64,000 nt of DNA from Caulobacter sp. CCUG 60055 (lineage in GTDB: Bacteria; Pseudomonadota; Alphaproteobacteria; Caulobacterales; Caulobacteraceae), in the NCBI RefSeq assembly GCF_022750545.1, contig NZ_PUIC01000001.1:558001-622000 (forward strand). The letters run 5' to 3'. Within the stretch, counting starts at the first letter, position 1; every line of letters starts with the position of its first letter. This document shows, one piece after another, positions 1-64,000 of the stretch. The notes under the pieces were generated by a model. The model ran no database searches. It saw only the letters and a list, made by a program, of their open reading frames with translations, and had not been told where the DNA came from. Both the position numbers and the translations under genes were made by a program.

Positions 1-1
1 C

Positions 2-61
2 CTCGCGGTCGGGACGGCGGCGGCCGGCAAAATCTGGCCGCGCGACGACAAGGCCGACTGA
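2..61 (+). CDS. C-terminal fragment of an upstream gene
   Basis: An open frame enters from the left edge and ends with TGA at 59-61. It encodes about 19 residues ending in WPRDDKAD. The tail is too short to identify a family. That it is a real gene is inferred from its codon use and from its position 44 bases before the next start. Confidence 0.4.
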   Translation, partial: LAVGTAAAGKIWPRDDKAD

Positions 62-105
62 GCGGCGCTGTCGCCACGACTCGGCCGGCGGGCTAGGCTG
101 AGCGC

Positions 106-1893
106 GTGGCCAGCCTTCCCGACACCATGGCGGACACCGCCCTCGCCCGCTTGTTCGTCGGCGACGACGCCTCGCCGGACGCCGTGTGGTTCTCGCTGCC
201 CGGCGGCCGGACGCTGTACGACGCCGGCGGCCGCGCCGACCAGATCTACTTCCTGCGCGCCGGCCGCCTCGGGGTCATCCGCCGCGACGAGGGCCAGGAG
301 CCGCAGTTCCTGGGCGTGATCCGCCCCGGCGAGCCGGCCGGCGAAATGTCGCTGCTGGCCGCCGCGCCGCATTCGGCCACGGTGGTGGCCCTGCGCGACA
401 GCGAGATCGTCGCCGTGCCGCGCGAGGCCTTCTTCGCGGCGGCCGAACACAATCCCCGGCTGATGATGGAGTTGGCGCGGTTGATGATCCGCCGCACCCG
501 CCAGAGCGGCGGCCAGCAGTCGGCGGCGGGGCAGCCCAGCGTCTACGGCTTCATCGGCCTGCGCGACGGCCTGGCCGTCCGCGCCCTGGTCGAGCGGCTG
601 GAGGCCGAAATCGTCGCCATGGGCTATTCGGCGACGACGGCCGGGCGCGAGGCGCTGAACGCCCCGACCGAATGGTTCTCCAACGTCGAGAACGCCCACG
701 ACTTCGTGCTGTACGCAGCCGAGGCGGACGAGACGGCTTGGAAGCATCTGGTCGGCCGCCAGGTCGATCGCCTGTTCCTCGTCGGCCGGGGCGACCAGGC
801 GCCGCCGCCGGAGGAGAGCCTGGCCTCGGAGCCGCTCCGCACCCAGCGCCTGGTCGACCTCGTCCTGCTCCAGAAAGCGACGCAGCGCGCGCCGGCCGGT
901 TCGGAGGCCTGGCTGGACGCCACCCCCGCCGCCCGCCTGTTCCATGTGCGCGACCACGACGTCGGCGACCTGCGACGGCTGGCCCGCACCCTGGCGGGCA
1001 AGTCGGTCGGGCTGGTGTTGTCGGGCGGCGGCGCGCGGGCCTACGCCCATATCGGCGCCGTCCGCGCCCTGCGCGAGGCGGGCGTGCCCATCGACTTCGT
1101 CGGCGGCGTCTCGATGGGGGCGATCGTCGCGGCCGGCCTGGCCATGGGCTGGGACGACCAGGAGATCAACTGGCGGATTCGCAAGGCCTTCGTCGACAGC
1201 AGCCCCGTCGACGACATCGCCGTGCCGGTGATCGCCATGACCCGCGGCGAGAAGGTGCGCGAGCGCCTGCGTGAACACTTCGGCGACGAGCAGATATCCG
1301 ACCTCTGGCTGCCGTTCTTCTGCGTGTCGTCGAACCTCACCTCCGGGGCCTACCAACTGCACCGGCGAGGCACCCTGCGCCATGCGCTCCGCGCCTCGAT
1401 CTCGCTGCCCGGGGTGCTGCCGCCCTTCACCCAGGACAACAACGTCCTGGTTGACGGCGCGGTGATGAAGAACTTCCCGGCCGACATCATGCGGGCCTTC
1501 CACCTTGGCCCGATCATCGGGGTCGACGTCTCGCGCGGCCGCAGCATCACCGCCCAGGACGTGGCCCAGCCTGCTTCGGTGTGGCGCTGGCTGCTGTCAG
1601 GCGAATGGCGACGCGGCCCGCCGATCGTTTCGCTGCTGATGCGGGCGGCGACGGTCAGCACCGGCCGCGACCTGGCGGCGGCCCGCGAGGCGTCCGACCT
1701 GCTGATCTCGCCCAATCTGGAGGGCATCGAGATCCGCGACTGGCGGGCCTACGAACCGGCGGTCGAGGCCGGAAGGATCGCCACCGCCCAGGCGCTGGCC
1801 AGGCTGGAGACCCCGGTCGTCGACCTGCGCCGGCGGCCGACGCGCGAAGAGGCGGCCCGCAACGGCGCGGGCGCGACGGCGGTCAGGCCCTAG
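106..1893 (+). CDS. cNMP-binding domain / patatin-like phospholipase fusion protein
   Basis: A 595-residue protein that probably hydrolyses acyl esters of lipids. The N-terminal ~130 residues form a cyclic-nucleotide-binding (CAP_ED-type) beta-roll, with the GEPAGEMSLLAA phosphate-cassette-like motif. The C-terminal half is a patatin domain: oxyanion motif SGGGARAY near residue 306, nucleophile elbow GVSMG with Ser336, and the DGA motif with Asp450. This is the NTE/RssA-type bacterial architecture. No signal peptide or clear membrane segment is visible. The GTG start at 106 lacks a good ribosome site, and ATG at 127 (MADTALA) is an equally plausible start. It converges on tam, with a 4-base overlap. 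Substrate and the nucleotide sensed are unknown. Confidence 0.85.
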   Translation: MASLPDTMADTALARLFVGDDASPDAVWFSLPGGRTLYDAGGRADQIYFLRAGRLGVIRRDEGQEPQFLGVIRPGEPAGEMSLLAAAPHSATVVALRDSEIVAVPREAFFAAAEHNPRLMMELARLMIRRTRQSGGQQSAAGQPSVYGFIGLRDGLAVRALVERLEAEIVAMGYSATTAGREALNAPTEWFSNVENAHDFVLYAAEADETAWKHLVGRQVDRLFLVGRGDQAPPPEESLASEPLRTQRLVDLVLLQKATQRAPAGSEAWLDATPAARLFHVRDHDVGDLRRLARTLAGKSVGLVLSGGGARAYAHIGAVRALREAGVPIDFVGGVSMGAIVAAGLAMGWDDQEINWRIRKAFVDSSPVDDIAVPVIAMTRGEKVRERLREHFGDEQISDLWLPFFCVSSNLTSGAYQLHRRGTLRHALRASISLPGVLPPFTQDNNVLVDGAVMKNFPADIMRAFHLGPIIGVDVSRGRSITAQDVAQPASVWRWLLSGEWRRGPPIVSLLMRAATVSTGRDLAAAREASDLLISPNLEGIEIRDWRAYEPAVEAGRIATAQALARLETPVVDLRRRPTREEAARNGAGATAVRP

Positions 1894-2663
1894 CGCCGCG
1901 CCACGATGAACAGGCGCGGGAAGGGAAACAGCGTGACCCCGTCGGTCCGATGCGGGAAAGCGGCGTAGACCCGCTCGCGATAGGCCGTCAGGAAGGCCTC
2001 GCGCTCGCCGTCGTCGACCAGGGCTTCGAGATAGGGCCGCAGCCCCGTGCCGCGCATCCAGTCGACCACCGCGTCCTCGCCTTCGAGCACGTGCAGATAG
2101 GTGGTCGTCCAGATGTCGACGCTGCGGGCGAGCGGCCGCAGCCAGTCGTAGTATTCGCTGGCCGAGGCCACCGGCCGCACGCCGCGAACGCCGCGAAGCC
2201 GCTCGGCCCACGGCCCGTGGGCGGCGGCGTCGCGCAAGGTGCGGTGCCAGTCGCTGTCGAAGGACACCGGCATCTGGCAGGCGAAGACGCCGCCCGGAGC
2301 CAGGCCGCCGACCAGCCGGGGGAACAGCGCCTCGTGGCCGCCGACCCATTGCAGCGCGGCGTTGGTGAAGATCAGATCGGGCGGCGAGGCCGGCGCGAAG
2401 CCTTCGATGTCGCCGAGAATCCAGTCGACGCGGGCGTTGCGACGCCGCGCCTCGGCCAGCATTTCAGGACTGGAATCGAGTCCGTGCACCACGGCCTGGG
2501 GATGGCGCGCCGCCAGCACGGCCGCATGCTCTCCGGTGCCGCAGCCGAGGTCCCAGATTTCGCGCAACGCCGCGTCCTGCGGAATCTGCAACAGCAGATC
2601 CAGGGCCGGACGGTCGCGGTAGGTCTTGTAACGCTCGTAGAGCGCCGGGTCCCAGGTCGTCAT
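1890..2663 (-). CDS. tam: trans-aconitate 2-methyltransferase
   Basis: A 257-residue SAM-dependent methyltransferase of the Tam family, which methylates trans-aconitate, an inhibitor formed spontaneously from cis-aconitate. The start MTTWDPALYERY, the SAM motif DLGCGTGEH near residue 40 and the conserved segment TNAALQWVGGHEALFPRL are characteristic of Tam rather than of generic class I methyltransferases. Length matches the family (about 255). It is probably cytoplasmic and monocistronic, since both flanking genes lie on different strands or beyond a hairpin. Family assignment is strong; in vivo substrate is inferred. Confidence 0.85.
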   Translation of the reverse strand: MTTWDPALYERYKTYRDRPALDLLLQIPQDAALREIWDLGCGTGEHAAVLAARHPQAVVHGLDSSPEMLAEARRRNARVDWILGDIEGFAPASPPDLIFTNAALQWVGGHEALFPRLVGGLAPGGVFACQMPVSFDSDWHRTLRDAAAHGPWAERLRGVRGVRPVASASEYYDWLRPLARSVDIWTTTYLHVLEGEDAVVDWMRGTGLRPYLEALVDDGEREAFLTAYRERVYAAFPHRTDGVTLFPFPRLFIVARR

Positions 2664-2718
2664 GCAGCCTTCCTACACCGGAACGCCGCCGCCCGTCATG
2701 CTTCGACCGCGTCGCGGC

Positions 2719-2743
2719 CGGGCCGCCGCGTCGTGGCGGCCCG
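2719..2743 (-). terminator. Hairpin downstream of dksA
   Basis: Arms CGGGCCGCC (2719-2727) and GGCGGCCCG (2735-2743) are perfectly complementary with a 7-base loop. The hairpin lies 8 bases past the dksA stop. There is no T tract, so intrinsic termination is only possible. Confidence 0.4.
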
Positions 2744-2751
2744 CCGGTCAG

Positions 2752-3180
2752 TCAGTCGTCCCGATGCACGCGCTCGCGCCGCTCGTGGCGCTCCTGGGCT
2801 TCCAGGCTGAGGGTGGCGATCGGCCGCGCGTCGAGCCGGGCCAGGCCGATCGGCTCGCCGGTCTCTTCGCAATAACCGTAGCTGCCGTCCTCGATCCGGC
2901 GCAGGGCTTCGTCGATCTTGGAGATCAACTTGCGCTGCCGGTCGCGCGTGCGCAGCTCCAGAGCCCGATCAGTCTCCGACGAGGCGCGGTCGGCCAGGTC
3001 GGGATGGTTCTCGGTCTCTTTCTGGAGATGGGAGAGCGTCTCGCGGGATTCGCGAAGAATCTCTTCCTTCCAGTCGAGCAGCTTTTGCTTGAAGTACTCG
3101 AGCTGACGCTCGTTCATGAATTCCTCGTCCTCAGAAGGACGGTAAGCTTCTTTTTGCACCAGTACCGCGGTCGCCTGCAT
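2752..3180 (-). CDS. dksA: DksA-family RNA polymerase-binding transcription factor
   Basis: A 142-residue DksA, which works with ppGpp at the RNA polymerase secondary channel to adjust rRNA, tRNA and amino-acid promoters. The coiled-coil region carries the tip sequence DLADRAS (Asp61, Asp64) and the ELRTRDRQRKL helix typical of DksA. The C-terminal zinc-finger region keeps only one of four cysteines (Cys104 in YGYCEETGEPIG); the second pair is replaced by TLSLEAQ, so zinc binding is unlikely. ATG at 3180 gives the usual family length; the open frame extends upstream but without homology. It ends VHRDD as in other alphaproteobacterial DksAs. Confidence 0.92.
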   Translation of the reverse strand: MQATAVLVQKEAYRPSEDEEFMNERQLEYFKQKLLDWKEEILRESRETLSHLQKETENHPDLADRASSETDRALELRTRDRQRKLISKIDEALRRIEDGSYGYCEETGEPIGLARLDARPIATLSLEAQERHERRERVHRDD

Positions 3181-3280
3181 TGACGTTCCCACGCTGTTAC
3201 CTGCATGCCCCCAAAGCAGAGCGTGGCCGCTTATACCAAAACGTGTGCGGCGTTCAACGCACGTCGTGCGCCCAACGCCT

Positions 3281-3712
3281 TCAGACCGCCGCCCGGGCCG
3301 CCTCCAGCTTGGCCATTTCGACCGCCGCACGCGCCTCGATCTCGTCGAGCACGCTCTCAAGCCTTGAATCTTCAGTGTTTTCCCGCTGATCGCGAACGGC
3401 CGCGGTGAGACGTCGCAGGGCGTCCGGCGACACCTCTCCATCGAGCAGCGCGACCTTCACCTCGTCGAGGACGTCGAGAATCCGCCCGGCGCGACTCACC
3501 GCCCGCCTGCGGCGCTCCAGCGGGCCGCCGACGTCCTGCAGCGCCAGGAGCGCGTCGAGCGAGGCGATTCCGGAGGTCGCCCCGGCGCGGGCGGCGGGCG
3601 CGGCCTCCTGCGCGCTGTCGGCCGGGCCCAGCGAAAAGCTGTCCGCGCTCGCCCGCCGCGCCGAGCGCGACGGCGACGCCGAACCCACGTCGCTGGAGCC
3701 ATTGACCTTCAT
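3281..3712 (-). CDS. fliX: Flagellar assembly regulator FliX
   Basis: A 143-residue FliX, the trans-acting factor that in Caulobacter couples completion of the early MS-ring/switch/export structure to activation of late flagellar genes through the sigma-54 activator FlbD. The N-terminal ~55 residues are Ser/Ala-rich and probably disordered. The conserved core includes SLDALLALQDVGGPLERRRR, LDVLDEVKVALLDG and the closing EIEARAAVEMAKLEAAR. ATG at 3712 (MKVNGSSD) matches the family start; the longer frame back to 3799 runs into the promoter region. It is divergent from flgI, as in C. crescentus. Confidence 0.88.
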   Translation of the reverse strand: MKVNGSSDVGSASPSRSARRASADSFSLGPADSAQEAAPAARAGATSGIASLDALLALQDVGGPLERRRRAVSRAGRILDVLDEVKVALLDGEVSPDALRRLTAAVRDQRENTEDSRLESVLDEIEARAAVEMAKLEAARAAV

Positions 3713-3793
3713 CGTCCACCTCGACTCGTTTGCGCCATGATGACCGAGTTCTCGGGCAAGGTGCAGCTTTGTCCCTTGCAGTATGGTTAACCC

Positions 3794-3808
3794 CGGCAAA
3801 TCTTGCCG
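3794..3808. promoter_or_regulatory. ftr-like inverted repeat (putative FlbD/FliX enhancer site)
   Basis: CGGCAA-ATC-TTGCCG is a perfect 6-bp dyad with a 3-base spacer. It sits about 65 bases upstream of the sigma-54-type promoter of flgI and within the fliX upstream region. Position and sequence resemble the ftr elements bound by FlbD in Caulobacter flagellar promoters. Two TTAA half-sites at 3787-3790 and 3826-3829 flank it and could be CtrA half-sites. Binding is inferred. Confidence 0.5.
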
Positions 3809-3872
3809 CCGCCGAAACGCCGGCGTTAACGATAAATCCTGCTGATTTCACAGGTTTTCCCGCGCCCTCCAG

Positions 3873-3889
3873 TTGGCACGAAGCTCGCA
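3873..3889 (+). promoter_or_regulatory. Putative sigma-54 promoter for flgI
   Basis: TTGGCACGAAGCTCGCA carries a full -24 box (TGGCAC at 3874-3879) and a near-match -12 box (TCGCA instead of TTGCA) with correct 5-base spacing. It predicts a start near 3900, about 37 bases before flgI. Class III hook-basal-body genes in Caulobacter use this promoter type. Confidence 0.7.
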
Positions 3890-3936
3890 TGTCGCGCAGG
3901 GCCGGCGATCCCGCCGTCTGGCCCTGCAGGTAGTCC

Positions 3937-5052
3937 ATGCGCCTCCCGTCGCTTCGCATGCTCGCTCTCGCCCTCGCCGTCGCCGCCCTCGGCGGCGCGC
4001 CGGCCATGGCCAAGTCGCGCATCAAGGACATCGTCGATTTCGAGGGCGTGCGCAGCAACAGCCTGGTCGGCTACGGCGTCGTCGTCGGCCTCAACGGCAC
4101 CGGCGACACCCTGCGCAACTCGCCGATGACCAAGCAGAGCCTGGAGGCCATGCTCGAACGCCTGGGCGTCAACACCCGGGCCGGCAACCTCAACACCAAG
4201 AACGTCGCCGCCGTTATGGTCACCGCCCGGCTGCCGGCCTTCGCCGCTTCCGGCTCGCAGATCGACGTCACCGTCTCGGCGATGGGCGACGCCAAGAGCC
4301 TCCTGGGCGGCACCCTCCTCGCCACCCCGCTGGTGGGCGCCGACGGCGAGGCCTACGCCCTGGCCCAGGGCACGGTGCAGACCGGCTCGGTCTCGGCCCA
4401 GGGCGCTTCGGGCTCGTCGGTGACCAAGGGCGTGCCCACCGCCGGCCGCATCGCCAGCGGCGCCTCGGTCGAGCGCGAGATCGGCTTCCAGCTCGCCAAT
4501 ATGGGCCAGCTGCGGATGACGCTGCGCAACCCCGACTTCACCACCGCCCGCCGCATCGCCGACGTCATCAACCGCGTCTATCCCGGCGCGGCCGCGGCCG
4601 AAAATCCGACCATCGTGGCGCTGCGCGCGCCCGCCGGCCGCGACATGGTCAGCTTCATCACCGGCGTCGAGCAGCTGGAGATCGAACCCGACGCCCCCGC
4701 CAAGGTGGTGATCGACGAAGTCGCCGGCGTCATCGTCATGGGCGAGGCCGTGCGCATCTCCACCGTCGCGGTGCAGCAGGGCAACCTGACCATCTCGGTG
4801 CAGGAGACCCCGGCGGTCAGCCAGCCGCCGCCCTTCGCGCCCAAGGGCGCCCAGACCGTGGTGGTCCCGCAGTCGCAGATCACCGTCAGCGAGGAGCAGG
4901 GCAAGAAGTTCATCCAGCTCAAGCAAGGCGCTTCGCTGGCCACCCTGGTCGCCGGGCTGAACGCCCTGGGCGTCACGCCGCGCGACATGATCTCGATCCT
5001 GCAGACCATCAAGGCCGCCGGCGCCCTGCAAGCCGACATCGAGGTGCTGTGA
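3937..5052 (+). CDS. flgI: Flagellar P-ring protein FlgI
   Basis: A 371-residue FlgI, the periplasmic subunit of the flagellar P ring that surrounds the rod in the peptidoglycan layer. The Sec signal peptide spans about residues 1-25, ending GGAPAMA before [16 protein letters not shown]. Family motifs are visible: [33 protein letters not shown] and the C-terminal [41 protein letters not shown]. Length is normal for the family. The putative sigma-54 promoter lies directly upstream. The stop overlaps the next gene's ATG by one base (TGATG), so the two genes are translationally coupled. Confidence 0.97.
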
Positions 5053-5366
5053 TGAGCGTCGGAGCCGCCGCGACCGCCGTCCCCCTCGACGTCCTCAAGC
5101 CGTCGACGCCCGCCGCGGCGCACGCCGCCGACCGCGAGAAGATCGCCAAGACCGCCAGGACGTTCGAGGCCCAGGTGCTGTCGACGATGCTGCAGTCGAT
5201 GTTCGCCGACGTGAACATCTCGCCCCCCTTCGGCGGCGGCGCGGGCGAGGACGCCTTCAAGTCGTTCCTGACCGACGCCTTCGCCAAGAAGATCGCCGCC
5301 CGCGGCGGCGTCGGCATCGCCGCCTCCGTCCAGCGCGAAATGCTGAAGATGCAGGGACTGACCTGA
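5052..5366 (+). CDS. flgJ: Stand-alone flagellar rod-binding protein (FlgJ N-domain)
   Basis: A 104-residue protein equivalent to the N-terminal rod-binding domain of FlgJ; conserved parts are [46 protein letters not shown]. It is thought to act as a rod cap or scaffold in the periplasm. The C-terminal muramidase domain present in enteric FlgJ is absent, which is usual in alphaproteobacteria, where a separate hydrolase (SltF type) opens the wall. ATG at 5052 overlaps the flgI stop; a longer same-frame reading to 3873 is a shadow of flgI. The symbol is by domain only. Confidence 0.85.
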
Positions 5367-5376
5367 GGATCACGCC

Positions 5377-5817
5377 ATGAGCCAGACCACTTCCGCCCCC
5401 TCCGAGCAGGTCGAGCAGCTGATCGCGCTGACCGAGCGCCTGACCGGACTGATCGCCCAGGAATGCCAGGCGTTCGAGGCGCGCCGTCCCCAGGACGCCG
5501 CCGCCCAGCTGGAGGAGACCTCCAAGCTGGCCAACCTCTACAGGCATGAATCGATCCGCGCCCGGCGCGACGCCAAGATCATCGCCGACGCCCCGTTGGA
5601 GCAGCGCCTGCGCCTGATCCGCGCCACCGAGGGCTTCGACGCCGTGCTGGCCCGCCACGGCCGGGCGCTGGAGGCGGCCAAGACCGTCACCGAGGGCCTG
5701 GTCAAGGCCATCGCCGAAGAGGTGGCCTCGCAGCGCGCCAGCGGCGCCGGCTACGGCCCGGGCGCCGAGCCGACGACCGCCGACGCCACGGCCATCACCC
5801 TCAACAAGCGGGCCTGA
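5377..5817 (+). CDS. flbY: Flagellar protein FlbY (FlgN-like)
   Basis: A 146-residue, mostly helical, charged protein with no signal peptide. It begins MSQTTSAPSEQVEQLIALTERLTGLI and has heptad-like spacing through about residue 110, resembling FlgN-type export chaperones. Position third after flgI and the rod-binding protein matches flbY of Caulobacter, a class III flagellar gene. It starts 10 bases after the preceding stop and is probably co-transcribed. Its biochemical role is not established; a chaperone or basal-body assembly role is inferred. It converges with the ABC-F gene, with a 17-base overlap at the stops. Confidence 0.7.
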   Translation: MSQTTSAPSEQVEQLIALTERLTGLIAQECQAFEARRPQDAAAQLEETSKLANLYRHESIRARRDAKIIADAPLEQRLRLIRATEGFDAVLARHGRALEAAKTVTEGLVKAIAEEVASQRASGAGYGPGAEPTTADATAITLNKRA

Positions 5818-7402
5818 CCCCCGTCAGCGTCACCGTGTGGCCGACGCCGACGGCTTCCAAGAAGTCGGCGTCGTGGCTGACCGCCAGCAGCGCGCCGTCA
5901 TAGCCGCGCAGGGCGCTCTCGACGGCCTCGATCGACTCCAGGTCGAGGTGGTTGGTCGGCTCGTCGAGGATCAGAAGCTGCGGCGGCGCCGGGCCGCAGA
6001 GCACGCAGGCCAGGGCCGCCCGCAGCCGCTCGCCGCCGGACAGCTCGCCGACGCGCCTGTCCCCCGCCTCCGCTCGGAACAGGAACCTGGCCAGGGCCGC
6101 GCGGCCGAGGTTGTCGGCGGCGGCGGGATGCAACCGGCGGAAATTGTCGATCAGGCTGTCCTGCGGCCGCAGGATCGCCGCGTGCTGGTCGAGCATGGCC
6201 ACGCCGCCAGCCCGGACGATCCGTCCCCGCCGCGGCGCCAGCCGCCCCGCCGCCAGCTTCAGCACGGTGGTCTTGCCCGCCCCGTTCGGCCCGGCCAGGG
6301 CGACACGCTCGGGGCCGGTCAGGCGAAGCGACAGGCCGGCGACGAGATCGGGACCGGCGCCATAGCCGAACGAGACCTCCTCCAGGGCCAGCAGCGTCCT
6401 GCCCGGCGGCAGGCCGGTCGGCGGCAGGTCGAAGACCAGCGACGACGCCCGCTCGACCCTGCTCTCGGCGGCGGCGCGAGCCTCGGCGGCTTCGGTCCGC
6501 CGGCGCTCGGCCAGCCGGTTCTCCTTGCCCCCGCTCTCTTCGGCCCGCTGGGCCCGGGCGCCGAGCAGTATCCTCGGCTCGCCGCCCTTGGCGGCGGAGC
6601 GGCGGCCGGCGCCGTCGCGGCGGGCTTTTTTCTCGCGGGCGCGCTGCGCCTCGCGCGAGGCCTGCGCCACGGCCCGCTCGGCCTCGTCCAGGTCGCGCCG
6701 GGCCGCCGCCCGCTCCTGGGCCCTCCGCTCGACGTAGAGGTCGTAGTTTCCGCCGTAGACGCCGGCGCCCAGGGCCGACAGCTCGACGATGCGGTCCATC
6801 CGGCGCAGCAGATCGCGGTCATGGCTGACCACCACAGCGCCGCCGCGCCAGCCGGCCAGGACCTCGGCGACGATGCGCCGGGCGTCGCGGTCGAGGTTGT
6901 TGGTCGGCTCGTCCAGCAGCAGCATGTCGGGCTCGCGCGCCAGCAGCCCGGCCAGGGCCGCGCGGGTCGCTTCGCCGCCGCTGAGCGACGCCGCCGCCCG
7001 CGCCACGTCCAGGCCCGCGAGGCCGACTTGGGCCAGCGCCGCGTCGAGGCGCGCCGGCAACAGCCAGTCGGCGTCGGCGAGGTCGGCGGCCTCGCCCTCG
7101 CCCCGTTCGATGCGGTCGAGACGCTCCAGATCGGCGGAAACGCCCAGCAGGTCGGCGACCGTGGCCTCCGGGTCGGGCGCGACGCTCTGGCGCAGGACGC
7201 CGACGCGCCCCTTGACCGAGATCGTTCCGGCGGCCGGCGCGGCGAGACCGGCGATCAGGTTGAGCAAGGTGGTCTTGCCGGCGCCGTTGCGGCCGACGAG
7301 GCCGGTGCGTTCGCGGGCGAAGGCGAGGTCGAGGCCGTCGAAGAGAAGCCGGCCGTCAGGCGTGCGGCAGGACAGGCCCGCGAGCGTGATGATGGAAGAC
7401 AT
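5801..7402 (-). CDS. ABC-F family ATPase
   Basis: A 533-residue soluble protein with two ABC ATPase domains and no transmembrane region, placing it in the ABC-F (ribosome-associated or resistance) group rather than among transporters. Domain 1 has Walker A VGRNGAGKTT (about residue 37), signature LSGGEATRAAL and Walker B LLLDEPTNNLD. Domain 2 has AGPNGAGKTT, LSGGERLRAAL and LILDEPTNHLD with VSHDADF. The inter-domain linker is rich in Arg, Ala and Glu, as expected of the P-site tRNA interaction motif. It does not obviously match EttA; a translation-factor or antibiotic-protection role cannot be separated from sequence. Confidence 0.88.
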   Translation of the reverse strand: MSSIITLAGLSCRTPDGRLLFDGLDLAFARERTGLVGRNGAGKTTLLNLIAGLAAPAAGTISVKGRVGVLRQSVAPDPEATVADLLGVSADLERLDRIERGEGEAADLADADWLLPARLDAALAQVGLAGLDVARAAASLSGGEATRAALAGLLAREPDMLLLDEPTNNLDRDARRIVAEVLAGWRGGAVVVSHDRDLLRRMDRIVELSALGAGVYGGNYDLYVERRAQERAAARRDLDEAERAVAQASREAQRAREKKARRDGAGRRSAAKGGEPRILLGARAQRAEESGGKENRLAERRRTEAAEARAAAESRVERASSLVFDLPPTGLPPGRTLLALEEVSFGYGAGPDLVAGLSLRLTGPERVALAGPNGAGKTTVLKLAAGRLAPRRGRIVRAGGVAMLDQHAAILRPQDSLIDNFRRLHPAAADNLGRAALARFLFRAEAGDRRVGELSGGERLRAALACVLCGPAPPQLLILDEPTNHLDLESIEAVESALRGYDGALLAVSHDADFLEAVGVGHTVTLTGVRPAC

Positions 7403-7515
7403 GGAAGACCGTGATCGAGTGGGCGGAGCGGGCGAAGCTGGCGTCCGTCGCGCTGATCATGGCGGCCTCCATCAAGGGTTACGGGGTTCGATATAGGCGG
7501 GTCCGGCGGCCGACG

Positions 7516-9180
7516 CTAGCCGGGCGGCTGCGCCTGCCGCCGGACGACGGCGTCGATGTCGGCGCCGGCCGGCAACGTCCCGTAGCTTCGCCCCCAGTCG
7601 CCGTCCAGGCGCGAGGCGCAGAAGGCGTCGGCCACGGCGGGCGGAGCGTGCCGGACCAGCAGGGCGCCCTGAAGCAGCAGCGCCATGTCCTCGGCCAGGC
7701 GCCGGGCCCCGGTTTCGGCGACCGGTCCGGCCAGCCGGTCGGCGACCGACCGCACCGCGCGGTCCAGGCGCGGATCGGCGCCCTTGGCCAGAGCCGTTTC
7801 GGCGACATAGGCCTCGACCGCCGCCGGCTCCTTGCGCAGGGTGCGCAGGACGTCGAGGGCGATGACGTTGCCCGAACCTTCCCAGATCGCGTTCAGCGGC
7901 GCCTCGCGATAGAGCCGGGCCAGGGGCGCCTCTTCGACATAGCCGGCGCCGCCGTGGCACTCCATGCACTCGTAGACGAAGTTCGCATTGCGCTTGGTCA
8001 GCCAGTATTTGCCGAGCGCCACGGCCAGGCGCGAGAACGCCTTGTCCTCCTCGGTCTCGGCGTCGAAAGCGCGGGCGACGCGCATGGTCATGGCCGCGGC
8101 GGCCTCGTACTCGACCGCCAGGTCGGCGATCACCGCCTGCATCGCCGGCTGGTCGATCAGGGTCTTCTGGAACACCCGCCGGCCGCTGACGTGGTGCGCC
8201 GCCTGGGCCAGGGCCATGCGCATGATCCCCAGCGTGCCGGCCATGGTGTCGAGCCGGGTGTGGTGGACCATGTCGATGATGACGTTGACGCCCCGCCCCT
8301 CCTCGCCCAGCAGCAGGGCGTAGGCGTCGTGGTACTCGATCTCGCTGGAGGCGTTGGACTTGTTGCCCAGCTTGTCCTTCAGCCGCATGACCTGGACCCC
8401 GTTCCGCTCGCCGTCGGGCGTGATGCGCGGAACCAGGAAGCAGCTCAGGCCGCCCTCGGCGTAGGCCAGGGTCAGGAAGGCGTCGCTCATCGGCGCCGAG
8501 CAGAACCACTTGTGGCCCACCAGACGGTAGGCCTTGCCGGGCCCGCCCTGGCCGTCGAGCGGATAGGCCTTGGTCGAGTTGGCGCGCACGTCGCTGCCGC
8601 CCTGCTTCTCGGTCATGGCCATGCCGATGGTGACGCCGGCCTTCTCGGCGACCGGCCGCAGCGGCGCGTCGTACTTCCCGCCCAGCAGCTTGCCCAGCCA
8701 GGGCGCGGCGACGTCGGGCTGGTGGCGCAGGGCCGGCACGCTGGCGTAGGTCATGCTGATCGGGCACATCACCCCGGCCTCGGCCTCGGTGAACAGGGCC
8801 AGCAGGGCGGCGTGGGCGACGTGGCCGCCTGGACGGCCGGCGGTCCAGGCGATGTCGTGGATGCGGTGGTCCATCGCCAGCGTCATCAGCTCGTGATAGG
8901 CGGGATGGAACCGCGCCTCGTCCAGGCGGCGGCCGTAGCGGTCGAAACCGACCAGCTCGGGCGGATAGCGGTTGGCCGTCTCGCCCAGGTCGAGCACCTG
9001 CTCCGAACCCGCCGCCTCGCCCAGCGCCGACAGCGGCGCCTCGGTCCAGGCCCCGCCCTCGCGCACCGCCGCCTCGCGCAGCGCCGCGTCGGTCAGGAAC
9101 AGGTTGCGTCCGGCGAACGGCGGCGGCTGGTTGAAGACCTCGTGCGTCTCCAGATGGGTCGCGGGGGCGAAGCGAAGCAT
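7516..9180 (-). CDS. aidB: AidB-type acyl-CoA dehydrogenase family protein
   Basis: A 554-residue flavoprotein of the acyl-CoA dehydrogenase superfamily in the AidB branch. In E. coli AidB belongs to the Ada adaptive response to alkylation and binds DNA. The N-terminal ETHEVFNQPPPFAGRNLF is the AidB-specific extension, followed by RRLDEARFHPAYHELM, ITMTEKQ-type MAMTEKQGGSDVRANST, KDKLGNKSNASSEIEY, MVHHTRLD and AIWEGSGNVIALDVLR. Length matches E. coli AidB (541). ATG at 9180 follows a strong GGAGGA site and starts the homology. It is divergent from uvrA across a region holding an SOS box and a strong dyad. Whether it repairs, shields or detoxifies is unsettled. Confidence 0.88.
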   Translation of the reverse strand: MLRFAPATHLETHEVFNQPPPFAGRNLFLTDAALREAAVREGGAWTEAPLSALGEAAGSEQVLDLGETANRYPPELVGFDRYGRRLDEARFHPAYHELMTLAMDHRIHDIAWTAGRPGGHVAHAALLALFTEAEAGVMCPISMTYASVPALRHQPDVAAPWLGKLLGGKYDAPLRPVAEKAGVTIGMAMTEKQGGSDVRANSTKAYPLDGQGGPGKAYRLVGHKWFCSAPMSDAFLTLAYAEGGLSCFLVPRITPDGERNGVQVMRLKDKLGNKSNASSEIEYHDAYALLLGEEGRGVNVIIDMVHHTRLDTMAGTLGIMRMALAQAAHHVSGRRVFQKTLIDQPAMQAVIADLAVEYEAAAAMTMRVARAFDAETEEDKAFSRLAVALGKYWLTKRNANFVYECMECHGGAGYVEEAPLARLYREAPLNAIWEGSGNVIALDVLRTLRKEPAAVEAYVAETALAKGADPRLDRAVRSVADRLAGPVAETGARRLAEDMALLLQGALLVRHAPPAVADAFCASRLDGDWGRSYGTLPAGADIDAVVRRQAQPPG

Positions 9181-9201
9181 GACGGCGTCCTCCTGCCGGC
9201 G

Positions 9202-9207
9202 ATCATA
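9202..9207 (-). promoter_or_regulatory. Putative -10 element of aidB
   Basis: On the minus strand TATGAT lies 22 bases before the aidB ATG. The best -35-like hexamer, TTGCCT (9227-9232), is separated by 19 bases, which is longer than ideal and would fit an activator-dependent promoter. Weak inference from sequence alone. Confidence 0.35.
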
Positions 9208-9239
9208 GCCCGGCGGACGCCAGGGCAGGCAACCGATGA

Positions 9240-9270
9240 CACCCTGCTGACAAGTCCTGTCAGCAGGGTG
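9240..9270. promoter_or_regulatory. Perfect 13-bp inverted repeat between aidB and uvrA
   Basis: Arms CACCCTGCTGACA (9240-9252) and TGTCAGCAGGGTG (9258-9270) are exactly complementary around AGTCC. It lies 60-90 bases upstream of aidB and just before the uvrA promoter. No T tract follows on either strand. It could be an operator for an unidentified dimeric regulator or a transcribed hairpin; an operator seems more likely from its divergent-promoter position. Confidence 0.6.
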
Positions 9271-9274
9271 ACGT

Positions 9275-9303
9275 TTGTTCGCAAATTGTTCTTGTGTTAA
9301 TAG
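9275..9303 (+). promoter_or_regulatory. Putative uvrA promoter
   Basis: TTGTTC (9275-9280) and TAATAG (9298-9303) are separated by exactly 17 bases. The LexA-type box at 9277-9291 overlaps the -35 element and spacer, which is ideal for repression. Confidence 0.55.
9277..9291 (+). promoter_or_regulatory. LexA (SOS) box
   Basis: GTTCGCAAATTGTTC is a perfect match to the alphaproteobacterial LexA consensus GTTC-N7-GTTC. It lies 81 bases before the uvrA start, inside the predicted promoter. LexA repression of uvrA, relieved on DNA damage, follows from known biology of the clade. Confidence 0.88.
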
Positions 9304-9371
9304 CGACTCCAAGCACTACATTCCGGTATCCCGCTGCGACCCTCCGCGGCTGAAGGCGTTTCGTTCAGGTC

Positions 9372-12272
<2,901 letters not shown>

Positions 12273-12282
12273 CGCCGCCGGG

Positions 12283-12301
12283 CGAAGGCGTAACGCCTTC
12301 G
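12283..12301 (+). terminator. Hairpin after uvrA
   Basis: Arms CGAAGGCG (12283-12290) and CGCCTTCG (12294-12301) with a TAA loop begin 10 bases past the uvrA stop. The following run is GC-rich, then TTTGCT, so it is a weak intrinsic terminator candidate between converging genes. Confidence 0.45.
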
Positions 12302-12327
12302 TCCGGGGCCTTTGCTCGGACCGCCCG

Positions 12328-13221
12328 TTAGAACACCTCGGAAGGATCGGCGGTCAGGGACTGGTAGATGCTGGCGGACGGCCCGACGAGCAGGGTCAGG
12401 CCCAGCGGCCAGAGCAGGGCCGAAAACACCAGATAGATCAGGGTGATCGGGGTGAAGTACGTGGCCATGGAGGTGGTGTCGGGCTTGAACACCGCGCCCG
12501 CCGCGCCGACGCCGCCCGTCACCGCCGCCAGCGCCATGAAGATGGTCAGGCCCAGCATGTAGACGATGAAGGCGAAGATCGCCGCCAGCATGTAAGCGCC
12601 GAGGATCGGCCAGAACCGTCCCTTGGTCAGCCGCCACGAGGTCGGCAGGCTGATCTGGCGGGTGTCGAAGGCGACGGCGTTGGTCAGGGACAGCCGCACG
12701 ACGATGAACAGCAGCGCGCCGATCGCAGAAATGACGACGGGGACGCCGACGAAGACCGCCGCCACCTTGCTCATCGCCGCGACCGAGATGATGACCACGA
12801 CGGCGGCCAGGACCAGGCCGAAATAGGCGGCGAACACCACCAGCCCGACCAGCAGCAGGGCGCCCAGCTGCAGCAGTTCGTCGACGCCGAAACGCAGATA
12901 GCCCGCCCGATCCTCCTGGGGACGCAGGACGGCGCGGTAGGTCGCCGCGTAAAACACCGCATAGACGGCGAAACCGATCAGGGACGCCACCAGCAACGCC
13001 GGGGCGGCCTGGGCGAAGGCCGCGCTGATGGCGGTGGGATCGTTCTTCAGTTCGGGCGATTCCAGCCGGGCCAACGCGCCGCCGCCGAACAGGATCATGC
13101 AGCCGCCGCTGATCACGGTCTGCACGAACATGACGGCGGCCCACCACAGGATGATCTGCGGCTTGGACTGGATGAGCCGAAATCCGGTGAAGGCGGCATG
13201 CGTCGCCGAGAACTTGTTCAT
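12328..13221 (-). CDS. Polytopic membrane protein, tandem paralogue 2
   Basis: A 297-residue integral membrane protein with about six hydrophobic segments and no recognised catalytic motif. It begins MNKFSATHAAFTGFRLIQSKPQIILWW and contains the paired-family motifs FGVDELLQLGALLLVGLV and WRLTKGRFWPILGAYMLAAI. The neighbour at 13340-14248 has the same layout (FGSDEWRILRLLLIVFLVG, WRLTRNVFWRLTGAYLLAAV), so the two are paralogues from an old duplication. It lies 118 bases downstream of that gene on the same strand and may share its transcript. Function unknown; this resembles uncharacterised alphaproteobacterial membrane families. Confidence 0.75.
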   Translation of the reverse strand: MNKFSATHAAFTGFRLIQSKPQIILWWAAVMFVQTVISGGCMILFGGGALARLESPELKNDPTAISAAFAQAAPALLVASLIGFAVYAVFYAATYRAVLRPQEDRAGYLRFGVDELLQLGALLLVGLVVFAAYFGLVLAAVVVIISVAAMSKVAAVFVGVPVVISAIGALLFIVVRLSLTNAVAFDTRQISLPTSWRLTKGRFWPILGAYMLAAIFAFIVYMLGLTIFMALAAVTGGVGAAGAVFKPDTTSMATYFTPITLIYLVFSALLWPLGLTLLVGPSASIYQSLTADPSEVF

Positions 13222-13339
13222 CGCTTCCCCTTGTCGCCCGCGCCGGCGGGATTCGCGCCGACGCCCCTTGGCGGCGCGCAGTTAGACACAAGTTCGGACG
13301 CGAGGCGACAGGCCCTGACCCGGCGGCGGCCCCGAACGC

Positions 13340-14248
13340 CTAGTCCATGCCCGCGCCGTGGTGGGCGACGAACGCCTTGTAGGTGTCGAGCGCCACGCCG
13401 GTCATGATGGTGACGAGCACGGTCTGCATCAGGGCGTAGAACACCTGCGAGACCACGGCGCCGAAGGTGAAGTACCCCGCCAGGGTGCTGGTGTCGGGCG
13501 CCAGCGCGGCGCCGACGTCCGAGAGCGCCCCGCCGGTGGAGAGCACCACCACGGCCATCAGGATGAAGGCCAGGACCATCACCGCCACGAACACCACCAG
13601 ATACATCACCGCCGCCAGCAGATAAGCCCCGGTCAGCCGCCAGAACACGTTGCGGGTCAGGCGCCAGGGCTCGCGCAGGGCGATGCGGTGCTCGTCGATG
13701 GCCAGGGCGGCGGCCGGGGCCAGCCGCACGAACACCACGATGGGGATCAGGAAGCTGGCGATGTCGCCCAAGAAGTGGACGACGACGCCGGCCGGGGTGT
13801 TCTGCAACAGGGTCAGGGCGACGCTGAGCAGGCCCTTGACCGCCGTCACCGCCACGAACCCGACCAGGAACACGATGAGCAGCAGCCGCAGGATGCGCCA
13901 TTCGTCCGAGCCGAAGCTCAGGGTCGCGGGGCGGCTGCGGTGCAGATAGAGGCGGAAGGCCGAGGCGGCGACGATGGCCATGGTCAGCACGCCGAGCAGG
14001 TTCGAGACGATCAGCACCGGGGCCATGGACGGCAGCAACGCGACCATGGCCGCCAGGTCGGGCGGATTGGCCTGGCGCAGGGCGTTGAAGGCGACGAGCA
14101 CCGAGCGCGGGGTCATGTAGTCGTTGGCCAGGGCCGTGGCCAGGTTACCGATGAAGAACACGCCGGTCCACGCGGCCAGGGCGCCCGGATGCTCGCGCCC
14201 CAGTCGGAACCCCTCCAACGCCGCGTCGGCGGACGAAAACCTAGCCAT
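13340..14248 (-). CDS. Polytopic membrane protein, tandem paralogue 1
   Basis: A 302-residue membrane protein paralogous to the gene at 12328-13221, with the same order of features: an N-terminal ARFSSADAALEGFRLGREHPGALAAW segment, several transmembrane helices, a conserved GSDEWRILR motif near residue 110 and WRLTRNVFWRLTGAYLL near 200. The C-terminal motif LAPDTSTLAGYFTFGAVVSQVFYAL parallels KPDTTSMATYFTPITLIYLVFSAL of the other copy. ATG at 14248 aligns with the start of the paralogue; the 22-residue upstream extension looks spurious. Function unknown. Confidence 0.72.
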   Translation of the reverse strand: MARFSSADAALEGFRLGREHPGALAAWTGVFFIGNLATALANDYMTPRSVLVAFNALRQANPPDLAAMVALLPSMAPVLIVSNLLGVLTMAIVAASAFRLYLHRSRPATLSFGSDEWRILRLLLIVFLVGFVAVTAVKGLLSVALTLLQNTPAGVVVHFLGDIASFLIPIVVFVRLAPAAALAIDEHRIALREPWRLTRNVFWRLTGAYLLAAVMYLVVFVAVMVLAFILMAVVVLSTGGALSDVGAALAPDTSTLAGYFTFGAVVSQVFYALMQTVLVTIMTGVALDTYKAFVAHHGAGMD

Positions 14249-14363
14249 GCCCCAACGGCCTCCCAAGGCGCGATCGCGCAGGCCCATATAGTCGGAAGCG
14301 GAACCGCCCGCCATGCGCCATATGGGATTTTTATCCGCGCGCGGAACGGCCTATAAGACCCCC

Positions 14364-15758
14364 ATGTCCATCAAGCCCATCCATGTCGTCGGCGGCGGTC
14401 TCGCCGGCTCCGAAGCCGCCTGGCAAATCGCGCAGGCCGGCGTCCCGGTCGTGCTGCACGAGATGCGTCCCGTCCGCCGGACCGACGCCCACCATACCGA
14501 CGGCCTGGCCGAACTGGTCTGCTCCAACTCCTTCCGCTCGGACGACTGGGAGTACAACGCCGTCGGCCTGCTGCACGCCGAGATGCGGCGCTGCGGCTCG
14601 ATCATCATGGCCAGCGGCGACGCCCACCAGGTGCCGGCCGGCGGCGCCCTGGCCGTGGACCGCGATGGCTTCTCCCAGGCGGTGACCGCCCGGCTGGAGG
14701 CCCACCCGCTGGTCAGCATCGTCCGCGAGGAGGTCGCCGGCCTGCCGCCGGAAGACTGGGACAGCGTGGTGGTCGCCACCGGCCCCCTCACCTCGCCGGC
14801 CCTGGCCGAGGCGGTTCTGGCCCTGACCGGGGAGGACCAGCTGTCGTTCTTCGACGCCATCGCCCCCATCGTCCACGCCGACAGCATCGACATGTCGAAG
14901 GCGTGGCGGCAGTCGCGCTATGACAAGGAAGGCCCCGGCGGCGACGCCGCCGCCTACATCAACTGCCCGATGGACCAGGCCCAGTACGAGGCGTTCATCC
15001 AGGCGCTGCTCGACGGCCCCAAGGCCGAGTTCAAGGATTGGGAGAACGTCCCCTATTTCGACGGCTGCCTGCCGATCGAGGTGATGGCCGAGCGTGGCCG
15101 CGAAACGCTGCGCTACGGCCCGATGAAGCCGGTCGGCCTGACCAATCCGCACACCCCCGGCGTCAAGCCTTGGGCGGTGGTCCAGCTGCGCCAGGACAAC
15201 GCCCTGGGCACGCTCTACAATCTGGTCGGCTTCCAGACCAAGCTGAAGCACGGCGCCCAGACCGAGGTGTTCCGCACCATACCGGGCCTGGAGAACGCCC
15301 AGTTCGCCCGCCTCGGCGGTCTGCACCGCAACACCTTCATCAACAGCCCGCGCCTGCTCGACGCTTCGCTGCGCATGAAGGTCCAGCCACGTCTGCGCTT
15401 CGCCGGCCAGGTGACCGGGGTGGAAGGCTATGTCGAGAGCGCGGCGGTCGGCCTGCTGGCCGGCCGGTTCGCCGCCGCCGAACGCCTGGGCGCGGACCTC
15501 GCGCCGCCGCCGCCGACCACGGCCCTCGGCGCCCTGATCGCCCACATCACCGGCGGCCATCTCGAAGGCGGCAAGTTCCAGCCGATGAACGTCAATTACG
15601 GCCTGTTGCCGCCGATGGAGGCGCCGAAGAAGGACGCCGAAGGCCGCCGCTTGCCGACCTCGGAACGCGGCCGGGCCAAGAAGCGGCTGATGAGCCTGCG
15701 CGCCGTCGCCGACCTGGGCGCCTGGCTGGACCCGGCCGCCCAGGCCGCGGCGGAATAG
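14364..15758 (+). CDS. trmFO: Folate/FAD-dependent tRNA (uracil-54-C5)-methyltransferase
   Basis: A 464-residue TrmFO, which forms ribothymidine at position 54 of the tRNA T-loop using methylenetetrahydrofolate and FADH2. The N-terminal FAD-binding fold is [14 protein letters not shown] (residues ~8-21), followed by family motifs [33 protein letters not shown] with the catalytic-region Cys, and [16 protein letters not shown]. The C-terminal [22 protein letters not shown] is diagnostic and separates it from GidA/MnmG. ATG at 14364 is chosen because homology starts at MSIKPIHVV. It is divergent from the paralogous membrane genes. Confidence 0.96.
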
Positions 15759-15770
15759 GACGCCGGGGCT

Positions 15771-16487
15771 TCAGAGCCGCCCCAGCAGGACCGCCGCCGT
15801 CAGCCGCAGCCGCCGCTCCAGATCGGACGGCGCGCGGCCCCCCGCGTAGACCGTCGCCAGGGCGGCGTAGGCGACCGCCGGGAACGCCGACACCGGCAGC
15901 GCCCGCGCGCCGCGCCGCGCCGCGCCCACCTCGGCCGACACCAACGCCCGCATGTCCAGGCCCGCCGGCGCACGGCCGAGGCGCATCAGGCCGGCCAGTC
16001 CCCAGGCCTGGGCCGCCGGGCGCAGCGCCTGGGCGTCCGCCGCGCCGAGGACGCCGGCCGCCAGGGCCATCAACGCCCCCGACGCGCCGTCGACATAGGC
16101 CCTCGCCGAGGCCTCGTCCGCGAACGGCGTCCGGTCCAGGTCGGCGAAGCGGGCCTCGACCATCGCCTCCAGCGGCTCGCGGGCCAGCCCGCGCCGGCGG
16201 GCGGCCGTCGCCAGGGCCTCCAGCACCGGATGGCGGCGCGGCGGCTCGCCCGCGAAGATCGCGTCGATCGCCTCGCGCCACCATGTCAGCCGGATCTCGC
16301 CGACCAGCGGCTCGCGAACGGTCTCGGCGACGTGGGCCAGTTCGTAGTTCAGGGCGTAGAGCGCGACGACGTCGGCGCGCTGCTCGGCGTCGGCGATGAA
16401 GCGGCTGGCCAGCCATCGATCCGGATCGACCCGGCGCACAAGGGCGTCGAGGTCGTCGTCTGCGGCGGGGCTCGAAGGGTCGGTCAT
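15771..16487 (-). CDS. Squalene/phytoene synthase-family protein (NDUFAF6-like)
   Basis: A 238-residue, probably cytoplasmic, all-helical protein of the trans-isoprenyl diphosphate synthase fold. It keeps the N-terminal landmark VALYALNYELAHVAETVREPLVGEIRLTWWREAI found in phytoene synthases and in mitochondrial NDUFAF6. The second Asp-rich motif of active synthases (DVGEDA) is replaced by SAEVGAARRGA, and the first Asp-rich motif is missing, so catalysis is doubtful. It is short compared with true synthases (about 280-300). By homology to NDUFAF6 a role in respiratory complex I assembly is possible, but that is inference. It converges with trmFO, 12 bases apart. Confidence 0.75.
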   Translation of the reverse strand: MTDPSSPAADDDLDALVRRVDPDRWLASRFIADAEQRADVVALYALNYELAHVAETVREPLVGEIRLTWWREAIDAIFAGEPPRRHPVLEALATAARRRGLAREPLEAMVEARFADLDRTPFADEASARAYVDGASGALMALAAGVLGAADAQALRPAAQAWGLAGLMRLGRAPAGLDMRALVSAEVGAARRGARALPVSAFPAVAYAALATVYAGGRAPSDLERRLRLTAAVLLGRL

Positions 16488-16492
16488 GGTCC

Positions 16493-16526
16493 GAAAAGCA
16501 AGGGGCCCGCCACACGGGCGGGCCCC
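16493..16526 (-). terminator. Rho-independent terminator after the PuuD-like gene
   Basis: On the minus strand the arms GGGGCCCGCC (16517-16526) and GGCGGGCCCC (16502-16511) form a perfect 10-bp stem with a 5-base loop, followed by TTGCTTTT. It sits 23 bases after the stop of the gene at 16549-17151 and separates it from the NDUFAF6-like gene downstream. Confidence 0.8.
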
Positions 16527-16548
16527 GATTCTCCTGAAAGGCTCGACG

Positions 16549-17151
16549 TCAGCCGAACAGCGTCTGGTTCATGGTCATGGTCGCCAGCATCGGGATGCTG
16601 AGCAACAGGTTGGTGCGCGAGAACAGCATGGCCGTGCGCCCGGCCTTGGCCTTGGCGTCGGCGTCGGCTTCGACGATGCCGAGGGCGATCTTCTGGTTCG
16701 GCCAGATGAACACCCACACGTTCAGGAACATGATCGTGCCCAGCCACATGCCCAGGCCGATGAAGGTGTCCTTCGGATTGGCGAAGCCTTCGGTCGCGCC
16801 CAGGGTGACGGCGCTCAGCAGATAGCCGCGCGTCACGGCCAGGATCAGCCCCATCACCCAGGTGGCCAGGGCCGCCCAGCGGAACCAGAACAGCGCCTCG
16901 GGCGCGATGTACTTGGAGACCGCCGGCTTCAGCTCGGCGGGAATGTCGGGCATCTTCCGGATCTGCACGAAGTTGAAATAGTAGAGCAGGCCGATCCAGA
17001 GGATGCCGAAGAACACGTGAAGCCAACGGAACACGGCTTCCCAGAAGATCACGCCGCCGCCGCTATGCATGAAGTAGCCGACGACGATGACCAGCGCCAG
17101 GATCACGCTGACAATCACGGTATTGCGAAAATTCGACAGAAGACCAGCCAT
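16549..17151 (-). CDS. PuuD-like (urate hydroxylase family) membrane protein
   Basis: A 200-residue membrane protein with about five hydrophobic segments. It resembles the membrane domain of PuuD urate hydroxylases: ALFWFRWAALATWVMGLILAVTRGY, FRWLHVFFGILWIGLLYYFNFVQI and FLNVWVFIWPNQKIALG. The cytochrome c domain that PuuD carries at its C-terminus is absent, and no other purine catabolism gene is nearby, so urate oxidation should not be assumed. ATG at 17151 removes an unsupported 36-residue extension. It ends at a strong terminator. Histidines in the helices could bind haem; that is untested inference. Confidence 0.7.
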   Translation of the reverse strand: MAGLLSNFRNTVIVSVILALVIVVGYFMHSGGGVIFWEAVFRWLHVFFGILWIGLLYYFNFVQIRKMPDIPAELKPAVSKYIAPEALFWFRWAALATWVMGLILAVTRGYLLSAVTLGATEGFANPKDTFIGLGMWLGTIMFLNVWVFIWPNQKIALGIVEADADAKAKAGRTAMLFSRTNLLLSIPMLATMTMNQTLFG

Positions 17152-17248
17152 GGTCCAGCGCCCCTTAAGAGTCCATCCCTGCCCTATTCTATAGGCGGAA
17201 CGGCGGCGGCTGACAGCGGAGATTTCGCCCCGGCCGCACGGCCGCTGG

Positions 17249-17611
17249 TCAGACCGCAATCAGCGCCGCGGCCAGGCGGCGGCCCTCGGCGGCCAGGACG
17301 TTGTACTCGCGCGCGGCGGTGGGGGTGTCCATGAACTCCAGGCCGACTCCGGCGGCCTTGAGCGCCTCGCGCACGGCGCGGGGCGGCAGGGCCTGGACCG
17401 TCCCGGTGCCCAGCAGAACGAACTCGACCTCGCGCGGGCCGGCGGCGATGACCTCGGCGAAGTGCTCGGGCCCCAGCTCGGCGAAGGCGCGCACGGGCCA
17501 GAGGCGCGGCTCGTCCGACAGGATGAGCAGCGAGCCTTCCCGCCGCTCTCCCGACACACGGAACCCGCCCCCGCCATAGGCGTCGATCGAGGGCGGCTGA
17601 CGGGCGGCCAT
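17249..17611 (-). CDS. Mth938/DUF498-domain protein (NDUFAF3 homologue)
   Basis: A 120-residue single-domain protein of the Mth938 (DUF498) family, soluble and without a signal peptide. Recognisable parts are IDAYGGGGFRVSGERREGSLLI, EVEFVLLGTGTVQALPPRAVREAL and the closing GVGLEFMDTPTAAREYNVLAAEGRRLAAALI. The mitochondrial member NDUFAF3 is a complex I assembly factor. It follows secF by 15 bases on the same strand, a neighbourhood conserved widely in alphaproteobacteria. Molecular function in bacteria is unknown; a role linked to membrane protein insertion or NADH dehydrogenase assembly is inferred. Confidence 0.85.
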   Translation of the reverse strand: MAARQPPSIDAYGGGGFRVSGERREGSLLILSDEPRLWPVRAFAELGPEHFAEVIAAGPREVEFVLLGTGTVQALPPRAVREALKAAGVGLEFMDTPTAAREYNVLAAEGRRLAAALIAV

Positions 17612-17626
17612 CGACCCCGTCCCGGA

Positions 17627-18571
17627 CTAGCGGGCCGTCGCCGGCTTGATCGGCTCGGCCTCGTCGAGGTCGCCGCGCTTGACGCCCCAGAGCAGGATCA
17701 GCGGCAGGGCGACGTAGATCGACGAATAGGTGCCGATCAGGATGCCGAACACCATGGTGAAGACCAGGGGGAACAGCACCGGCCCGCCCATGAACAGGGC
17801 GCCGACCAGCGCGATCAGCGCGGTGGTGCCGGTGATCAGGGTCCGCGACAGCCGCTCGTTCTCCGACAGGTCGATGACGTCGCGCAGCGGCATCTTGCGA
17901 TACTTGCGCAGGTTCTCGCGCAGACGGTCGAAGGTGATGACCTTTTCGTTCATCGAGTAGCCGATGACGGTCAGCAAGGCCGCGATCGAGGTCATCGAGA
18001 ACTCGATCTGCATCACCGCCAGCACGCCCAGGGTCAGCACGATGTCGTGGAACACCGCCAGCACGGCGCCGAAGCCGAACTGATAGGGGAAGCGGAAAGC
18101 TATGTAGCAGAGCATCAGGAACAGGGCGACGCCCAGCGCCATGAAGCCGTGGGTCAGCAGCTCGCCCGACACCTTGGGGCCGACCACGTCGACCTTCTTG
18201 AACTGGATGCCGGGAATGTCGGCCGACAGCCGGGTCTTGATGTCGTTGACCACCTGCACGGCGCTCTGGCCGGGCTGGGGGCTGAAGCGCAGCATGGCCG
18301 AGTTCGGGGCGCCGAAGCCCTGAACCTGGGCGTCATGCGCGCCCATCTTGCCCAGGTCGGCGCGCAGCTGGGCCAGCGGCGCCGGACCGGGGGTGACGAT
18401 CTCGATGAGCGTGCCGCCCTTGAAATCGATGCCAAGGTTGAGGCCGAGGAAGATCAGGGCGGCCACGGCGGCGATCAGCGCCACCGCCGAGATTCCGGCG
18501 GCGATCGGCGCGAAGCTGACGAACTTGAAGTGCGTCTGCCGCGGCAGGTAGCGGATGAGGGGCCAGCGCAT
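17627..18571 (-). CDS. secF: Protein translocase subunit SecF
   Basis: A 314-residue SecF, partner of SecD in using the proton gradient to drive late steps of Sec export. It has six transmembrane segments and a periplasmic P1-like domain. Diagnostic motifs are GIDFKGGTLIEI near residue 48, the SecDF signature around AVFHDIVLTLGVLA, and VIGYSMNEKVITFDRLREN. ATG at 18571 (MRWPLIRYLP) is chosen from family length; the longer frame overlaps the intergenic spacer. It begins 14 bases after secD stops and is followed by the NDUFAF3-like gene. Confidence 0.96.
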   Translation of the reverse strand: MRWPLIRYLPRQTHFKFVSFAPIAAGISAVALIAAVAALIFLGLNLGIDFKGGTLIEIVTPGPAPLAQLRADLGKMGAHDAQVQGFGAPNSAMLRFSPQPGQSAVQVVNDIKTRLSADIPGIQFKKVDVVGPKVSGELLTHGFMALGVALFLMLCYIAFRFPYQFGFGAVLAVFHDIVLTLGVLAVMQIEFSMTSIAALLTVIGYSMNEKVITFDRLRENLRKYRKMPLRDVIDLSENERLSRTLITGTTALIALVGALFMGGPVLFPLVFTMVFGILIGTYSSIYVALPLILLWGVKRGDLDEAEPIKPATAR

Positions 18572-18585
18572 TCTCAGCGTCTTCC

Positions 18586-20175
18586 TTAGGCGATCGGCAG
18601 GGCCTTCGGCTTGGCGGCGCGGAACCACCAGCCGATGAGGACCTGGGTAATGAGGACGGCGGTGAACACCGAGGTGATGACGCCGATGAACAGGGTCCAG
18701 GCGAAGCCCTTGATCGGTCCCGAGCCGAACTGGAACATGATCAGGGCCGAGATCAGGGTGGTGACGTTGGCGTCGATGATCGACACCAGCGCCCGCCGGT
18801 AGCCCTGGTCCGCCGCGCCCATCGGACTGCGGCCGGCATGGGCCTCGTCGCGCATGCGCTCGTAGATCAGCACGTTGGCGTCGACCGCCACCGCCAGGGT
18901 CAGGATCAGACCGGCGATGCCGGGGAAGGTCAGCGTCGCCTGGGTGAACGACATCGCCCCCAGGATCATCAGCACGTTGACGGCCAGGGCGACCGCGGCG
19001 AACACGCCGAACAGGCCGTAGGCCAGGACGATGAACACCACGATGGCGGCGGCGCCGATGGCCAGCGAGATGCTGCCCGCCTTGATGGCGTCGGCGCCCA
19101 GTTCGGCCCCGACGGTGCGCTGCTCCTCGATCTTCAGCGGCGCCGGCAAGGCCCCGGCGCGCAGCAGCACCGCCAGGTTGTTGGCCGTCTCGGGCGTGAA
19201 GTTGCCGGTGATGATCCCCGAGCCGCCGGTGATGGCGGTCTGGATGACCGGGGCCGAGATCACCTTGTTGTCCAGGATGATGGCGAAACGCTTGCCGATG
19301 TTCTGCGAGGTGACGTCGCCGAACTTGCGGCCGCCCTGCCCGTTGAAGCGGAACGACACCGCCGAGCGGCCGTGGTCGTCGAAGGTCGAGCTGGCCGTGG
19401 TCAGCATCTCGCCGGTGACGAGGGCGCGGCGCTTGACCAGGATGAGTTTCTCGGGCGCGTCGGGATAGGGCAGCAGCACCGAACCCGGCGGCACGCGGCC
19501 GGCGGAGGCCTCCTGCACGCTGACGGTGTCGTCGACCATCTGGAAGGTCAGCTTGGCGGTCTGGCCGATGACGTTCTTCAACCGCTCGGGATCGCTCTCG
19601 CCCGGCGCCTGGACGACGATGCGGTTGACGCCCTGACGGTTGATCGACGGCTCCTTGGTGCCCAGTTCGTCGATCCGGCGACGGATGATCTCGATGGACT
19701 GGTCGACGGCCTTGCCGGCCTCGGCCGTCATGGCGTCGTTCGACAGGGAAAGCTGGATGCGCTGGTCAGACTGGGTGCTGACGCTGAGGTCGCGCCCACC
19801 CCCGGCCAGCGGCTGGCCGAGCTTGTTCAGCTCCTGAAACGCCGCCTGCATCTGGCCCGGATCGGTGATCCGGACGCTGACCACGCCGTTCACCTGGCCA
19901 AGGCCGGTGAAGGTGATCTGCTTCTCGCGCAGGCTGTTGCGGACGTCCTCCAGCAGGTTGCTCAGCTTCTCAGCCTTGAGGGCGTCGACGTCGACCTCGT
20001 AGAGCAGCGAGGAGCCGCCCTGCAGGTCGAGCCCCAGGTTCAGCTTCTTGTGCGGAACCCAGACGGGCAGAGAGTCGACCATCTTCTGCGGCATCAGGTT
20101 CGGCGCCGTGAAGGCGATCCCGAACACCGTAGCCAGCACGCAGACGATGATTTTCCAGCGCGACAGATTGATCAT
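18586..20175 (-). CDS. secD: Protein translocase subunit SecD
   Basis: A 529-residue SecD: an N-terminal membrane anchor (about residues 5-25), a large periplasmic domain beginning LNLGLDLQGGSSLLYEVD, then five C-terminal transmembrane helices. The conserved RND-like motif LTLAVAVDANVLIYERMRDE near residue 440 contains the essential transmembrane Asp. GVNRIVVQAPGESDPERLKNVIGQTAKL is a SecD hallmark. It is somewhat shorter than E. coli SecD (615) but typical of alphaproteobacteria. It lies 31 bases after yajC and 14 before secF in the same operon. Confidence 0.97.
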   Translation of the reverse strand: MINLSRWKIIVCVLATVFGIAFTAPNLMPQKMVDSLPVWVPHKKLNLGLDLQGGSSLLYEVDVDALKAEKLSNLLEDVRNSLREKQITFTGLGQVNGVVSVRITDPGQMQAAFQELNKLGQPLAGGGRDLSVSTQSDQRIQLSLSNDAMTAEAGKAVDQSIEIIRRRIDELGTKEPSINRQGVNRIVVQAPGESDPERLKNVIGQTAKLTFQMVDDTVSVQEASAGRVPPGSVLLPYPDAPEKLILVKRRALVTGEMLTTASSTFDDHGRSAVSFRFNGQGGRKFGDVTSQNIGKRFAIILDNKVISAPVIQTAITGGSGIITGNFTPETANNLAVLLRAGALPAPLKIEEQRTVGAELGADAIKAGSISLAIGAAAIVVFIVLAYGLFGVFAAVALAVNVLMILGAMSFTQATLTFPGIAGLILTLAVAVDANVLIYERMRDEAHAGRSPMGAADQGYRRALVSIIDANVTTLISALIMFQFGSGPIKGFAWTLFIGVITSVFTAVLITQVLIGWWFRAAKPKALPIA

Positions 20176-20206
20176 CGGCGAGCAGCCTTCCCCCAGACGA
20201 CCGTAG

Positions 20207-20563
20207 TCAGGACTTGCCGTCGTTGGCGGGGGCGGGCTCGCCGCGGGTGCGGACGTCGGCGATCATCGACTTGACCACCTTCACCGTGACGCCCTGGGCG
20301 ATCTCGACGCCGACCTCGGCATCCTCGACGCGGACGATCTTGCCGACCATGCCGCTCGACAGCACGACGACGTCGCCGCGCTTGACGGCGGAGATGGCGG
20401 CCTGGTGCTCCTTGGCCCGCTTCTGCTGCGGACGGATCATCAGGAAATAGAACAGCACGATCAGCAGGACGATCGGCGCGAACTGGATCAGCATTTCCTG
20501 CGGGCCGCCGGCGGCGGCTCCAGCGGCTCCGACGGTCTGCGCCATGGCCGGGGTAGCGAACAT
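20207..20563 (-). CDS. yajC: Preprotein translocase accessory subunit YajC
   Basis: A 118-residue YajC, a single-span membrane protein that associates with SecDF. The transmembrane segment is FAPIVLLIVLFYFLMIRPQQKR, followed by the invariant RPQQKRAKEHQAAISAVKRGD and the small beta-rich domain VVLSSGMVGKIVRVED. ATG at 20563 (MFATPAM) is preferred over the ATG at 20578 because GGAG lies directly upstream of the former at the proper distance and nothing comparable precedes the latter. First gene of the yajC-secD-secF operon. Confidence 0.94.
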   Translation of the reverse strand: MFATPAMAQTVGAAGAAAGGPQEMLIQFAPIVLLIVLFYFLMIRPQQKRAKEHQAAISAVKRGDVVVLSSGMVGKIVRVEDAEVGVEIAQGVTVKVVKSMIADVRTRGEPAPANDGKS

Positions 20564-20587
20564 GGGGTCTCCAAGCATTACGGTATC

Positions 20588-20608
20588 GGCCGCCGGACGT
20601 CGGCGGCC
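20588..20608. repeat. GC-rich dyad in the yajC upstream region
   Basis: Arms GGCCGCCG and CGGCGGCC are perfectly complementary around GACGT. The dyad is 25 bases upstream of the yajC start, so on the minus strand it could form a 5'-leader hairpin. No T tract; function unknown. Confidence 0.4.
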
Positions 20609-20729
20609 TCAAAAGGTCGGCGGAAGCTATGCGTTCGCCTCCCCTTTTGCAATGCGCCGCGCCCGCCGCTAAGTGTTCGCCCCGTCGGGAGGGGCGGCCT
20701 CGCCCCGCATCCACGGGGAAGTGTGCGTC

Positions 20730-21560
20730 GTGAAGATCAAGGATCAACTCGCCCGGATCGCCGAGGCGCTGGAGCGCCTGGCGCCCGCCGCCGCGCCCGA
20801 GGCCGACCTCTCCGCCGCCCGCCTGTTCCGCTACGAGGCCGGCGAGGCGCGGTTCGCGCCGGCGCCGGACTATCCGCTCGACATCGCGCTGCTGGTCGGG
20901 GTGGACCGCCAGAAGAACCGCTTCGCCGAGAACCTGTCGCGGTTCGCCCGGGGGCTGCCGTTCAACCACGTGCTGCTGTGGGGCTCGCGCGGAGCCGGCA
21001 AGAGCTCGATCTCCAAGGCCGCCTTCATGGCCTGCGCCCGCGAGAACCCGGCCCTGCGCATGGTCGAGATCGACCGCGACGAAGTGACGGCGCTGCCCGG
21101 CCTGTTCGACCGCCTGCGCGGCCGCGCCGAGCGGTTCGTGGTGCTGTGCGACGACCTGTCGTTCGAGGAAGGCGCGTCGGCCGCGAAGTCGCTGAAGTCG
21201 GCGCTGGAGGGCGGCGTGGCCGGCCCGCCGGAGAACGTGCTGTTCGTGGCCACCTCTAACCGCCGCCACCTGATGCCCAGGGCGCACGAGGATCGCGGCC
21301 TGATCGATTCCGCCGAGGACGCCGAGGAGGAGGTCAGCGTCTCCGACCGCTTCGGCCTGTGGATCGGCTTTCCGCCGATGGACCAGAACGCCTATCTGGC
21401 GGCGGTGAACATCTACGCCGACCGCTTCGACCTGCGCGTCGAGGACCTCGACCGCCGGGCGCTGCAATGGGCGCAGCTGCGCGGCGGCCGCTCCGGACGG
21501 GTGGCCTGGCAGTTCGTCCGCGACCTCGCCGGCGAGCTGGGCAGACCCCTGCCCCTCTGA
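20730..21560 (+). CDS. DUF815-family AAA ATPase
   Basis: A 276-residue P-loop ATPase of the DUF815 group. Walker A is LLWGSRGAGKSS (about residues 90-101) and Walker B is FVVLCDDLSFEEG; sensor-like VLFVATSNRRHLMPR and an EDAEEEVSVSDRFGLWIGFPPMDQ segment are conserved in the family. No signal or membrane segment. GTG at 20730 is chosen since GGGGAA precedes it and the family begins MKIKDQL; an earlier GTG at 20673 adds a non-conserved leader. It is divergent from yajC. The biological role is not established. Confidence 0.85.
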   Translation: MKIKDQLARIAEALERLAPAAAPEADLSAARLFRYEAGEARFAPAPDYPLDIALLVGVDRQKNRFAENLSRFARGLPFNHVLLWGSRGAGKSSISKAAFMACARENPALRMVEIDRDEVTALPGLFDRLRGRAERFVVLCDDLSFEEGASAAKSLKSALEGGVAGPPENVLFVATSNRRHLMPRAHEDRGLIDSAEDAEEEVSVSDRFGLWIGFPPMDQNAYLAAVNIYADRFDLRVEDLDRRALQWAQLRGGRSGRVAWQFVRDLAGELGRPLPL

Positions 21561-21570
21561 CCGGCGTCGA

Positions 21571-21590
21571 CCGGGGGCCTCGGCCCCCGG
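21571..21590. terminator. Possible bidirectional hairpin between DUF815 gene and dipM
   Basis: CCGGGGGC and GCCCCCGG pair around CTCG, midway between the two converging stop codons. There is no T tract on either side, so it is a candidate only. Confidence 0.4.
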
Positions 21591-21594
21591 CCCG

Positions 21595-23400
21595 CTACTT
21601 CGGCAGGACCAGCGTCGGGTCGACGGGGCGAGCCTTGTCCTTGGGCGACGGCGCGTAGCGGATCTCGAAGTGCAGCTGCGGCTGGTCGACGCCGCCGGTG
21701 TCGCCGACCTGGCCGATCTCCTGGCCCTGGACCACGCGGTCGCGGTTCTTGACCGACGCCTTCTGCAGGTGGGCGTAGGCCGTCACCCAGCCGCCGTCGT
21801 GCTTGACCAGGACCAGATTGCCGAAGCCCGGCACCTGGTTGCCGGAATAGACCACTTCGCCGCCGGCCGCCGCCCGGACGCTTTCGCCCATGCCGGCGGC
21901 CAGATCGACGCCGTCGTTGCGTTGGCCCGCGCCCTTGGGGCCGAAGCCGGCCAGCAGCCGTCCGCGCAACGGCCATTCGAAGCGTCCGCGCCCGGCGGCG
22001 GCCACGTCGGAATCCGAAGGCGGCGTGCTGCTTTCGACGATGGCCGGCGCCCCGCTGGCCGGCGGAATGGTCGGCCGGGAATTGGGATAGAGCGACGAAT
22101 AGGGCCGCGGTCCCGCCGTGGTCGAGGCCGAGCGGCTCGGCGGCGGGGCGGCGGACGGCGGCGGCGTCGTGGCCGGGGGCTGGACGACGGGCGGCGGGGC
22201 GGCGGCGACCTCCCTGGGCGGCGCCGGCTGCGGGCGGCGCGGCGCGGCGACCGTCACGGTCTTGGACAGGGGGCCCCCGTCCTTGAAATCGGCCGGCAGG
22301 ACGACGCGGCTGCGCGCCTTCAGACGCGGATTGGCCGAGCTGAAGTCGTTCAGCGCCTGCAGAACCTTGGGGTCGGCGTCGAACCGCTTGGCGATCCCCG
22401 CCAGGGTGTCGCCGGACTCGACCACATAGGCCTTGGGCGCCGGGATCTTGATCGTGTCGCCCGCGCGCAGGTGATAGGGCGACTTCAGCTTGTTGGCCTC
22501 GATGATGGCCTTCTTGGCGGCGCCGAAGCGGTCGGACAGCGCCTCGACATTGTCGCCCTTGCGCACCTCCACCTCGGCGACGCCGCCCGGATTGGCCTGC
22601 ACCTTGCCTTCGATCGAATAGACCGTCTTGGTGGTCGGCTTGGCCGGCGCCTCGACCTCGGCCGCCGGCTCGACCGCCTTGCGGCCCTTCAGCGGCGGCT
22701 CCGCGGCGGCGAGGCCCGCGCCGCCGTCCACGGCGTCGATGGGCAGGCTCAGCTTCTGGCCGACATGCAGGCTGGTCGATTCCATGCCGTTCAGGCGCAT
22801 CAGCGCCTTGGGCTCGACGGCGAAGCGGCGGCCGATGGCCGACAGCGTGTCGCCCGACTGGACCACATAGGCCTGGCGGCTGGGCACGGTCAGCACCTGC
22901 CCCGGCTTCAAGGCGTAAGGCGATTTCAGGCCGCTGGCCGAGGCGATCTCCCGGCGCGGCGTCTTCACGCTGGCGGCGATCAGGTCGAGCGTCTCGCCCT
23001 CGGCGACGGTGATCTCGCGTTCCGAGGCGAGGGCCTGCACCGCCCCCCGCGCGATCGGCTTGGACGAAACGGCCGGAGCCTCGGCCGCCGGCGGCGGGAC
23101 GGCGGGCCTGGAAGGCGGCGGCGCGGTCGTCGAGCCGGCCAGCGGCGGCAGGGACTGGGTCTGGACCGAGGCGCTGGGCGCCGCGCCCGTCACCCCGCCC
23201 GAGGCGGTTTCCGGCGACGGAGAAGGCGGCGGCGCGGCGGTCGGCGGCCGCGAGGTCGGCGCGACCGGTTCGGCGCCGCCGGGCGCGGCGTAGCCCTTGT
23301 AGGGGGCGTACTGGGAGCGCGTCTCGCAGGCGGCCAGGGCCGCGGCCGCGGCCAAGACCAGGGCCGCGCGACCCGCCGTTCCGATCCAGAATTTCGTCAT
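21595..23400 (-). CDS. dipM: DipM-like LysM/LytM cell-division protein
   Basis: A 601-residue envelope protein with the DipM architecture: an N-terminal export signal ending in a lipobox-like LAAC (Cys25), Pro/Ala-rich linker, four LysM repeats in two pairs (starting near EITVAEGETLDLIA, AYVVQSGDTLSAIG, VEVRKGDNVEALS and AYVVESGDTLAGIA), another Pro-rich linker and a C-terminal LytM/M23 domain. The M23 zinc site is degenerate: the first His is Asn in QRNDGVD and the HxH pair reads QLH. DipM of Caulobacter is a septal activator of other wall hydrolases rather than an enzyme. ATG at 23400 gives normal length. It follows pcm in the minus-strand block. Confidence 0.87.
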   Translation of the reverse strand: MTKFWIGTAGRAALVLAAAAALAACETRSQYAPYKGYAAPGGAEPVAPTSRPPTAAPPPSPSPETASGGVTGAAPSASVQTQSLPPLAGSTTAPPPSRPAVPPPAAEAPAVSSKPIARGAVQALASEREITVAEGETLDLIAASVKTPRREIASASGLKSPYALKPGQVLTVPSRQAYVVQSGDTLSAIGRRFAVEPKALMRLNGMESTSLHVGQKLSLPIDAVDGGAGLAAAEPPLKGRKAVEPAAEVEAPAKPTTKTVYSIEGKVQANPGGVAEVEVRKGDNVEALSDRFGAAKKAIIEANKLKSPYHLRAGDTIKIPAPKAYVVESGDTLAGIAKRFDADPKVLQALNDFSSANPRLKARSRVVLPADFKDGGPLSKTVTVAAPRRPQPAPPREVAAAPPPVVQPPATTPPPSAAPPPSRSASTTAGPRPYSSLYPNSRPTIPPASGAPAIVESSTPPSDSDVAAAGRGRFEWPLRGRLLAGFGPKGAGQRNDGVDLAAGMGESVRAAAGGEVVYSGNQVPGFGNLVLVKHDGGWVTAYAHLQKASVKNRDRVVQGQEIGQVGDTGGVDQPQLHFEIRYAPSPKDKARPVDPTLVLPK

Positions 23401-23554
23401 CGCCGCTCCGCTCTTCACACTGCGGGACTCAATTGAAAGGCGGGCGGACAGCATCGACAAATCCACGCGTGTCCGCCAGGCCCGCAAACTACTACAAAGG
23501 GGCTAGCCCCCGACGGCTTCGTCCAGACCGGACGGGCCGACCATGCTCGACCGT

Positions 23555-24217
23555 TCAAAGTTCCTTGGCGACCCCGTCGAGGAGCGGCACGAAGCGCACC
23601 TCGCACAGGGTCTCGCTGACGAAGCCGCCGCGGCCGTCGCCGGCGTAGCGGATCAGCTTCTGCACCGGCCCCTTCCCTATCGGCGCGACGAGAACCCCCG
23701 ACGGCTTCAGTTGAGCCAGCAATTTCTTGGGTTCGGAAGGCGCCGCCGCCGTGACCAGAATGCGGTCAAAAGGCGCCTGCTCGGCCCAGCCCTCGCCGCC
23801 GTCGCCGAACTTGGTGATGACGTTGGTCAGCTGCAGGGCCTTGAAACGCGTCTCCGCCTCGCCGAGCAGCGTGCGGTAGCGTTCGACCGTGTAGACCAGC
23901 CGCGCCAGGCGCGACAGCACCGCCGTCTGATAGCCCGAGCCCGTGCCGATCTCCAGGATGCGGGCGCGCGGCTCGATGGTCAGGGCCTGGGTCATCAGGC
24001 CGACGATGAACGGCTGGCTGATGGTCTGGCCGCAGGCGATCGGCAGGGCCGAATCCTCGAACGAGCGTTCCTGGAACAGCTCGGGCACGAACAGTTCGCG
24101 CGGCGTCTTCTCGATGGCCGACAGCACGGCCGGGTCCGTCACCCCCTGCGAGCGCAAGGCGAGGACCAGCTTGGCCAACCGCTCGTCCGAAGTCGTCTTC
24201 TTCTCCGCCACGCTCAT
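23555..24217 (-). CDS. pcm: Protein-L-isoaspartate O-methyltransferase
   Basis: A 220-residue Pcm, which methylates isoaspartyl residues of damaged proteins with SAM so they can revert to aspartate. SAM motif I is [19 protein letters not shown] near residue 85; family segments [33 protein letters not shown] and [18 protein letters not shown] are intact. Its ATG overlaps the surE stop by 4 bases. The surE-pcm pairing, followed by a LysM/LytM gene, is conserved across proteobacteria. Confidence 0.96.
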
Positions 24218-24996
24218 CCTTTCGGCGGCGCCCCGCCCAGAACCTGTTTCAGGTCGCTGACGGTTTCAAGGTGGGTCAGATCGATATGCAGCGGCGTCAC
24301 CGAGATGCGCCCCTCGTAAATGGCGTTGAGATCGGTTCCCGGCGCCGGCGTCGACGGCCGCCCATGGAAGCCCATCCAGTAATAGTCGCGGCCGCGCAGG
24401 TCGACCCGCCGCTCGGCGTGCATGTTGGAGACGTCGCGGAAGCCCTGCCGGGTGACCTCGACCTCCTTGACCAGCTCGGGCGGCAGGTTCGGGAAATTGA
24501 GGTTCATCACCACGTTGGCGGGCCAGCCGACCGCGATCAGGCGCTTGACGATCCCCGGAGCGAAGGCCTCGGCGGTCTCCCAGTGCGCCTTCACATCGTC
24601 GTGAAACAGCGCCAAGGACTGGCTGAGGGCGATCGACGGCACGCCGAGGGCCATGCCCTGGATCGCCCCGGCCACGGTGCCCGACATCGTCACGTCCTCG
24701 GCGATGTTGTGGCCGCGATTGACGCCGGAGAGCACCAGGTCCGGCTTGCCGTCCGTCACCAGGTCCTGGATCGCCAGCATGACGCAGTCGGTCGGCGTGC
24801 CGGCCACCGCGAAGCGCCGGTCGTCCAGCTTGCGCACCCGCAAGGGCGAGGTCAGGGTCAGGGCGCGCGAGGCCCCCGACTGTTCGACCTCGGGCGCGCA
24901 GATCCAGATATCGTCGGACAGCTGGCGGGCGATCCGCTCCAGCGAACCCAGGCCCTCGGCGTGGACGCCGTCGTCGTTGGTGAGCAGGATGCGCAA
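24214..24996 (-). CDS. surE: 5'/3'-nucleotidase SurE
   Basis: A 260-residue SurE, a metal-dependent survival phosphatase acting on nucleoside monophosphates. The N-terminal [15 protein letters not shown] holds the catalytic Asp pair, followed by [25 protein letters not shown] and [25 protein letters not shown]. No ATG or GTG fits; the start is the rare TTG at 24996, two bases after the serS stop, with a GAGG site 7 bases upstream inside serS. Longer frames upstream are shadows of serS. Its stop overlaps the pcm ATG, so serS-surE-pcm is tightly coupled. Confidence 0.94.
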
Positions 24997-24998
24997 GC

Positions 24999-26294
24999 TC
25001 AGGCCTCGCCGCCGATATGCGTCGCGCCGCCCATATAGGGCTGCAACGCGGCCGGGACGGCGATGCGCCCCTTCTCGTCCTGATAGTTCTCCAGCACGGC
25101 GACCAGGGTGCGGCCCACCGCCAGGCCAGAGCCGTTGAGCGTGTGGACGTACTGCGTGCCCTTCTCGCCGGCGCGCTTGAAACGGGCGTCCATGCGCCGG
25201 GCCTGGAAGTCGCCGCAGTTCGAGCACGAACTGATCTCGCGATAGGTGTTCTGCGACGGCAGCCAGACCTCGAGGTCGTAGGTCTTGCGGGCGCCGAAGC
25301 CCATGTCGCCGGTGCACAGCAGCATGGTGCGGAACGGCAGCTCCAGCTTCCTCAGCACGGCCTCGGCGCAATCGACCATGCGCTGATGCTCGGCCTCGGA
25401 CTGGTCCGGGGCGGTGATCGAGACCAACTCGACCTTGTAGAACTGGTGCTGGCGGATCATGCCGCGGGTGTCGCGGCCCGAGGCGCCGGCCTCCGAACGG
25501 AACGACGGCGTCAGGGCCGTCAGGCGCATCGGCAGCTCCTCGGCCCCGACGATCTGGCCCATGACCATGCTGGTCAGCGACACCTCGGCGGTGGGGATCA
25601 GCCAGCGGCCGTCGGTGGTCTGGAACAGGTCGTCGGCGAACTTGGGCAGCTTGTCGGTGCCATAGGCGGCCGCGTCGTTGACCAGCAAGGGGGGCGACAC
25701 CTCGGTATAGCCGTGCTCGCCGGTCTGCACGTCGAGCATGAACTGGCCGAGCGCCCGCTCCAGCCGCGCGATCTGGCCCTTCAGCACCACGAACCGCGCG
25801 CCCGACATGCGGGCGGCAGCCTCGAAGTCCATGCCGCCGAGACCGCCGCCAAGGTCGACGTGATCCTTCGGCGCGTTCAGCCGTGCGGCCGGAACGCCGG
25901 CGGGGTCGCCCCAGCGGCGTTGCTCGACATTGCCGTGCTCGTCCTCGCCGAACGGCACGTCGGCGGCGGGGATGTTCGGCAGGGCGGCGAGGATTTCGCG
26001 CAACGCCTCGGCGGTGTCGCGCTCGATCTCGGTCTGGGCGGCGATGTCGCCCTTGAGCGCCTCGACCTCGGCCATCAGCCGCTGGGCTTCGGCCTCGTCC
26101 TTGCGGGCCTTGGCCTGGCCGATCAGCTTAGAGGCGTCGTTGCGGCGCGACTGGGCGTCCTGCAAGGCGGTCTGGGCCGCGCGCAGCCTGGCGTCGAGGA
26201 CCAGGATCGCCGAGGTCTGCGACGACAGCCCCTTCGACTCCCAGGCCCGGTCGAACGCCTCGGGATTGTCGCGGATGGCCTTGATGTCGTGCAT
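24999..26294 (-). CDS. serS: Seryl-tRNA synthetase
   Basis: A 431-residue class II seryl-tRNA synthetase. The N-terminal helical arm spans about residues 1-110. The catalytic core shows motif 2 ([21 protein letters not shown]) and motif 3 ([20 protein letters not shown]), plus the serine-binding [12 protein letters not shown] at 26294 ([15 protein letters not shown]) is the standard start; the longer reading has no homology. Sits between tatC and surE in the minus-strand block. Confidence 0.98.
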
Positions 26295-26423
26295 GGAGGG
26301 ACGCCGAATGCAGGTGGAGCGGCCTTCCTTAAGGCGCGTCGCGGGATCAGCCAACCTCTAGGACGTTACAATCTGGCGCGCGCCGACCCGAAAGCACGGC
26401 CGCCGCGCCAGGGGATCGGCGCA

Positions 26424-27326
26424 TCAGGGGATCGTCGCCACGTCCTGGCTCGACGCCTCGTCCTCGCGCTTGCGGCGAAGCTCGATCAGCTTCACGCACC
26501 AGATCGACACCTCGTAGAGCAGGCAAAGCGGCAGGGCGAGGCTGATCTGGCTGATCGGGTCCGGCGGCGTGACGATGGCGGCGACGACGAACACGCCGAC
26601 GATGGCGTAGCGGCGGCCCGACGACAGCATCTTGGAATCGACGATGCCGGCCATGCCGAGCAGGCTGAGCACCACCGGAAGCTGGAAGCACAGGCCGAAG
26701 GCCAGCAGCAGGGTGGTCACCAGGCTGAGATAGTCGGAGACCTTGGGCAGCAGTTCGACCGACACGTCCGGGCCGATGATCTGCTGGCTGAGCGAGAACC
26801 ACAGCACGAAGGGCAGCATGACGAAATAGACCAGCGCCGCCCCCATCAGGAACAGGGCCGGCGAAGCGACCAGGAACGGCAGGAAGGCCCGGCGTTCGCG
26901 CTTGTAGAGCCCCGGCGCCACGAAACGGTAGAGCTGCCAGGCCAGAACCGGGAAGGTGATCGCCACCGAGCCGAACGCCGCCAGCTTGACCTTGGTGAAG
27001 AAGAACTCCAGCGGCGCGGTGAAGACGAACTTCAGCCCCTGCCCGCCGGGCGCATGCGGCACTTCCTTCAGGCCGGTCAGGGCCAGCAGCAGGTCGAACG
27101 GTCCGTGCTTGCCGCCCGAGGCCTTCTGCGCCGCCAAGAGCTCCGCCCCGACCTGGAACGGGTGCAGCAGGAACATGTAGATCCTGTCCGAGAAATAGAA
27201 GCAGAGCAGGAAGCCGGCGAACAGCGCAGCGATGCTGACGACCAGCCGGTAGCGCAGCTCGACCAGATGTTCGAGCAGCGGCGCGCGCGAGGCTTCGATC
27301 TCGGTGTCGTCGTCGGTGTAGCTCAA
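26424..27326 (-). CDS. tatC: Sec-independent translocase subunit TatC
   Basis: A 300-residue TatC, the six-helix membrane receptor for twin-arginine signal peptides. Conserved parts: APLLEHLVELRYRLVVSIAA near residue 15, FKVFTAPLE-type KFVFTAPLEFFFTKVKLAAFGSV, PFVLWFSL and FGLCFQLPVVLSLLGMAGIV. The C-terminal cytoplasmic tail (LRRKREDEASSQDV) is longer than in E. coli (258 residues). ATG overlaps the tatB stop by 4 bases. Likely clients in this window are the RR-signal proteins at 60854 and possibly 32024. Confidence 0.96.
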   Translation of the reverse strand: MSYTDDDTEIEASRAPLLEHLVELRYRLVVSIAALFAGFLLCFYFSDRIYMFLLHPFQVGAELLAAQKASGGKHGPFDLLLALTGLKEVPHAPGGQGLKFVFTAPLEFFFTKVKLAAFGSVAITFPVLAWQLYRFVAPGLYKRERRAFLPFLVASPALFLMGAALVYFVMLPFVLWFSLSQQIIGPDVSVELLPKVSDYLSLVTTLLLAFGLCFQLPVVLSLLGMAGIVDSKMLSSGRRYAIVGVFVVAAIVTPPDPISQISLALPLCLLYEVSIWCVKLIELRRKREDEASSQDVATIP

Positions 27327-27922
27327 GACGCGGTTTCCGGCGCGGCGGCCTTGCGGCGCGCGGTTTTGGAGGGGGCCTTGGCCGTCTTGGCGGCGGGCGC
27401 ACGGCGAGCCGCCGGCGCGGCCGGCGAAGCGGCCTTGGCCTTGGCGGCCTTCGGCTTGGTCGCCGTCTCGCCCTTCGGCTTGGCCGGGGCCTTGCGCTTG
27501 GGCTTGGCGGCCGGCGCGGCGGCGGCCTCGGGAACGGTCGCCGGGGCGGGGGCCAAGGGCGCGTCCGGCGCGTGGGCGGCGATTTCCGACGACATCGGCG
27601 GCGAGAACTGCATCTGCGCCCCGCCCAGACCGCGGTCGATCTCGTCGAACACGCTCTGGACCTGAGGATCATGGCCCTCGGCCACCGGCAGGGGCGGCGT
27701 GTAGCGGGCCTGGCGCATGGCCTCGACCTCGCGGCGCAGCTCGTCCAGCTCGGATTGCCGCGCCATCTCGTCGAAGCTGGCGCGGAACTCGGCGGCCATC
27801 CCGCGCATCTTGGCGACGAACTGGCCGATGCGGCGCAGCAGGATAGGCAGGTCCTTCGGCCCGACGACCACGAGGGCGACGATGGCGACAACCAGCAGGT
27901 GGGGTCCGAAATCGGGCAGCAT
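27323..27922 (-). CDS. tatB: Sec-independent translocase subunit TatB
   Basis: A 199-residue TatB with one N-terminal transmembrane helix (HLLVVAIVALVVVGP), the conserved GPKDLP turn, and an amphipathic helix (RRIGQFVAKMRGMAAEFRASFDEM). The last ~75 residues are an Ala/Pro/Lys-rich low-complexity tail with KPKRKAPAKPKGE-type repeats, likely disordered. Located between tatA and tatC; 105 bases after tatA. Confidence 0.93.
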   Translation of the reverse strand: MLPDFGPHLLVVAIVALVVVGPKDLPILLRRIGQFVAKMRGMAAEFRASFDEMARQSELDELRREVEAMRQARYTPPLPVAEGHDPQVQSVFDEIDRGLGGAQMQFSPPMSSEIAAHAPDAPLAPAPATVPEAAAAPAAKPKRKAPAKPKGETATKPKAAKAKAASPAAPAARRAPAAKTAKAPSKTARRKAAAPETAS

Positions 27923-28027
27923 CAGACGGCCTTAGCGCGTTTCGGCGCGGATCGACAACAGATCAGCCGCCCACCAGCCGCGCGGCGGCTCGGCCGCCGG
28001 CTTCCGGACGGACGGCCGCCGGCAAAA

Positions 28028-28246
28028 TCAGCTGCGCAGTTCTTCCTTCTCCGCGTCGGTGCGCGGAAGGGGCGCGGCCGGCTTTTGCGCCGCCGGCGTT
28101 TCTTCCTCGGTCTTGAGGCCGTCCTTGAATGCGCGGATGCCCTTGGCGGCGTCGCCCATGATGCCCGACAACTTGCCGCGCCCGCCGAACAGCAGCAGCA
28201 CGACGACGGCGACGACAACCCAATGTAGGGGACCAAAGGTTCCCAT
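28028..28246 (-). CDS. tatA: Sec-independent translocase subunit TatA
   Basis: A 72-residue TatA, the pore-forming subunit. It begins [36 protein letters not shown], giving a single short transmembrane helix, the FG hinge and an amphipathic helix, then an acidic tail. First of tatA-tatB-tatC. A 131-base spacer separates it from scpB and may carry its own promoter. Confidence 0.94.
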
Positions 28247-28377
28247 GGAACTCTCTCCTGAGGCCGGTCGGCCGGTCGCAAGTTCGCGTCGCGGCCCGGT
28301 TCAACACGTTAAGTCGCAGTATAGGCGATCGTGCGGCGGGACGCCAAGGATGCTGTCGCCGAACGCTCCGACGACGG

Positions 28378-29034
28378 TCAGTCCGCCCCGCCCTCTCCTT
28401 CCGCCCCCAGGAAGTCCTGGTGGAATTCGGGCTCGTCGCCCTCCTCCAGCGGGTCCTCGTCGTCGACCGGAGCGGCCGGATTGGGCACGCTGAAGTCGGA
28501 GGGCAGGTCGAGGTCGAGCAGGCCCATGGCCCGCATCTCCAGCGCCCCGGGAAGATCGGCGAGGCTGGACAGGCCGTAGTGCTCGAGAAAGGCGTCGGTG
28601 GTGCCCAGGGTCACAGGCCGGCCCGGGGTGCGGCGGCGGCCGCGCAGCCGCACTAGCCCCAGCTCCAGCAGCACGTCCAGCGTGCCCCGGCTGGCCTGGA
28701 CGCCGCGAATAGCCTCGATCTCGGCCCGGGTCACCGGCTGATGATAGGCGATGATGGCCAGCGTCTCCTGCGCGGCCTTGGACAGGCGGCGCGGCTCCTC
28801 ACGCTCCTCGGTCATCAGGAAGGCCAGATCGTCGGCGGTCTGAAAACGCCAGCGGTCGGCGACGCAGGCCAGCCGCACGCCGCGTTCGGCGTAGGCCTGC
28901 TTCAGCCCGGCCAGCGCCGCTCCGACATCCGCCCCCTCGGGCAGCCGACGCGCCAGATCGGCGGCGCTCAGGGGTTCGGCCGCCGCAAACAGCAGCGCCT
29001 CGATCATCCGCTCGACCTGGACCCGCCCGCTCAC
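28378..29034 (-). CDS. scpB: Segregation and condensation protein B
   Basis: A 218-residue ScpB, kleisin-associated winged-helix partner of ScpA and SMC in chromosome condensation. Motifs: VERMIEALLFAAAEPLS at the start, LSKAAQETLAIIAYHQPVTRAEIEAIRGV near residue 95 and RGRRRTPGRPVTLGTTDAFLEHYGL. The C-terminal ~45 residues are strongly acidic. Start is GTG at 29034, overlapping the scpA stop (GTGA). A much longer same-frame reading back to 30057 is a shadow of scpA and nagZ. Confidence 0.93.
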   Translation of the reverse strand: MSGRVQVERMIEALLFAAAEPLSAADLARRLPEGADVGAALAGLKQAYAERGVRLACVADRWRFQTADDLAFLMTEEREEPRRLSKAAQETLAIIAYHQPVTRAEIEAIRGVQASRGTLDVLLELGLVRLRGRRRTPGRPVTLGTTDAFLEHYGLSSLADLPGALEMRAMGLLDLDLPSDFSVPNPAAPVDDEDPLEEGDEPEFHQDFLGAEGEGGAD

Positions 29035-29858
29035 GCCGTCGCCTCGCCGCCGGCGCGGGCGCGGGCGCGCAGATAGACCTCGGCGAAGTGTTCGAGCTGA
29101 CGCGCCTCCAGCGCGCCCTCCTTCACCAGCTCCAGGCTGGCCGACAGGGTCGAGGCGACATAGGAGGCCCGCGACGGCCCGCCGGTCTCGGCCGCCGGCG
29201 CGAAGGGCGCAATGGCCTGCAGGGCGGTCCAGCCGCCCAGTTCGGGCAGCTTGCCGCGCAGGCGGGCGCGGGCCTCCTCCAGGGGATAGGCCTCGGGAGG
29301 GCGCGGTTGATAGTGGCGGGCGTGGTCGCGCTTGCGCTGGCCGATATAGGCCTGCATCAGCGCGTAGAGATTGGCGTCGAACCGCGTCGACGACACGATC
29401 CGCACCGCCTCGGGATCGCCCCGCACGAAGACGTCTCGCTTGAGCTGAGGGCCGTCGCGCAGCGCGTCCGCGGCGCGGCGCATAGCGTCGAGCTTGGCCA
29501 GGCGGAAGGCCAACTGGGCGGCGACCTCCTCGGCCGGCGGCTCCTCGGCCGGCAGCTTCTCGGGCTTGGGCAGCAGCAGGCGCGACTTCAGATAGGCCAG
29601 CCACGACGCCATCACCAGATAATCGGCCGCCAGCGAGAAACGCAGCCGCCGGGCCTGGTGGACGAAGGCCAGGTACTGCTCGGCCAGTTTCAGCACCGAC
29701 AGCTTGAGCAGGTCGACCTTCTGGCTGCGGGCCAGGGCCAGGAGCACGTGCAGGGGCCCTTCGTAACCGTCGATGTCGACGATCAGCGCCTCGCCGTCCT
29801 CGGCCGCCTCGGTGGCGGCCTCGAAGTCGAGCTGCGGCTGGAAGGGCTTCTGGCTCAC
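29031..29858 (-). CDS. scpA: Segregation and condensation protein A
   Basis: A 275-residue kleisin ScpA that bridges SMC heads. Family markers include YEGPLHVLLALARSQKVDLLKLSVLKLAEQYL near residue 35, ADYLVMASWLAYLKSRLLLPKP and a C-terminal winged helix ending EHFAEVYL. ATG overlaps the nagZ stop by 4 bases, and scpB follows with another overlap. Confidence 0.95.
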   Translation of the reverse strand: MSQKPFQPQLDFEAATEAAEDGEALIVDIDGYEGPLHVLLALARSQKVDLLKLSVLKLAEQYLAFVHQARRLRFSLAADYLVMASWLAYLKSRLLLPKPEKLPAEEPPAEEVAAQLAFRLAKLDAMRRAADALRDGPQLKRDVFVRGDPEAVRIVSSTRFDANLYALMQAYIGQRKRDHARHYQPRPPEAYPLEEARARLRGKLPELGGWTALQAIAPFAPAAETGGPSRASYVASTLSASLELVKEGALEARQLEHFAEVYLRARARAGGEATA

Positions 29859-30877
29859 GCGAACGCCGCCTCGAACCGGGCGCGCCCGGCCTCGACGTCG
29901 AACGGCTCGGGCTCGCGGGCGAGCCGGCCCAGGGCGGCGGCGGCGCGGCGGCGGGCCTGGCCCGCCAGCGGCTTGCAGCCTTCGAGCACGGCGCGCATCT
30001 CGGCCATGTCGCCGTTGCAGTGCAGGACGACGTCGCAGCCGGCCGCCAGCGACGCACGGGCGCGGTCGGCGAACGAGCCGGCCAGGGCCTTCATCGACAG
30101 GTCGTCGCTCATCAGCAGGCCGTCGAAGCCGAGCGCGCCGCGGATCACCGTCCGCACCGCCTTGCGCGACGTGGTCGCCGGCCGCTGGCGGTCGATGGCC
30201 GTGTAGACGACGTGGGCGGTCATCGCCATCGGCATGTCGGACAGAGCGCGGAAGGGCGCGAAATCCCAGGCGTCGAGCGCGTCGTAGGGGGCGTCCACCA
30301 CCGGCAGGGCCAGGTGGCTGTCGGCCGTCGCCCGGCCATGGCCCGGGATGTGCTTGATCACCGGCAGGACGCCGCCGGCGATCAGGCCCTCGGCGGCGGC
30401 CCGGCCCAGCACGGCCACCGTCGCCGGGTCCTCGCCATAGGCGCGGTCGCCGATCACGTCGTGGGCGCCGGGCTGGGGCACGTCGAGCACCGGCACGCAG
30501 TCGGCGTTGACGCCCAGGGCGTGCAGGTCGTGGGCCAGCAGGCGTCCGCCCAGGCGGGCGATCTCGCGCCGCGTCAGGGGATCGTTCCCCGCCAGCGCGC
30601 CATAGGCCCGGCCCGGCGGGTATTTAGGCCAGTGCGGCGGGCCCAGCCGCTGCACGCGGCCGCCCTCCTGGTCGATCAGCACCGGCGCGTCCGGGCGGCC
30701 GACGCAGTCGCGCAGCGCGGCGACGAGGTCCCGCACCTGGGCGGGCGTCTCGACGTTGCGCTTGAACAGGATGAAGCCCCAGGGAGCCGCGTCGCGGAAG
30801 AAGGCCTGCTCGTCGGCGGTCAGGACCGTCCCCGAGCAGCCCAGTATGCAGGCCGACGTCACACGCGCACCGCTCAC
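29855..30877 (-). CDS. nagZ: Beta-N-acetylhexosaminidase (NagZ)
   Basis: A 340-residue cytoplasmic glycoside hydrolase family 3 enzyme that removes GlcNAc from anhydro-muropeptides in wall recycling. Motifs: FILFKRNVETPAQV, IDQEGGRVQRL near residue 93, the general acid/base loop KHIPGHGRATADSH and nucleophile segment LMSDDLSMKAL. Length matches E. coli NagZ (341). Lies between the SPOR gene (7 bases upstream) and scpA. In wall-recycling biology its product feeds AmpR-type beta-lactamase induction, but no such genes are in the window. Confidence 0.95.
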   Translation of the reverse strand: MSGARVTSACILGCSGTVLTADEQAFFRDAAPWGFILFKRNVETPAQVRDLVAALRDCVGRPDAPVLIDQEGGRVQRLGPPHWPKYPPGRAYGALAGNDPLTRREIARLGGRLLAHDLHALGVNADCVPVLDVPQPGAHDVIGDRAYGEDPATVAVLGRAAAEGLIAGGVLPVIKHIPGHGRATADSHLALPVVDAPYDALDAWDFAPFRALSDMPMAMTAHVVYTAIDRQRPATTSRKAVRTVIRGALGFDGLLMSDDLSMKALAGSFADRARASLAAGCDVVLHCNGDMAEMRAVLEGCKPLAGQARRRAAAALGRLAREPEPFDVEAGRARFEAAFA

Positions 30878-30884
30878 CCCGACC

Positions 30885-31715
30885 TCAGCCCTTCACGATG
30901 CAGGTCTTGCCGACGAACTTCAGCGACTCGCAGAAGGCCACGGCGTCGGCGTGGTTGGCGAAGCCGCCGACGAAGGTGCGGTAGAAGGTGGAGCCGTCCT
31001 TGTCGATGGTCTCGACCCGCTTGGTCTTGCCGGCCATCTGGCCCGGCAGGACCTTGGCGACGTCGTTCCAGCCCTTGTCGGCCAGGGCCGCCGAGGAGAA
31101 GGCGCCGATCTGCACCACCGACGCGCCCGAAGCCGGCTTGGCCGCCGGCGCGGCGGTCTTGGCCGGGGTCGCGGCGGCGGTCGCGGGCTTGGGCGCGGCC
31201 TCGGCCGTCTTCACCGGCGGCGTGGCCGCGGCGGTCGCCGGCGCCGGCTTGGCGGCGGGCGGCGCGGCGGGCGGCTCGGCCGCGGCGGTCTGGGCCGGGC
31301 GCAGCGGCTGGGCCTGGATCGGCGTGGTCGGCTGGGCGGCGGGGACCACCGGCGCGGGGGCCGGACGGGCCATCGGCTGCTCGGGCGGCGGCGCGAAGTT
31401 CGGCGCGGCGGCCTGGGGCGTTCCGTTGTCGTTATAGACCTGAAGCCCGGCGGTCGGCTCGGACGGCTGGGCCGAAGGCGGCGCAGCGGACTTCATCGAC
31501 GCCACCGGCGCGCCCACCGGCTGGGGCTGGTCGCCGGCGTGGCGGACCCCAGAGCGGTAGAACAGCACCAGGGCCACCACCAGCACCGCCAGCACCAGGC
31601 CGCTGAGGATCAGCGTCATGGGCACGGGGCGGCGGCCGTCGCGCGACTGGCGCGCGTCGAACGACAGGGGGGCGTCGGCGTGGGGCGTATAGGCGCCGCG
31701 GTCTTGGTCGGTCAT
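30885..31715 (-). CDS. SPOR-domain membrane protein
   Basis: A 276-residue bitopic protein: short cytoplasmic N-terminus, one transmembrane helix (about residues 33-52, LILSGLVLAVLVVALVLFY), a long Ala/Pro-rich periplasmic linker and a C-terminal SPOR domain (GASVVQIGAFSSAALADKGWNDVAKVL to CIVKG). SPOR domains bind denuded glycan strands at the septum, so a division-site location is expected. Neighbours nagZ and scpAB are the usual partners in alphaproteobacteria. First gene of the minus-strand block here. Confidence 0.9.
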   Translation of the reverse strand: MTDQDRGAYTPHADAPLSFDARQSRDGRRPVPMTLILSGLVLAVLVVALVLFYRSGVRHAGDQPQPVGAPVASMKSAAPPSAQPSEPTAGLQVYNDNGTPQAAAPNFAPPPEQPMARPAPAPVVPAAQPTTPIQAQPLRPAQTAAAEPPAAPPAAKPAPATAAATPPVKTAEAAPKPATAAATPAKTAAPAAKPASGASVVQIGAFSSAALADKGWNDVAKVLPGQMAGKTKRVETIDKDGSTFYRTFVGGFANHADAVAFCESLKFVGKTCIVKG

Positions 31716-32023
31716 GAGCGAAAGCTCCTTGGGCCGGCGGAGGCCCGAACATGCTGGTGCGGAGGCGAGGCGAATCGCTGCTCCGATTCGATTGAGTTTA
31801 GCGAAGCCGGCCCGGCGCTCGAAGCGTCCTGGCGAGGTTTCGGCGGTCCTTCGGACCGGGGGCCGTCCAGGCGGGTCTGCGGCGGCCCGGCCGGGCTATA
31901 GGAGATCGTCGGCCGGATGGCCATGGCGGCGTTGACGGGCGCTTCCGATTTCCGGTCCCTCCGTTATGGTCCCCACCGGATTGCGGCGTTTCGCCGCTTA
32001 GAACGATTTAGGGGGAACAGAAC
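31716..32023. other. Intergenic region between SPOR gene and amidohydrolase
   Basis: 308 bases without a supported gene. It holds a 7-bp inverted repeat (CGAATCG/CGATTCG, 31771-31790, 6-base spacer) on the SPOR-gene side, and a GCGGCG-TTT-CGCCGC hairpin (31983-31997) followed by GGGGGAAC as ribosome site on the amidohydrolase side. The two divergent promoters must lie here, but I could not define them. Confidence 0.5.
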
Positions 32024-33364
32024 ATGCCGACCATGTCGAGATTTGGACGCCGGGCCGCCGTCGCGGCCTCCAGCGTGGCGCTGGCCTTCGCGGCGGCGGG
32101 CTCGGCCAGCGCCAAGGACGTGGTGATCCACGCTGGACGACTGATCGACGGCGTGTCCAAGACCCCGCGCGAAAAGGTGTCGATCCTCGTCCGCGACGAC
32201 CGCGTCGTCGAGATCCAGCCCGGCTTCACCACCCCGGCCGGGGCCGAGGTCGTCGATCTCTCGCAGGCGACGGTGCTGCCCGGCCTGATCGACTGCCACG
32301 ACCACATCACCGGCCAGTTCACCGGCAAGAACCCCATCGCCGAGGCGGTGACGACCACGCCGTTCGATTCGGCGTTCGGTTCGGTCAACTACACCCGTCG
32401 CACCCTGCAGGCCGGCTTCACCTCGATCCGCGACGTCGGGGCCAATCCCGACGTGGTCATCGCCCTGAAGAAGGCCATCAACGCCGGCGAGATTCCCGGT
32501 CCGCGCCTGTTCGTGGCCGGCCCGCCCCTGGGCCCCACCGGCGGCCACGGCGACGCCGCCAACGGCCTGGACCCCGAGCTGTCGCACCCGCACTGGGGCG
32601 ACAACCTGATCGACAGCCCCGAGGCCGCCCGTCGCGAGGTGCGCGCCCTGCGCCGCCAGGGCGCCGACCTGATCAAGATCATGCCGTCGGGCGGCGTGCT
32701 GTCGATCGGCGACGACCCGAACCTGCAATTGATGACCGACGACGAGATCAAGGCCGTGGTCGACACCGCCCATTCGCTGGGCATGAAGGTCGCCGCCCAC
32801 GCCCACGGCAAGCAGGCCATCGACCGCGCGGTCTCGCTCGGGGTCGACTCCATCGAGCACGGCAGCTTCGCCGACGCCGAGTCCTACAAGCTGTTCAAAC
32901 AACACGGGACCTACCTCGTCCCCACCCTGCTCGTCGCCAAGACGGTCTACGACATCGCCAAGACCCACCCCGAGCAGCTCAACCCCTCGTCCGCCGCCAA
33001 GGCCATCGCCGTGACGCCGCGCATCCAGAAGAACCTGGGCGAGGCCTACAAGGCCGGGGTCAAGATCGCCTTCGGCACCGACCAGGGGTTGGCGCCGCAT
33101 GGGACCAACGGCAAGGAGTTCGCCCTGATGGTCCAGGCCGGCATGACGCCGATCGACGCCATCTGGGCCGCCACTGCCAACGCCGCCGACCTGATCGGCG
33201 ACGCCCAGGACATCGGCTCGGTCCAGGCCGGCCGCTACGCCGACATCATCGCCGTGACGGGCGATCCGCTGAAGGACGTCACCGAACTGGAGCGGGTGTC
33301 GTTCGTGATGAAAGGCGGCGTCGTCTACAAGGCGGGCGGCAAGCCGGTCGCCGTGCAGCAGTAG
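32024..33364 (+). CDS. Exported amidohydrolase (Xaa-Pro/Xaa-Arg dipeptidase-like)
   Basis: A 446-residue metal-dependent hydrolase of the amidohydrolase superfamily, subgroup of secreted dipeptidases. The N-terminal MSRFGRRAAVAASSVALAF is an export signal ending SASA near residue 30. Metal ligands visible: DCHDH (His92, His94), Lys218 in LIKIMPSGG (bridging carboxylated Lys), AAHAHG, SIEHGSF and FGTDQG. Known Caulobacter relatives cleave dipeptides with C-terminal Arg/Lys; the substrate here is inferred. It occupies the position between dgt and the SPOR gene where argS lies in many relatives, on the opposite strand. Confidence 0.85.
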   Translation: MPTMSRFGRRAAVAASSVALAFAAAGSASAKDVVIHAGRLIDGVSKTPREKVSILVRDDRVVEIQPGFTTPAGAEVVDLSQATVLPGLIDCHDHITGQFTGKNPIAEAVTTTPFDSAFGSVNYTRRTLQAGFTSIRDVGANPDVVIALKKAINAGEIPGPRLFVAGPPLGPTGGHGDAANGLDPELSHPHWGDNLIDSPEAARREVRALRRQGADLIKIMPSGGVLSIGDDPNLQLMTDDEIKAVVDTAHSLGMKVAAHAHGKQAIDRAVSLGVDSIEHGSFADAESYKLFKQHGTYLVPTLLVAKTVYDIAKTHPEQLNPSSAAKAIAVTPRIQKNLGEAYKAGVKIAFGTDQGLAPHGTNGKEFALMVQAGMTPIDAIWAATANAADLIGDAQDIGSVQAGRYADIIAVTGDPLKDVTELERVSFVMKGGVVYKAGGKPVAVQQ

Positions 33365-33387
33365 GCGCGAGCGGTAAGCGCCTCCGG

Positions 33388-33414
33388 AGGCCGCCTGGCG
33401 CGTCCAGGCGGCCT
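33388..33414. terminator. Bidirectional hairpin between amidohydrolase and dgt
   Basis: Perfect 11-bp arms AGGCCGCCTGG (33388-33398) and CCAGGCGGCCT (33404-33414) around CGCGT lie between converging stops, overlapping the first base of the dgt stop codon complement. No T tract, but stem strength and location favour a shared terminator. Confidence 0.6.
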
Positions 33415-34607
33415 CAGCCGTTCCAGAGCTCCAGGTTGAACAGCTTGCGATGCTCCTCGATCGCGAAGCGGTCGGTCATGCCGGCGATGTAGTCGCAGAC
33501 CAGCCGGGCGCGGCCGGCCTGGTCGCGGTTCTGGGACATGTCGTACCACTCGGTCGGCAGCACCTCGGGCTCGTTCATGAACAGGTGGAACATCTCCGAA
33601 AGGATGCGGCGCGCCTGGCTGCGCGTGCGGTTGACCCGGAAATGGCGGTACATCCGCTGGTGCAGGAAGTAGCGCAGCTTGGCCAACTCCTCGGCCATGT
33701 CGGCCGAGAACGCCACCAGGGCCTTGCCCAGCATGCGCACGTCCTCGGCCGTCGCCACGCCGCCCTCGGCGGCCCGGCGCTGGGTCTCGGCCATGACGTC
33801 GTCGACCATGGTCCCGATCATCCGGCGCACGGATTCGAGCCGCAGCATGCGGTCGTCCAGTTCGGGCCGCTCGGCCTTGAGGGCGCGCAGGATCGGGCCG
33901 ATCAGCGCCACGTCCATCAGCTCGTCGATGCGGAAGATGCCGGCCTGCAGCCCGTCATCGACGTCGTGGTTGTTATAGGCGATGTCGTCGGCCAGGGCGG
34001 CCACCTGGGCCTCCGCCGACGCCCAGGTGCCCAGGCGCAGGTCGTATTTCCCATTGAACTCGACGATCGAGCACCAGGACGGGCGGTCCAGCTTATCAGT
34101 CACCGGACCGTTGTGCTTGATGACGCCCTCCAGGGTCTCCCAGGTCAGGTTCAGGCCGTCGAAATCGGGATAGCGCCGCTCCAGCTTGGTGACGACGCGG
34201 AAGGTCTGGACGTTGTGGTCGAAGCCGCCGAACGGGCGCATGCATTCGTCCAGTTCGTCCTCGCCGGCGTGACCGAAGGGCGGATGGCCGAGATCGTGGG
34301 CCAGGGCCACCGCCTCGGCCAGATCGTCGTCCAGCCCCAGGGCGAAGGCGATCGAGCGGGCGATCTGGGCGACCTCCAGCGAATGGGTCAGGCGCGTGCG
34401 GAAGTGGTCGCCCTCGTGGGCGACGAACACCTGGGTCTTCTCCTTCAGGCGGCGGAAGGCCTGGGAATGGATCAGCCGGTCGCGGTCGCGGGCGAAGGGC
34501 GTGCGGGTGCGGCTCTCCGGCTCGGCGAACAGCCGCCCCTTGGAGCGGGTGGGGTCTTCGGCCCAGGAAGCGCGGGCCGGCGGCTGGAAAATCGGAGCGG
34601 ACGCCAT
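33414..34607 (-). CDS. dgt: Deoxyguanosinetriphosphate triphosphohydrolase-like protein
   Basis: A 397-residue HD-domain dNTPase that cleaves dNTPs to nucleoside and tripolyphosphate. HD ligands appear in [15 protein letters not shown] and [20 protein letters not shown]; the N-terminal [30 protein letters not shown] is conserved. ATG at 34607 begins the homology; a 7-residue upstream extension lacks it. It is divergent from erpA with only 86 bases between the starts, a pairing common in alphaproteobacteria. Confidence 0.92.
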
Positions 34608-34693
34608 GCGCTTTTCCTTGCAACCCAAGTCGTGACCACTTCCTTAGCGGAGCGGCCGCCCTCATATAGGACGAACCCGAGTTGTCCACAGCC

Positions 34694-35026
34694 ATGACCG
34701 ACCCCGCCGTAACCCTTTCCGAAACCGCCGCCCGCCGCTTGCGCGACATTTCCGCCGCCGAGGGCCGTCCCGTCATGCTCCGCGTCGCCGTCGACGGCGG
34801 CGGCTGCTCGGGCTTCCAATACCGGTTCGACCTGGTCGAAACGGCCGAGGACGACGACCTGCGCATCGAGCGCGACGGTTCGGCCGCCCTGGTCGACGAG
34901 ATCTCCCTGGCCCTGCTCAAGGGCTCGGAGATCGATTTCGTCGACGACCTGACCGGGGCCGAATTCAAGGTGCGCAACCCCAACGCCCGCTCCAGCTGCG
35001 GTTGCGGCGTGAGCTTTTCCATCTAG
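34694..35026 (+). CDS. erpA: Iron-sulfur cluster insertion protein ErpA
   Basis: A 110-residue A-type Fe-S carrier. The three invariant cysteines are Cys38 (GGGCSGFQY) and Cys102/Cys104 (SSCGCGVSF). Delivers clusters to apoproteins in the cytoplasm. ATG at 34694 is preferred to a TTG at 34682. Followed by an unrelated exported hydrolase 35 bases later. Confidence 0.93.
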   Translation: MTDPAVTLSETAARRLRDISAAEGRPVMLRVAVDGGGCSGFQYRFDLVETAEDDDLRIERDGSAALVDEISLALLKGSEIDFVDDLTGAEFKVRNPNARSSCGCGVSFSI

Positions 35027-35061
35027 GATCGAGACGGCTTCTGCTGACGGGAGGGTCAAGC

Positions 35062-36036
35062 GTGGGCGTTCTTGGACGTGCGTGCGGGGCGGCTCTCGCC
35101 CTGGTCCTGACCGGGTTCGCCGCACGGGCGGCCGACCGCGAGGCGACCATCGACGCCGGCGCCGGCGCCCAGTTGCACGGGGCCCTGCGGGTTCCGGACG
35201 GCTGGACGGGCGGCCCGGCCGTGCTGATGGTCCCTGGCTCCGGCGCCCCGGACCGCGACGGCAACACCGCGGCCGCCGGCTTCTTCGGCAACAATCTCAA
35301 GCTGCTGGCCGACGGACTGGAGGCGGCGGGCGTGGCCTCGCTGCGCATCGACAAGCGTTGCATCGCCGAAAGCGCCCTCGCCTGCCCTGGCGAAGAAAAG
35401 CTGACCATCGGGCTCTACGCCGACGACGCGGCCGCCTGGGCGCGCTTCCTGGCGGCCCAGCCCAAGGTGTCCTGCGTGGTGCTGCTGGGCCACTCCGAGG
35501 GCGCGCTGGTCGTCGCCCTGGCGGCGGCCAAGGTGAAGACCTGCGGCGTGGTGTCGGTGTCCGGCGTCGGGCGCAACCTCGCCGACGTCATCGAGGAACA
35601 GGTGCGCAACGCCGGCGCGCCGACGACTGTCCAGGCCAAGATCCACGAGATCGACGGCGAGCTGCGGGCCGGCCGGCCGGTCAAGGATGCGCCGCCCGCC
35701 CTGGCCGGACTGTTCCGCCCGTCGGTGCAACCCTTCGTCATCTCGGAATACGCCGTCGATCCGGCCGCCGCCTTCGCGGCCTTCAAGGGCCCGGCCCTCA
35801 TCGTCCAGGGCTCGACCGACCTGCAAGTGTCGGTCGACGACGCCCGGCGACTGGCGGCGGCCCGCCCCGGCGCCAAGCTGGTGGTGGTCGAGGGGGCCAA
35901 TCACGTGCTGAAGAGCGCGCCCCTCGATCGCGCCGCCAACCTGGCCACCTATCGCGACGTCGGCCTGCCCCTGGCGCCCGGCGTGCTCGACCCCATCGTC
36001 GCCTTCGTCAAGGCCGAGGCGAAACCCGCCGCGTAG
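35062..36036 (+). CDS. Exported alpha/beta hydrolase
   Basis: A 324-residue alpha/beta hydrolase with a Sec signal (about residues 1-22, ACGAALALVLTGFAARA). The oxyanion region VLMVPGSGAPDRDGN, nucleophile elbow LLGHSEGALV (Ser in GHSEG), acid in IVQGSTDLQVS and His in VVEGANHVLK make a complete triad. Such proteins are annotated as serine aminopeptidase/esterase-like; substrate unknown. GTG at 35062 follows GGGAGGG at ideal spacing and gives an intact signal peptide, whereas the upstream extension overlaps erpA. Confidence 0.83.
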   Translation: MGVLGRACGAALALVLTGFAARAADREATIDAGAGAQLHGALRVPDGWTGGPAVLMVPGSGAPDRDGNTAAAGFFGNNLKLLADGLEAAGVASLRIDKRCIAESALACPGEEKLTIGLYADDAAAWARFLAAQPKVSCVVLLGHSEGALVVALAAAKVKTCGVVSVSGVGRNLADVIEEQVRNAGAPTTVQAKIHEIDGELRAGRPVKDAPPALAGLFRPSVQPFVISEYAVDPAAAFAAFKGPALIVQGSTDLQVSVDDARRLAAARPGAKLVVVEGANHVLKSAPLDRAANLATYRDVGLPLAPGVLDPIVAFVKAEAKPAA

Positions 36037-36122
36037 ACCCGGCGCCTAGACCGGGCGCCTTGAGCAAACCGACGACGCGCTCTAGCGTCCCCGCGCCTGC
36101 TGTCGCCGGGCGGGAGTCTTCG

Positions 36123-36914
36123 ATGCGCATCGCCACCTGGAACGTCAATTCGGTCAACGCCCGGCTGGAGACCGTGCTGCAATGGTTCCGCGACGCCCAG
36201 CCGGACGTCGCCGCCCTGCAGGAGATCAAGTGCGTCGACGAGAAGTTCCCGAGCGAAGCCTTTGAATCCCTGGGCTACAACGTCGCCGTCCACGGCCAGA
36301 AGACCTATAACGGCGTCGCCCTGCTCTCGAAGCATCCGCTGGAGGACGTCCGCAGGGGCTTGCCGCCGCTGACGCCCGAGGACGAGGCCGACGAGCAGGC
36401 CCGCTACATCGAGGCCGTGGTCTCCGGCCCCAGGCCCGTGCGGGTCTGCGGCATCTACCTGCCCAACGGCAATCCGATCGGAACCGAGAAGTTCAACTAC
36501 AAGCTGGCCTGGATGGCTCGCCTCAAGGCTCACGCGCGGACGCTGCTGGCCTATGAGGAGCCCCTGGCGATCATCGGCGACTACAACGTCATCCCCGAGC
36601 CCGAGGACGTCGACAAGCCGGAGGCGTGGCTGGGCGACGCCCTGTTCCAGCCGGAAAGCCGGGCGGCCTTCCGATCGCTGCAATGGCTGGGCCTGACCGA
36701 CGCCTACATGCAGGCCGACGGCGCGCCGGGCGGCTACACCTTCTGGGACTATCAGGCCGGGGCCTGGCCGCGAAACCACGGCATCCGCATCGACCACCTG
36801 CTGCTGTCGGCCCAGGCCGCCGACCGCCTGCGCGGCTGCGAGATCCACCGCGACGTCCGCGGCTGGGACAAGCCGTCCGACCACGTGCCGGTGGTGATCG
36901 ACCTCGACCTCTGA
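36123..36914 (+). CDS. xthA: Exodeoxyribonuclease III
   Basis: A 263-residue AP endonuclease/3'-exonuclease of the ExoIII family for base excision repair. Active-site motifs: MRIATWNVNSVNAR (Asn7), ALQEIK (Glu34), YLPNGNP, IIGDYNVIPEPEDV, and the C-terminal RIDHLLLS and SDHVPVV with catalytic Asp-His. ATG at 36123 is the standard start. Same-strand longer frames are shadows of the preceding gene. Confidence 0.95.
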   Translation: MRIATWNVNSVNARLETVLQWFRDAQPDVAALQEIKCVDEKFPSEAFESLGYNVAVHGQKTYNGVALLSKHPLEDVRRGLPPLTPEDEADEQARYIEAVVSGPRPVRVCGIYLPNGNPIGTEKFNYKLAWMARLKAHARTLLAYEEPLAIIGDYNVIPEPEDVDKPEAWLGDALFQPESRAAFRSLQWLGLTDAYMQADGAPGGYTFWDYQAGAWPRNHGIRIDHLLLSAQAADRLRGCEIHRDVRGWDKPSDHVPVVIDLDL

Positions 36915-36977
36915 CGCCGCCCCCGCCCGGCGATCGGCGTCGCGCGCCCGACGCCGAATCTTGATACCGTCGGCGCG

Positions 36978-37712
36978 ATGATCGACTCCATGCGCCTGCT
37001 GCTGCTTCTCGGCATAGCGGGGTCCGCGGTGACCCTGCTGGGCAGCGGCGCGGCGTGGTGGCTCGACGAGGAGCGCCGTCTCAAGCGCCTGATGCGCCGG
37101 GCGCTGGGCGGCGAGCCCGACGCCGTGATCGTCGCGCGCGGCCGCAACGCCGCCGCCGGCTTCCGCCTCAAGCCCCAGCAGGCGGTGGTCATGTGGAACG
37201 GCGGGGCGGACGCCCTGCTCTATCAGCTGCGCGCCCTGCTGGGAGCCGAGCTGATCGTCGACGATCAGGTGGTGGCGCGGGTCTACAAGGGCGAGACCCG
37301 CCGCGCCCTCGAACAGATCGCCGGCGGCGCGCGCCAGGTGACGCTGCGCCTGATCTTCGACAATCCCCGCGACCCGGATTTCGAACTCGACCTGTGGCTG
37401 CCGTCCGACGCCAGCCGCCGCAACGCCGCCGGCCCCGGCCCGGCCATCCAGGAAGCCCGCCGCTGGCTGGCCCGCGCCGACGCCATCCTTCGCCGCGCCG
37501 CGCCGCCGAGGGTCGCCGCGCCCGCCCCGGCCGAGCCGCAGGAGGCGCCTCCCTCCGCCGCCGCCCCGCCGCCGCCATCGCCGGCCCCGACGCCCGCGCC
37601 GGCGCTGGTCCCGGCCCGGCCTCAGATGAGACCGCAGGCGAGGCCGCCCTGGGAGGACGCCCCCGAGGAAGAGGTCCTGGCCGACGACGGCGTCCAACGG
37701 CGCTTGCTCTAG
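36978..37712 (+). CDS. Hypothetical membrane-anchored protein
   Basis: A 244-residue protein not assigned to a named family. An N-terminal hydrophobic helix (LLLLLGIAGSAVTLLGSGAAWW) is followed by a basic stretch, EERRLKRLMRRALGG, then a compact alpha/beta region to about residue 160, containing EPDAVIVARGRNAAAGFRL, VVMWNGG and IFDNPRDPDFELDLWLPSD. The last 80 residues are Pro/Ala-rich and probably disordered. Codon use fits the neighbours. Starts at 36978 (MIDSMRLL) or 36990 are both possible. Function unknown. Confidence 0.7.
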   Translation: MIDSMRLLLLLGIAGSAVTLLGSGAAWWLDEERRLKRLMRRALGGEPDAVIVARGRNAAAGFRLKPQQAVVMWNGGADALLYQLRALLGAELIVDDQVVARVYKGETRRALEQIAGGARQVTLRLIFDNPRDPDFELDLWLPSDASRRNAAGPGPAIQEARRWLARADAILRRAAPPRVAAPAPAEPQEAPPSAAAPPPPSPAPTPAPALVPARPQMRPQARPPWEDAPEEEVLADDGVQRRLL

Positions 37713-37770
37713 CGGCCGGCCGGCGCCCATCCTCGCACTCGCGCGAAGCTCGCGCACCGGGAGGGATGAC

Positions 37771-38463
37771 ATGCTGAACCTGATCGCGGCGGCGGCTTTC
37801 TTCGTCCTGCTTCACCTGCTGGTCTCGGGCACGCGCCTGCGCGGGGCGCTGGTCGGCGCCATCGGCGAGGGGCCCTATATGGGCCTGTTCTCCCTGGCCT
37901 CGGTCGGCGGCCTGGCCTGGCTGATCGTGGCCTTCGCCGCCGCGCGGGGCGGCGCCGGCGACGTCGGCTGGTGGTCGGCCGCGCGGCCGACACGGCATCT
38001 GGCGGCGGCGATCCAGCTTGTCGCCTTCCTGTTCATCGTGCCCGGCCTGCTGACCAAGAACCCCGCCAGCGTCAAGCAAGAGGGCGCCCTGGACGATCCG
38101 GACGTCGCTCGCGGCATGCTGCGCGTCACCCGTCACCCCTTCCTGTGGGGCGTCGCCGTCTGGGCGGCCGGGCATCTCCTGGTCAACGGCCGGCTGGCCG
38201 ATCTCATCCTGTTCGGCTCGCTGCTGGCCCTGGCGCTGCTGGGGCCGCCCAGCATCGACGCCAAGCGGCGCGCCGCCCTCGGCGACCGCTACGCCGCCTT
38301 CGAGGCGATGACCTCGAACGTCCCGTTCGCCGCCATCGCGGCCGGCCGGCAGTCGTTCAAGATCGGCGAGATCGGCGCCTGGCGCATCCTGCTGGCGGTG
38401 CTGGTCTGGGCCGCCGTGCTGTGGGCCCACCCGCTGCTGTTCGGGGTCTCGCCGCTCGGCTGA
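37771..38463 (+). CDS. NnrU family membrane protein
   Basis: A 230-residue polytopic protein of the NnrU family, with about six hydrophobic segments and the family motif VTRHPFLWGVAVWAAGHLLVNG near residue 120. The N-terminal FFVLLHLLVSGTRLRGALVGAIGE is typical. NnrU was named from a nitric oxide reductase region, but most members lie outside denitrification loci, as here; it resembles isoprenylcysteine methyltransferase-like folds. GGGAGGG precedes the ATG. Confidence 0.85.
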   Translation: MLNLIAAAAFFVLLHLLVSGTRLRGALVGAIGEGPYMGLFSLASVGGLAWLIVAFAAARGGAGDVGWWSAARPTRHLAAAIQLVAFLFIVPGLLTKNPASVKQEGALDDPDVARGMLRVTRHPFLWGVAVWAAGHLLVNGRLADLILFGSLLALALLGPPSIDAKRRAALGDRYAAFEAMTSNVPFAAIAAGRQSFKIGEIGAWRILLAVLVWAAVLWAHPLLFGVSPLG

Positions 38464-38470
38464 GCGCCCT

Positions 38471-38971
38471 TCAGCCGGCCCCAGGCGCGTTCAGGGCCGC
38501 CTCGATGGCCCCGATCAGCTTGGGGTCGTCGGGCGTCACGCGCGGTCCGAAGCCGGCGACGGGGCGGCCGTCGCGGCCGATCAGGATCTTGTGGAAATTC
38601 CACTTGGGCGTCCCCGCCTCGCCCATGGCCGCCTTGGTCCAGCGATAGAAGGGATGGATCTTGCCGCCCTTCACGTGCGCCTTGGCGGTCAGCGGGAAGG
38701 TCACCCCGAAGCGCAGCTCGCAGAAGGCCTTGATCTCGCTCTCGCCGCCCGGCTCCTGCCACAGGAAGTCGTTGGCCGGCACGCCGATGACCACCAGCCC
38801 CCGGCCGGAATAGGTCTCGTACAGGCTCTCCAGTCCCTTGTACTGGGGCGTGAAGCCGCATTTGGAGGCGGTGTTGACCACCAGCATCACCTTGCCGCCG
38901 AACCCCGACAGGGGCAGCGGCAAACCTTCGATGCTGGTGAAGTCGAAGTCGTAGGCCGTTCCGTCGCTCAT
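38471..38971 (-). CDS. Glutathione peroxidase family protein
   Basis: A 166-residue thioredoxin-fold peroxidase. The peroxidatic residue is Cys38 in NTASKCGFTPQYKGLE (Cys form, not selenocysteine); the tetrad partners Gln (LWQEPGG) and Trp (WNFHKILI) are present. No signal peptide, so likely cytoplasmic. Such bacterial Gpx proteins commonly use thioredoxin rather than glutathione. ATG at 38971; longer readings are shadows of the neighbouring oxidoreductase. Converges with NnrU 7 bases away. Confidence 0.92.
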   Translation of the reverse strand: MSDGTAYDFDFTSIEGLPLPLSGFGGKVMLVVNTASKCGFTPQYKGLESLYETYSGRGLVVIGVPANDFLWQEPGGESEIKAFCELRFGVTFPLTAKAHVKGGKIHPFYRWTKAAMGEAGTPKWNFHKILIGRDGRPVAGFGPRVTPDDPKLIGAIEAALNAPGAG

Positions 38972-39024
38972 CGCCGCCTCCGGGGTTTTCGCGAAGGCCA
39001 GCTTAGCGCGACGGCGCAGGTCCG

Positions 39025-39942
39025 CTAGAGCCCGGTGGCGTGCTCGACGGCCAGGGCCAGGTCGAGCGCCCGGGCGGCCTCCTCGCCGGTCACCGCCGGG
39101 CGGGCCGCCTCGCCGCGCACGGCGGCCAGGAAGGCGGCTACGCTGGCCCCCAGCGGGTCCTTGCCCGTCGCGCTCTTGGCGAAATCGGCGTCGAGCGCAA
39201 AGCCGGTGGTGTTGCGGAAGGTCCGGCTGAGGAAGTCGACCTCGACCTCGCCCGAAGGATAGACCAGCCGCATCGCCCGCCTGCGCTCGTCGGCGATGCG
39301 CGAGGTGTCGAACACCGCCGTCATGCCGTCGGCGAACAGGACCTCGGCCCGGACCTCGTCGGCGAACGGGCCGTGGGTGATCCGGCCCTCGGCCTCGACC
39401 GTCAGCGGCTCGCCGCCGGCCAGTTGCAGGGCCAGGTCGATGTCGTGGATCATCAGGTCCAGCACGCAGGTGACGTCGGTGGCGCGCGGGCTCCACGGCC
39501 CGCGTCGCGCCGCCTCCAGGCGCAGCGGCCGTTCCGGCGCGTCGAACAGGCCCATGGCCTTGAAGACGATGCGCTCCTGGTGGCCGCAGGCCAGGACCAC
39601 GCCCGAGGCGGCGGCCGCCGTCACCAGGGCGTCGGCCTTGTCCATCGCGGTCGCCAGCGGCTTTTCGACATAGACGTGCCGCCCGGCGCGCAACGCCGCC
39701 AGGGCGACCTCGGCGTGGGTGTGGGCGGGCGAAGCGACAGTGACCACGTCGACCGCGGCCAGGAAGGCGTCGAGGTCGGTGAAGGTCTCGGCGTCGAGCG
39801 GCCCGCCAAGCGCCTCGCTGCGCTCGACGTGCGGGTCGAAGACGGCGGTCAGGGTCACGCCGGGCAGCGCCGCGTATTTGTTGGCGTGGTAGCCGCCGAA
39901 AATTCCGGCGCCGACCACGCCGGCCTTCAAAACGTCGCTCAT
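39025..39942 (-). CDS. Gfo/Idh/MocA family oxidoreductase
   Basis: A 305-residue NAD(P)-dependent oxidoreductase. Rossmann motif GVVGAGIFGGYHANKYA near residue 9, the VTVASPAHTHAEVALAALRAGRHVYVEKPLA segment with the conserved EKP, and LDLMIHDIDLALQLAGGEP with the catalytic-type HD. Substrates in this family are usually sugars or sugar derivatives; nothing local indicates which. It starts 53 bases after (downstream order: before) the peroxidase gene and may be co-transcribed with it. Confidence 0.88.
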   Translation of the reverse strand: MSDVLKAGVVGAGIFGGYHANKYAALPGVTLTAVFDPHVERSEALGGPLDAETFTDLDAFLAAVDVVTVASPAHTHAEVALAALRAGRHVYVEKPLATAMDKADALVTAAAASGVVLACGHQERIVFKAMGLFDAPERPLRLEAARRGPWSPRATDVTCVLDLMIHDIDLALQLAGGEPLTVEAEGRITHGPFADEVRAEVLFADGMTAVFDTSRIADERRRAMRLVYPSGEVEVDFLSRTFRNTTGFALDADFAKSATGKDPLGASVAAFLAAVRGEAARPAVTGEEAARALDLALAVEHATGL

Positions 39943-40080
39943 CAGCGCCTATCCTGCTGCACGCACCTGCAAGGCGGCCTAGCGCGGTTCGTCCCCAAGG
40001 GAAAGCCGGGTCGCCGGGGCGGCCGGCGCGAGATCGCCCCTTGGCGCGCGCGCCGGAAGAGCGTTAAACATCCGTTTGAA

Positions 40081-40101
40081 CCGTATCGGGCCATGATACG
40101 G
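40081..40101. promoter_or_regulatory. Inverted repeat upstream of the MDR oxidoreductase
   Basis: CCGTATC (40081-40087) and GATACGG (40095-40101) are perfect arms with a 7-base spacer, ending 20 bases before the ATG. Size and position fit a repressor operator; the regulator is not in view. Confidence 0.5.
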
Positions 40102-40121
40102 ACAATTCGAGGGAAGCGCCC

Positions 40122-41129
40122 ATGAGCACCACCGTCTCGCGTGAAATCCGCCTGAAGTCGCGGCCGGTCGGCACGCCGACCGCCGCCGCCTTCGACCTGG
40201 CCTCGGTCGAGGTGCCCGCGCCCGGCCCCGGCGAGGTCCAGGTGCGCAATCTGTGGATGTCGGTCGACCCCTACATGCGCGGCCGCATGTACGACCGGCC
40301 GAGCTACGTGCCGCCGTTCCAGATCGGCGAGGCGCTGCAGGGCGGCGCCATCGGCGAGGTGACGGCCTCCAACGACCCGGCGCTCAAGCCCGGCGACATC
40401 GTCTCGACCATGTTCGGCTGGCGCGAGGTCTTCAACGCCCCCGCCGCCGCATTGCAGAAGATCGACACCCACGGCCTGCCGCCCCAGGCCTTCCTCGGGG
40501 TCGCCGGCATGCCAGGCCTGACCGCCTATGTCGGCCTGCTGAAGATCGCGGCCCTCAAGCCCGGCGACGTGGTGTTCGTCTCCGCCGCCGCCGGGGCCGT
40601 GGGCTCGGTGGTCTGCCAGATCGCCAAGATCAAGGGCTGCACCGTCATCGGCTCGGCCGGCGGCGACGACAAGGCCGCCTTCCTGCGCGAGATCGGCGTC
40701 GACCACGTCATCGACTACAAGAAGACCCCCGACCTGACCAAGGCGCTGGCCGAAGCCGCGCCGCGCGGCATCGACGTCTATTTCGAGAACGTCGGCGGCG
40801 CCCACCTGGAGGCGGCCCTCAACGCCGCCCGCCCGTTCGCCCGCTTCGCCCTTTGCGGCATGATCTCGCAGTATAACGAGACCGGCGAGGCCAAGGGGCC
40901 GGGCAACATCATCCTGGCCGTCGGCAAGAGCCTGCGCCTGGAAGGCTTCATCGTCTCGAACCACTTCGACATGATGCCCGCCTTCGTGAAGGACATGTCG
41001 GGCTGGATCGCCGAGGGCAAGGTGAAGTGGCGCGAGACGGTGGACGTCGGCGTCGAAAACGCCCCCGCCGCCTTCATCAAGTTGTTCAACGGCGAAAATC
41101 TGGGCAAGATGCTGGTCAAGCTGGCCTAG
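40122..41129 (+). CDS. NADP-dependent MDR oxidoreductase (CurA/prostaglandin reductase-like)
   Basis: A 335-residue zinc-free medium-chain reductase that reduces C=C bonds of alpha,beta-unsaturated carbonyls. Family marks: WMSVDPYMRGRMYDRPSYVPPFQIGE near residue 45, VAGMPGLTAYVGLLKIAALKPGDVVFVSAAAGAVGSVVCQIAKIKGC with the cofactor glycine motif, YFENVGGAHLEAAL and the closing GENLGKMLVKL. Length is typical. Preceded by an operator-like dyad and followed by a strong hairpin, so probably a single-gene unit. Confidence 0.92.
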   Translation: MSTTVSREIRLKSRPVGTPTAAAFDLASVEVPAPGPGEVQVRNLWMSVDPYMRGRMYDRPSYVPPFQIGEALQGGAIGEVTASNDPALKPGDIVSTMFGWREVFNAPAAALQKIDTHGLPPQAFLGVAGMPGLTAYVGLLKIAALKPGDVVFVSAAAGAVGSVVCQIAKIKGCTVIGSAGGDDKAAFLREIGVDHVIDYKKTPDLTKALAEAAPRGIDVYFENVGGAHLEAALNAARPFARFALCGMISQYNETGEAKGPGNIILAVGKSLRLEGFIVSNHFDMMPAFVKDMSGWIAEGKVKWRETVDVGVENAPAAFIKLFNGENLGKMLVKLA

Positions 41130-41138
41130 CCTGGGCGT

Positions 41139-41168
41139 AGACCGGCCGCGTCGCGGCCGGTCTTAATT
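41139..41168 (+). terminator. Terminator of the MDR oxidoreductase gene
   Basis: Arms AGACCGGCCGC and GCGGCCGGTCT form a perfect 11-bp stem with a 3-base loop, followed by TAATT. It starts 10 bases after the stop codon. Confidence 0.7.
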
Positions 41169-41281
41169 CCCGCCAAGCCGGCGTTTCGCCCGGAAATCGG
41201 GCGTCGAGCGCCCGTTCGGGACGCATGAAATCCCTCCCCTCGAAATTTTTCTTCGGAAAATTTGCTGCGGCGCCGTGACGG

Positions 41282-41310
41282 ATCACAAGTCTGTGATATG
41301 AAGTCATCAC
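41282..41310. promoter_or_regulatory. Overlapping operator-like dyads upstream of opgH
   Basis: ATCACA-AGTC-TGTGAT (41282-41297) is a perfect 6-bp dyad, and its right half pairs again with a further site, GTGAT-N8-ATCAC (41293-41310). Three regularly spaced half-sites suggest cooperative binding by a dimeric regulator. The protein is unknown. Confidence 0.5.
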
Positions 41311-41433
41311 GGAAGCGTGAGTCCCTGGTCGATCAGGGAACGCGAGCAGCTTTGGCGTCAAGGCGAGGAGCCGGATGGTGGTCCTTAAGCGGTCGCGAAC
41401 GGGTCGGATCGGCCAAGAGGGAATGATCGGGCG

Positions 41434-43428
41434 ATGAGGTTCGCCGCAGAAGATCGCTGGGCCAGCGCGACTGTGCTGGAGCAGTACGATCCGCAAGTCC
41501 GCTATGGCCGCGGCCGCGTCGCCGACCTGCCCGCCGAGACCGCTCTCGACATGCCGGTGCAGTCGATGGCGCGCGACGTCGAGGCCGGCGCCAAGCCGAA
41601 ATCCACGCCTTCGGACATCGTCCGTCGCCGCGCCCTGCTGTTCGGCTTCGCCGCGCTGCTGCTGGCGCTGGCTTACGCCATCGCCTTCAAGGCGGTCAGC
41701 CGCGAAGGCATCAGCCCGCTGGAATGGGTCGGGCTGGCGCTGATCGGGCCGCCCTACGCCGTGCTCGCCTGCTGGTTCTGCAGCTCGATCGCCGGTCTCG
41801 GCGTGCTGATCAAGGGCGGCGGCGATCCGCTGCGCATCAACGCTGCAGCCTGGCCGGCCCGTCCGGCCACGCGCACCGCCATCCTGATGCCCGTCTACAA
41901 CGAGGACCCCGAGGCGGTGCTCGCCCGCCTGTGGGCCATGGACGCCTCGCTGGCCGAGTACGGGGCCAATCCGCAGTTCGACATCTTCATCCTCAGCGAC
42001 ACGACCGACATGGCCGTGGCCAAGGAGGAGTACGCCGCGTTCGAGCGCCTGCGCGCCAACGCCGCCTCGGCGGTGTACTACCGCCGCCGCGAAGCCAATG
42101 TCGGCCGCAAGGCCGGCAACATCGCCGACTGGGTCCGCCGCTTCGGCGGCGCCTACGAGCAGATGTTGATGCTCGACGCCGACAGCCTGATGAGCGGCGA
42201 GACCATCCTGCGCCTGGTCTCGGCCATGGAGCGCCACCCGAGCGCCGGCCTGATCCAGACCCTGCCGCTGGTCATCAACGGCGAGACCCTGTTCGCCCGC
42301 TGCCTGCAGTTCGGCTCGCGCCTCTACAGCCGCGTCGCCTGGGCCGGCCTGTCCTGGTGGTCGGGCGCCGAAAGCAGCTATTGGGGCCATAACGCCATCA
42401 TCCGCGTGCAGGCGTTCGCCGACTGCTGCGGCCTGCCCGACCTCAAGGGGCCCCGCCCCTTCGGCGGCAAGGTGATGAGCCACGACGCCCTGGAATCGGC
42501 GCTGATCCGCCGGGGCGGCTGGGGCGTGCACCTGGCCCCGTTCATGGAGGGCTCCTACGAGGAGGCCCCGCCCACCCTGCCCGACTTCGCCGCGCGCGAC
42601 CGGCGCTGGGCGCAGGGCAACATCCAGCACATCCCGCTGCTGGGCGCCGGCGGCCTGCACTGGATGAGCCGCCTGCACCTGTCGCTGGGGATCATGACCT
42701 ACCTGCTGTCGCCGCTGTGGGCGCTGTCGCTGGTGGTCGGCGTCGCCGCGCGCGTGCTGATGTCCGAGAAGTTCCTGACCGTCGACCTGATCAAGCACCA
42801 TCACATCGACTGGTCGCAGGCCGGCGTGCTGCTGGCGGCCATCGGCCTGACCGCGACCATGCTGTTCGGGCCCAAGCTGATGGGCGCGGCGGTGGTGCTG
42901 TTCAACGCCAAGGAGCGCAAGGCGTTCGGCGGCGCCGGCGCCATCCTGGGCGGCGTGCTGGTCGAGACCCTGCTGTCCGCCCTGGTCGCCCCCATCGTGA
43001 TGATGACCCAGACCCGCGCCCTGATCGAGATCATGACCGGCCAGGACTCCGGCTGGAAGCGTCAGCGGCGCGAATGCGACCGCCTGCCGCTGGTCGAGGT
43101 GTGGGCGCATATGGGCTGGATCAGCTTCGTCGGCCTCGCCGCCTATGTCGGGCTGTCCTACTATCCGGACCTGGTGTTCTGGATGGCCCCGATCCTGTTG
43201 GGCCTCGCCTGCGCTTCGCTGCTGATCTACGTCACCGCCCGCGCCGACTGGGGCCTCAAGGCCCGGCGCGAAGGCCTGTTCCTCACGCCCGAGGAGCTTC
43301 AGGCGCCCCCGATCGTCCGCAAGGCCCAGGCCGGCCTGCCGGCGATGCCGGAGACGCCGCCGGCCGCGCCGATCTGGACCCAGCAGGTCGAACTCGAGCT
43401 GCGCAGCGCCCGCGTCGCCTCGCGCTGA
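41434..43428 (+). CDS. opgH: Glucan biosynthesis glucosyltransferase OpgH/MdoH
   Basis: A 664-residue inner-membrane GT2 glycosyltransferase that makes osmoregulated periplasmic glucan from UDP-glucose. Catalytic motifs: ILMPVYNEDPE, LMLDADSLMSG (DxD), SHDALESALIRRGGW and the RDRRWAQGNIQH segment (QxxRW equivalent). Two N-terminal helices precede the catalytic domain and about six follow. It is shorter than E. coli MdoH (847), mostly from a reduced N-terminal region, as in alphaproteobacteria. No opgG/mdoG is adjacent. Relatives in Caulobacter are reported to be important for envelope integrity and shape. Confidence 0.93.
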   Translation: MRFAAEDRWASATVLEQYDPQVRYGRGRVADLPAETALDMPVQSMARDVEAGAKPKSTPSDIVRRRALLFGFAALLLALAYAIAFKAVSREGISPLEWVGLALIGPPYAVLACWFCSSIAGLGVLIKGGGDPLRINAAAWPARPATRTAILMPVYNEDPEAVLARLWAMDASLAEYGANPQFDIFILSDTTDMAVAKEEYAAFERLRANAASAVYYRRREANVGRKAGNIADWVRRFGGAYEQMLMLDADSLMSGETILRLVSAMERHPSAGLIQTLPLVINGETLFARCLQFGSRLYSRVAWAGLSWWSGAESSYWGHNAIIRVQAFADCCGLPDLKGPRPFGGKVMSHDALESALIRRGGWGVHLAPFMEGSYEEAPPTLPDFAARDRRWAQGNIQHIPLLGAGGLHWMSRLHLSLGIMTYLLSPLWALSLVVGVAARVLMSEKFLTVDLIKHHHIDWSQAGVLLAAIGLTATMLFGPKLMGAAVVLFNAKERKAFGGAGAILGGVLVETLLSALVAPIVMMTQTRALIEIMTGQDSGWKRQRRECDRLPLVEVWAHMGWISFVGLAAYVGLSYYPDLVFWMAPILLGLACASLLIYVTARADWGLKARREGLFLTPEELQAPPIVRKAQAGLPAMPETPPAAPIWTQQVELELRSARVASR

Positions 43429-43531
43429 AACCGGGCCGGCCGCCCCGTCCCGGGCGGCCCGGCGCGATTTCGGCGGCGGCGCGATTGGCCCGTCCCGTCT
43501 CAGGCGCTAAAAGCCCGGAAGGTCTCGCCAA

Positions 43532-44461
43532 GTGGGTATTCCGGTGTCGCGTCTGTTCAACGCCTATGTCATCGCCGACTGGAGCGCGGCGGCCAAGCCG
43601 CGCACGGGCAAGGATTCCGTCTGGATCGGCGTGGTCAAGCGCGACGTCCGCTTCAAGCTGGCGTTCGAGGCGCACAATCCCGCCACCCGCGTCGAGGCGG
43701 AAAAGCTGCTGCGCGACCTGCTGGCCGATTTCCAGCGACGCGGCGAGCGCGCCCTGATCGGCTTCGACTTCGCGCTGGGCTATCCGGCCGGCACCGCCTC
43801 GGCGCTCAAGCTGGCGCGGCCCGACTGGTCCGGCCTTTGGGATTTCCTGGCCGCCAACGTGGTCGACAAGGCCGGCAACGTGAACAACCGCTTCGCCGTC
43901 GCGGCCAAGATGAACCGGCTGATGACCGACGCGCCCTCGCCGTTCTGGGGGTGCCCCGCCAACGACGCCCAGCGTTGGCTGACCACCACCAAGCCGGCCG
44001 AGCACGGCGCGCATCTGCCGCCGCAGCAGCGGCGCGCCGAGGCGGCCGCCCAGGACCGCAACGGCAAGGCCGCCGCCAAGACGGTCTGGCAGGTGTTCGG
44101 CAACGGCACCGTCGGCAGCCAGGCCATCGTCGGCATGCCGGCCGTCAAGCGGCTGGTCGCCGACCTGGGCGACAAGGCGGCGGTCTGGCCGTTCACCACC
44201 GGATGGCGGGCCCTGACGCCGGCCGACCTCGCCGCGTCGTCGGCGGTGATCGCCGAGATCAGCCCCGCCCTGGCCAAGGCCGCGCCGGAGCCGGGCGAGA
44301 TCGCCGATCGCGCCCAGGTGCGCGCCGTGGCCTACCACCTCGCCAAGCTGGACGAGGCCGGCAAGCTGGGGGCCTTGTTCGCCCCCTCGCCGGCCCAGGC
44401 CGCCGACGCCGAACTGGTCGGCGTGGTCGAGCGCGAGGAGGGCTGGATACTCGGCGTCTGA
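43532..44461 (+). CDS. Conserved protein of unknown function
   Basis: A 309-residue, probably cytoplasmic protein. I do not recognise a biochemically defined family. Notable segments are YVIADWSAAAKPRTGKDSVWIGVV near the N-terminus (RNase H-like fold reminiscent of DUF429-type proteins), ALIGFDFALGYPAG near residue 75 with a conserved Asp, and WPFTTGWRAL near residue 215. Relatives are sometimes labelled cobalamin or molybdopterin related, without support here. GTG at 43532 is the start, with GGAAGG upstream. It is followed by a converging MATE transporter 10 bases away. Confidence 0.7.
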   Translation: MGIPVSRLFNAYVIADWSAAAKPRTGKDSVWIGVVKRDVRFKLAFEAHNPATRVEAEKLLRDLLADFQRRGERALIGFDFALGYPAGTASALKLARPDWSGLWDFLAANVVDKAGNVNNRFAVAAKMNRLMTDAPSPFWGCPANDAQRWLTTTKPAEHGAHLPPQQRRAEAAAQDRNGKAAAKTVWQVFGNGTVGSQAIVGMPAVKRLVADLGDKAAVWPFTTGWRALTPADLAASSAVIAEISPALAKAAPEPGEIADRAQVRAVAYHLAKLDEAGKLGALFAPSPAQAADAELVGVVEREEGWILGV

Positions 44462-44471
44462 CCGCCCGGCC

Positions 44472-45872
44472 TCAGAGGCTCCTCGCCAGCATGGCGAAGC
44501 GGCCGAGCAGCAGGCCGGCCGACATCAGGCTGGCGACGATCACGCCCCAGACGATGCCGTCCAGGCTCATGCCCATCGGATGGGCCAGCCACCAGCCAAG
44601 CGGCCCCATGACCACGGCGTAGCTCAGCACATGGGTCGCCGTCGGCACCCAGATGTCGCCGCGCGCGCGCAGGGCCTGGGCCACCACCACCTGCACCCCG
44701 TCGGCGACGAAGAACAGGCAGCACAGCACCAGGGCGGCGGCCGTCATGGCGATGACCGCCGGATCGGTGGTGTAGACCCGGGCGATCAGCGGCGCGGTCG
44801 GCCAGACAATCAAGGCCACCACCAGGCCGACCACGGCGGCCACGCCGAAGCCCAGCACCCCGCCCCTGACCACGCCGCCGCGGTCGCGCGCGCCATAGGC
44901 CCGCCCGACCAGGACCGCCGTGGCGGTGGCGAGGCCGAGCGGCGCCATGAAGATCACGGCCGCGACGTTGAGCACGATGGCCCAGCCGGCCACGGCCAGT
45001 TCGCCCAGCCAGCCGGCGACGATGTTCATGCCGGCGAAGGCGCCCGCCTCGACGAAATAGGACGCGCCCGCGCCGTAACCGACCTTGCGCTGGGCCACCG
45101 CGTCGGCCTTGTCATTGACCGGCTTGCGGAACACCCCGAGGGCCCGCGCCTCCGGCATGCGGGCGATGTAGGCCAGGATCCAGATCATCAGCACCAGCCG
45201 CGCGCCGAAGGTGGCCCAGGCCGCGCCGACCGCGCCCATGGCAGGCAGGCCGAACACGCCGGGCACCAGCAGCAGATTGAGGACGAGGTTGGCGGCGTTG
45301 GCGCCCCACATGGCCCACATGCCCGGCTGCGGCTTGGACAGCGCCTCGAGGTAGAAGGTCGCGGCCACCGAGACGAGATAGGTCGGCAGCGACCAGGCGA
45401 AGACGCGCAGGGCGTGGGTGGCGCCGTCGGCAAGGTCCTTCTCCAGGCCCAGGGCGTGCAGGAACAGCGGTCCGAGGAAGAAGATGGCCAGGGCCGAGAC
45501 CATGCCGATCCAGAAGGCGTAGACCAGCCCGCGCCGCAGCACGGCGCCGGTGTCGGCGCGCCGCCCCTCGCCGATATAGCGCGCCGTCATCACCTGCACG
45601 CCGATCAGCAGGCCGACGGCCATGGTCAGCACCACCGAGGTCGGCGCCCAGCCAAGGGCGTGGTAGCTGAGCTGCACCGCCGAGAACCGGCCGACGACGA
45701 TGGCGTCGGTCAGGCCCATGGTCATGATGCCCAGGCGGGCGAGGACCACCGGCCCGGCCAGCCGGAGAAGTTCGCCGAGGTCGTTACGGATCGGATCGTT
45801 CTGAGGGTTACGCCGGAAAGCAAACAGGCCCCGCCCCGTGCGGGGGGTCGCTGCGGCGGCATCGCGCGCCAT
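44472..45872 (-). CDS. MATE family efflux transporter
   Basis: A 466-residue, twelve-helix multidrug/toxin extrusion transporter using Na+ or H+ gradients. Motifs: LAGPVVLARLGIMTMGLTDAIVVGR in helix 1, GLLIGVQVMTARYIGEGR, PQPGMWAMWGANAANLVLNLLLV in the middle, and LGLATATAVLVGRAYGARDR opening the second half. ATG at 45872 (MARDAAAATP) starts the homology. Monocistronic by context; substrate unknown. Confidence 0.9.
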   Translation of the reverse strand: MARDAAAATPRTGRGLFAFRRNPQNDPIRNDLGELLRLAGPVVLARLGIMTMGLTDAIVVGRFSAVQLSYHALGWAPTSVVLTMAVGLLIGVQVMTARYIGEGRRADTGAVLRRGLVYAFWIGMVSALAIFFLGPLFLHALGLEKDLADGATHALRVFAWSLPTYLVSVAATFYLEALSKPQPGMWAMWGANAANLVLNLLLVPGVFGLPAMGAVGAAWATFGARLVLMIWILAYIARMPEARALGVFRKPVNDKADAVAQRKVGYGAGASYFVEAGAFAGMNIVAGWLGELAVAGWAIVLNVAAVIFMAPLGLATATAVLVGRAYGARDRGGVVRGGVLGFGVAAVVGLVVALIVWPTAPLIARVYTTDPAVIAMTAAALVLCCLFFVADGVQVVVAQALRARGDIWVPTATHVLSYAVVMGPLGWWLAHPMGMSLDGIVWGVIVASLMSAGLLLGRFAMLARSL

Positions 45873-46011
45873 GGTCAAGCCTTTCAAAGAGGCGCGGAGC
45901 CTGACGGAGCGCCATCGAGGATGCAACCCCTCCGACCATAGCGACGACGCTTCGCCCGCCGGGGTGTTCCCAGGGTCACAGCCCGAAGGCGACGAAAGGA
46001 CTTGCCTTAGA

Positions 46012-46030
46012 ATCTAAACATCGATTAGAT
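46012..46030. promoter_or_regulatory. Operator-like inverted repeat upstream of the DUF4188 gene
   Basis: ATCTAA (46012-46017) and TTAGAT (46025-46030) around ACATCGA lie in an unusually A/T-rich stretch 25 bases before the preferred start. The form resembles TetR/PadR-type operators. No regulator gene is adjacent. Confidence 0.5.
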
Positions 46031-46054
46031 ACAGCGTAAATGAAAGGCCCCGCC

Positions 46055-46537
46055 ATGCCCGCCATCATCGCCGACCGTGTCTGCGCCGAAATCGACGGCG
46101 ACTTCGTCGTCTTCCTGATCGGCATGAGGGTGAACCGCTGGTGGAAGATCGGCAAATGGCTACCGGTGGCGACGGCCATGCCGGGCATGCTGATCGAACT
46201 GGCGAAGAAGCCGGAGCTGGGCCTCCTGCACGCCCGCACCCATTTCGGCTTTCCGAACGTGCTGGTGGTGCAGTACTGGCGCAGCTTCGAGGCGCTGGAG
46301 GCCTACGCCCGCAGCCCGGACGCGGCGCACCTGCCGGCCTGGCAGGCGTTCAACAAGGCGGTGGCCTCCAACGGCGACGTCGGCATCTGGCACGAGACCT
46401 ATCTGGTCAGGCCGGGGGCCTATGAGGCCTTCTACAACAACATGCCGCCTTATGAGCTGGGCGCGGCGGGCCGCCTGGTCGAGGCCAAGGGCGCTCGCAG
46501 ATCCGCCCACGAGCGTTTGAAGGCCGCCGCTGGCTGA
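46055..46537 (+). CDS. DUF4188 domain-containing protein
   Basis: A 160-residue protein of the DUF4188 family, with a dimeric alpha/beta-barrel (monooxygenase-like) fold expected. Motifs: FVVFLIGMRVNRWWKIGKWLPVATAMPGML near residue 20, VLVVQYWRSFEALEAYAR, HLPAWQAFN and GIWHETYLVRPGAYE. ATG at 46055 has AAAGG seven bases upstream and is preferred to the ATG at 46040. It is 30 bases before an MFS transporter, likely in one operon under a repressor that binds the upstream dyad. Function unknown; detoxification is an inference. Confidence 0.82.
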   Translation: MPAIIADRVCAEIDGDFVVFLIGMRVNRWWKIGKWLPVATAMPGMLIELAKKPELGLLHARTHFGFPNVLVVQYWRSFEALEAYARSPDAAHLPAWQAFNKAVASNGDVGIWHETYLVRPGAYEAFYNNMPPYELGAAGRLVEAKGARRSAHERLKAAAG

Positions 46538-46567
46538 CACTGGCCGAGTCGAAGGATACGAGGAGGC

Positions 46568-47731
46568 ATGAGCCAAGCCCCCTCGCCCGCCCGTCTCGCC
46601 TGCGCCGGCCTGATCAGTCTGGCCGTGGGCATGGGCTTCGGACGGTTCGTCTACACGCCGATCCTGCCGGTGATGGCCGCCGCGCTGCACCTGACCAAGG
46701 CCGAGACGGGATGGATCGCCTCGGCCAACTTCGCCGGCTATCTGGCTGGGGCGCTGCTGGCCGCCGCGCCGGGGTTCAAGGGATCGGCCCGGCGATGGAT
46801 GCTTCTGGCCCTGTTCGCCAGCGGCCTGACCACCCTGGCCATGGCCGCCGCCTCGACCAGCATAGCCTTCGCGGCCATCCGCTTCCTTGGCGGCGTCGCC
46901 AGCGCCTTCGTCCTCGTCTTCGCCTCCACGGCCGTGCTCGAACGCCTGGCCCGCCTGGGACAGCCGCAATGGTCGGCCCTGCATTTCGCCGGCGTCGGCC
47001 TGGGGATCGCCGCCTCGGCCGTGCTGGTGGCCGGCCTGGGCGCGGCCGGTCTCGACTGGCGCATGCTGTGGGCCGCCAGCGGCGCGCTCTCCCTGCTGGG
47101 CGCCCTGGCGGCGCTGCAGCTGCTGCCGCCCGACGCCGCCGCCGTTCCCGCGGCCAGCAGGGCCGCCGCCCCGCCCCCCGCCGGGCGTTTGCCGGCGGCC
47201 CTGCTGGCGGCCTACGGCCTGTTCGGCTTCGGCTATGTGATCACAGCCACCTTCCTGATGGCCATCGTGCGCGCCTCTCCGGCCGCGCGAAACGTCGAAC
47301 CCGTCGTCTGGCTGCTCGTCGGCCTCGCCGCCGTGCCGTCGGTGTGGCTATGGACCAAGGTGAGCCGGCGCATCGGCCTGCTGCCGGCCTACGCCCTCGC
47401 CGCCTTGCTGGAGGCGGGCGGCGTGGCGGTCAGCGTGCTGCAGCCGACGGCGGCGGGCGTGGTGCTGGCCAGCGTGATCCTGGGCGGAACCTTCATAGGC
47501 ATGACCGCCCTGGGCCTGGTCGCCGCCCGCGAGAGCGGCGGGGAGCCACACCGCGCCCTGGCGGCGATGACGGCGGTGTTCGGCGTCGGCCAGATCGCCG
47601 GGCCCAGCTTCGCCGGCCTGGTCTCACAGAAGACCGGCGACTTCACCCTTCCCAGCCTGGTCGCGGCGGCGGCCCTGGTGGCCGCCGCCGTCGCCAGCCT
47701 GGCCGCCCGGCGTCAGCTGGCGGCGGCCTGA
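46568..47731 (+). CDS. MFS transporter (YbfB/YjiJ family)
   Basis: A 387-residue, twelve-helix major facilitator. The first helix [22 protein letters not shown] is the YbfB/YjiJ signature. Arg/Asp loop motifs are reduced, as in this subfamily. A strong GAGGAGG ribosome site precedes the ATG. Probably co-transcribed with the DUF4188 gene and converges on DAHP synthase, overlapping it by 19 bases. Substrate unknown. Confidence 0.88.
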
Positions 47732-49092
47732 CGCTCGGCCTCGCGGGTCGATTTCAGCTTTTCCGCCACCAGGAACGCTAGCTCCAGCGCCTGGTCGGCG
47801 TTGAGACGCGGATCGCAATGGGTGTGGTAGCGGTCGGCGAGGTCGCCCTCGCTCAACGCCCGCGCCCCGCCCAGGCATTCGGTGACGTTCTGGCCGGTCA
47901 TCTCCAGGTGGACGCCGCCGGGATGCACGCCCTCGGCCTGGGCCACCTCCACGAAGGTCTTCACCTCCGACAGGATGCGGTCGAACGGCCGGGTCTTGTA
48001 GCCGTTGGCGGCCTTGAGCGTATTGCCGTGCATCGGGTCGGTGGCCCACACCACGGCGCGGCCGGCGCGCTTGGTGGCGGCCATCAGGCGCGGCAGGCGG
48101 TCGGCGATCTTGTCGGCGCCGAAGCGGCCGTACAGCGTCAGGCGGCCCGGCTCGTTCTTCGGGTTGAGGATGTCGATCAGGCGCAGCAGCTCGTCACCTT
48201 CCAGCATCGGGCCGACCTTCATGCCGATGGGGTTCTTGACCCCCTTCATGAACTCGATGTGGGCGCCGTCCGGCTGGCGGGTGCGCTCGCCGATCCACAG
48301 CATGTGCGCCGAGGTGTCGTACCAGTCGCCCGAAGTGGAATCGACGCGGGTCATCGCTTCCTCGAAGCCCAGCAGCAGGGCTTCGTGGCTGGTGAACACC
48401 TCGACCCGGCGCAGGTCGGGATGGCTGTCGGGCGTGACGCCGACGGCGGCCATGAAGTCGAGCGCCTCGGAGATCTTGGACGACAGTTCGCGGTAGCGCG
48501 CGCCCTGCGGGCTGTCGGCGACGAAGCCCAGCGTCCAGCGGTGGATGTTGTAGAGATCGGCGTAACCGCCGCCGGCGAAGGCGCGCAGCAGGTTCAGCGT
48601 CGAGGACGACTGGCCATAGGCCTTGAGCAGGCGCTCGGGATCGGGCGCGCGCTCGGCCGCCTCGAAGGCCATGCCGTTGATGATGTCGCCGCGATAGGAC
48701 GGCAGGGTGACGCCGTCGATGGTCTCGGTCGGCTCGGAGCGCGGCTTGGCGAACTGGCCGGCGATACGGCCGACCTTCACCACCGGCTTGCCGCCGGCGA
48801 AGGTCAGCACCACCGCCATCTGCAACAGCAGGCGGAAGGTGTCGCGGATGTTGTCGGCGTGGAATTCCTTGAAGCTCTCGGCGCAGTCGCCGCCTTGAAG
48901 CAGGAAGGCCTTGCCGTCGGCGACCTCGCCCAGCAGCGACTTCAGCCGACGCGCCTCGCCCGCAAAGACCAGGGGCGGCATCGAGCGAAGGGTGTTTTCG
49001 ACACGCTCCAGCGCCGCCATGTCCGAATAATCGGTCGGCAGGTGCTTGGCGGGTTTCTGTCTCCAGGACGACGGCGTCCAACGCTCGGTCAT
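47713..49092 (-). CDS. 3-deoxy-7-phosphoheptulonate synthase, class II
   Basis: A 459-residue type II (plant-like) DAHP synthase, the first step of aromatic amino-acid biosynthesis from PEP and erythrose 4-phosphate. Landmarks: [18 protein letters not shown] at the start, [14 protein letters not shown] (metal-binding Cys), [28 protein letters not shown] and [23 protein letters not shown]. Length is normal for the class. Expression unit begins at 49092 after a 78-base gap from the gene at 49171. Confidence 0.95.
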
Positions 49093-49170
49093 GATCTTAC
49101 TCGCGGAAGGAAGGCGCGGCTTTTATCGCAAGCCGCGCGTTTAGGCAAAATATGCCTGAATTGGCGCCGA

Positions 49171-50451
49171 CTAAAGCGGTTCCAGGAAAGTGATTTCCGG
49201 AGGCGACCGTTCGGCGCGCGCGCGCGCCAGGACGGCGCAGGCGGCGAAGGCCAGCGCCCCCAGGGCCAGCCACCACTCCTGCCAGACGCCGAAGCTCAGC
49301 GCGCCGACGGTTAGGTAGCTGGCCGCCGTGGCGGCGCACACCGCCGCCAGCACCCGGTCGGTGCGGGCGAAGACCGCCACCGGCGCCAATATGCAGGCCC
49401 AGATCGCCGACACGATCAGCGCGCCGACGAGGCCGAGCTCCAGCCAGATCTGCAAGGCTCCGTCGTGGGTGTGGAGCGGGATGGCCAGGCCGAACATCCG
49501 GCTGGAATCGAGGCCCCAGCCCGTCCAGGGCTTCTCGACGATCTTGGCGGCGGTGAAGCTCCAGATGTTCAGGCGCGCCCCCCAGGACGGGCCGACATGG
49601 GGATGCAGATAGGCGAACAGGCCATGCTGCACGCCCGCCAGCACGACATAGGGCGCGGCGACGAAATAGACCGCCGAGCCGGCCGCCAGCAGCCAGACGC
49701 CGATCGGGCCCAGCATGCGCACGCACAGGAACACCGCCAGACCGACGCCCATCGCCGCCAGCACCGCGTCGGTGTTGAAGACGGCGACGCCGACGAACAG
49801 CAGGCCCACCAGGAAGACCACGGCCGCCTTCCAGCCGCGCTCCATCAGGAAGGCGCAGGCGACCCACATCAGCATCACGCCGACATAGCCGCCGCGCGCG
49901 ACGTTGCGCGCGGCCAGGTCCGGCCGCGTCGGCTGTCCCAGCGCCTGCTTGATCCACAGATAGAGCTCGGCGCCCCGCAGCGCCTCGAAGGCGATCATGG
50001 CCGCCAGGGCCAGCACCCCCACCCCCAGCACCAGCCCGGCCCGCTCGGCCCATCGCCGCGACAGGCTCGCGGCCGCGGCGACGAAGGCGCAATAGAACCC
50101 AAGCTGCAGCACCAGCTTGGCCGGCGTCAGCCGCTCAAGGTCCTTGTATTTGCGCAGGCTGGCCGGATCGACGGCCGCCAGGCTCCATTTCATGCTGACC
50201 AGGGCCCAGACCACCAGCACGATCAGCGCGAACACCACCGGCCGCCAGGGCCGCGAGAAGCGCAGGGTGGGAACGGCCAGGATGCCGGCCAGCGCCACCA
50301 TCGGCGCGTAGCCCAGGTTGGCGACATAGCCCATCACCGCCGCGATGGCGAAGACCGCCGTGGTCAGGCCGCCCGACCACGGGGTCTGGCTTTCCTCAAA
50401 CGCGTCGTACGTCTGCGCCGGAACTTCGGCGCGATCCCAGGTCAAGGTCAT
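49171..50451 (-). CDS. O-antigen ligase-like (Wzy_C) membrane protein
   Basis: A 426-residue membrane protein with about eleven hydrophobic segments. The periplasmic loop and following helix EKPWTGWGLDSSRMFGLAIPLHTHDGALQIWLELGLVGALI carry the Wzy_C/WaaL-type pattern, including the H-x-H... region and the Leu/Gly-rich helix. Such enzymes join glycans to lipid carriers or proteins. No other polysaccharide genes adjoin it except glmU four genes upstream. ATG overlaps the gor stop by 4 bases, so it is in the glmU-rpiA-gor transcript. Substrate unknown. Confidence 0.78.
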   Translation of the reverse strand: MTLTWDRAEVPAQTYDAFEESQTPWSGGLTTAVFAIAAVMGYVANLGYAPMVALAGILAVPTLRFSRPWRPVVFALIVLVVWALVSMKWSLAAVDPASLRKYKDLERLTPAKLVLQLGFYCAFVAAAASLSRRWAERAGLVLGVGVLALAAMIAFEALRGAELYLWIKQALGQPTRPDLAARNVARGGYVGVMLMWVACAFLMERGWKAAVVFLVGLLFVGVAVFNTDAVLAAMGVGLAVFLCVRMLGPIGVWLLAAGSAVYFVAAPYVVLAGVQHGLFAYLHPHVGPSWGARLNIWSFTAAKIVEKPWTGWGLDSSRMFGLAIPLHTHDGALQIWLELGLVGALIVSAIWACILAPVAVFARTDRVLAAVCAATAASYLTVGALSFGVWQEWWLALGALAFAACAVLARARAERSPPEITFLEPL

Positions 50452-51842
50452 TCAGCGGCGGCCAGTTCGTGCGGCACGTATTTCTCGCGCAGGGTGACGA
50501 TCTCCTCGGCCGCCGTCGGGTGCAGCGCGCAGGTCTGATCCCACTGGGCCTTGGTCGCGCCCATCTTCACGGCGATGGCCGCCATCTGGATCATTTCCGG
50601 CGCATCGGGGCCGACGATGTGCACGCCGACCACCCGGTCCGTGGCGCATTCGACGATCAGTTTCATCAGCATGCGCTCCTGGCCGCCGATGAAGGCCTGC
50701 TTCATCGGTCGGAACCGGGTGACATAGATGTCGACCTTGCCGCACTTCTTGCGGGCCTCGGCCTCGGTCAGGCCGACCGTGCCGATCGGCGGCTGCGAGA
50801 AGACCGCCGTCGGCACGTTGTCGTGGTCGAACGCGGTGGGCGTGTCGTGGAACACCGTCTGGTTGAAGGCCACGGCTTCGCGGATGGCGACCGGCGTCAG
50901 GTTCATGCGGCCGGTGACGTCGCCCACGGCCCAGATGTTGGCGGCGGTGGTCTGCGAGAACCGGTCGACCTTGACCGTACCGTCGGCCTCGACCTCGACC
51001 CCCGCCGTCTCCAGGCCCAGGCCCTCGGTGGCCGCGCGGCGGCCCACGGCGAACATCACCTGTTCCGTCGTGCAGACCAGGCCGTTGGTCAGGTGGTTGA
51101 CCAGGCCCTTGTCGGTCTTTTCGATGCGTTGATGCTGGGCGCCCAGGACGATCTTGATCCCATGCTTCTCCATCTCGTCGGCCAGATGGGTGCGCACGTC
51201 CTCGTCGAAACCCCGCAAGATGTTGGGCCCGCGATAGACGAGGGTGGTGTCGACCCCCAGGCCGGCGAAGATGCCGGCGAATTCGACGGCGATGTATCCG
51301 CCGCCGGCGATGAGGATGCTCTTGGGCAAATGCGGCAGATGGAAGGCGTCGTCCGAGGTGATGACGTGCTCTATGCCCGGCACGGCGTCCGGGGACGGCA
51401 GCCACACCTTGCCGCCGACCGCGATCAGGATCTTGTCGGCGGTGACCGTCCTGTCCTTGCCGACCAGCTCGACGGTGTGGGCGTCCTTGAGCACGGCGCG
51501 GGCGTGGAACAGCTCCGCCCCGGCCTTCTCCAAGTTGGTGGTGTAGATGCCCGACAGGCGGGCGATCTCGACGTCCTTGCGTTCGACGAACTTGGCCCAG
51601 TCGAACGACCGCTCGCCCACAGTCCAGCCGAAGCCTTCGGCGACGTCGAAACCGTGCGAGAACTCGGAGGCGTAGACCATGAACTTCTTGGGCACGCAGC
51701 CGCGGATCACGCAGGTGCCGCCGACCCGGTAGGATTCGGCGACCGCCACCCGGGCGCCGCCCATCGCCGCCAGCCGCGCGGCGCGCACGCCGCCGGAGCC
51801 GGCGCCGATGACGAACAGGTCGTAGTCGTAGGTCTTGGCCAT
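50448..51842 (-). CDS. gor: Glutathione-disulfide reductase
   Basis: A 464-residue class I flavin disulfide reductase that regenerates GSH using NADPH. FAD motif FVIGAGSGGVRAARLAA (from residue 10), redox pair Cys44/Cys49 in GGTCVIRGCVPKK, second nucleotide site SILIAGGGYIAVEFAGIFAGLG, and the C-terminal active-site base segment CALHPTAAEEIVTL. ATG at 51842 is chosen over the TTG one codon upstream. It begins 19 bases after rpiA ends. Confidence 0.95.
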   Translation of the reverse strand: MAKTYDYDLFVIGAGSGGVRAARLAAMGGARVAVAESYRVGGTCVIRGCVPKKFMVYASEFSHGFDVAEGFGWTVGERSFDWAKFVERKDVEIARLSGIYTTNLEKAGAELFHARAVLKDAHTVELVGKDRTVTADKILIAVGGKVWLPSPDAVPGIEHVITSDDAFHLPHLPKSILIAGGGYIAVEFAGIFAGLGVDTTLVYRGPNILRGFDEDVRTHLADEMEKHGIKIVLGAQHQRIEKTDKGLVNHLTNGLVCTTEQVMFAVGRRAATEGLGLETAGVEVEADGTVKVDRFSQTTAANIWAVGDVTGRMNLTPVAIREAVAFNQTVFHDTPTAFDHDNVPTAVFSQPPIGTVGLTEAEARKKCGKVDIYVTRFRPMKQAFIGGQERMLMKLIVECATDRVVGVHIVGPDAPEMIQMAAIAVKMGATKAQWDQTCALHPTAAEEIVTLREKYVPHELAAAE

Positions 51843-51861
51843 CAACAGGCTCCCAACTGGA

Positions 51862-52545
51862 TCACGGCGTCAGGGAGACGACGCCGGCGTCCGTGCCGAT
51901 CAACGCCTCGTCGGCGAGATCGAGAAACAGGCCGTGATCGACCACGCCGGTGACGCTCTTCAACGCGTCGGCCAGCATCGCCGGGTCCTCGATCGTCCCG
52001 CAGGGCGCATCGTAGATAAGGTTGCCGCCGTCGGTCCGCACCGGCGCCCCGTCCTTGACCCGCAGGCGGGCCCCGACGCCGATGTCGCATTCCGAAAGGG
52101 CGTCGCTGATGCGCAGGGCCGTCGACCGATGGCCGAAGGCGACCACCTCGATCGGCAGGGCGAACCGGCCCAGCGTCCGCACCTGCTTGGCCGCGTCGGC
52201 GATCACCACGCAGCGGCGCGACGCCTCCCAGACCAGCTTCTCGCGCAGCAGGGCCGCGCCGCCGCCCTTGATCAGGGCGAGACCCGGACCGATCTCGTCG
52301 GCGCCGTCGACGGTGAGGTCGATCTGGCGGACCTCGTCGAGGTCGGCCAGCCGCAGGCCCAGCGACAGGGCGAGATCGGCGGTGGCCTGAGACGTCGGCA
52401 CGCCGACGACGTCGAGGCTTCGCGCCGCCAGCGCCTTGACGAACCAGGCCGCCGTCGAGCCGGTGCCCAGCCCGACGACCATGCCCGGCTGCACGAAGGC
52501 GGCGGCGGCCTCGCCGGCCATCTGCTTGTGGTTCTCTGCGCTCAT
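51862..52545 (-). CDS. rpiA: Ribose-5-phosphate isomerase A
   Basis: A 227-residue RpiA interconverting ribose 5-phosphate and ribulose 5-phosphate. Motifs: [17 protein letters not shown] near residue 28, [30 protein letters not shown] with the catalytic Asp/Glu and Lys, and [15 protein letters not shown]. Start ATG overlaps the glmU stop by 4 bases. Confidence 0.96.
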
Positions 52546-53888
52546 TTCCTGCGTCCCGACAGTTTCAAGGCCCGGAAGCGCGCGGCCCAGCCCGGCTTCT
52601 CTGTCTGTTGCGTCCGCTCGATCGCCAGGGCGTCGTCGGCCACGTCGCGGGTGATGACCGAGCCCGACCCGGTCATGGCGCCCTTGCCGACCCGCACCGG
52701 AGCCACCAGGGCGGTGTTCGAGCCGATGAAGGCCCCCTCGCCGACATGGGTCTCGAACTTGTCGAAGCCGTCGTAGTTGCAGAAGATCGTCCCCGCGCCG
52801 ATGTTGGCCCCCGCGCCGACGGTCCCGTCGCCGAGATAGGCCAGGTGGTTGGCCTTGGCCCCCGCGCCCACCTTCACCTTCTTGACCTCGACGAAGTTGC
52901 CGATGTGGGCCTCCGGTCCGATGTCCGCGCCAGGACGCAGGCGGGCGTAGGGCCCCACCAGCGCGCCGGGGCCGACCGTGCAGCCCTCGAGGTGGCTGAA
53001 GGCGCGGATCACCGCCCCGCTCTCGACCGTGACGCCGGCGCCGAACACCACATAGGGCTCGACCACGACGCCGCCGGCGATCTCGGTGTCCCAGGACAGG
53101 TGCACCGTGTCCGGCGCGGCCATGTTGACGCCGGCGGCCATCAGGGCGGCGCGGCGCCCGCGCTGGAAGACCGCCTCGGCCGTCGCCAGCTGGGCCTGGG
53201 AATCGGCGCCCATCACCGCCGTCTCGGGCGCGACGGCGGCCTGCACCGCGCGGCCGTCGCCGACCGCCAGCCCGACGATGTCGGTCAGGTAGAACTCGCG
53301 CTTGGCGTTGTCGTCGCGCACCCGGCCCAGCCAGTCGAACAGCAGCCCGGCCGGAGCGGCCAGCATGCCGGCGTAGCAGGTCGTCACCTTCAGTTGCTCG
53401 GGACTGGCCTCGCGCGCCTCGACGATGCGCTCGACGCGGCCGTCGGCGGCCCGCAGCACCCGGCCGTACAGCGCCGGATCGGCGGCTTCGAAAGCCAGCA
53501 GCGCCAGGTCCGCCCCGGCGGCGCGCAGATCGAACAGCGGCGAAAGGTCGTCCGGCGAAAGCAGGGGGCAGTCGGCGTTGGTCACGACCACGTCGCCCTC
53601 GAACCCGGCCAGGGCCTCGCGCGCCGCCAGCACGGCGTGGGCGGTGCCCAGCGGCGGGTCCTGGATGGCCACGGCGCCGCGGCCCAGGCGCGCCGCCGCA
53701 TGCTCGGCCACGGCCGGACTATGCACGCCGGCGACCACCACCACGCGCTCGCAGCCGAGGGCCTCGGCCACGTCTATGGCCCGGTCCAGCATGGCGCGCC
53801 CGCCCACCCGGTGCAGCACCTTGGGAAGCGGCGACTTCATCCGCGTGCCCTGGCCGGCGGCCAGGATGACGGCGGCGCGTGAGCTCAT
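52542..53888 (-). CDS. glmU: Bifunctional UDP-GlcNAc pyrophosphorylase/glucosamine-1-P acetyltransferase
   Basis: A 448-residue GlmU that acetylates glucosamine 1-phosphate and uridylylates it to UDP-GlcNAc for wall and lipid synthesis. N-terminal uridylyltransferase: [19 protein letters not shown], and [13 protein letters not shown]-terminal left-handed beta-helix hexapeptide repeats include [50 protein letters not shown] and [19 protein letters not shown] at 53888 is the homology start. Lead gene of glmU-rpiA-gor-ligase-like and divergent from gph. Confidence 0.97.
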
Positions 53889-53970
53889 GGAGATCAGGTC
53901 CTTCGACTCGAAAGATTGCGCTTGCGCGGGATTTAGCGGAAACGGCAGCGGGATTCGACCGGAGATCGCC

Positions 53971-54702
53971 GTGACCTCAAACACCGACCGCCCCGCTCCC
54001 CGCCGATTCGACGGCCTCACCGTCGCCTTCGACCTCGACGGCACCCTGGTCGACACCGCCCCCGACCTGGTCGATGTGCTCAACATCGTCCTGACCGGCG
54101 AAGGTCTCGCCCCCCTGCCCTACGAAGCCGCCCGGCTGATGATCGGACGCGGCGCGCGCGGGCTGCTGGAACGGGGCTTCGCGGCCGAGGACGCGCCGCT
54201 CGACGAGGCGCGCGCCGGACGCCTGACCGAGACCTTCATCGCGCTCTATCGCGAACGCATCGCCCGCGACAGCCGGCCCTTTCCCGGCGTCGAGGCCGCC
54301 CTCGACGCCCTGGCGGCGGAGGGCGCCAGGCTCTGCGTCTGCACCAACAAGCGCACGGACCTGTCGGCGGCGCTGCTGGACGCCCTGGGTCTCAAGAAGC
54401 GATTCGCCGTCGTCGTCGGGGCCGACGCCGCCCCCGCGCCCAAGCCGGACCGGCGGCATGTCATCGCCGCGGTCGAGGCCGCGGGCGGATCGGCCGAGCG
54501 GGCGATCATGGTCGGCGACAGCGCCGCCGACGTCGACGCCGCCAGGGCGGCCGGCGTGCCGTCGGTGCTGGTCAGTTTCGGCTACACCGAGATTCCGCCG
54601 ATCGACCTGGGGGCCGACGTCCTGATCGACGACTACGCCGAACTGGTCGATGCGATCGAGGCGCTCATCGCCCCTTGCTCCGCGCAGGCGGTCGGGCTAT
54701 AG
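53971..54702 (+). CDS. gph: Phosphoglycolate phosphatase
   Basis: A 243-residue HAD phosphatase. Motif [20 protein letters not shown] with both catalytic Asp, motif II CTNKRT, motif III Lys in PAPKPDRRH, and motif [24 protein letters not shown]. This set matches Gph, which removes 2-phosphoglycolate produced in oxidative DNA repair. GTG at 53971 with GGAG six bases upstream is the start; the longer frame is an antisense shadow of glmU. Confidence 0.88.
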
Positions 54703-54737
54703 GCGTCGCCTCCCGAGGCCCACCGGCCTTCCCCGGC

Positions 54738-54812
54738 GGACGCGTAGCTCAGCGGGAGAGCATTCGCTTCACACGCGAAGGGTCGCAGGTTCAATCCCTG
54801 CCGCGTCCACCA
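54738..54812 (+). tRNA. tRNA-Val(CAC)
   Basis: A complete 75-base cloverleaf. The acceptor GGACGCG pairs with CGCGTCC, then A and encoded CCA (54810-54812). The D stem is GCTC/GAGC, the anticodon loop TTCACAC gives anticodon CAC, and the T arm is GCAGGTTCAATCCCTGC. It lies 35 bases after gph on the same strand. Confidence 0.97.
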
Positions 54813-54836
54813 TCCTTCTTCCCACGATCGATCTGA

Positions 54837-56009
54837 TTACGCCGGCGAAGGCGCGCGGCGCAGCCGCGTGGCGTGCAGGCCGACGATGATCGCCACCCCG
54901 ACCACGATCCAGGTCGCGGCCATGCCCAGGGCGCCGTGGGCGTCGCGGTCGTTGACCACGAACGAAGCCGCCAGCGGGCCAAGCGACGAGCCGAGCAGTT
55001 GGGCCCCGCCGCTGAGCATGGCCGCGCGCCGGCTGGGGTCGGCCTCGATGGCCAGCGGCACCAGATAGGGCGAGACGAACATGCCGACGAAGCCGGTCGC
55101 GGCGACGCAGGCGACGAACACCGCCGCCGACGGCTCCATGGCCAGGACGGCGTAGGCCCCCAGGCACACGAGGCCCGAGACCACGAAGGCCGCGACATAG
55201 GTGATGCGTTCGGCGACCAGGGTGGCGGCGGCCGCCCCCAGGATCTGCACGCCCAGCGAGGCCGGCGCGGCGATGGCGATCACCTCTGGCCCCAGGCCCG
55301 ACTGGTGCGCGAGCGAGGCCATGTACACCCACACCGCAACCCCCGCTCCGGTGTAGATCAGCGTGGCCAGCAGCGCGATCCAGCCGCGCGGCGGCGGCAG
55401 GCCCTCGACGCCGCCTTCGTGGGCCAGCGGCGGATAGCGGTGCGGAACCAAGAGCGCGATCAGGGCGGCCAGGCCCGCGCCCGCCGCCAGGAAGCCGAAG
55501 CCGCCCTCGACGCCCAGGCGCGGCGCGATCAGCTTGGCCATGATCACCGCCACGGTCAGCTGCAGCACCGTCAGGACCGTGAAGAACACGCCGGCCCAGC
55601 GTTCCGGCGAGGCCTGCCGGCCGATCAGGCTGATGGTGATCCACAGAAGGACGCCCGACGGCAGGCCGGCCAGCCCCCGGATCAGCAGGATGGCCGCGCC
55701 GGCGGCGTGCATGGTGGCCAGGTTCGCCGCCGCCAGCGCCAGGGCGGCCGCGACGCCGAACAGGCGCATGTGGTGCGGCTTGAACAGGGCCCCGGCCCCG
55801 GCCGCCGCCACGCCCATGACGAACAGCTCGAGCATCGCCGCCTCGCCGATCTGGGCGGCGCTGATGCGATGGGCGTCCGACATCGCCCCGAACAGGATCG
55901 GCTGCACCCCCGCCCCGAGCAGGGCGGCCACCCCCATGAACAGGGCCGCGGCGCTGGCCAGCCTGGGCGGCCGCCAGGCCTCCAGCTCGGCGTCGGCGAT
56001 ATTCGACAT
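54837..56009 (-). CDS. MFS transporter
   Basis: A 390-residue, roughly twelve-helix major facilitator without a specific family match. Helices begin at LASAAALFMGVAALLGAGVQPILFG; the loop 2-3 motif is weak. It is the distal gene behind the TonB receptor and DUF6607-like genes on the minus strand, 94 bases from the latter, so a role in uptake or export linked to that system is possible. Substrate unknown. Confidence 0.82.
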   Translation of the reverse strand: MSNIADAELEAWRPPRLASAAALFMGVAALLGAGVQPILFGAMSDAHRISAAQIGEAAMLELFVMGVAAAGAGALFKPHHMRLFGVAAALALAAANLATMHAAGAAILLIRGLAGLPSGVLLWITISLIGRQASPERWAGVFFTVLTVLQLTVAVIMAKLIAPRLGVEGGFGFLAAGAGLAALIALLVPHRYPPLAHEGGVEGLPPPRGWIALLATLIYTGAGVAVWVYMASLAHQSGLGPEVIAIAAPASLGVQILGAAAATLVAERITYVAAFVVSGLVCLGAYAVLAMEPSAAVFVACVAATGFVGMFVSPYLVPLAIEADPSRRAAMLSGGAQLLGSSLGPLAASFVVNDRDAHGALGMAATWIVVGVAIIVGLHATRLRRAPSPA

Positions 56010-56103
56010 CGGGTTTCCTCGCCTGCGGACTTACTGGCCGCTTTGAGGAAAGGCTGATCGGCCTCGCCGCCGAAGGCAAGCCCCTCGCGAGGCGGACGCG
56101 CCC

Positions 56104-57099
56104 CTATCGCGCCGCGGCGATCAGCTTGCGGGCTTCGGCGACTGAGGCGGCGACCTCGGCCTTGCCGGCGGCGATGTCGTCGGCCATCCCCATCAGCTTG
56201 GGCGCCAGCACCGATCCGCTTTCGGCCTCCTCGGTCACCGAAACCCCGCCGCCGCGCCGGATCGCCTCGTCCCAGGCCGCGCGGACCTCGGCCCAATAGT
56301 CCTTGGTCCTGGCCCAGTAGGCGTCGGCGGCGGCGACCGGGAAATCGTCTGCGCGCTGGTAGGTGTTGAGCACCGCCTCGTGCACGAAGGTGACGCTGGC
56401 CCCGTCCTTGGTCCCGATCTTGGCGTTGTCCTGTTCGTGCACCCACCCCGTCGGGGTCAGGGCGTGCCGGTTGGTCCCGACATAGCGGTCATAGACCGGA
56501 TGGCGGACCGCGTCGCGCCGGGCCAGGGGGCGCCAGGTCTCGTTGCTGGTCCAGCGCGCCACGCCGTCGTCATAGACCCAGCGCCCGACCCCGCCGTAGC
56601 GCGGCGAATCGTCGGTCTGCCAGACGGTCTGGGACCATGCGCCGGACCGCTCGGCGGCCGCCACGGCGGTCAGCCCCCAGCGCCCCTTGCCGCCATAGGT
56701 CAGCACCGACTGCGGCTCGTAGACCCAGTCCTGACGCCAGTGCTTGACCACGGCGGGCTTGCCGTCGTGGTCCTCGACCACCAGCAGGTGCTGCAGGCGG
56801 ATGAGGCCCGGGCGGTCCTCGATGACGCGGACCACCTCGTGGCCGCCGCTGATCTTGGCGGGGATGGGCTGGTAGCCGGGGGTGAAGGCGGCGGTCTCGC
56901 GGAAATCGAACCGCACCTTGTATGTCCCGGCCATGGCCAGGATCGCCTGGCGGTCGCGCTCGTAGCGGGCGCTGGGCGCCGTCGCGGCGGCGGGCGCCGC
57001 CTGGCCGGGCCCGCCCTGGGCCGGCGCGGCCTGGGCGGCGGTCGCGGCGGCGAGGAGCAGGCCGCCGGCGAGCGCGGCCTGGGCGAGAACTTGGATCAT
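56104..57099 (-). CDS. DUF6607-like exported protein
   Basis: A 331-residue secreted protein of unknown biochemical function. A Sec signal (about residues 1-24, LAQAALAGGLLLAAATAAQA) precedes a Pro/Ala linker and a beta-rich domain with many Trp and Tyr: HWRQDWVYEPQSVLTYGGKGRWGL, WQTDDSPRYGGVGRWVYDD and TGWVHEQDNAKIG. Proteins of this family are frequently encoded next to TonB-dependent haem receptors, as here. ATG at 57099 is chosen to keep the signal peptide at the start; an ATG at 57126 adds charged residues without a ribosome site. Likely co-transcribed with the receptor 36 bases upstream. Confidence 0.8.
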   Translation of the reverse strand: MIQVLAQAALAGGLLLAAATAAQAAPAQGGPGQAAPAAATAPSARYERDRQAILAMAGTYKVRFDFRETAAFTPGYQPIPAKISGGHEVVRVIEDRPGLIRLQHLLVVEDHDGKPAVVKHWRQDWVYEPQSVLTYGGKGRWGLTAVAAAERSGAWSQTVWQTDDSPRYGGVGRWVYDDGVARWTSNETWRPLARRDAVRHPVYDRYVGTNRHALTPTGWVHEQDNAKIGTKDGASVTFVHEAVLNTYQRADDFPVAAADAYWARTKDYWAEVRAAWDEAIRRGGGVSVTEEAESGSVLAPKLMGMADDIAAGKAEVAASVAEARKLIAAAR

Positions 57100-57135
57100 G
57101 GTCTTGTCGTCCTTGTCGGCGTGCATGGCGGCGGA

Positions 57136-59319
57136 TCAGAAGCGCACGGTGAGCGAGGCGCCGGCGTTGCGGCCGGGCTGGGTGTAGGCGTCGGTCACGG
57201 TCGAGGCGGTCGAGAGCCCGCGCACGTCGCTCCACCACCAGTATTTCTGGTCGAACAGGTTGAAGACGCCGGCGCGCAGCACGGCGCGGTCGCCGAGGCT
57301 CCACCAGCCGGTCAGGTCGACCACCGTGAAGCTGGGCGGGGTGAAACAGTTCGGCGCGCAGGTTCCGCCGGTCCGCGACCGGCTCTTGCCGTCCGAATAG
57401 GTGGCGCTGAGCTGGCCGCCGAAACGTCCCGCCGGCTCGCGCCAGCCCAGGCCGGCGACCAGCTTGAACGGCTCGATGCTGGCCAGGGGCGTCGAGACGC
57501 CGTCCGACTTCTGGGTTCCCCGGGCGTAGGAGGCGGCCAGGCGCCCGGTCAGCCCGTGGCCGAGCTCCGCCTCGGCCTTGGCCTCGACGCCGGTGATCCG
57601 CACCTCGCCCAGATTGACGTATTTGAACAGCGCCGGGTCGGTCGGGGTGAACGAGCCCGACACCTGCACCTGCTCGATGAAGTCGTCGTACCAGCCGGCG
57701 AAACCGGTCACGCTCGCCGACCACCGCCGCCCCTTGAAGCGGGCGCCCGCCTCCAACGTCTGGCTGGTCTCAGGCTTGAGGTCGGGATTGGGAACCGAGC
57801 GGTAGTTGATGATCGGGTTGGAGAAGCCGTTGTTGACCTGGGACGGCTCGGGCGACTTGAAGCCCTGGGCGTAGTTGGCGAACAGGCCGATGTTCGGCGT
57901 CGCCTGGAACACCGCCGCCAGCCTCGGCGTCAGCCGCCCGTCGCTCTGGGCGCGCGGCGTGAAGGTGGTGAACAGCGGGTCGGCCTTGGGGTCGAGGTCG
58001 TAATAGTCGTAGCGCAGCGCCGGATAGAGGTTCAGCCGCCCGCCCATCAGGCCGATCTCGTCCTGCACGAACAGGCCTGCCAGCACGTAGTCGGTGACCG
58101 GGAAGGCCCGCGTCGGGAAGCTGTCGCCCATCGACGGGACCGTGCCGTCGCGCACGCCGGTCTGGCGGGTCAGCGAGACGTCGCCGCCATAGACGAAGTG
58201 ATGCTCGACGGCGCCGGTGGTCAGACGGCTCTCCAGCTGTCCCGACAGGCCGTAGACACGGTTGTCGAAGGTGTTCAGCCGCGTGCGGGCCAGGGCCGTG
58301 TTGCGGGTCTCGAAGGAGAACTGCTCGGTGCGGCTGGTCTGGAAATAGCCGACCAGGTAGCCGGCCGAGATCGGGCCGCCGTCGCCCTTGTAGCGGTAGT
58401 CGAGGCTGAGGCGGTCGCGTTTGATGTCGTCCTGCGCCCGCAGGCCGACGGCGCTGGTCGCCGTCAGCGGCGGCTTGGCGATGGCGCTGAGCACGTTGGT
58501 GTCGAGCTGGCTGTCCAGGTGGTCCCATGTCAGGCGGACGCGATGCGTGTCCGACGGCGCGTAGACCAGCTTGGCCAGGGCCGCGTTCGAGCCGGAATCC
58601 TGAGGATTGGGCGTGGTGCGGTCGACATTGGCGACGCCGTTCGAGCCCTTGTTGTCGAGCTCGTGGCCGTCGCGGCGGGTATAGGCCAGCATCACGCCCC
58701 AGGGGCCGTCGCGGCCGGCGACGGTCGCCCCTTCGCTCCAGCTGTCGTTCTGCGAGGCGTAGCCGACGCGGGCCTGGCCGCCCCAGACCTGCCCTGGCTT
58801 GAGGAAGTCCTCCGGGTCCTTGGTGACGTAGCTGACCGCCCCGGCCAGGCCGTCGCCGCCGTACAGGGCCGAGGCCGGGCCGCGCAGGATCTCCACCGAC
58901 TTCAGCAGGCCCAGGTCGGCGTAGTCGCCCCGGCCGACCGATTGCGGACCGAAGCTGTAGGCGTCGGGGATGCGCACGCCGTCGATCTGGATCAGCACCC
59001 GGTCGCCTTCCAGGCCGCGGATGTTGAAACCGCTGTCGCCGTCGCGGCCGGTGGACGAGCCGGCGGCGGTGAAGCGGGCCGGGCTGCGGCGGACGGCCAC
59101 CCCCGGCTCGTAGCGGACCAGATCCTTGATGTCGTTGACCAGCTGGTCGTCGATCTGCTGGCTGGAGATGACGCTCACCGTGGCCGGCGCCTGATCGACC
59201 GGCTTGGCGGTCCGGGTCGCGGTCACCGTCACCGGCTCGACCGGCGTCGCCTCGTCGGCGTGGGCCGCCGCGAACCCCAGAACCCAGACCGGAACCGTCA
59301 ACATCAGCACGCGACGCAT
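57136..59319 (-). CDS. TonB-dependent haem/haemoglobin-type receptor
   Basis: A 727-residue outer-membrane receptor. Signal peptide about 1-22, TonB box PVEPVTVTATRT, plug domain with VSVISSQQIDDQLVNDIKDLVRYEPGVAVR and SGFNIRGLEGDRVLIQIDGVRIPDAYSFG, then a 22-strand barrel ending in Phe (ASLTVRF). The haem-receptor marker region PEPSQVNNGF...VPNPDLKPETS corresponds to the FRAP/NPNL boxes, although the FRAP box itself is altered. ATG at 59319 starts the signal. A Fur-like dyad lies 47-61 bases upstream. Iron-repressed haem uptake is inferred. Confidence 0.9.
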   Translation of the reverse strand: MRRVLMLTVPVWVLGFAAAHADEATPVEPVTVTATRTAKPVDQAPATVSVISSQQIDDQLVNDIKDLVRYEPGVAVRRSPARFTAAGSSTGRDGDSGFNIRGLEGDRVLIQIDGVRIPDAYSFGPQSVGRGDYADLGLLKSVEILRGPASALYGGDGLAGAVSYVTKDPEDFLKPGQVWGGQARVGYASQNDSWSEGATVAGRDGPWGVMLAYTRRDGHELDNKGSNGVANVDRTTPNPQDSGSNAALAKLVYAPSDTHRVRLTWDHLDSQLDTNVLSAIAKPPLTATSAVGLRAQDDIKRDRLSLDYRYKGDGGPISAGYLVGYFQTSRTEQFSFETRNTALARTRLNTFDNRVYGLSGQLESRLTTGAVEHHFVYGGDVSLTRQTGVRDGTVPSMGDSFPTRAFPVTDYVLAGLFVQDEIGLMGGRLNLYPALRYDYYDLDPKADPLFTTFTPRAQSDGRLTPRLAAVFQATPNIGLFANYAQGFKSPEPSQVNNGFSNPIINYRSVPNPDLKPETSQTLEAGARFKGRRWSASVTGFAGWYDDFIEQVQVSGSFTPTDPALFKYVNLGEVRITGVEAKAEAELGHGLTGRLAASYARGTQKSDGVSTPLASIEPFKLVAGLGWREPAGRFGGQLSATYSDGKSRSRTGGTCAPNCFTPPSFTVVDLTGWWSLGDRAVLRAGVFNLFDQKYWWWSDVRGLSTASTVTDAYTQPGRNAGASLTVRF

Positions 59320-59365
59320 CGCCACCCCCAAATGAGAATCCAAGATGGCGAGGAGTTATTGCAAT

Positions 59366-59380
59366 TCATTCTCAGAATCA
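59366..59380. promoter_or_regulatory. Putative Fur box of the TonB receptor operon
   Basis: TCATTCT-C-AGAATCA is a 7-1-7 dyad with one mismatch between arms, matching the Fur-box form, within a local A/T-rich stretch (59357-59392) unlike the surrounding DNA. It lies 47 bases from the receptor start. Confidence 0.65.
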
Positions 59381-59514
59381 ATTTCAATTATGAAGGCGGC
59401 GCGACGGCCTGCCCGAACGGCCGGTCTGGAAAGGCAAACCGATCGGCGGGCTTGCGCTGGCGCGCCGGAACCGCTTAGGGAGCGCCGACATCCCGCAGCA
59501 TCCGGAGCCCCGCC

Positions 59515-60408
59515 ATGGCCGAAGCACGCATCATCGACGGCAAGGCCTTCGCCGACGGCCTGCGCGCGCGCATCGCCGAAGAGGTGGCGAGCCTCCAGGC
59601 CGAGCACGGCCTGACCCCCGGCCTGGCGGTGGTGCTGGTCGGCGACGACCCGGCCAGCCAGGTCTATGTGCGCAACAAAGGCGAGCAGACCCTGGCCGTC
59701 GGCATGCATTCGGTCACCCACCGCCTGGCCGCCGACACCCGGCAGGAGGACCTGATCGCCCTGGTCGAACAGCTCAACGCCGACCCGGCGATCCACGGCG
59801 TGCTGGTGCAGCTGCCCCTGCCCGCCCACCTCGACCCGGCGGTGGTGATCGCCGCCCTCGACCCGGACAAGGACGTCGACGGCCTGAGCGTGATCAGCGC
59901 CGGCCGCCTCGCCTCGGGCCTGCCCGGACTGACCTCCTGCACGCCGCTGGGCTGCATGATGCTGCTGCGCGACGCCCTGGGCGACCTGACGGGCAAGAAC
60001 GCCGTGGTCATCGGCCGCTCGAACCTGATGGGCAAGCCGATGGCGCAACTGCTGCTGCAGGCCGACTGCACGGTCACCATCGCCCATTCGCGCAGCCGCG
60101 ACCTGCCGGCCATCTGCCGCCAGGCGGACATCGTCGTCGCCGCCGTCGGACGCGCCGAGATGGTCAAGGGCGACTGGATCAAGCCGGGCGCGGCGGTGAT
60201 CGATGTCGGCATCACCCGCTTCCCCGCCCGCGACCCGCAGGCCGCCGCCGCCGGCAAGACGCGGCTGGTCGGCGACGTGGCCTTCGACGAGGCCAAGGCG
60301 GTCGCCGGGTGGATCACCCCCGTCCCCGGCGGCGTCGGGCCGATGACCATCGCCTGCCTGTTGCAGAACACCCTGACCGCCGCCAAGCGGCGGAGCGGCC
60401 TGGCCTGA
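59515..60408 (+). CDS. folD: Methylenetetrahydrofolate dehydrogenase/cyclohydrolase
   Basis: A 297-residue FolD, oxidising methylene-THF to methenyl- then formyl-THF. Active-site motif [17 protein letters not shown] with catalytic Lys, then [33 protein letters not shown] (NADP site) and [19 protein letters not shown]. Length is normal. Starts at ATG 59515. Confidence 0.97.
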
Positions 60409-60456
60409 CCGGTCGGACGCCGTAAGGTAGTCCTAGCTATCTCTTTCCTGCCTGGA

Positions 60457-60481
60457 CGTTTTCGCTACAGTGCCGAAAACG
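60457..60481. promoter_or_regulatory. Inverted repeat upstream of the cytochrome c gene
   Basis: CGTTTTCG (60457-60464) and CGAAAACG (60474-60481) are perfect arms with a 9-base spacer, ending 22 bases before the GTG start. It could be an operator or leader hairpin. Confidence 0.5.
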
Positions 60482-60503
60482 CGAAAGACCGGGGAGGAAC
60501 GGC

Positions 60504-60857
60504 GTGAGTCGTCTGCTGATCATCGCCGCGGCGGGCCTGGGCCTGGCCGCCTGTGGTCCCAAGAAGCCGCCGACGCCGGCCGAGGCCGCCGCCCTGCGCC
60601 CCGCCGACGCGCGGCTGGCCCAGCTCTACGACGCCTCTTGCAAGGCCTGCCACGCCCAGGCCGACACCGGCGCGCCGCTGGTCCACGACCACGCCGCCTG
60701 GGACCCGCGCTGGAGACAGGGCGAACCGGTGCTGCTCGACCACGTCGTCCAGGGCTATCAGGCCATGCCGGCCCTGGGCCAATGCGCCAGCTGCGCGCCC
60801 GACGACCTCAAGCGGCTGATCCGCTTCCTGGCCGACCGCGAAGGAGACGGCCGATGA
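60504..60857 (+). CDS. Cytochrome c5-family lipoprotein
   Basis: A 117-residue exported monohaem cytochrome. A lipoprotein signal ends at Cys17 (LGLAACG). The haem motif is CKACH (Cys46-His50), and the axial Met is in YQAMPALGQC, followed by the cytochrome c5-type second Cys pair CASC. Such proteins are periplasmic electron carriers. GTG start has GGGGAGGAA upstream. Its TGA overlaps the next gene's ATG (ATGA), so the pair is translationally coupled with a flavin oxidase. Confidence 0.88.
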   Translation: MSRLLIIAAAGLGLAACGPKKPPTPAEAAALRPADARLAQLYDASCKACHAQADTGAPLVHDHAAWDPRWRQGEPVLLDHVVQGYQAMPALGQCASCAPDDLKRLIRFLADREGDGR

Positions 60858-62269
60858 TCTCGCGTCGCGGAGCCCTGATCGCCGGCGGAGCGACCGTCGC
60901 CGTAGTTGGCGCCGGCGCCGGCGCGGTCGCCGTGGCCAAGCACGACAAACCCGAGCCGGCCGCCCCGCCCTCGACCGACAATCAGGGCCGGCTTCTTTGG
61001 CGCAACTGGTCGGGCATCCAGCACAGCTATCCGCAGGCGCGGCTGGCGCCGAAGTCCGAAGACGAGGTCGCCCAGGCGCTGAAGACCGCCCCCGGCCCGA
61101 TCCGGGCGGTGGGAGCCGGCCACTCCTTCACCGCCCTGGTGCCGACCGCCGGCAGCCTGATGTCGCTGGACGGCCTCGCAGGGATCGCCGGCTGGGAGGG
61201 CGAGGACCAGGCCGTGGTCTGGTGCGGCACCCGCCTGGGCCAGCTCGGCCCGGCCCTGGCGGCCAAGGGCCGGGCGATGGCCAACCTGCCCGACATCAAC
61301 AAGCAGTCGCTGGGCGGCGCGCTCAGCACCGCCACCCACGGCACGGGCAAGACCCTGGTCGCGATCCACGCCGACGTCACCGCGCTGAGGCTGGCGACGA
61401 CCAGCGGCGAAATCCTCGAATGCGACGCCGACAAGAACCGCGACATCTTCGACGCGGCCCGCGTTTCGCTGGGCGCTCTCGGCGTCATCACCCAGGCCCG
61501 CCTGCGCACCACGGCCAATCGCCGCCTGCATCGCCGCGTGTTCGCCGAGCCCTTCGAGGAGACCCTGGCCAAGGCCGAGGAACGCTGGGCCCGGCACCGC
61601 AACTACGAATTCTACGCCGTGCCGTTCACGGGCCTGGCCGCCAACATCACCCATGACGAGACCGACGCGCCGGCGATCCCGCGCGGCCCGGACACCGACA
61701 CCGATTTCCTCAACATGCTCCGGGCCATGCGCAACCTGCTCGGCTTTTCGACGCCGTTGCGCAAGGCGGCGGCCAAGACCCTGCTGTCGGCCGCCGCCCA
61801 GCCGGAGGAAGCCGTCGACGAGGGCTGGAAGCTGCTGTCGACCGAGCGGCCCATGCGGTTCAACGAGATGGAGTTCCACCTGCCGGTCGACGCCCAGCTC
61901 GCCGCGCTCAAGGAGGTGGTGGCGGCCATCGAGGCCAAGCGGCCGGACGTGTTCTTCCCCATCGAGGTGCGGCGCATCGCGCCCGACGACGCGTGGCTGT
62001 CGCCGTTCAACGCCGGGCCGCGCGGCTCGGTGGCGGTGCACGCCTATTATCGCGACGACTACGCCTTCCTGTTCGAGCTGATCGAGCCGATCTTCCGCCG
62101 CCATGACGGCCGCCCCCACTGGGGCAAGCTGCACAGCCTGCACGGCCAGCAGCTCCAGGCGCTCTATCCGCGCTGGGACGATTTCCTCGACCTGCGGCGA
62201 CGCCTGGACCCGGACGGACGGCTGCTCAATCCCTATCTGAAAGGCCTGTTCGGGCTCCAGAACGCCTGA
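60854..62269 (+). CDS. Exported FAD-linked oxidoreductase (D-arabinono-1,4-lactone oxidase family)
   Basis: A 471-residue flavoenzyme of the VAO/ALO family. The N-terminus MISRRGALIAGGATVAVVG is a twin-arginine-type signal. FAD-binding motif GPIRAVGAGHSFTALVP contains His that carries covalent FAD in relatives; PDINKQSLGGALSTATHGTGKTL is the second FAD segment. The C-terminal ALO domain ends with RPHWGKLH and DLRRRLDPDGRLLNPYL. Acts on sugar lactones or alditols in known members; substrate here is unknown. Coupling to a cytochrome c5 lipoprotein suggests electrons go to the respiratory chain rather than only to oxygen. Confidence 0.87.
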   Translation: MISRRGALIAGGATVAVVGAGAGAVAVAKHDKPEPAAPPSTDNQGRLLWRNWSGIQHSYPQARLAPKSEDEVAQALKTAPGPIRAVGAGHSFTALVPTAGSLMSLDGLAGIAGWEGEDQAVVWCGTRLGQLGPALAAKGRAMANLPDINKQSLGGALSTATHGTGKTLVAIHADVTALRLATTSGEILECDADKNRDIFDAARVSLGALGVITQARLRTTANRRLHRRVFAEPFEETLAKAEERWARHRNYEFYAVPFTGLAANITHDETDAPAIPRGPDTDTDFLNMLRAMRNLLGFSTPLRKAAAKTLLSAAAQPEEAVDEGWKLLSTERPMRFNEMEFHLPVDAQLAALKEVVAAIEAKRPDVFFPIEVRRIAPDDAWLSPFNAGPRGSVAVHAYYRDDYAFLFELIEPIFRRHDGRPHWGKLHSLHGQQLQALYPRWDDFLDLRRRLDPDGRLLNPYLKGLFGLQNA

Positions 62270-62281
62270 CGCCTCTCCTCG

Positions 62282-62941
62282 TCACTGGCCGCCGCCGGCG
62301 CTCCCTCGGGGAGCCAGGCTGGCGGCGCCGGTCTGGTCGGTCCAGGCGACGATCTGGCCCAGCACATCGCCCACGGCCGCGTCATAGGCCGGCACGATGG
62401 CCCCGACGCGGTTGTCGGCCGCCCTGCTGCGCCCCTCGAACACCTTGTCGCCCAGCAGCGCCCGGTCGCTCGGCCGCGCCATCACCGCGCGCACCTGCAC
62501 CACCACCGTCGGCGCGCCCTTGCCGGCCTCGTCGTAACGCGCCTCGAAGGTCCGCACGTCGAGGCGGATCACATAGTCGGCGCGGGTGACGTCGGTGCGC
62601 TGCACCAGCCGCGCGGGGCCGTCGGAGGCGTCGAACGCCCGTTGCAGGGCCTCGTCGAACAGGGTGGCGGCCGGCGCGAGCCAGCGGGCCTCGGCGATAT
62701 AGGCGGCCTGCTGCCGGTTGACGGTCAGGATGCGGTCGGTGGCCGCCGCGCGGGTGAAGCCGGTCGGCCCGCGCAGCACGGTGAACCGGGTCGACGCCGC
62801 CGCCGGCCTGGCCGCCGCGGAAGGCTCGCCGCCGAACCGGTAGAGCTGGGCCGGCTTGGTCTTGGGGAAGACCGTGATGCAACCGGCCAGGCCCAGGGCC
62901 AGGATCGACGCGGCGACGGGCAGGATCTTGCGGATGCTCAC
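62282..62941 (-). CDS. ABC transport auxiliary lipoprotein (PqiC/DUF330-like)
   Basis: A 219-residue outer-membrane-type lipoprotein. Signal ends in lipobox LAGC (Cys21). The body has the ABC_trans_aux pattern: FTVLRGPTGFTRAAATDRILTVNRQQAAYIAEARWLAPAATLFDEALQRAF and a C-terminal helical segment AAVGDVLGQIVAWTD. Such proteins pair with MCE transporters. ATG overlaps the mlaD-like stop by 4 bases. Confidence 0.88.
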   Translation of the reverse strand: MSIRKILPVAASILALGLAGCITVFPKTKPAQLYRFGGEPSAAARPAAASTRFTVLRGPTGFTRAAATDRILTVNRQQAAYIAEARWLAPAATLFDEALQRAFDASDGPARLVQRTDVTRADYVIRLDVRTFEARYDEAGKGAPTVVVQVRAVMARPSDRALLGDKVFEGRSRAADNRVGAIVPAYDAAVGDVLGQIVAWTDQTGAASLAPRGSAGGGQ

Positions 62942-63876
62942 GGCTTCACCTCGATTTCCTTGGCCGGCGCCTTGGAGGCCAGGCCGCGCGGGTTCTGCTC
63001 CACCTCGCCGACCAGCCGGTCGAGGGACTCGGCGGCCCCCTGCAAGGTCACGATGGCCGACTGCAGCTGCGGGATGCCGGTGGAGGCGAAGTCCGAGGTC
63101 GGCCCCTGCAGCTTGTCGATCATGCCGCGCGTCTCCTGGGCGGCGGTCTTCAGTTCGGCGGCGGCGTCGGCGATCTGGGCCATGGCGCGCTTGCCGTCGC
63201 CATTGACCAGCTGCTGGCTGGATTCACTCAGCTTGCCGATATTGGTCGCCGCCTGGTCGATCGACTTCAGGGCCTGGTCCGCGTCGGCGATGATGGCCTT
63301 CTGGCGGCGCGCTTCCGCGGTGACGGCGCTGATGTCCTGCAAGGTGGCGTTGAGCGTCTTGATGTTGCCGTCCGAAAGGATGCGGTTCACCCGGTCCAGG
63401 GCCTCGACGGTGCGGGTCAACACGGTGCCGCCGCCTTCCAGCAGGTCCTGCAAGGTGCTGCGCTGGCTCTGGATCACCGGGATCTTGCCCTCGGGCGTCA
63501 CGTCGTTGAGCAGCTTCGTCGTCGCCTTGCCGGCGGTGATCTGGATGTAGTTGACGCCGGTGATGCCCTGGGGCTCCAGGGTGGCGAAGCTGTCGGTCTT
63601 GACCGGCACGTCCGAGGTCATGCGCACGCGGGTGATGACCCGCGTCGGGTCGGCGTGGTCCAGGGCGATCTTGGTCACCTCGCCGACCTTGATGCCGTTG
63701 AAGTGCACCTCGCCGCCCTCGGACAGACCCCGCACCGGACCGACGAAGACGATGTCGTAGATGTCGTAGTCGCGCGTGAACTGCACCCGGGCCAGCCAGA
63801 CGACGAAGGCGACCATGCCCGCGAACAGGATCAGGGACGCCAGCCCGACCAGCGCGTAGTTGGCGTTTCTTTCCAT
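62938..63876 (-). CDS. MlaD-family (MCE) lipid transport protein
   Basis: A 312-residue bitopic MCE protein: an N-terminal helix (ALVGLASLILFAGMVAFVVWL), the MCE domain beginning YDIVFVGPVRGLSEGGEVHFNGIKVGEVTKI and including LEPQGITGVNYIQI, then a long helical C-terminal region with coiled-coil character. MCE hexamers form tunnels for phospholipids. ATG at 63876 starts one base into the stop of the upstream ABC gene (TGATG). Downstream lipoprotein completes the operon. Confidence 0.9.
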   Translation of the reverse strand: MERNANYALVGLASLILFAGMVAFVVWLARVQFTRDYDIYDIVFVGPVRGLSEGGEVHFNGIKVGEVTKIALDHADPTRVITRVRMTSDVPVKTDSFATLEPQGITGVNYIQITAGKATTKLLNDVTPEGKIPVIQSQRSTLQDLLEGGGTVLTRTVEALDRVNRILSDGNIKTLNATLQDISAVTAEARRQKAIIADADQALKSIDQAATNIGKLSESSQQLVNGDGKRAMAQIADAAAELKTAAQETRGMIDKLQGPTSDFASTGIPQLQSAIVTLQGAAESLDRLVGEVEQNPRGLASKAPAKEIEVKP

Positions 63877-64000
63877 CAGGCCGCTCCTTGCGGATTTTTC
63901 CGCTGCGCTTGCGTCGTGGGGCTTTCCGCCGCCGCGGCGGCGCGGCCGCGAGGGCCGCCGAAATATTCTTTGATCCACGGGTGGTCCGAGCGTTCCAGCT
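63876..64000 (-). CDS. C-terminus of MCE-operon ABC ATPase (MlaF-like), partial
   Basis: The last 40 residues of a gene entering from the right edge: the frame reads LERSDHPWIKEYFGGPRGRA and continues to a Gln-rich tail ending in TGA at 63878-63876. The HPWIKEYFGGPRGR segment is the usual C-terminus of MlaF-type ATPases. Its stop overlaps the mlaD-like start. Function follows from the ending and the operon. Confidence 0.8.
   Translation of the reverse strand, partial: LERSDHPWIKEYFGGPRGRAAAAAESPTTQAQRKNPQGAA

Follow-up and report, generated by a model that had tools for sequence, protein, structure and literature searches.

The window, by which we mean the whole 64,000-nt stretch of Caulobacter DNA that was analysed, contains folD (59515-60408), followed by a 95-bp gap and by two overlapping genes on the plus strand. 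The first of these encodes a cytochrome c5-type lipoprotein and the second a flavoprotein of the ALO (aldonolactone/alditol oxidase) family. An earlier note on this DNA had described two adjoining genes that overlap by ATGA, and this is borne out: the genes extend over 60504-60857 and 60854-62269 and share the ATGA at 60854-60857. Among the 51 pairs of our family sample (see below) this overlap was seen in this genome only, the remaining gaps being 5-178 bp. A gene for an ABC-transport auxiliary lipoprotein lies downstream of the pair on the opposite strand. Scans for sigma-70-type promoters and for terminators over 60300-62500 gave no hits. The features of the locus are:

60457-60481, no strand: 8-bp dyad with exact arms, CGTTTTCG-9 nt-CGAAAACG, 22 bp before the cytochrome start
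60504-60857, plus strand: cytochrome c5-type lipoprotein, 117 aa, GTG start, TGA stop
60639-60653, plus strand: haem-binding CKACH, residues 46-50; both Cys and the His invariant in an 8-row alignment
60765-60767, plus strand: Met88, likely the sixth haem ligand, a role that we assume from class I cytochromes c; MP invariant in the 8-row alignment
60783-60794, plus strand: second Cys pair CASC, residues 94-97; both Cys invariant in the 8-row alignment
60854-62269, plus strand: ALO-family flavoprotein, 471 aa, ATG start, TGA stop
60854-60943, plus strand: signal-like, Tat-like N-terminus MISRRGALIAGG..., with an RR motif and a hydrophobic stretch
61121-61123, plus strand: His90 in GHSF, predicted site of covalent FAD attachment, which we presume by homology to AldO; conserved in 86/86 aligned copies
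61289-61291, plus strand: Pro146, flavin gate, corresponding to GalDH Ala113 in an ungapped alignment to 8qnr
61964-61972, plus strand: Glu371 and Arg373, active-site pair predicted by homology; Arg in 86/86 and Glu in 85/86 aligned copies
62126-62128, plus strand: Lys425 of the HWGK motif, conserved in 86/86 aligned copies; putative role by homology

The 8-bp dyad that had been noticed ahead of the pair is present and exact. It is the single such site in the window when up to 2 mismatches are allowed, and the single one in the 4.09-Mb genome when exact arms and a spacer of 7-11 nt are demanded. Perfect 8-bp dyads of any sequence with a 3-15 nt spacer have 82 placements in the window, and when the 95-bp intergenic stretch was shuffled 5000 times, an equal dyad arose in 78 cases. 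When the 450 bp upstream of the CxxCH codons were searched in 97 other paired copies (L052 supplies less than 300 bp), none had both arms and one, L156, had a single arm. We therefore rejected the dyad as a candidate for a conserved operator, since none of the 97 other pairs has both arms upstream; probably it is not one.

The cytochrome scored 45.1 bits against Pfam Cytochrome_CBB3 (cut-off 27). Its best matches among solved structures are of the c5 type and include ScyA (1kx2) and a chain of 8smr that is named cytochrome c5, in an entry which also contains a subunit of a cbb3 oxidase. The protein has the CxxCH motif, the MP loop and the second Cys pair before the last helix that define c5-type class I cytochromes, and the CASC pair aligns to the c5-type structures, as in c5 cytochromes. 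A lipobox (LAAC, with Cys17) follows a hydrophobic stretch, which predicts lipidation as in bacterial lipoproteins. A lipobox was found in 43 of 51 paired cytochrome representatives, while two could not be placed and six had none; five of these six carry, judged by eye, plain signal peptides or membrane anchors, and one is cut by a contig end. Since the lipobox is missing from 6/51 paired representatives, lipid anchoring of the paired cytochrome, as predicted from the N-termini, is usual and not essential. The genome encodes two haem-copper oxidase subunit I proteins. Three gammaproteobacteria that carry the pair (G943, G944, G945) have one to three additional c5-like genes elsewhere in the genome.

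The flavoprotein belongs to TIGR01679 (bact_FAD_ox), which it matches with 608.6 bits against a curated cut-off of 292.25; six relatives with Gly, Pro or Ala at the gate were scanned as well and all scored above this cut-off. Pfam FAD_binding_4 and ALO were both matched above their cut-offs. The AlphaFold2 model (mean pLDDT 86.8) is nearest, among the matches listed, to plant L-galactono-1,4-lactone dehydrogenase (GalDH; Z 43.7 and 42.5) and to alditol oxidase (Z 42.1), which are nearly tied. Viral contigs were scanned once with the flavoprotein of the window and gave no match. Family and fold are also what would be expected of an enzyme of vitamin-C-type (aldonolactone) synthesis, making ascorbate-like products as the bacterial L-gulonolactone dehydrogenases (GUDH) do, and a review, PMC9602106, gives cytochrome c instead of oxygen as the acceptor of bacterial GUDH, a likeness drawn from their description and not from a comparison of sequences. 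However, the flavoprotein stayed below the cut-offs of TIGR01678 for sugar 1,4-lactone oxidases (172.7 versus 396.8 bits) and of the GalDH equivalog TIGR01676 (58.2 versus 458.25 bits), and neither its predicted periplasmic export nor the pyridoxal phosphate (PLP) partner described below suggests vitamin synthesis. We consider such a role unlikely.

To follow the conservation of the pair, we searched 199 genomes of the same family with both proteins. The cytochrome gene lies directly upstream of the flavoprotein gene and on the same strand in 51 of 53 close ALO copies or fragments (at least 58% identity), the two genes being separated by -1 to 178 bp, and upstream of 0/44 remote ALO copies (33-38% identity) in these 199 genomes. 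The two close copies that are not paired stand at contig breaks or on fragments: that of G056 is a fragment alone on its contig, and for G053 the cytochrome gene is on another contig, about 240 bp from the end. In the 148 family genomes that lack a close ALO copy, six have weak cytochrome matches (E 1.5e-5 or worse) and the remaining ones have no match at E ≤ 0.001. ALO matches were obtained in 33 of 385 genomes in a class-wide search (E ≤ 1e-60) and in 30 of 398 genomes in a phylum-wide search (E ≤ 1e-40); here the pair was also found in other Alphaproteobacteria and in a family that looks gammaproteobacterial and whose copies group with those of named Pseudomonas. Among named loci, of which we took the best 80 of at least 593, the cytochrome is directly upstream in 47. 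These paired loci include Caulobacter, Phenylobacterium, Nitrospirillum, Novosphingobium, Hyphomonas and Ruegeria as well as Pseudomonas, Marinobacter, Marinomonas, Duganella, Chromobacterium and others. The pair thus occurs in Alpha-, Beta- and Gammaproteobacteria, and the conserved pairing of the two families, for which the earlier note had proposed a survey, was found in three classes of Pseudomonadota; a lack of conservation, which the note would have taken as a refutation, was thus not observed. In the open-licence literature we found neither a description of the pair, or of the trio with the PLP gene, nor biochemistry for any paired member. At the unpaired L071 and L072 a c-type cytochrome gene other than that of the pair adjoins the ALO gene on the opposite strand, and these loci were not counted as pairs; L127 (G318) likewise has such a gene on the opposite strand, and in L127 and L072 the ALO protein has a Gly gate and no signal.

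The residue at the flavin edge deserves particular attention. According to PMC11099136, Ala113 of plant GalDH contacts the N5-C4a edge of the flavin and excludes oxygen; through the exchange A113G two ancestral enzymes became 70- and 300-fold more reactive towards oxygen, and Gly occupies this position in GULO and in fungal ALO. When aligned to 8qnr with phmmer, the window protein has Pro146 opposite Ala113, with no gap nearby, and thus Pro instead of the Ala of GalDH. In the alignment of 86 copies, the gate of the 51 paired ones is Pro in 45, Ala in 4 and Ser in 2, and Gly stands there in 31 of the 35 unpaired ones. We enlarged this set with the named loci (best 80 of at least 593) and omitted L101 (28% identity), which gave 165 copies; 158 of them are distinct, as seven sequences occur in both samples. 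In this set c5 adjoins 98 of 115 copies with a gate other than Gly, whereas it adjoins 0/50 copies with Gly, and after an 80% identity cut the values were 51/64 versus 0/34. The gate is Pro, Ala or Ser in each of the 98 paired copies. Ala was seen in 8/165 copies, namely seven paired copies of Pseudomonas type and the unpaired L082.

Predicted export follows the same division. Every paired copy (98/98) has an RR signal-like N-terminus, 87 by rule and 11 by eye, the latter showing the RR motif ahead of a hydrophobic run. Applied to the 50 Gly copies, the rule scored six as having a signal. Two of these (L064, L074) look like read-through upstream of the likely start, and L061, which is closely related to L060, escaped the rule. 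An RR N-terminus is hence present in five Gly copies (L055, L060, L061, L168, L180) and absent from most.

Relatedness limits what can be concluded from these counts. A Fisher test on gate and c5 gave 5.6e-16, a value that ignores relatedness and is hence far too strong. We built a first tree from 66 of the 86 copies and a second from 98 of the 165 copies after the 80% identity cut. In the reduced tree, calculated with the gate column excluded, the gate changes four times and c5 six times. Six independent pairs differ in c5; on average the gate differed in the same way in 2.9 of them, in the opposite way in 0.0 and not at all in 3.1, and the sign test on such pairs gave a median p of 0.25. Half of the c5 changes are not accompanied by a change of the gate, and the number of events is small. 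With only four gate and six c5 changes, shared descent is a possible cause of the whole link. In the midpoint-rooted tree, two Gly groups, one of Rhizobium/Mesorhizobium type and one of Minwuia/Halovibrio type, branch from within the paired Pro copies.

The published view of Pro at the gate is divided. A review lists Gly or Pro for oxidases and Ala for dehydrogenases, with exceptions, among them Arabidopsis GULLO5 (Pro) and the Mycobacterium tuberculosis GLDH (Gly), both of which lack oxidase activity (PMC11505616). In the phenol-oxidising subgroup, by contrast, a Pro that contacts N5 marks dehydrogenases and its replacement yields an oxidase (PMC7617285). The listing of Pro among oxidases is one argument for regarding the flavoprotein as an ordinary periplasmic oxidase that forms H2O2, with a cytochrome that is co-transcribed but serves something else, for instance general electron transfer to a terminal oxidase. 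This would also fit relatives of Hyphomonas type that manage without c5, and those gammaproteobacterial genomes in which the pair is accompanied by more c5-like genes. But the cytochrome is found beside 0/50 Gly-gate copies, and where a close ALO copy is missing (148 family genomes), the cytochrome match is weak (six genomes) or absent at E ≤ 0.001. Since a general carrier should not track the gate residue of one enzyme, the cytochrome is unlikely to be one, and we judge this alternative to be quite improbable. Our counts suggest that Pro fails as an oxidase mark in this family. Of the new results we regard the link between gate and genomic context as the most useful, as it allows a prediction, for the natural enzymes, of whether oxygen is used or not.

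Seventeen of the 165 copies combine a gate other than Gly with the absence of an adjacent cytochrome gene. Twelve of these belong to one lineage of Hyphomonas type, three of them bearing Acidobacteria-type titles; L082 and L094 form a separate branch, L148 (the contig of G053) and L217 lie at contig breaks, and L181 has a c5-like gene elsewhere in its genome. When nine Hyphomonas-type genomes were searched with a c5 profile, none of the nine gave a match at E ≤ 1e-8. Of the controls, G380 and G439 are themselves rows of the profile, and the outside control was positive in 6/6 genomes. The enzymes of this lineage are still of the exported type and have a Pro or Ser gate. As 9/9 genomes retain such an enzyme although c5 was not matched in them, the flavoprotein can do without this cytochrome, and the enzymes of the lineage, judged from their sequences, probably use another cytochrome or another acceptor. 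The dedicated, membrane-attached haem protein proposed in the earlier note is usually lipid-anchored, as predicted from the lipobox (43/51), and it is not universal, 9/9 Hyphomonas-type genomes having given no c5 match. The three copies with the unexpected titles (L188, L191 and L196, titled Acidobacteria or Sulfopaludibacter MAGs) have an ALO N-terminus nearly identical to that of the Hyphomonas copy L187, and their contigs are likely misbinned.

To look for further partners, we clustered the genes in 34 stretches (33 plus the window). The sole frequent extra neighbour was a PLP protein of 394-456 aa with the alanine-racemase/D-threonine-aldolase fold (fold III), present in at least 18/34 stretches; this is a lower bound, as crude gene calls missed the ALO gene of the paired L122 and the short contig L134 contains no ALO gene. 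In the named loci (best 80 of at least 593) the PLP gene follows the ALO gene in 65/80. The protein shows the motifs KSLP and RPxQSE. We take the lysine of KSLP to be the Schiff-base lysine, and RPxQSE presumably occupies roughly the place of the HxC or HxD of metal-dependent relatives. In several stretches (among them L104:9737-11026 and L105:9928-11214) the PLP protein has an RR signal-like N-terminus of its own and is apparently exported. Signals of the PLP partner track the gate of the neighbouring flavoprotein: 37 of 38 partners beside a non-Gly enzyme have one, against 0/15 beside a Gly enzyme (53 partners scored, 12 could not be). The exported PLP form is absent from the genome of the window, which shows a remote match only, and the Caulobacter and Phenylobacterium loci examined, some of them cut by contig ends, have no PLP gene downstream. 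The window thus represents a two-gene form of the locus, as the PLP gene is missing there and in these loci.

These observations bear on the substrate. The earlier note had suggested a sugar lactone or alditol, which rests on the name of the family, while the frequent PLP neighbour points to an amino-bearing substrate or product. OngC, a relative by fold, deaminates glucosaminate, D-serine and D-threonine (PMC9537276), and because of this relative the pathway possibly acts on an amino-bearing compound. Flavoprotein and PLP partner might then work on one compound such as an amino-polyol or a hydroxy amino acid, with the PLP step lost in Caulobacter-type genomes, and the flavoprotein would be no lactone or alditol enzyme. 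The frequency of the PLP gene after ALO (65/80 named loci, at least 18/34 stretches), the dependence of its signal on the gate class and a BhcC/D-threonine-aldolase-like gene beside a signal-less paralog all favour this idea, but the operon in the window has no exported PLP gene, the match in the genome is remote, and neighbouring genes may serve different steps. We hold it to be possible, at somewhat less than even odds; it concerns the substrate and is compatible with our reading of the acceptor. Equally tentatively, one may think of an undescribed periplasmic respiratory pathway in which three exported proteins, c5, the FAD enzyme and a fold-III PLP enzyme whose metal site is altered, serve the conversion of a single hydroxylated amino-bearing compound, the whole set having flipped repeatedly in evolution between an exported, c5-linked form with Pro, Ala or Ser and a cytosolic, O2-linked form with Gly.

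Our preferred explanation, to which we assign a probability of about 0.7, is that the flavoprotein is an exported dehydrogenase that hands its electrons to the cytochrome c5 and not to O2. The FAD enzyme would reach the periplasm by its RR (Tat-like) signal and would there oxidise a hydroxylated small molecule. Electrons would pass singly from it to the adjacent c5 cytochrome, which, held on the membrane by its predicted lipid, would relay them to a terminal oxidase. Pro146 beside N5/C4a of the flavin would bar O2, which would direct the electrons to haem and prevent the formation of H2O2. Relatives that have a Gly gate and lack export signal and cytochrome are predicted to be O2-using oxidases. 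Electron transfer, suppression of the oxygen reaction and the physiological acceptor are what we infer here from the conserved pair, the predicted fold, the haem motif and the co-variation. The coupling of an exported flavoprotein to a haem protein, as anticipated in the earlier note, is supported by conservation in three classes and by the co-variation of c5, export and gate.

Such a mode of action probably resembles that of GalDH with cytochrome c and that of p-cresol methylhydroxylase (PCMH) with its cytochrome partner, by analogy. GalDH of plants is the best of the structural matches listed for the model and, according to PMC11099136, reduces cytochrome c in the assay, reacts poorly with O2 and binds FAD non-covalently, while the window protein keeps the His for covalent FAD. 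GalDH is also mitochondrial, with cytochrome c as the suggested acceptor, and has Ala at the gate instead of Pro. AldO (Streptomyces; Actinomycetota structure 8ot8) has the same domains and fold, and the Glu, Arg and Lys positions align. It differs in being normally a cytosolic oxidase with covalent FAD (PMC3917463), and in having an Ala gate and Ser in place of Asp147 of the window protein. The AldO gate is Ala105, as given in PMC5646868, yet AldO is an oxidase. PCMH and vanillyl alcohol dehydrogenase (VAD) are VAO-fold dehydrogenases with a cytochrome acceptor and the N5-contacting Pro as their mark, and the exchange P151L makes VAD an oxidase, as stated in PMC7617285; the correspondence of this site to Pro146 is by analogy only, and both enzymes differ in acting on phenolic substrates and in belonging to another subfamily. 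The same source calls the choice of flavoenzymes between O2 and a protein acceptor an open issue. One bacterial family here offers natural replicates, in which the likely acceptor can be read from the genomic context (cytochrome gene and export present or absent) and is followed by one residue, and such matched natural enzymes permit direct tests of oxidase versus dehydrogenase. If the pathway of three exported proteins with its repeated flips exists, a gate Pro would denote dehydrogenases in this family, contrary to the published rule of thumb. The distribution of the pair suggests that Caulobacter, Phenylobacterium, Novosphingobium, Pseudomonas, Marinobacter and others share a conserved point of entry into respiration, of which we found no description in the open-licence literature.

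Some further genes of this genome were recorded. A remote ALO paralog (L002; G000:C2:81385-82641) has 35% identity, a Gly gate and no signal. It adjoins the BhcC/D-threonine-aldolase-like gene, and TetR-like and MFS-like genes, both read from sequence, are close by. On the minus strand of the window, a TonB-dependent receptor of the haem/haemoglobin type (57136-59343; TIGR01786 and TIGR01785 above cut-off), a DUF6607 protein gene (56104-57126) and a gene with a weak MFS match (54837-56009) lie near the cytochrome pair and perhaps form a haem-uptake unit.
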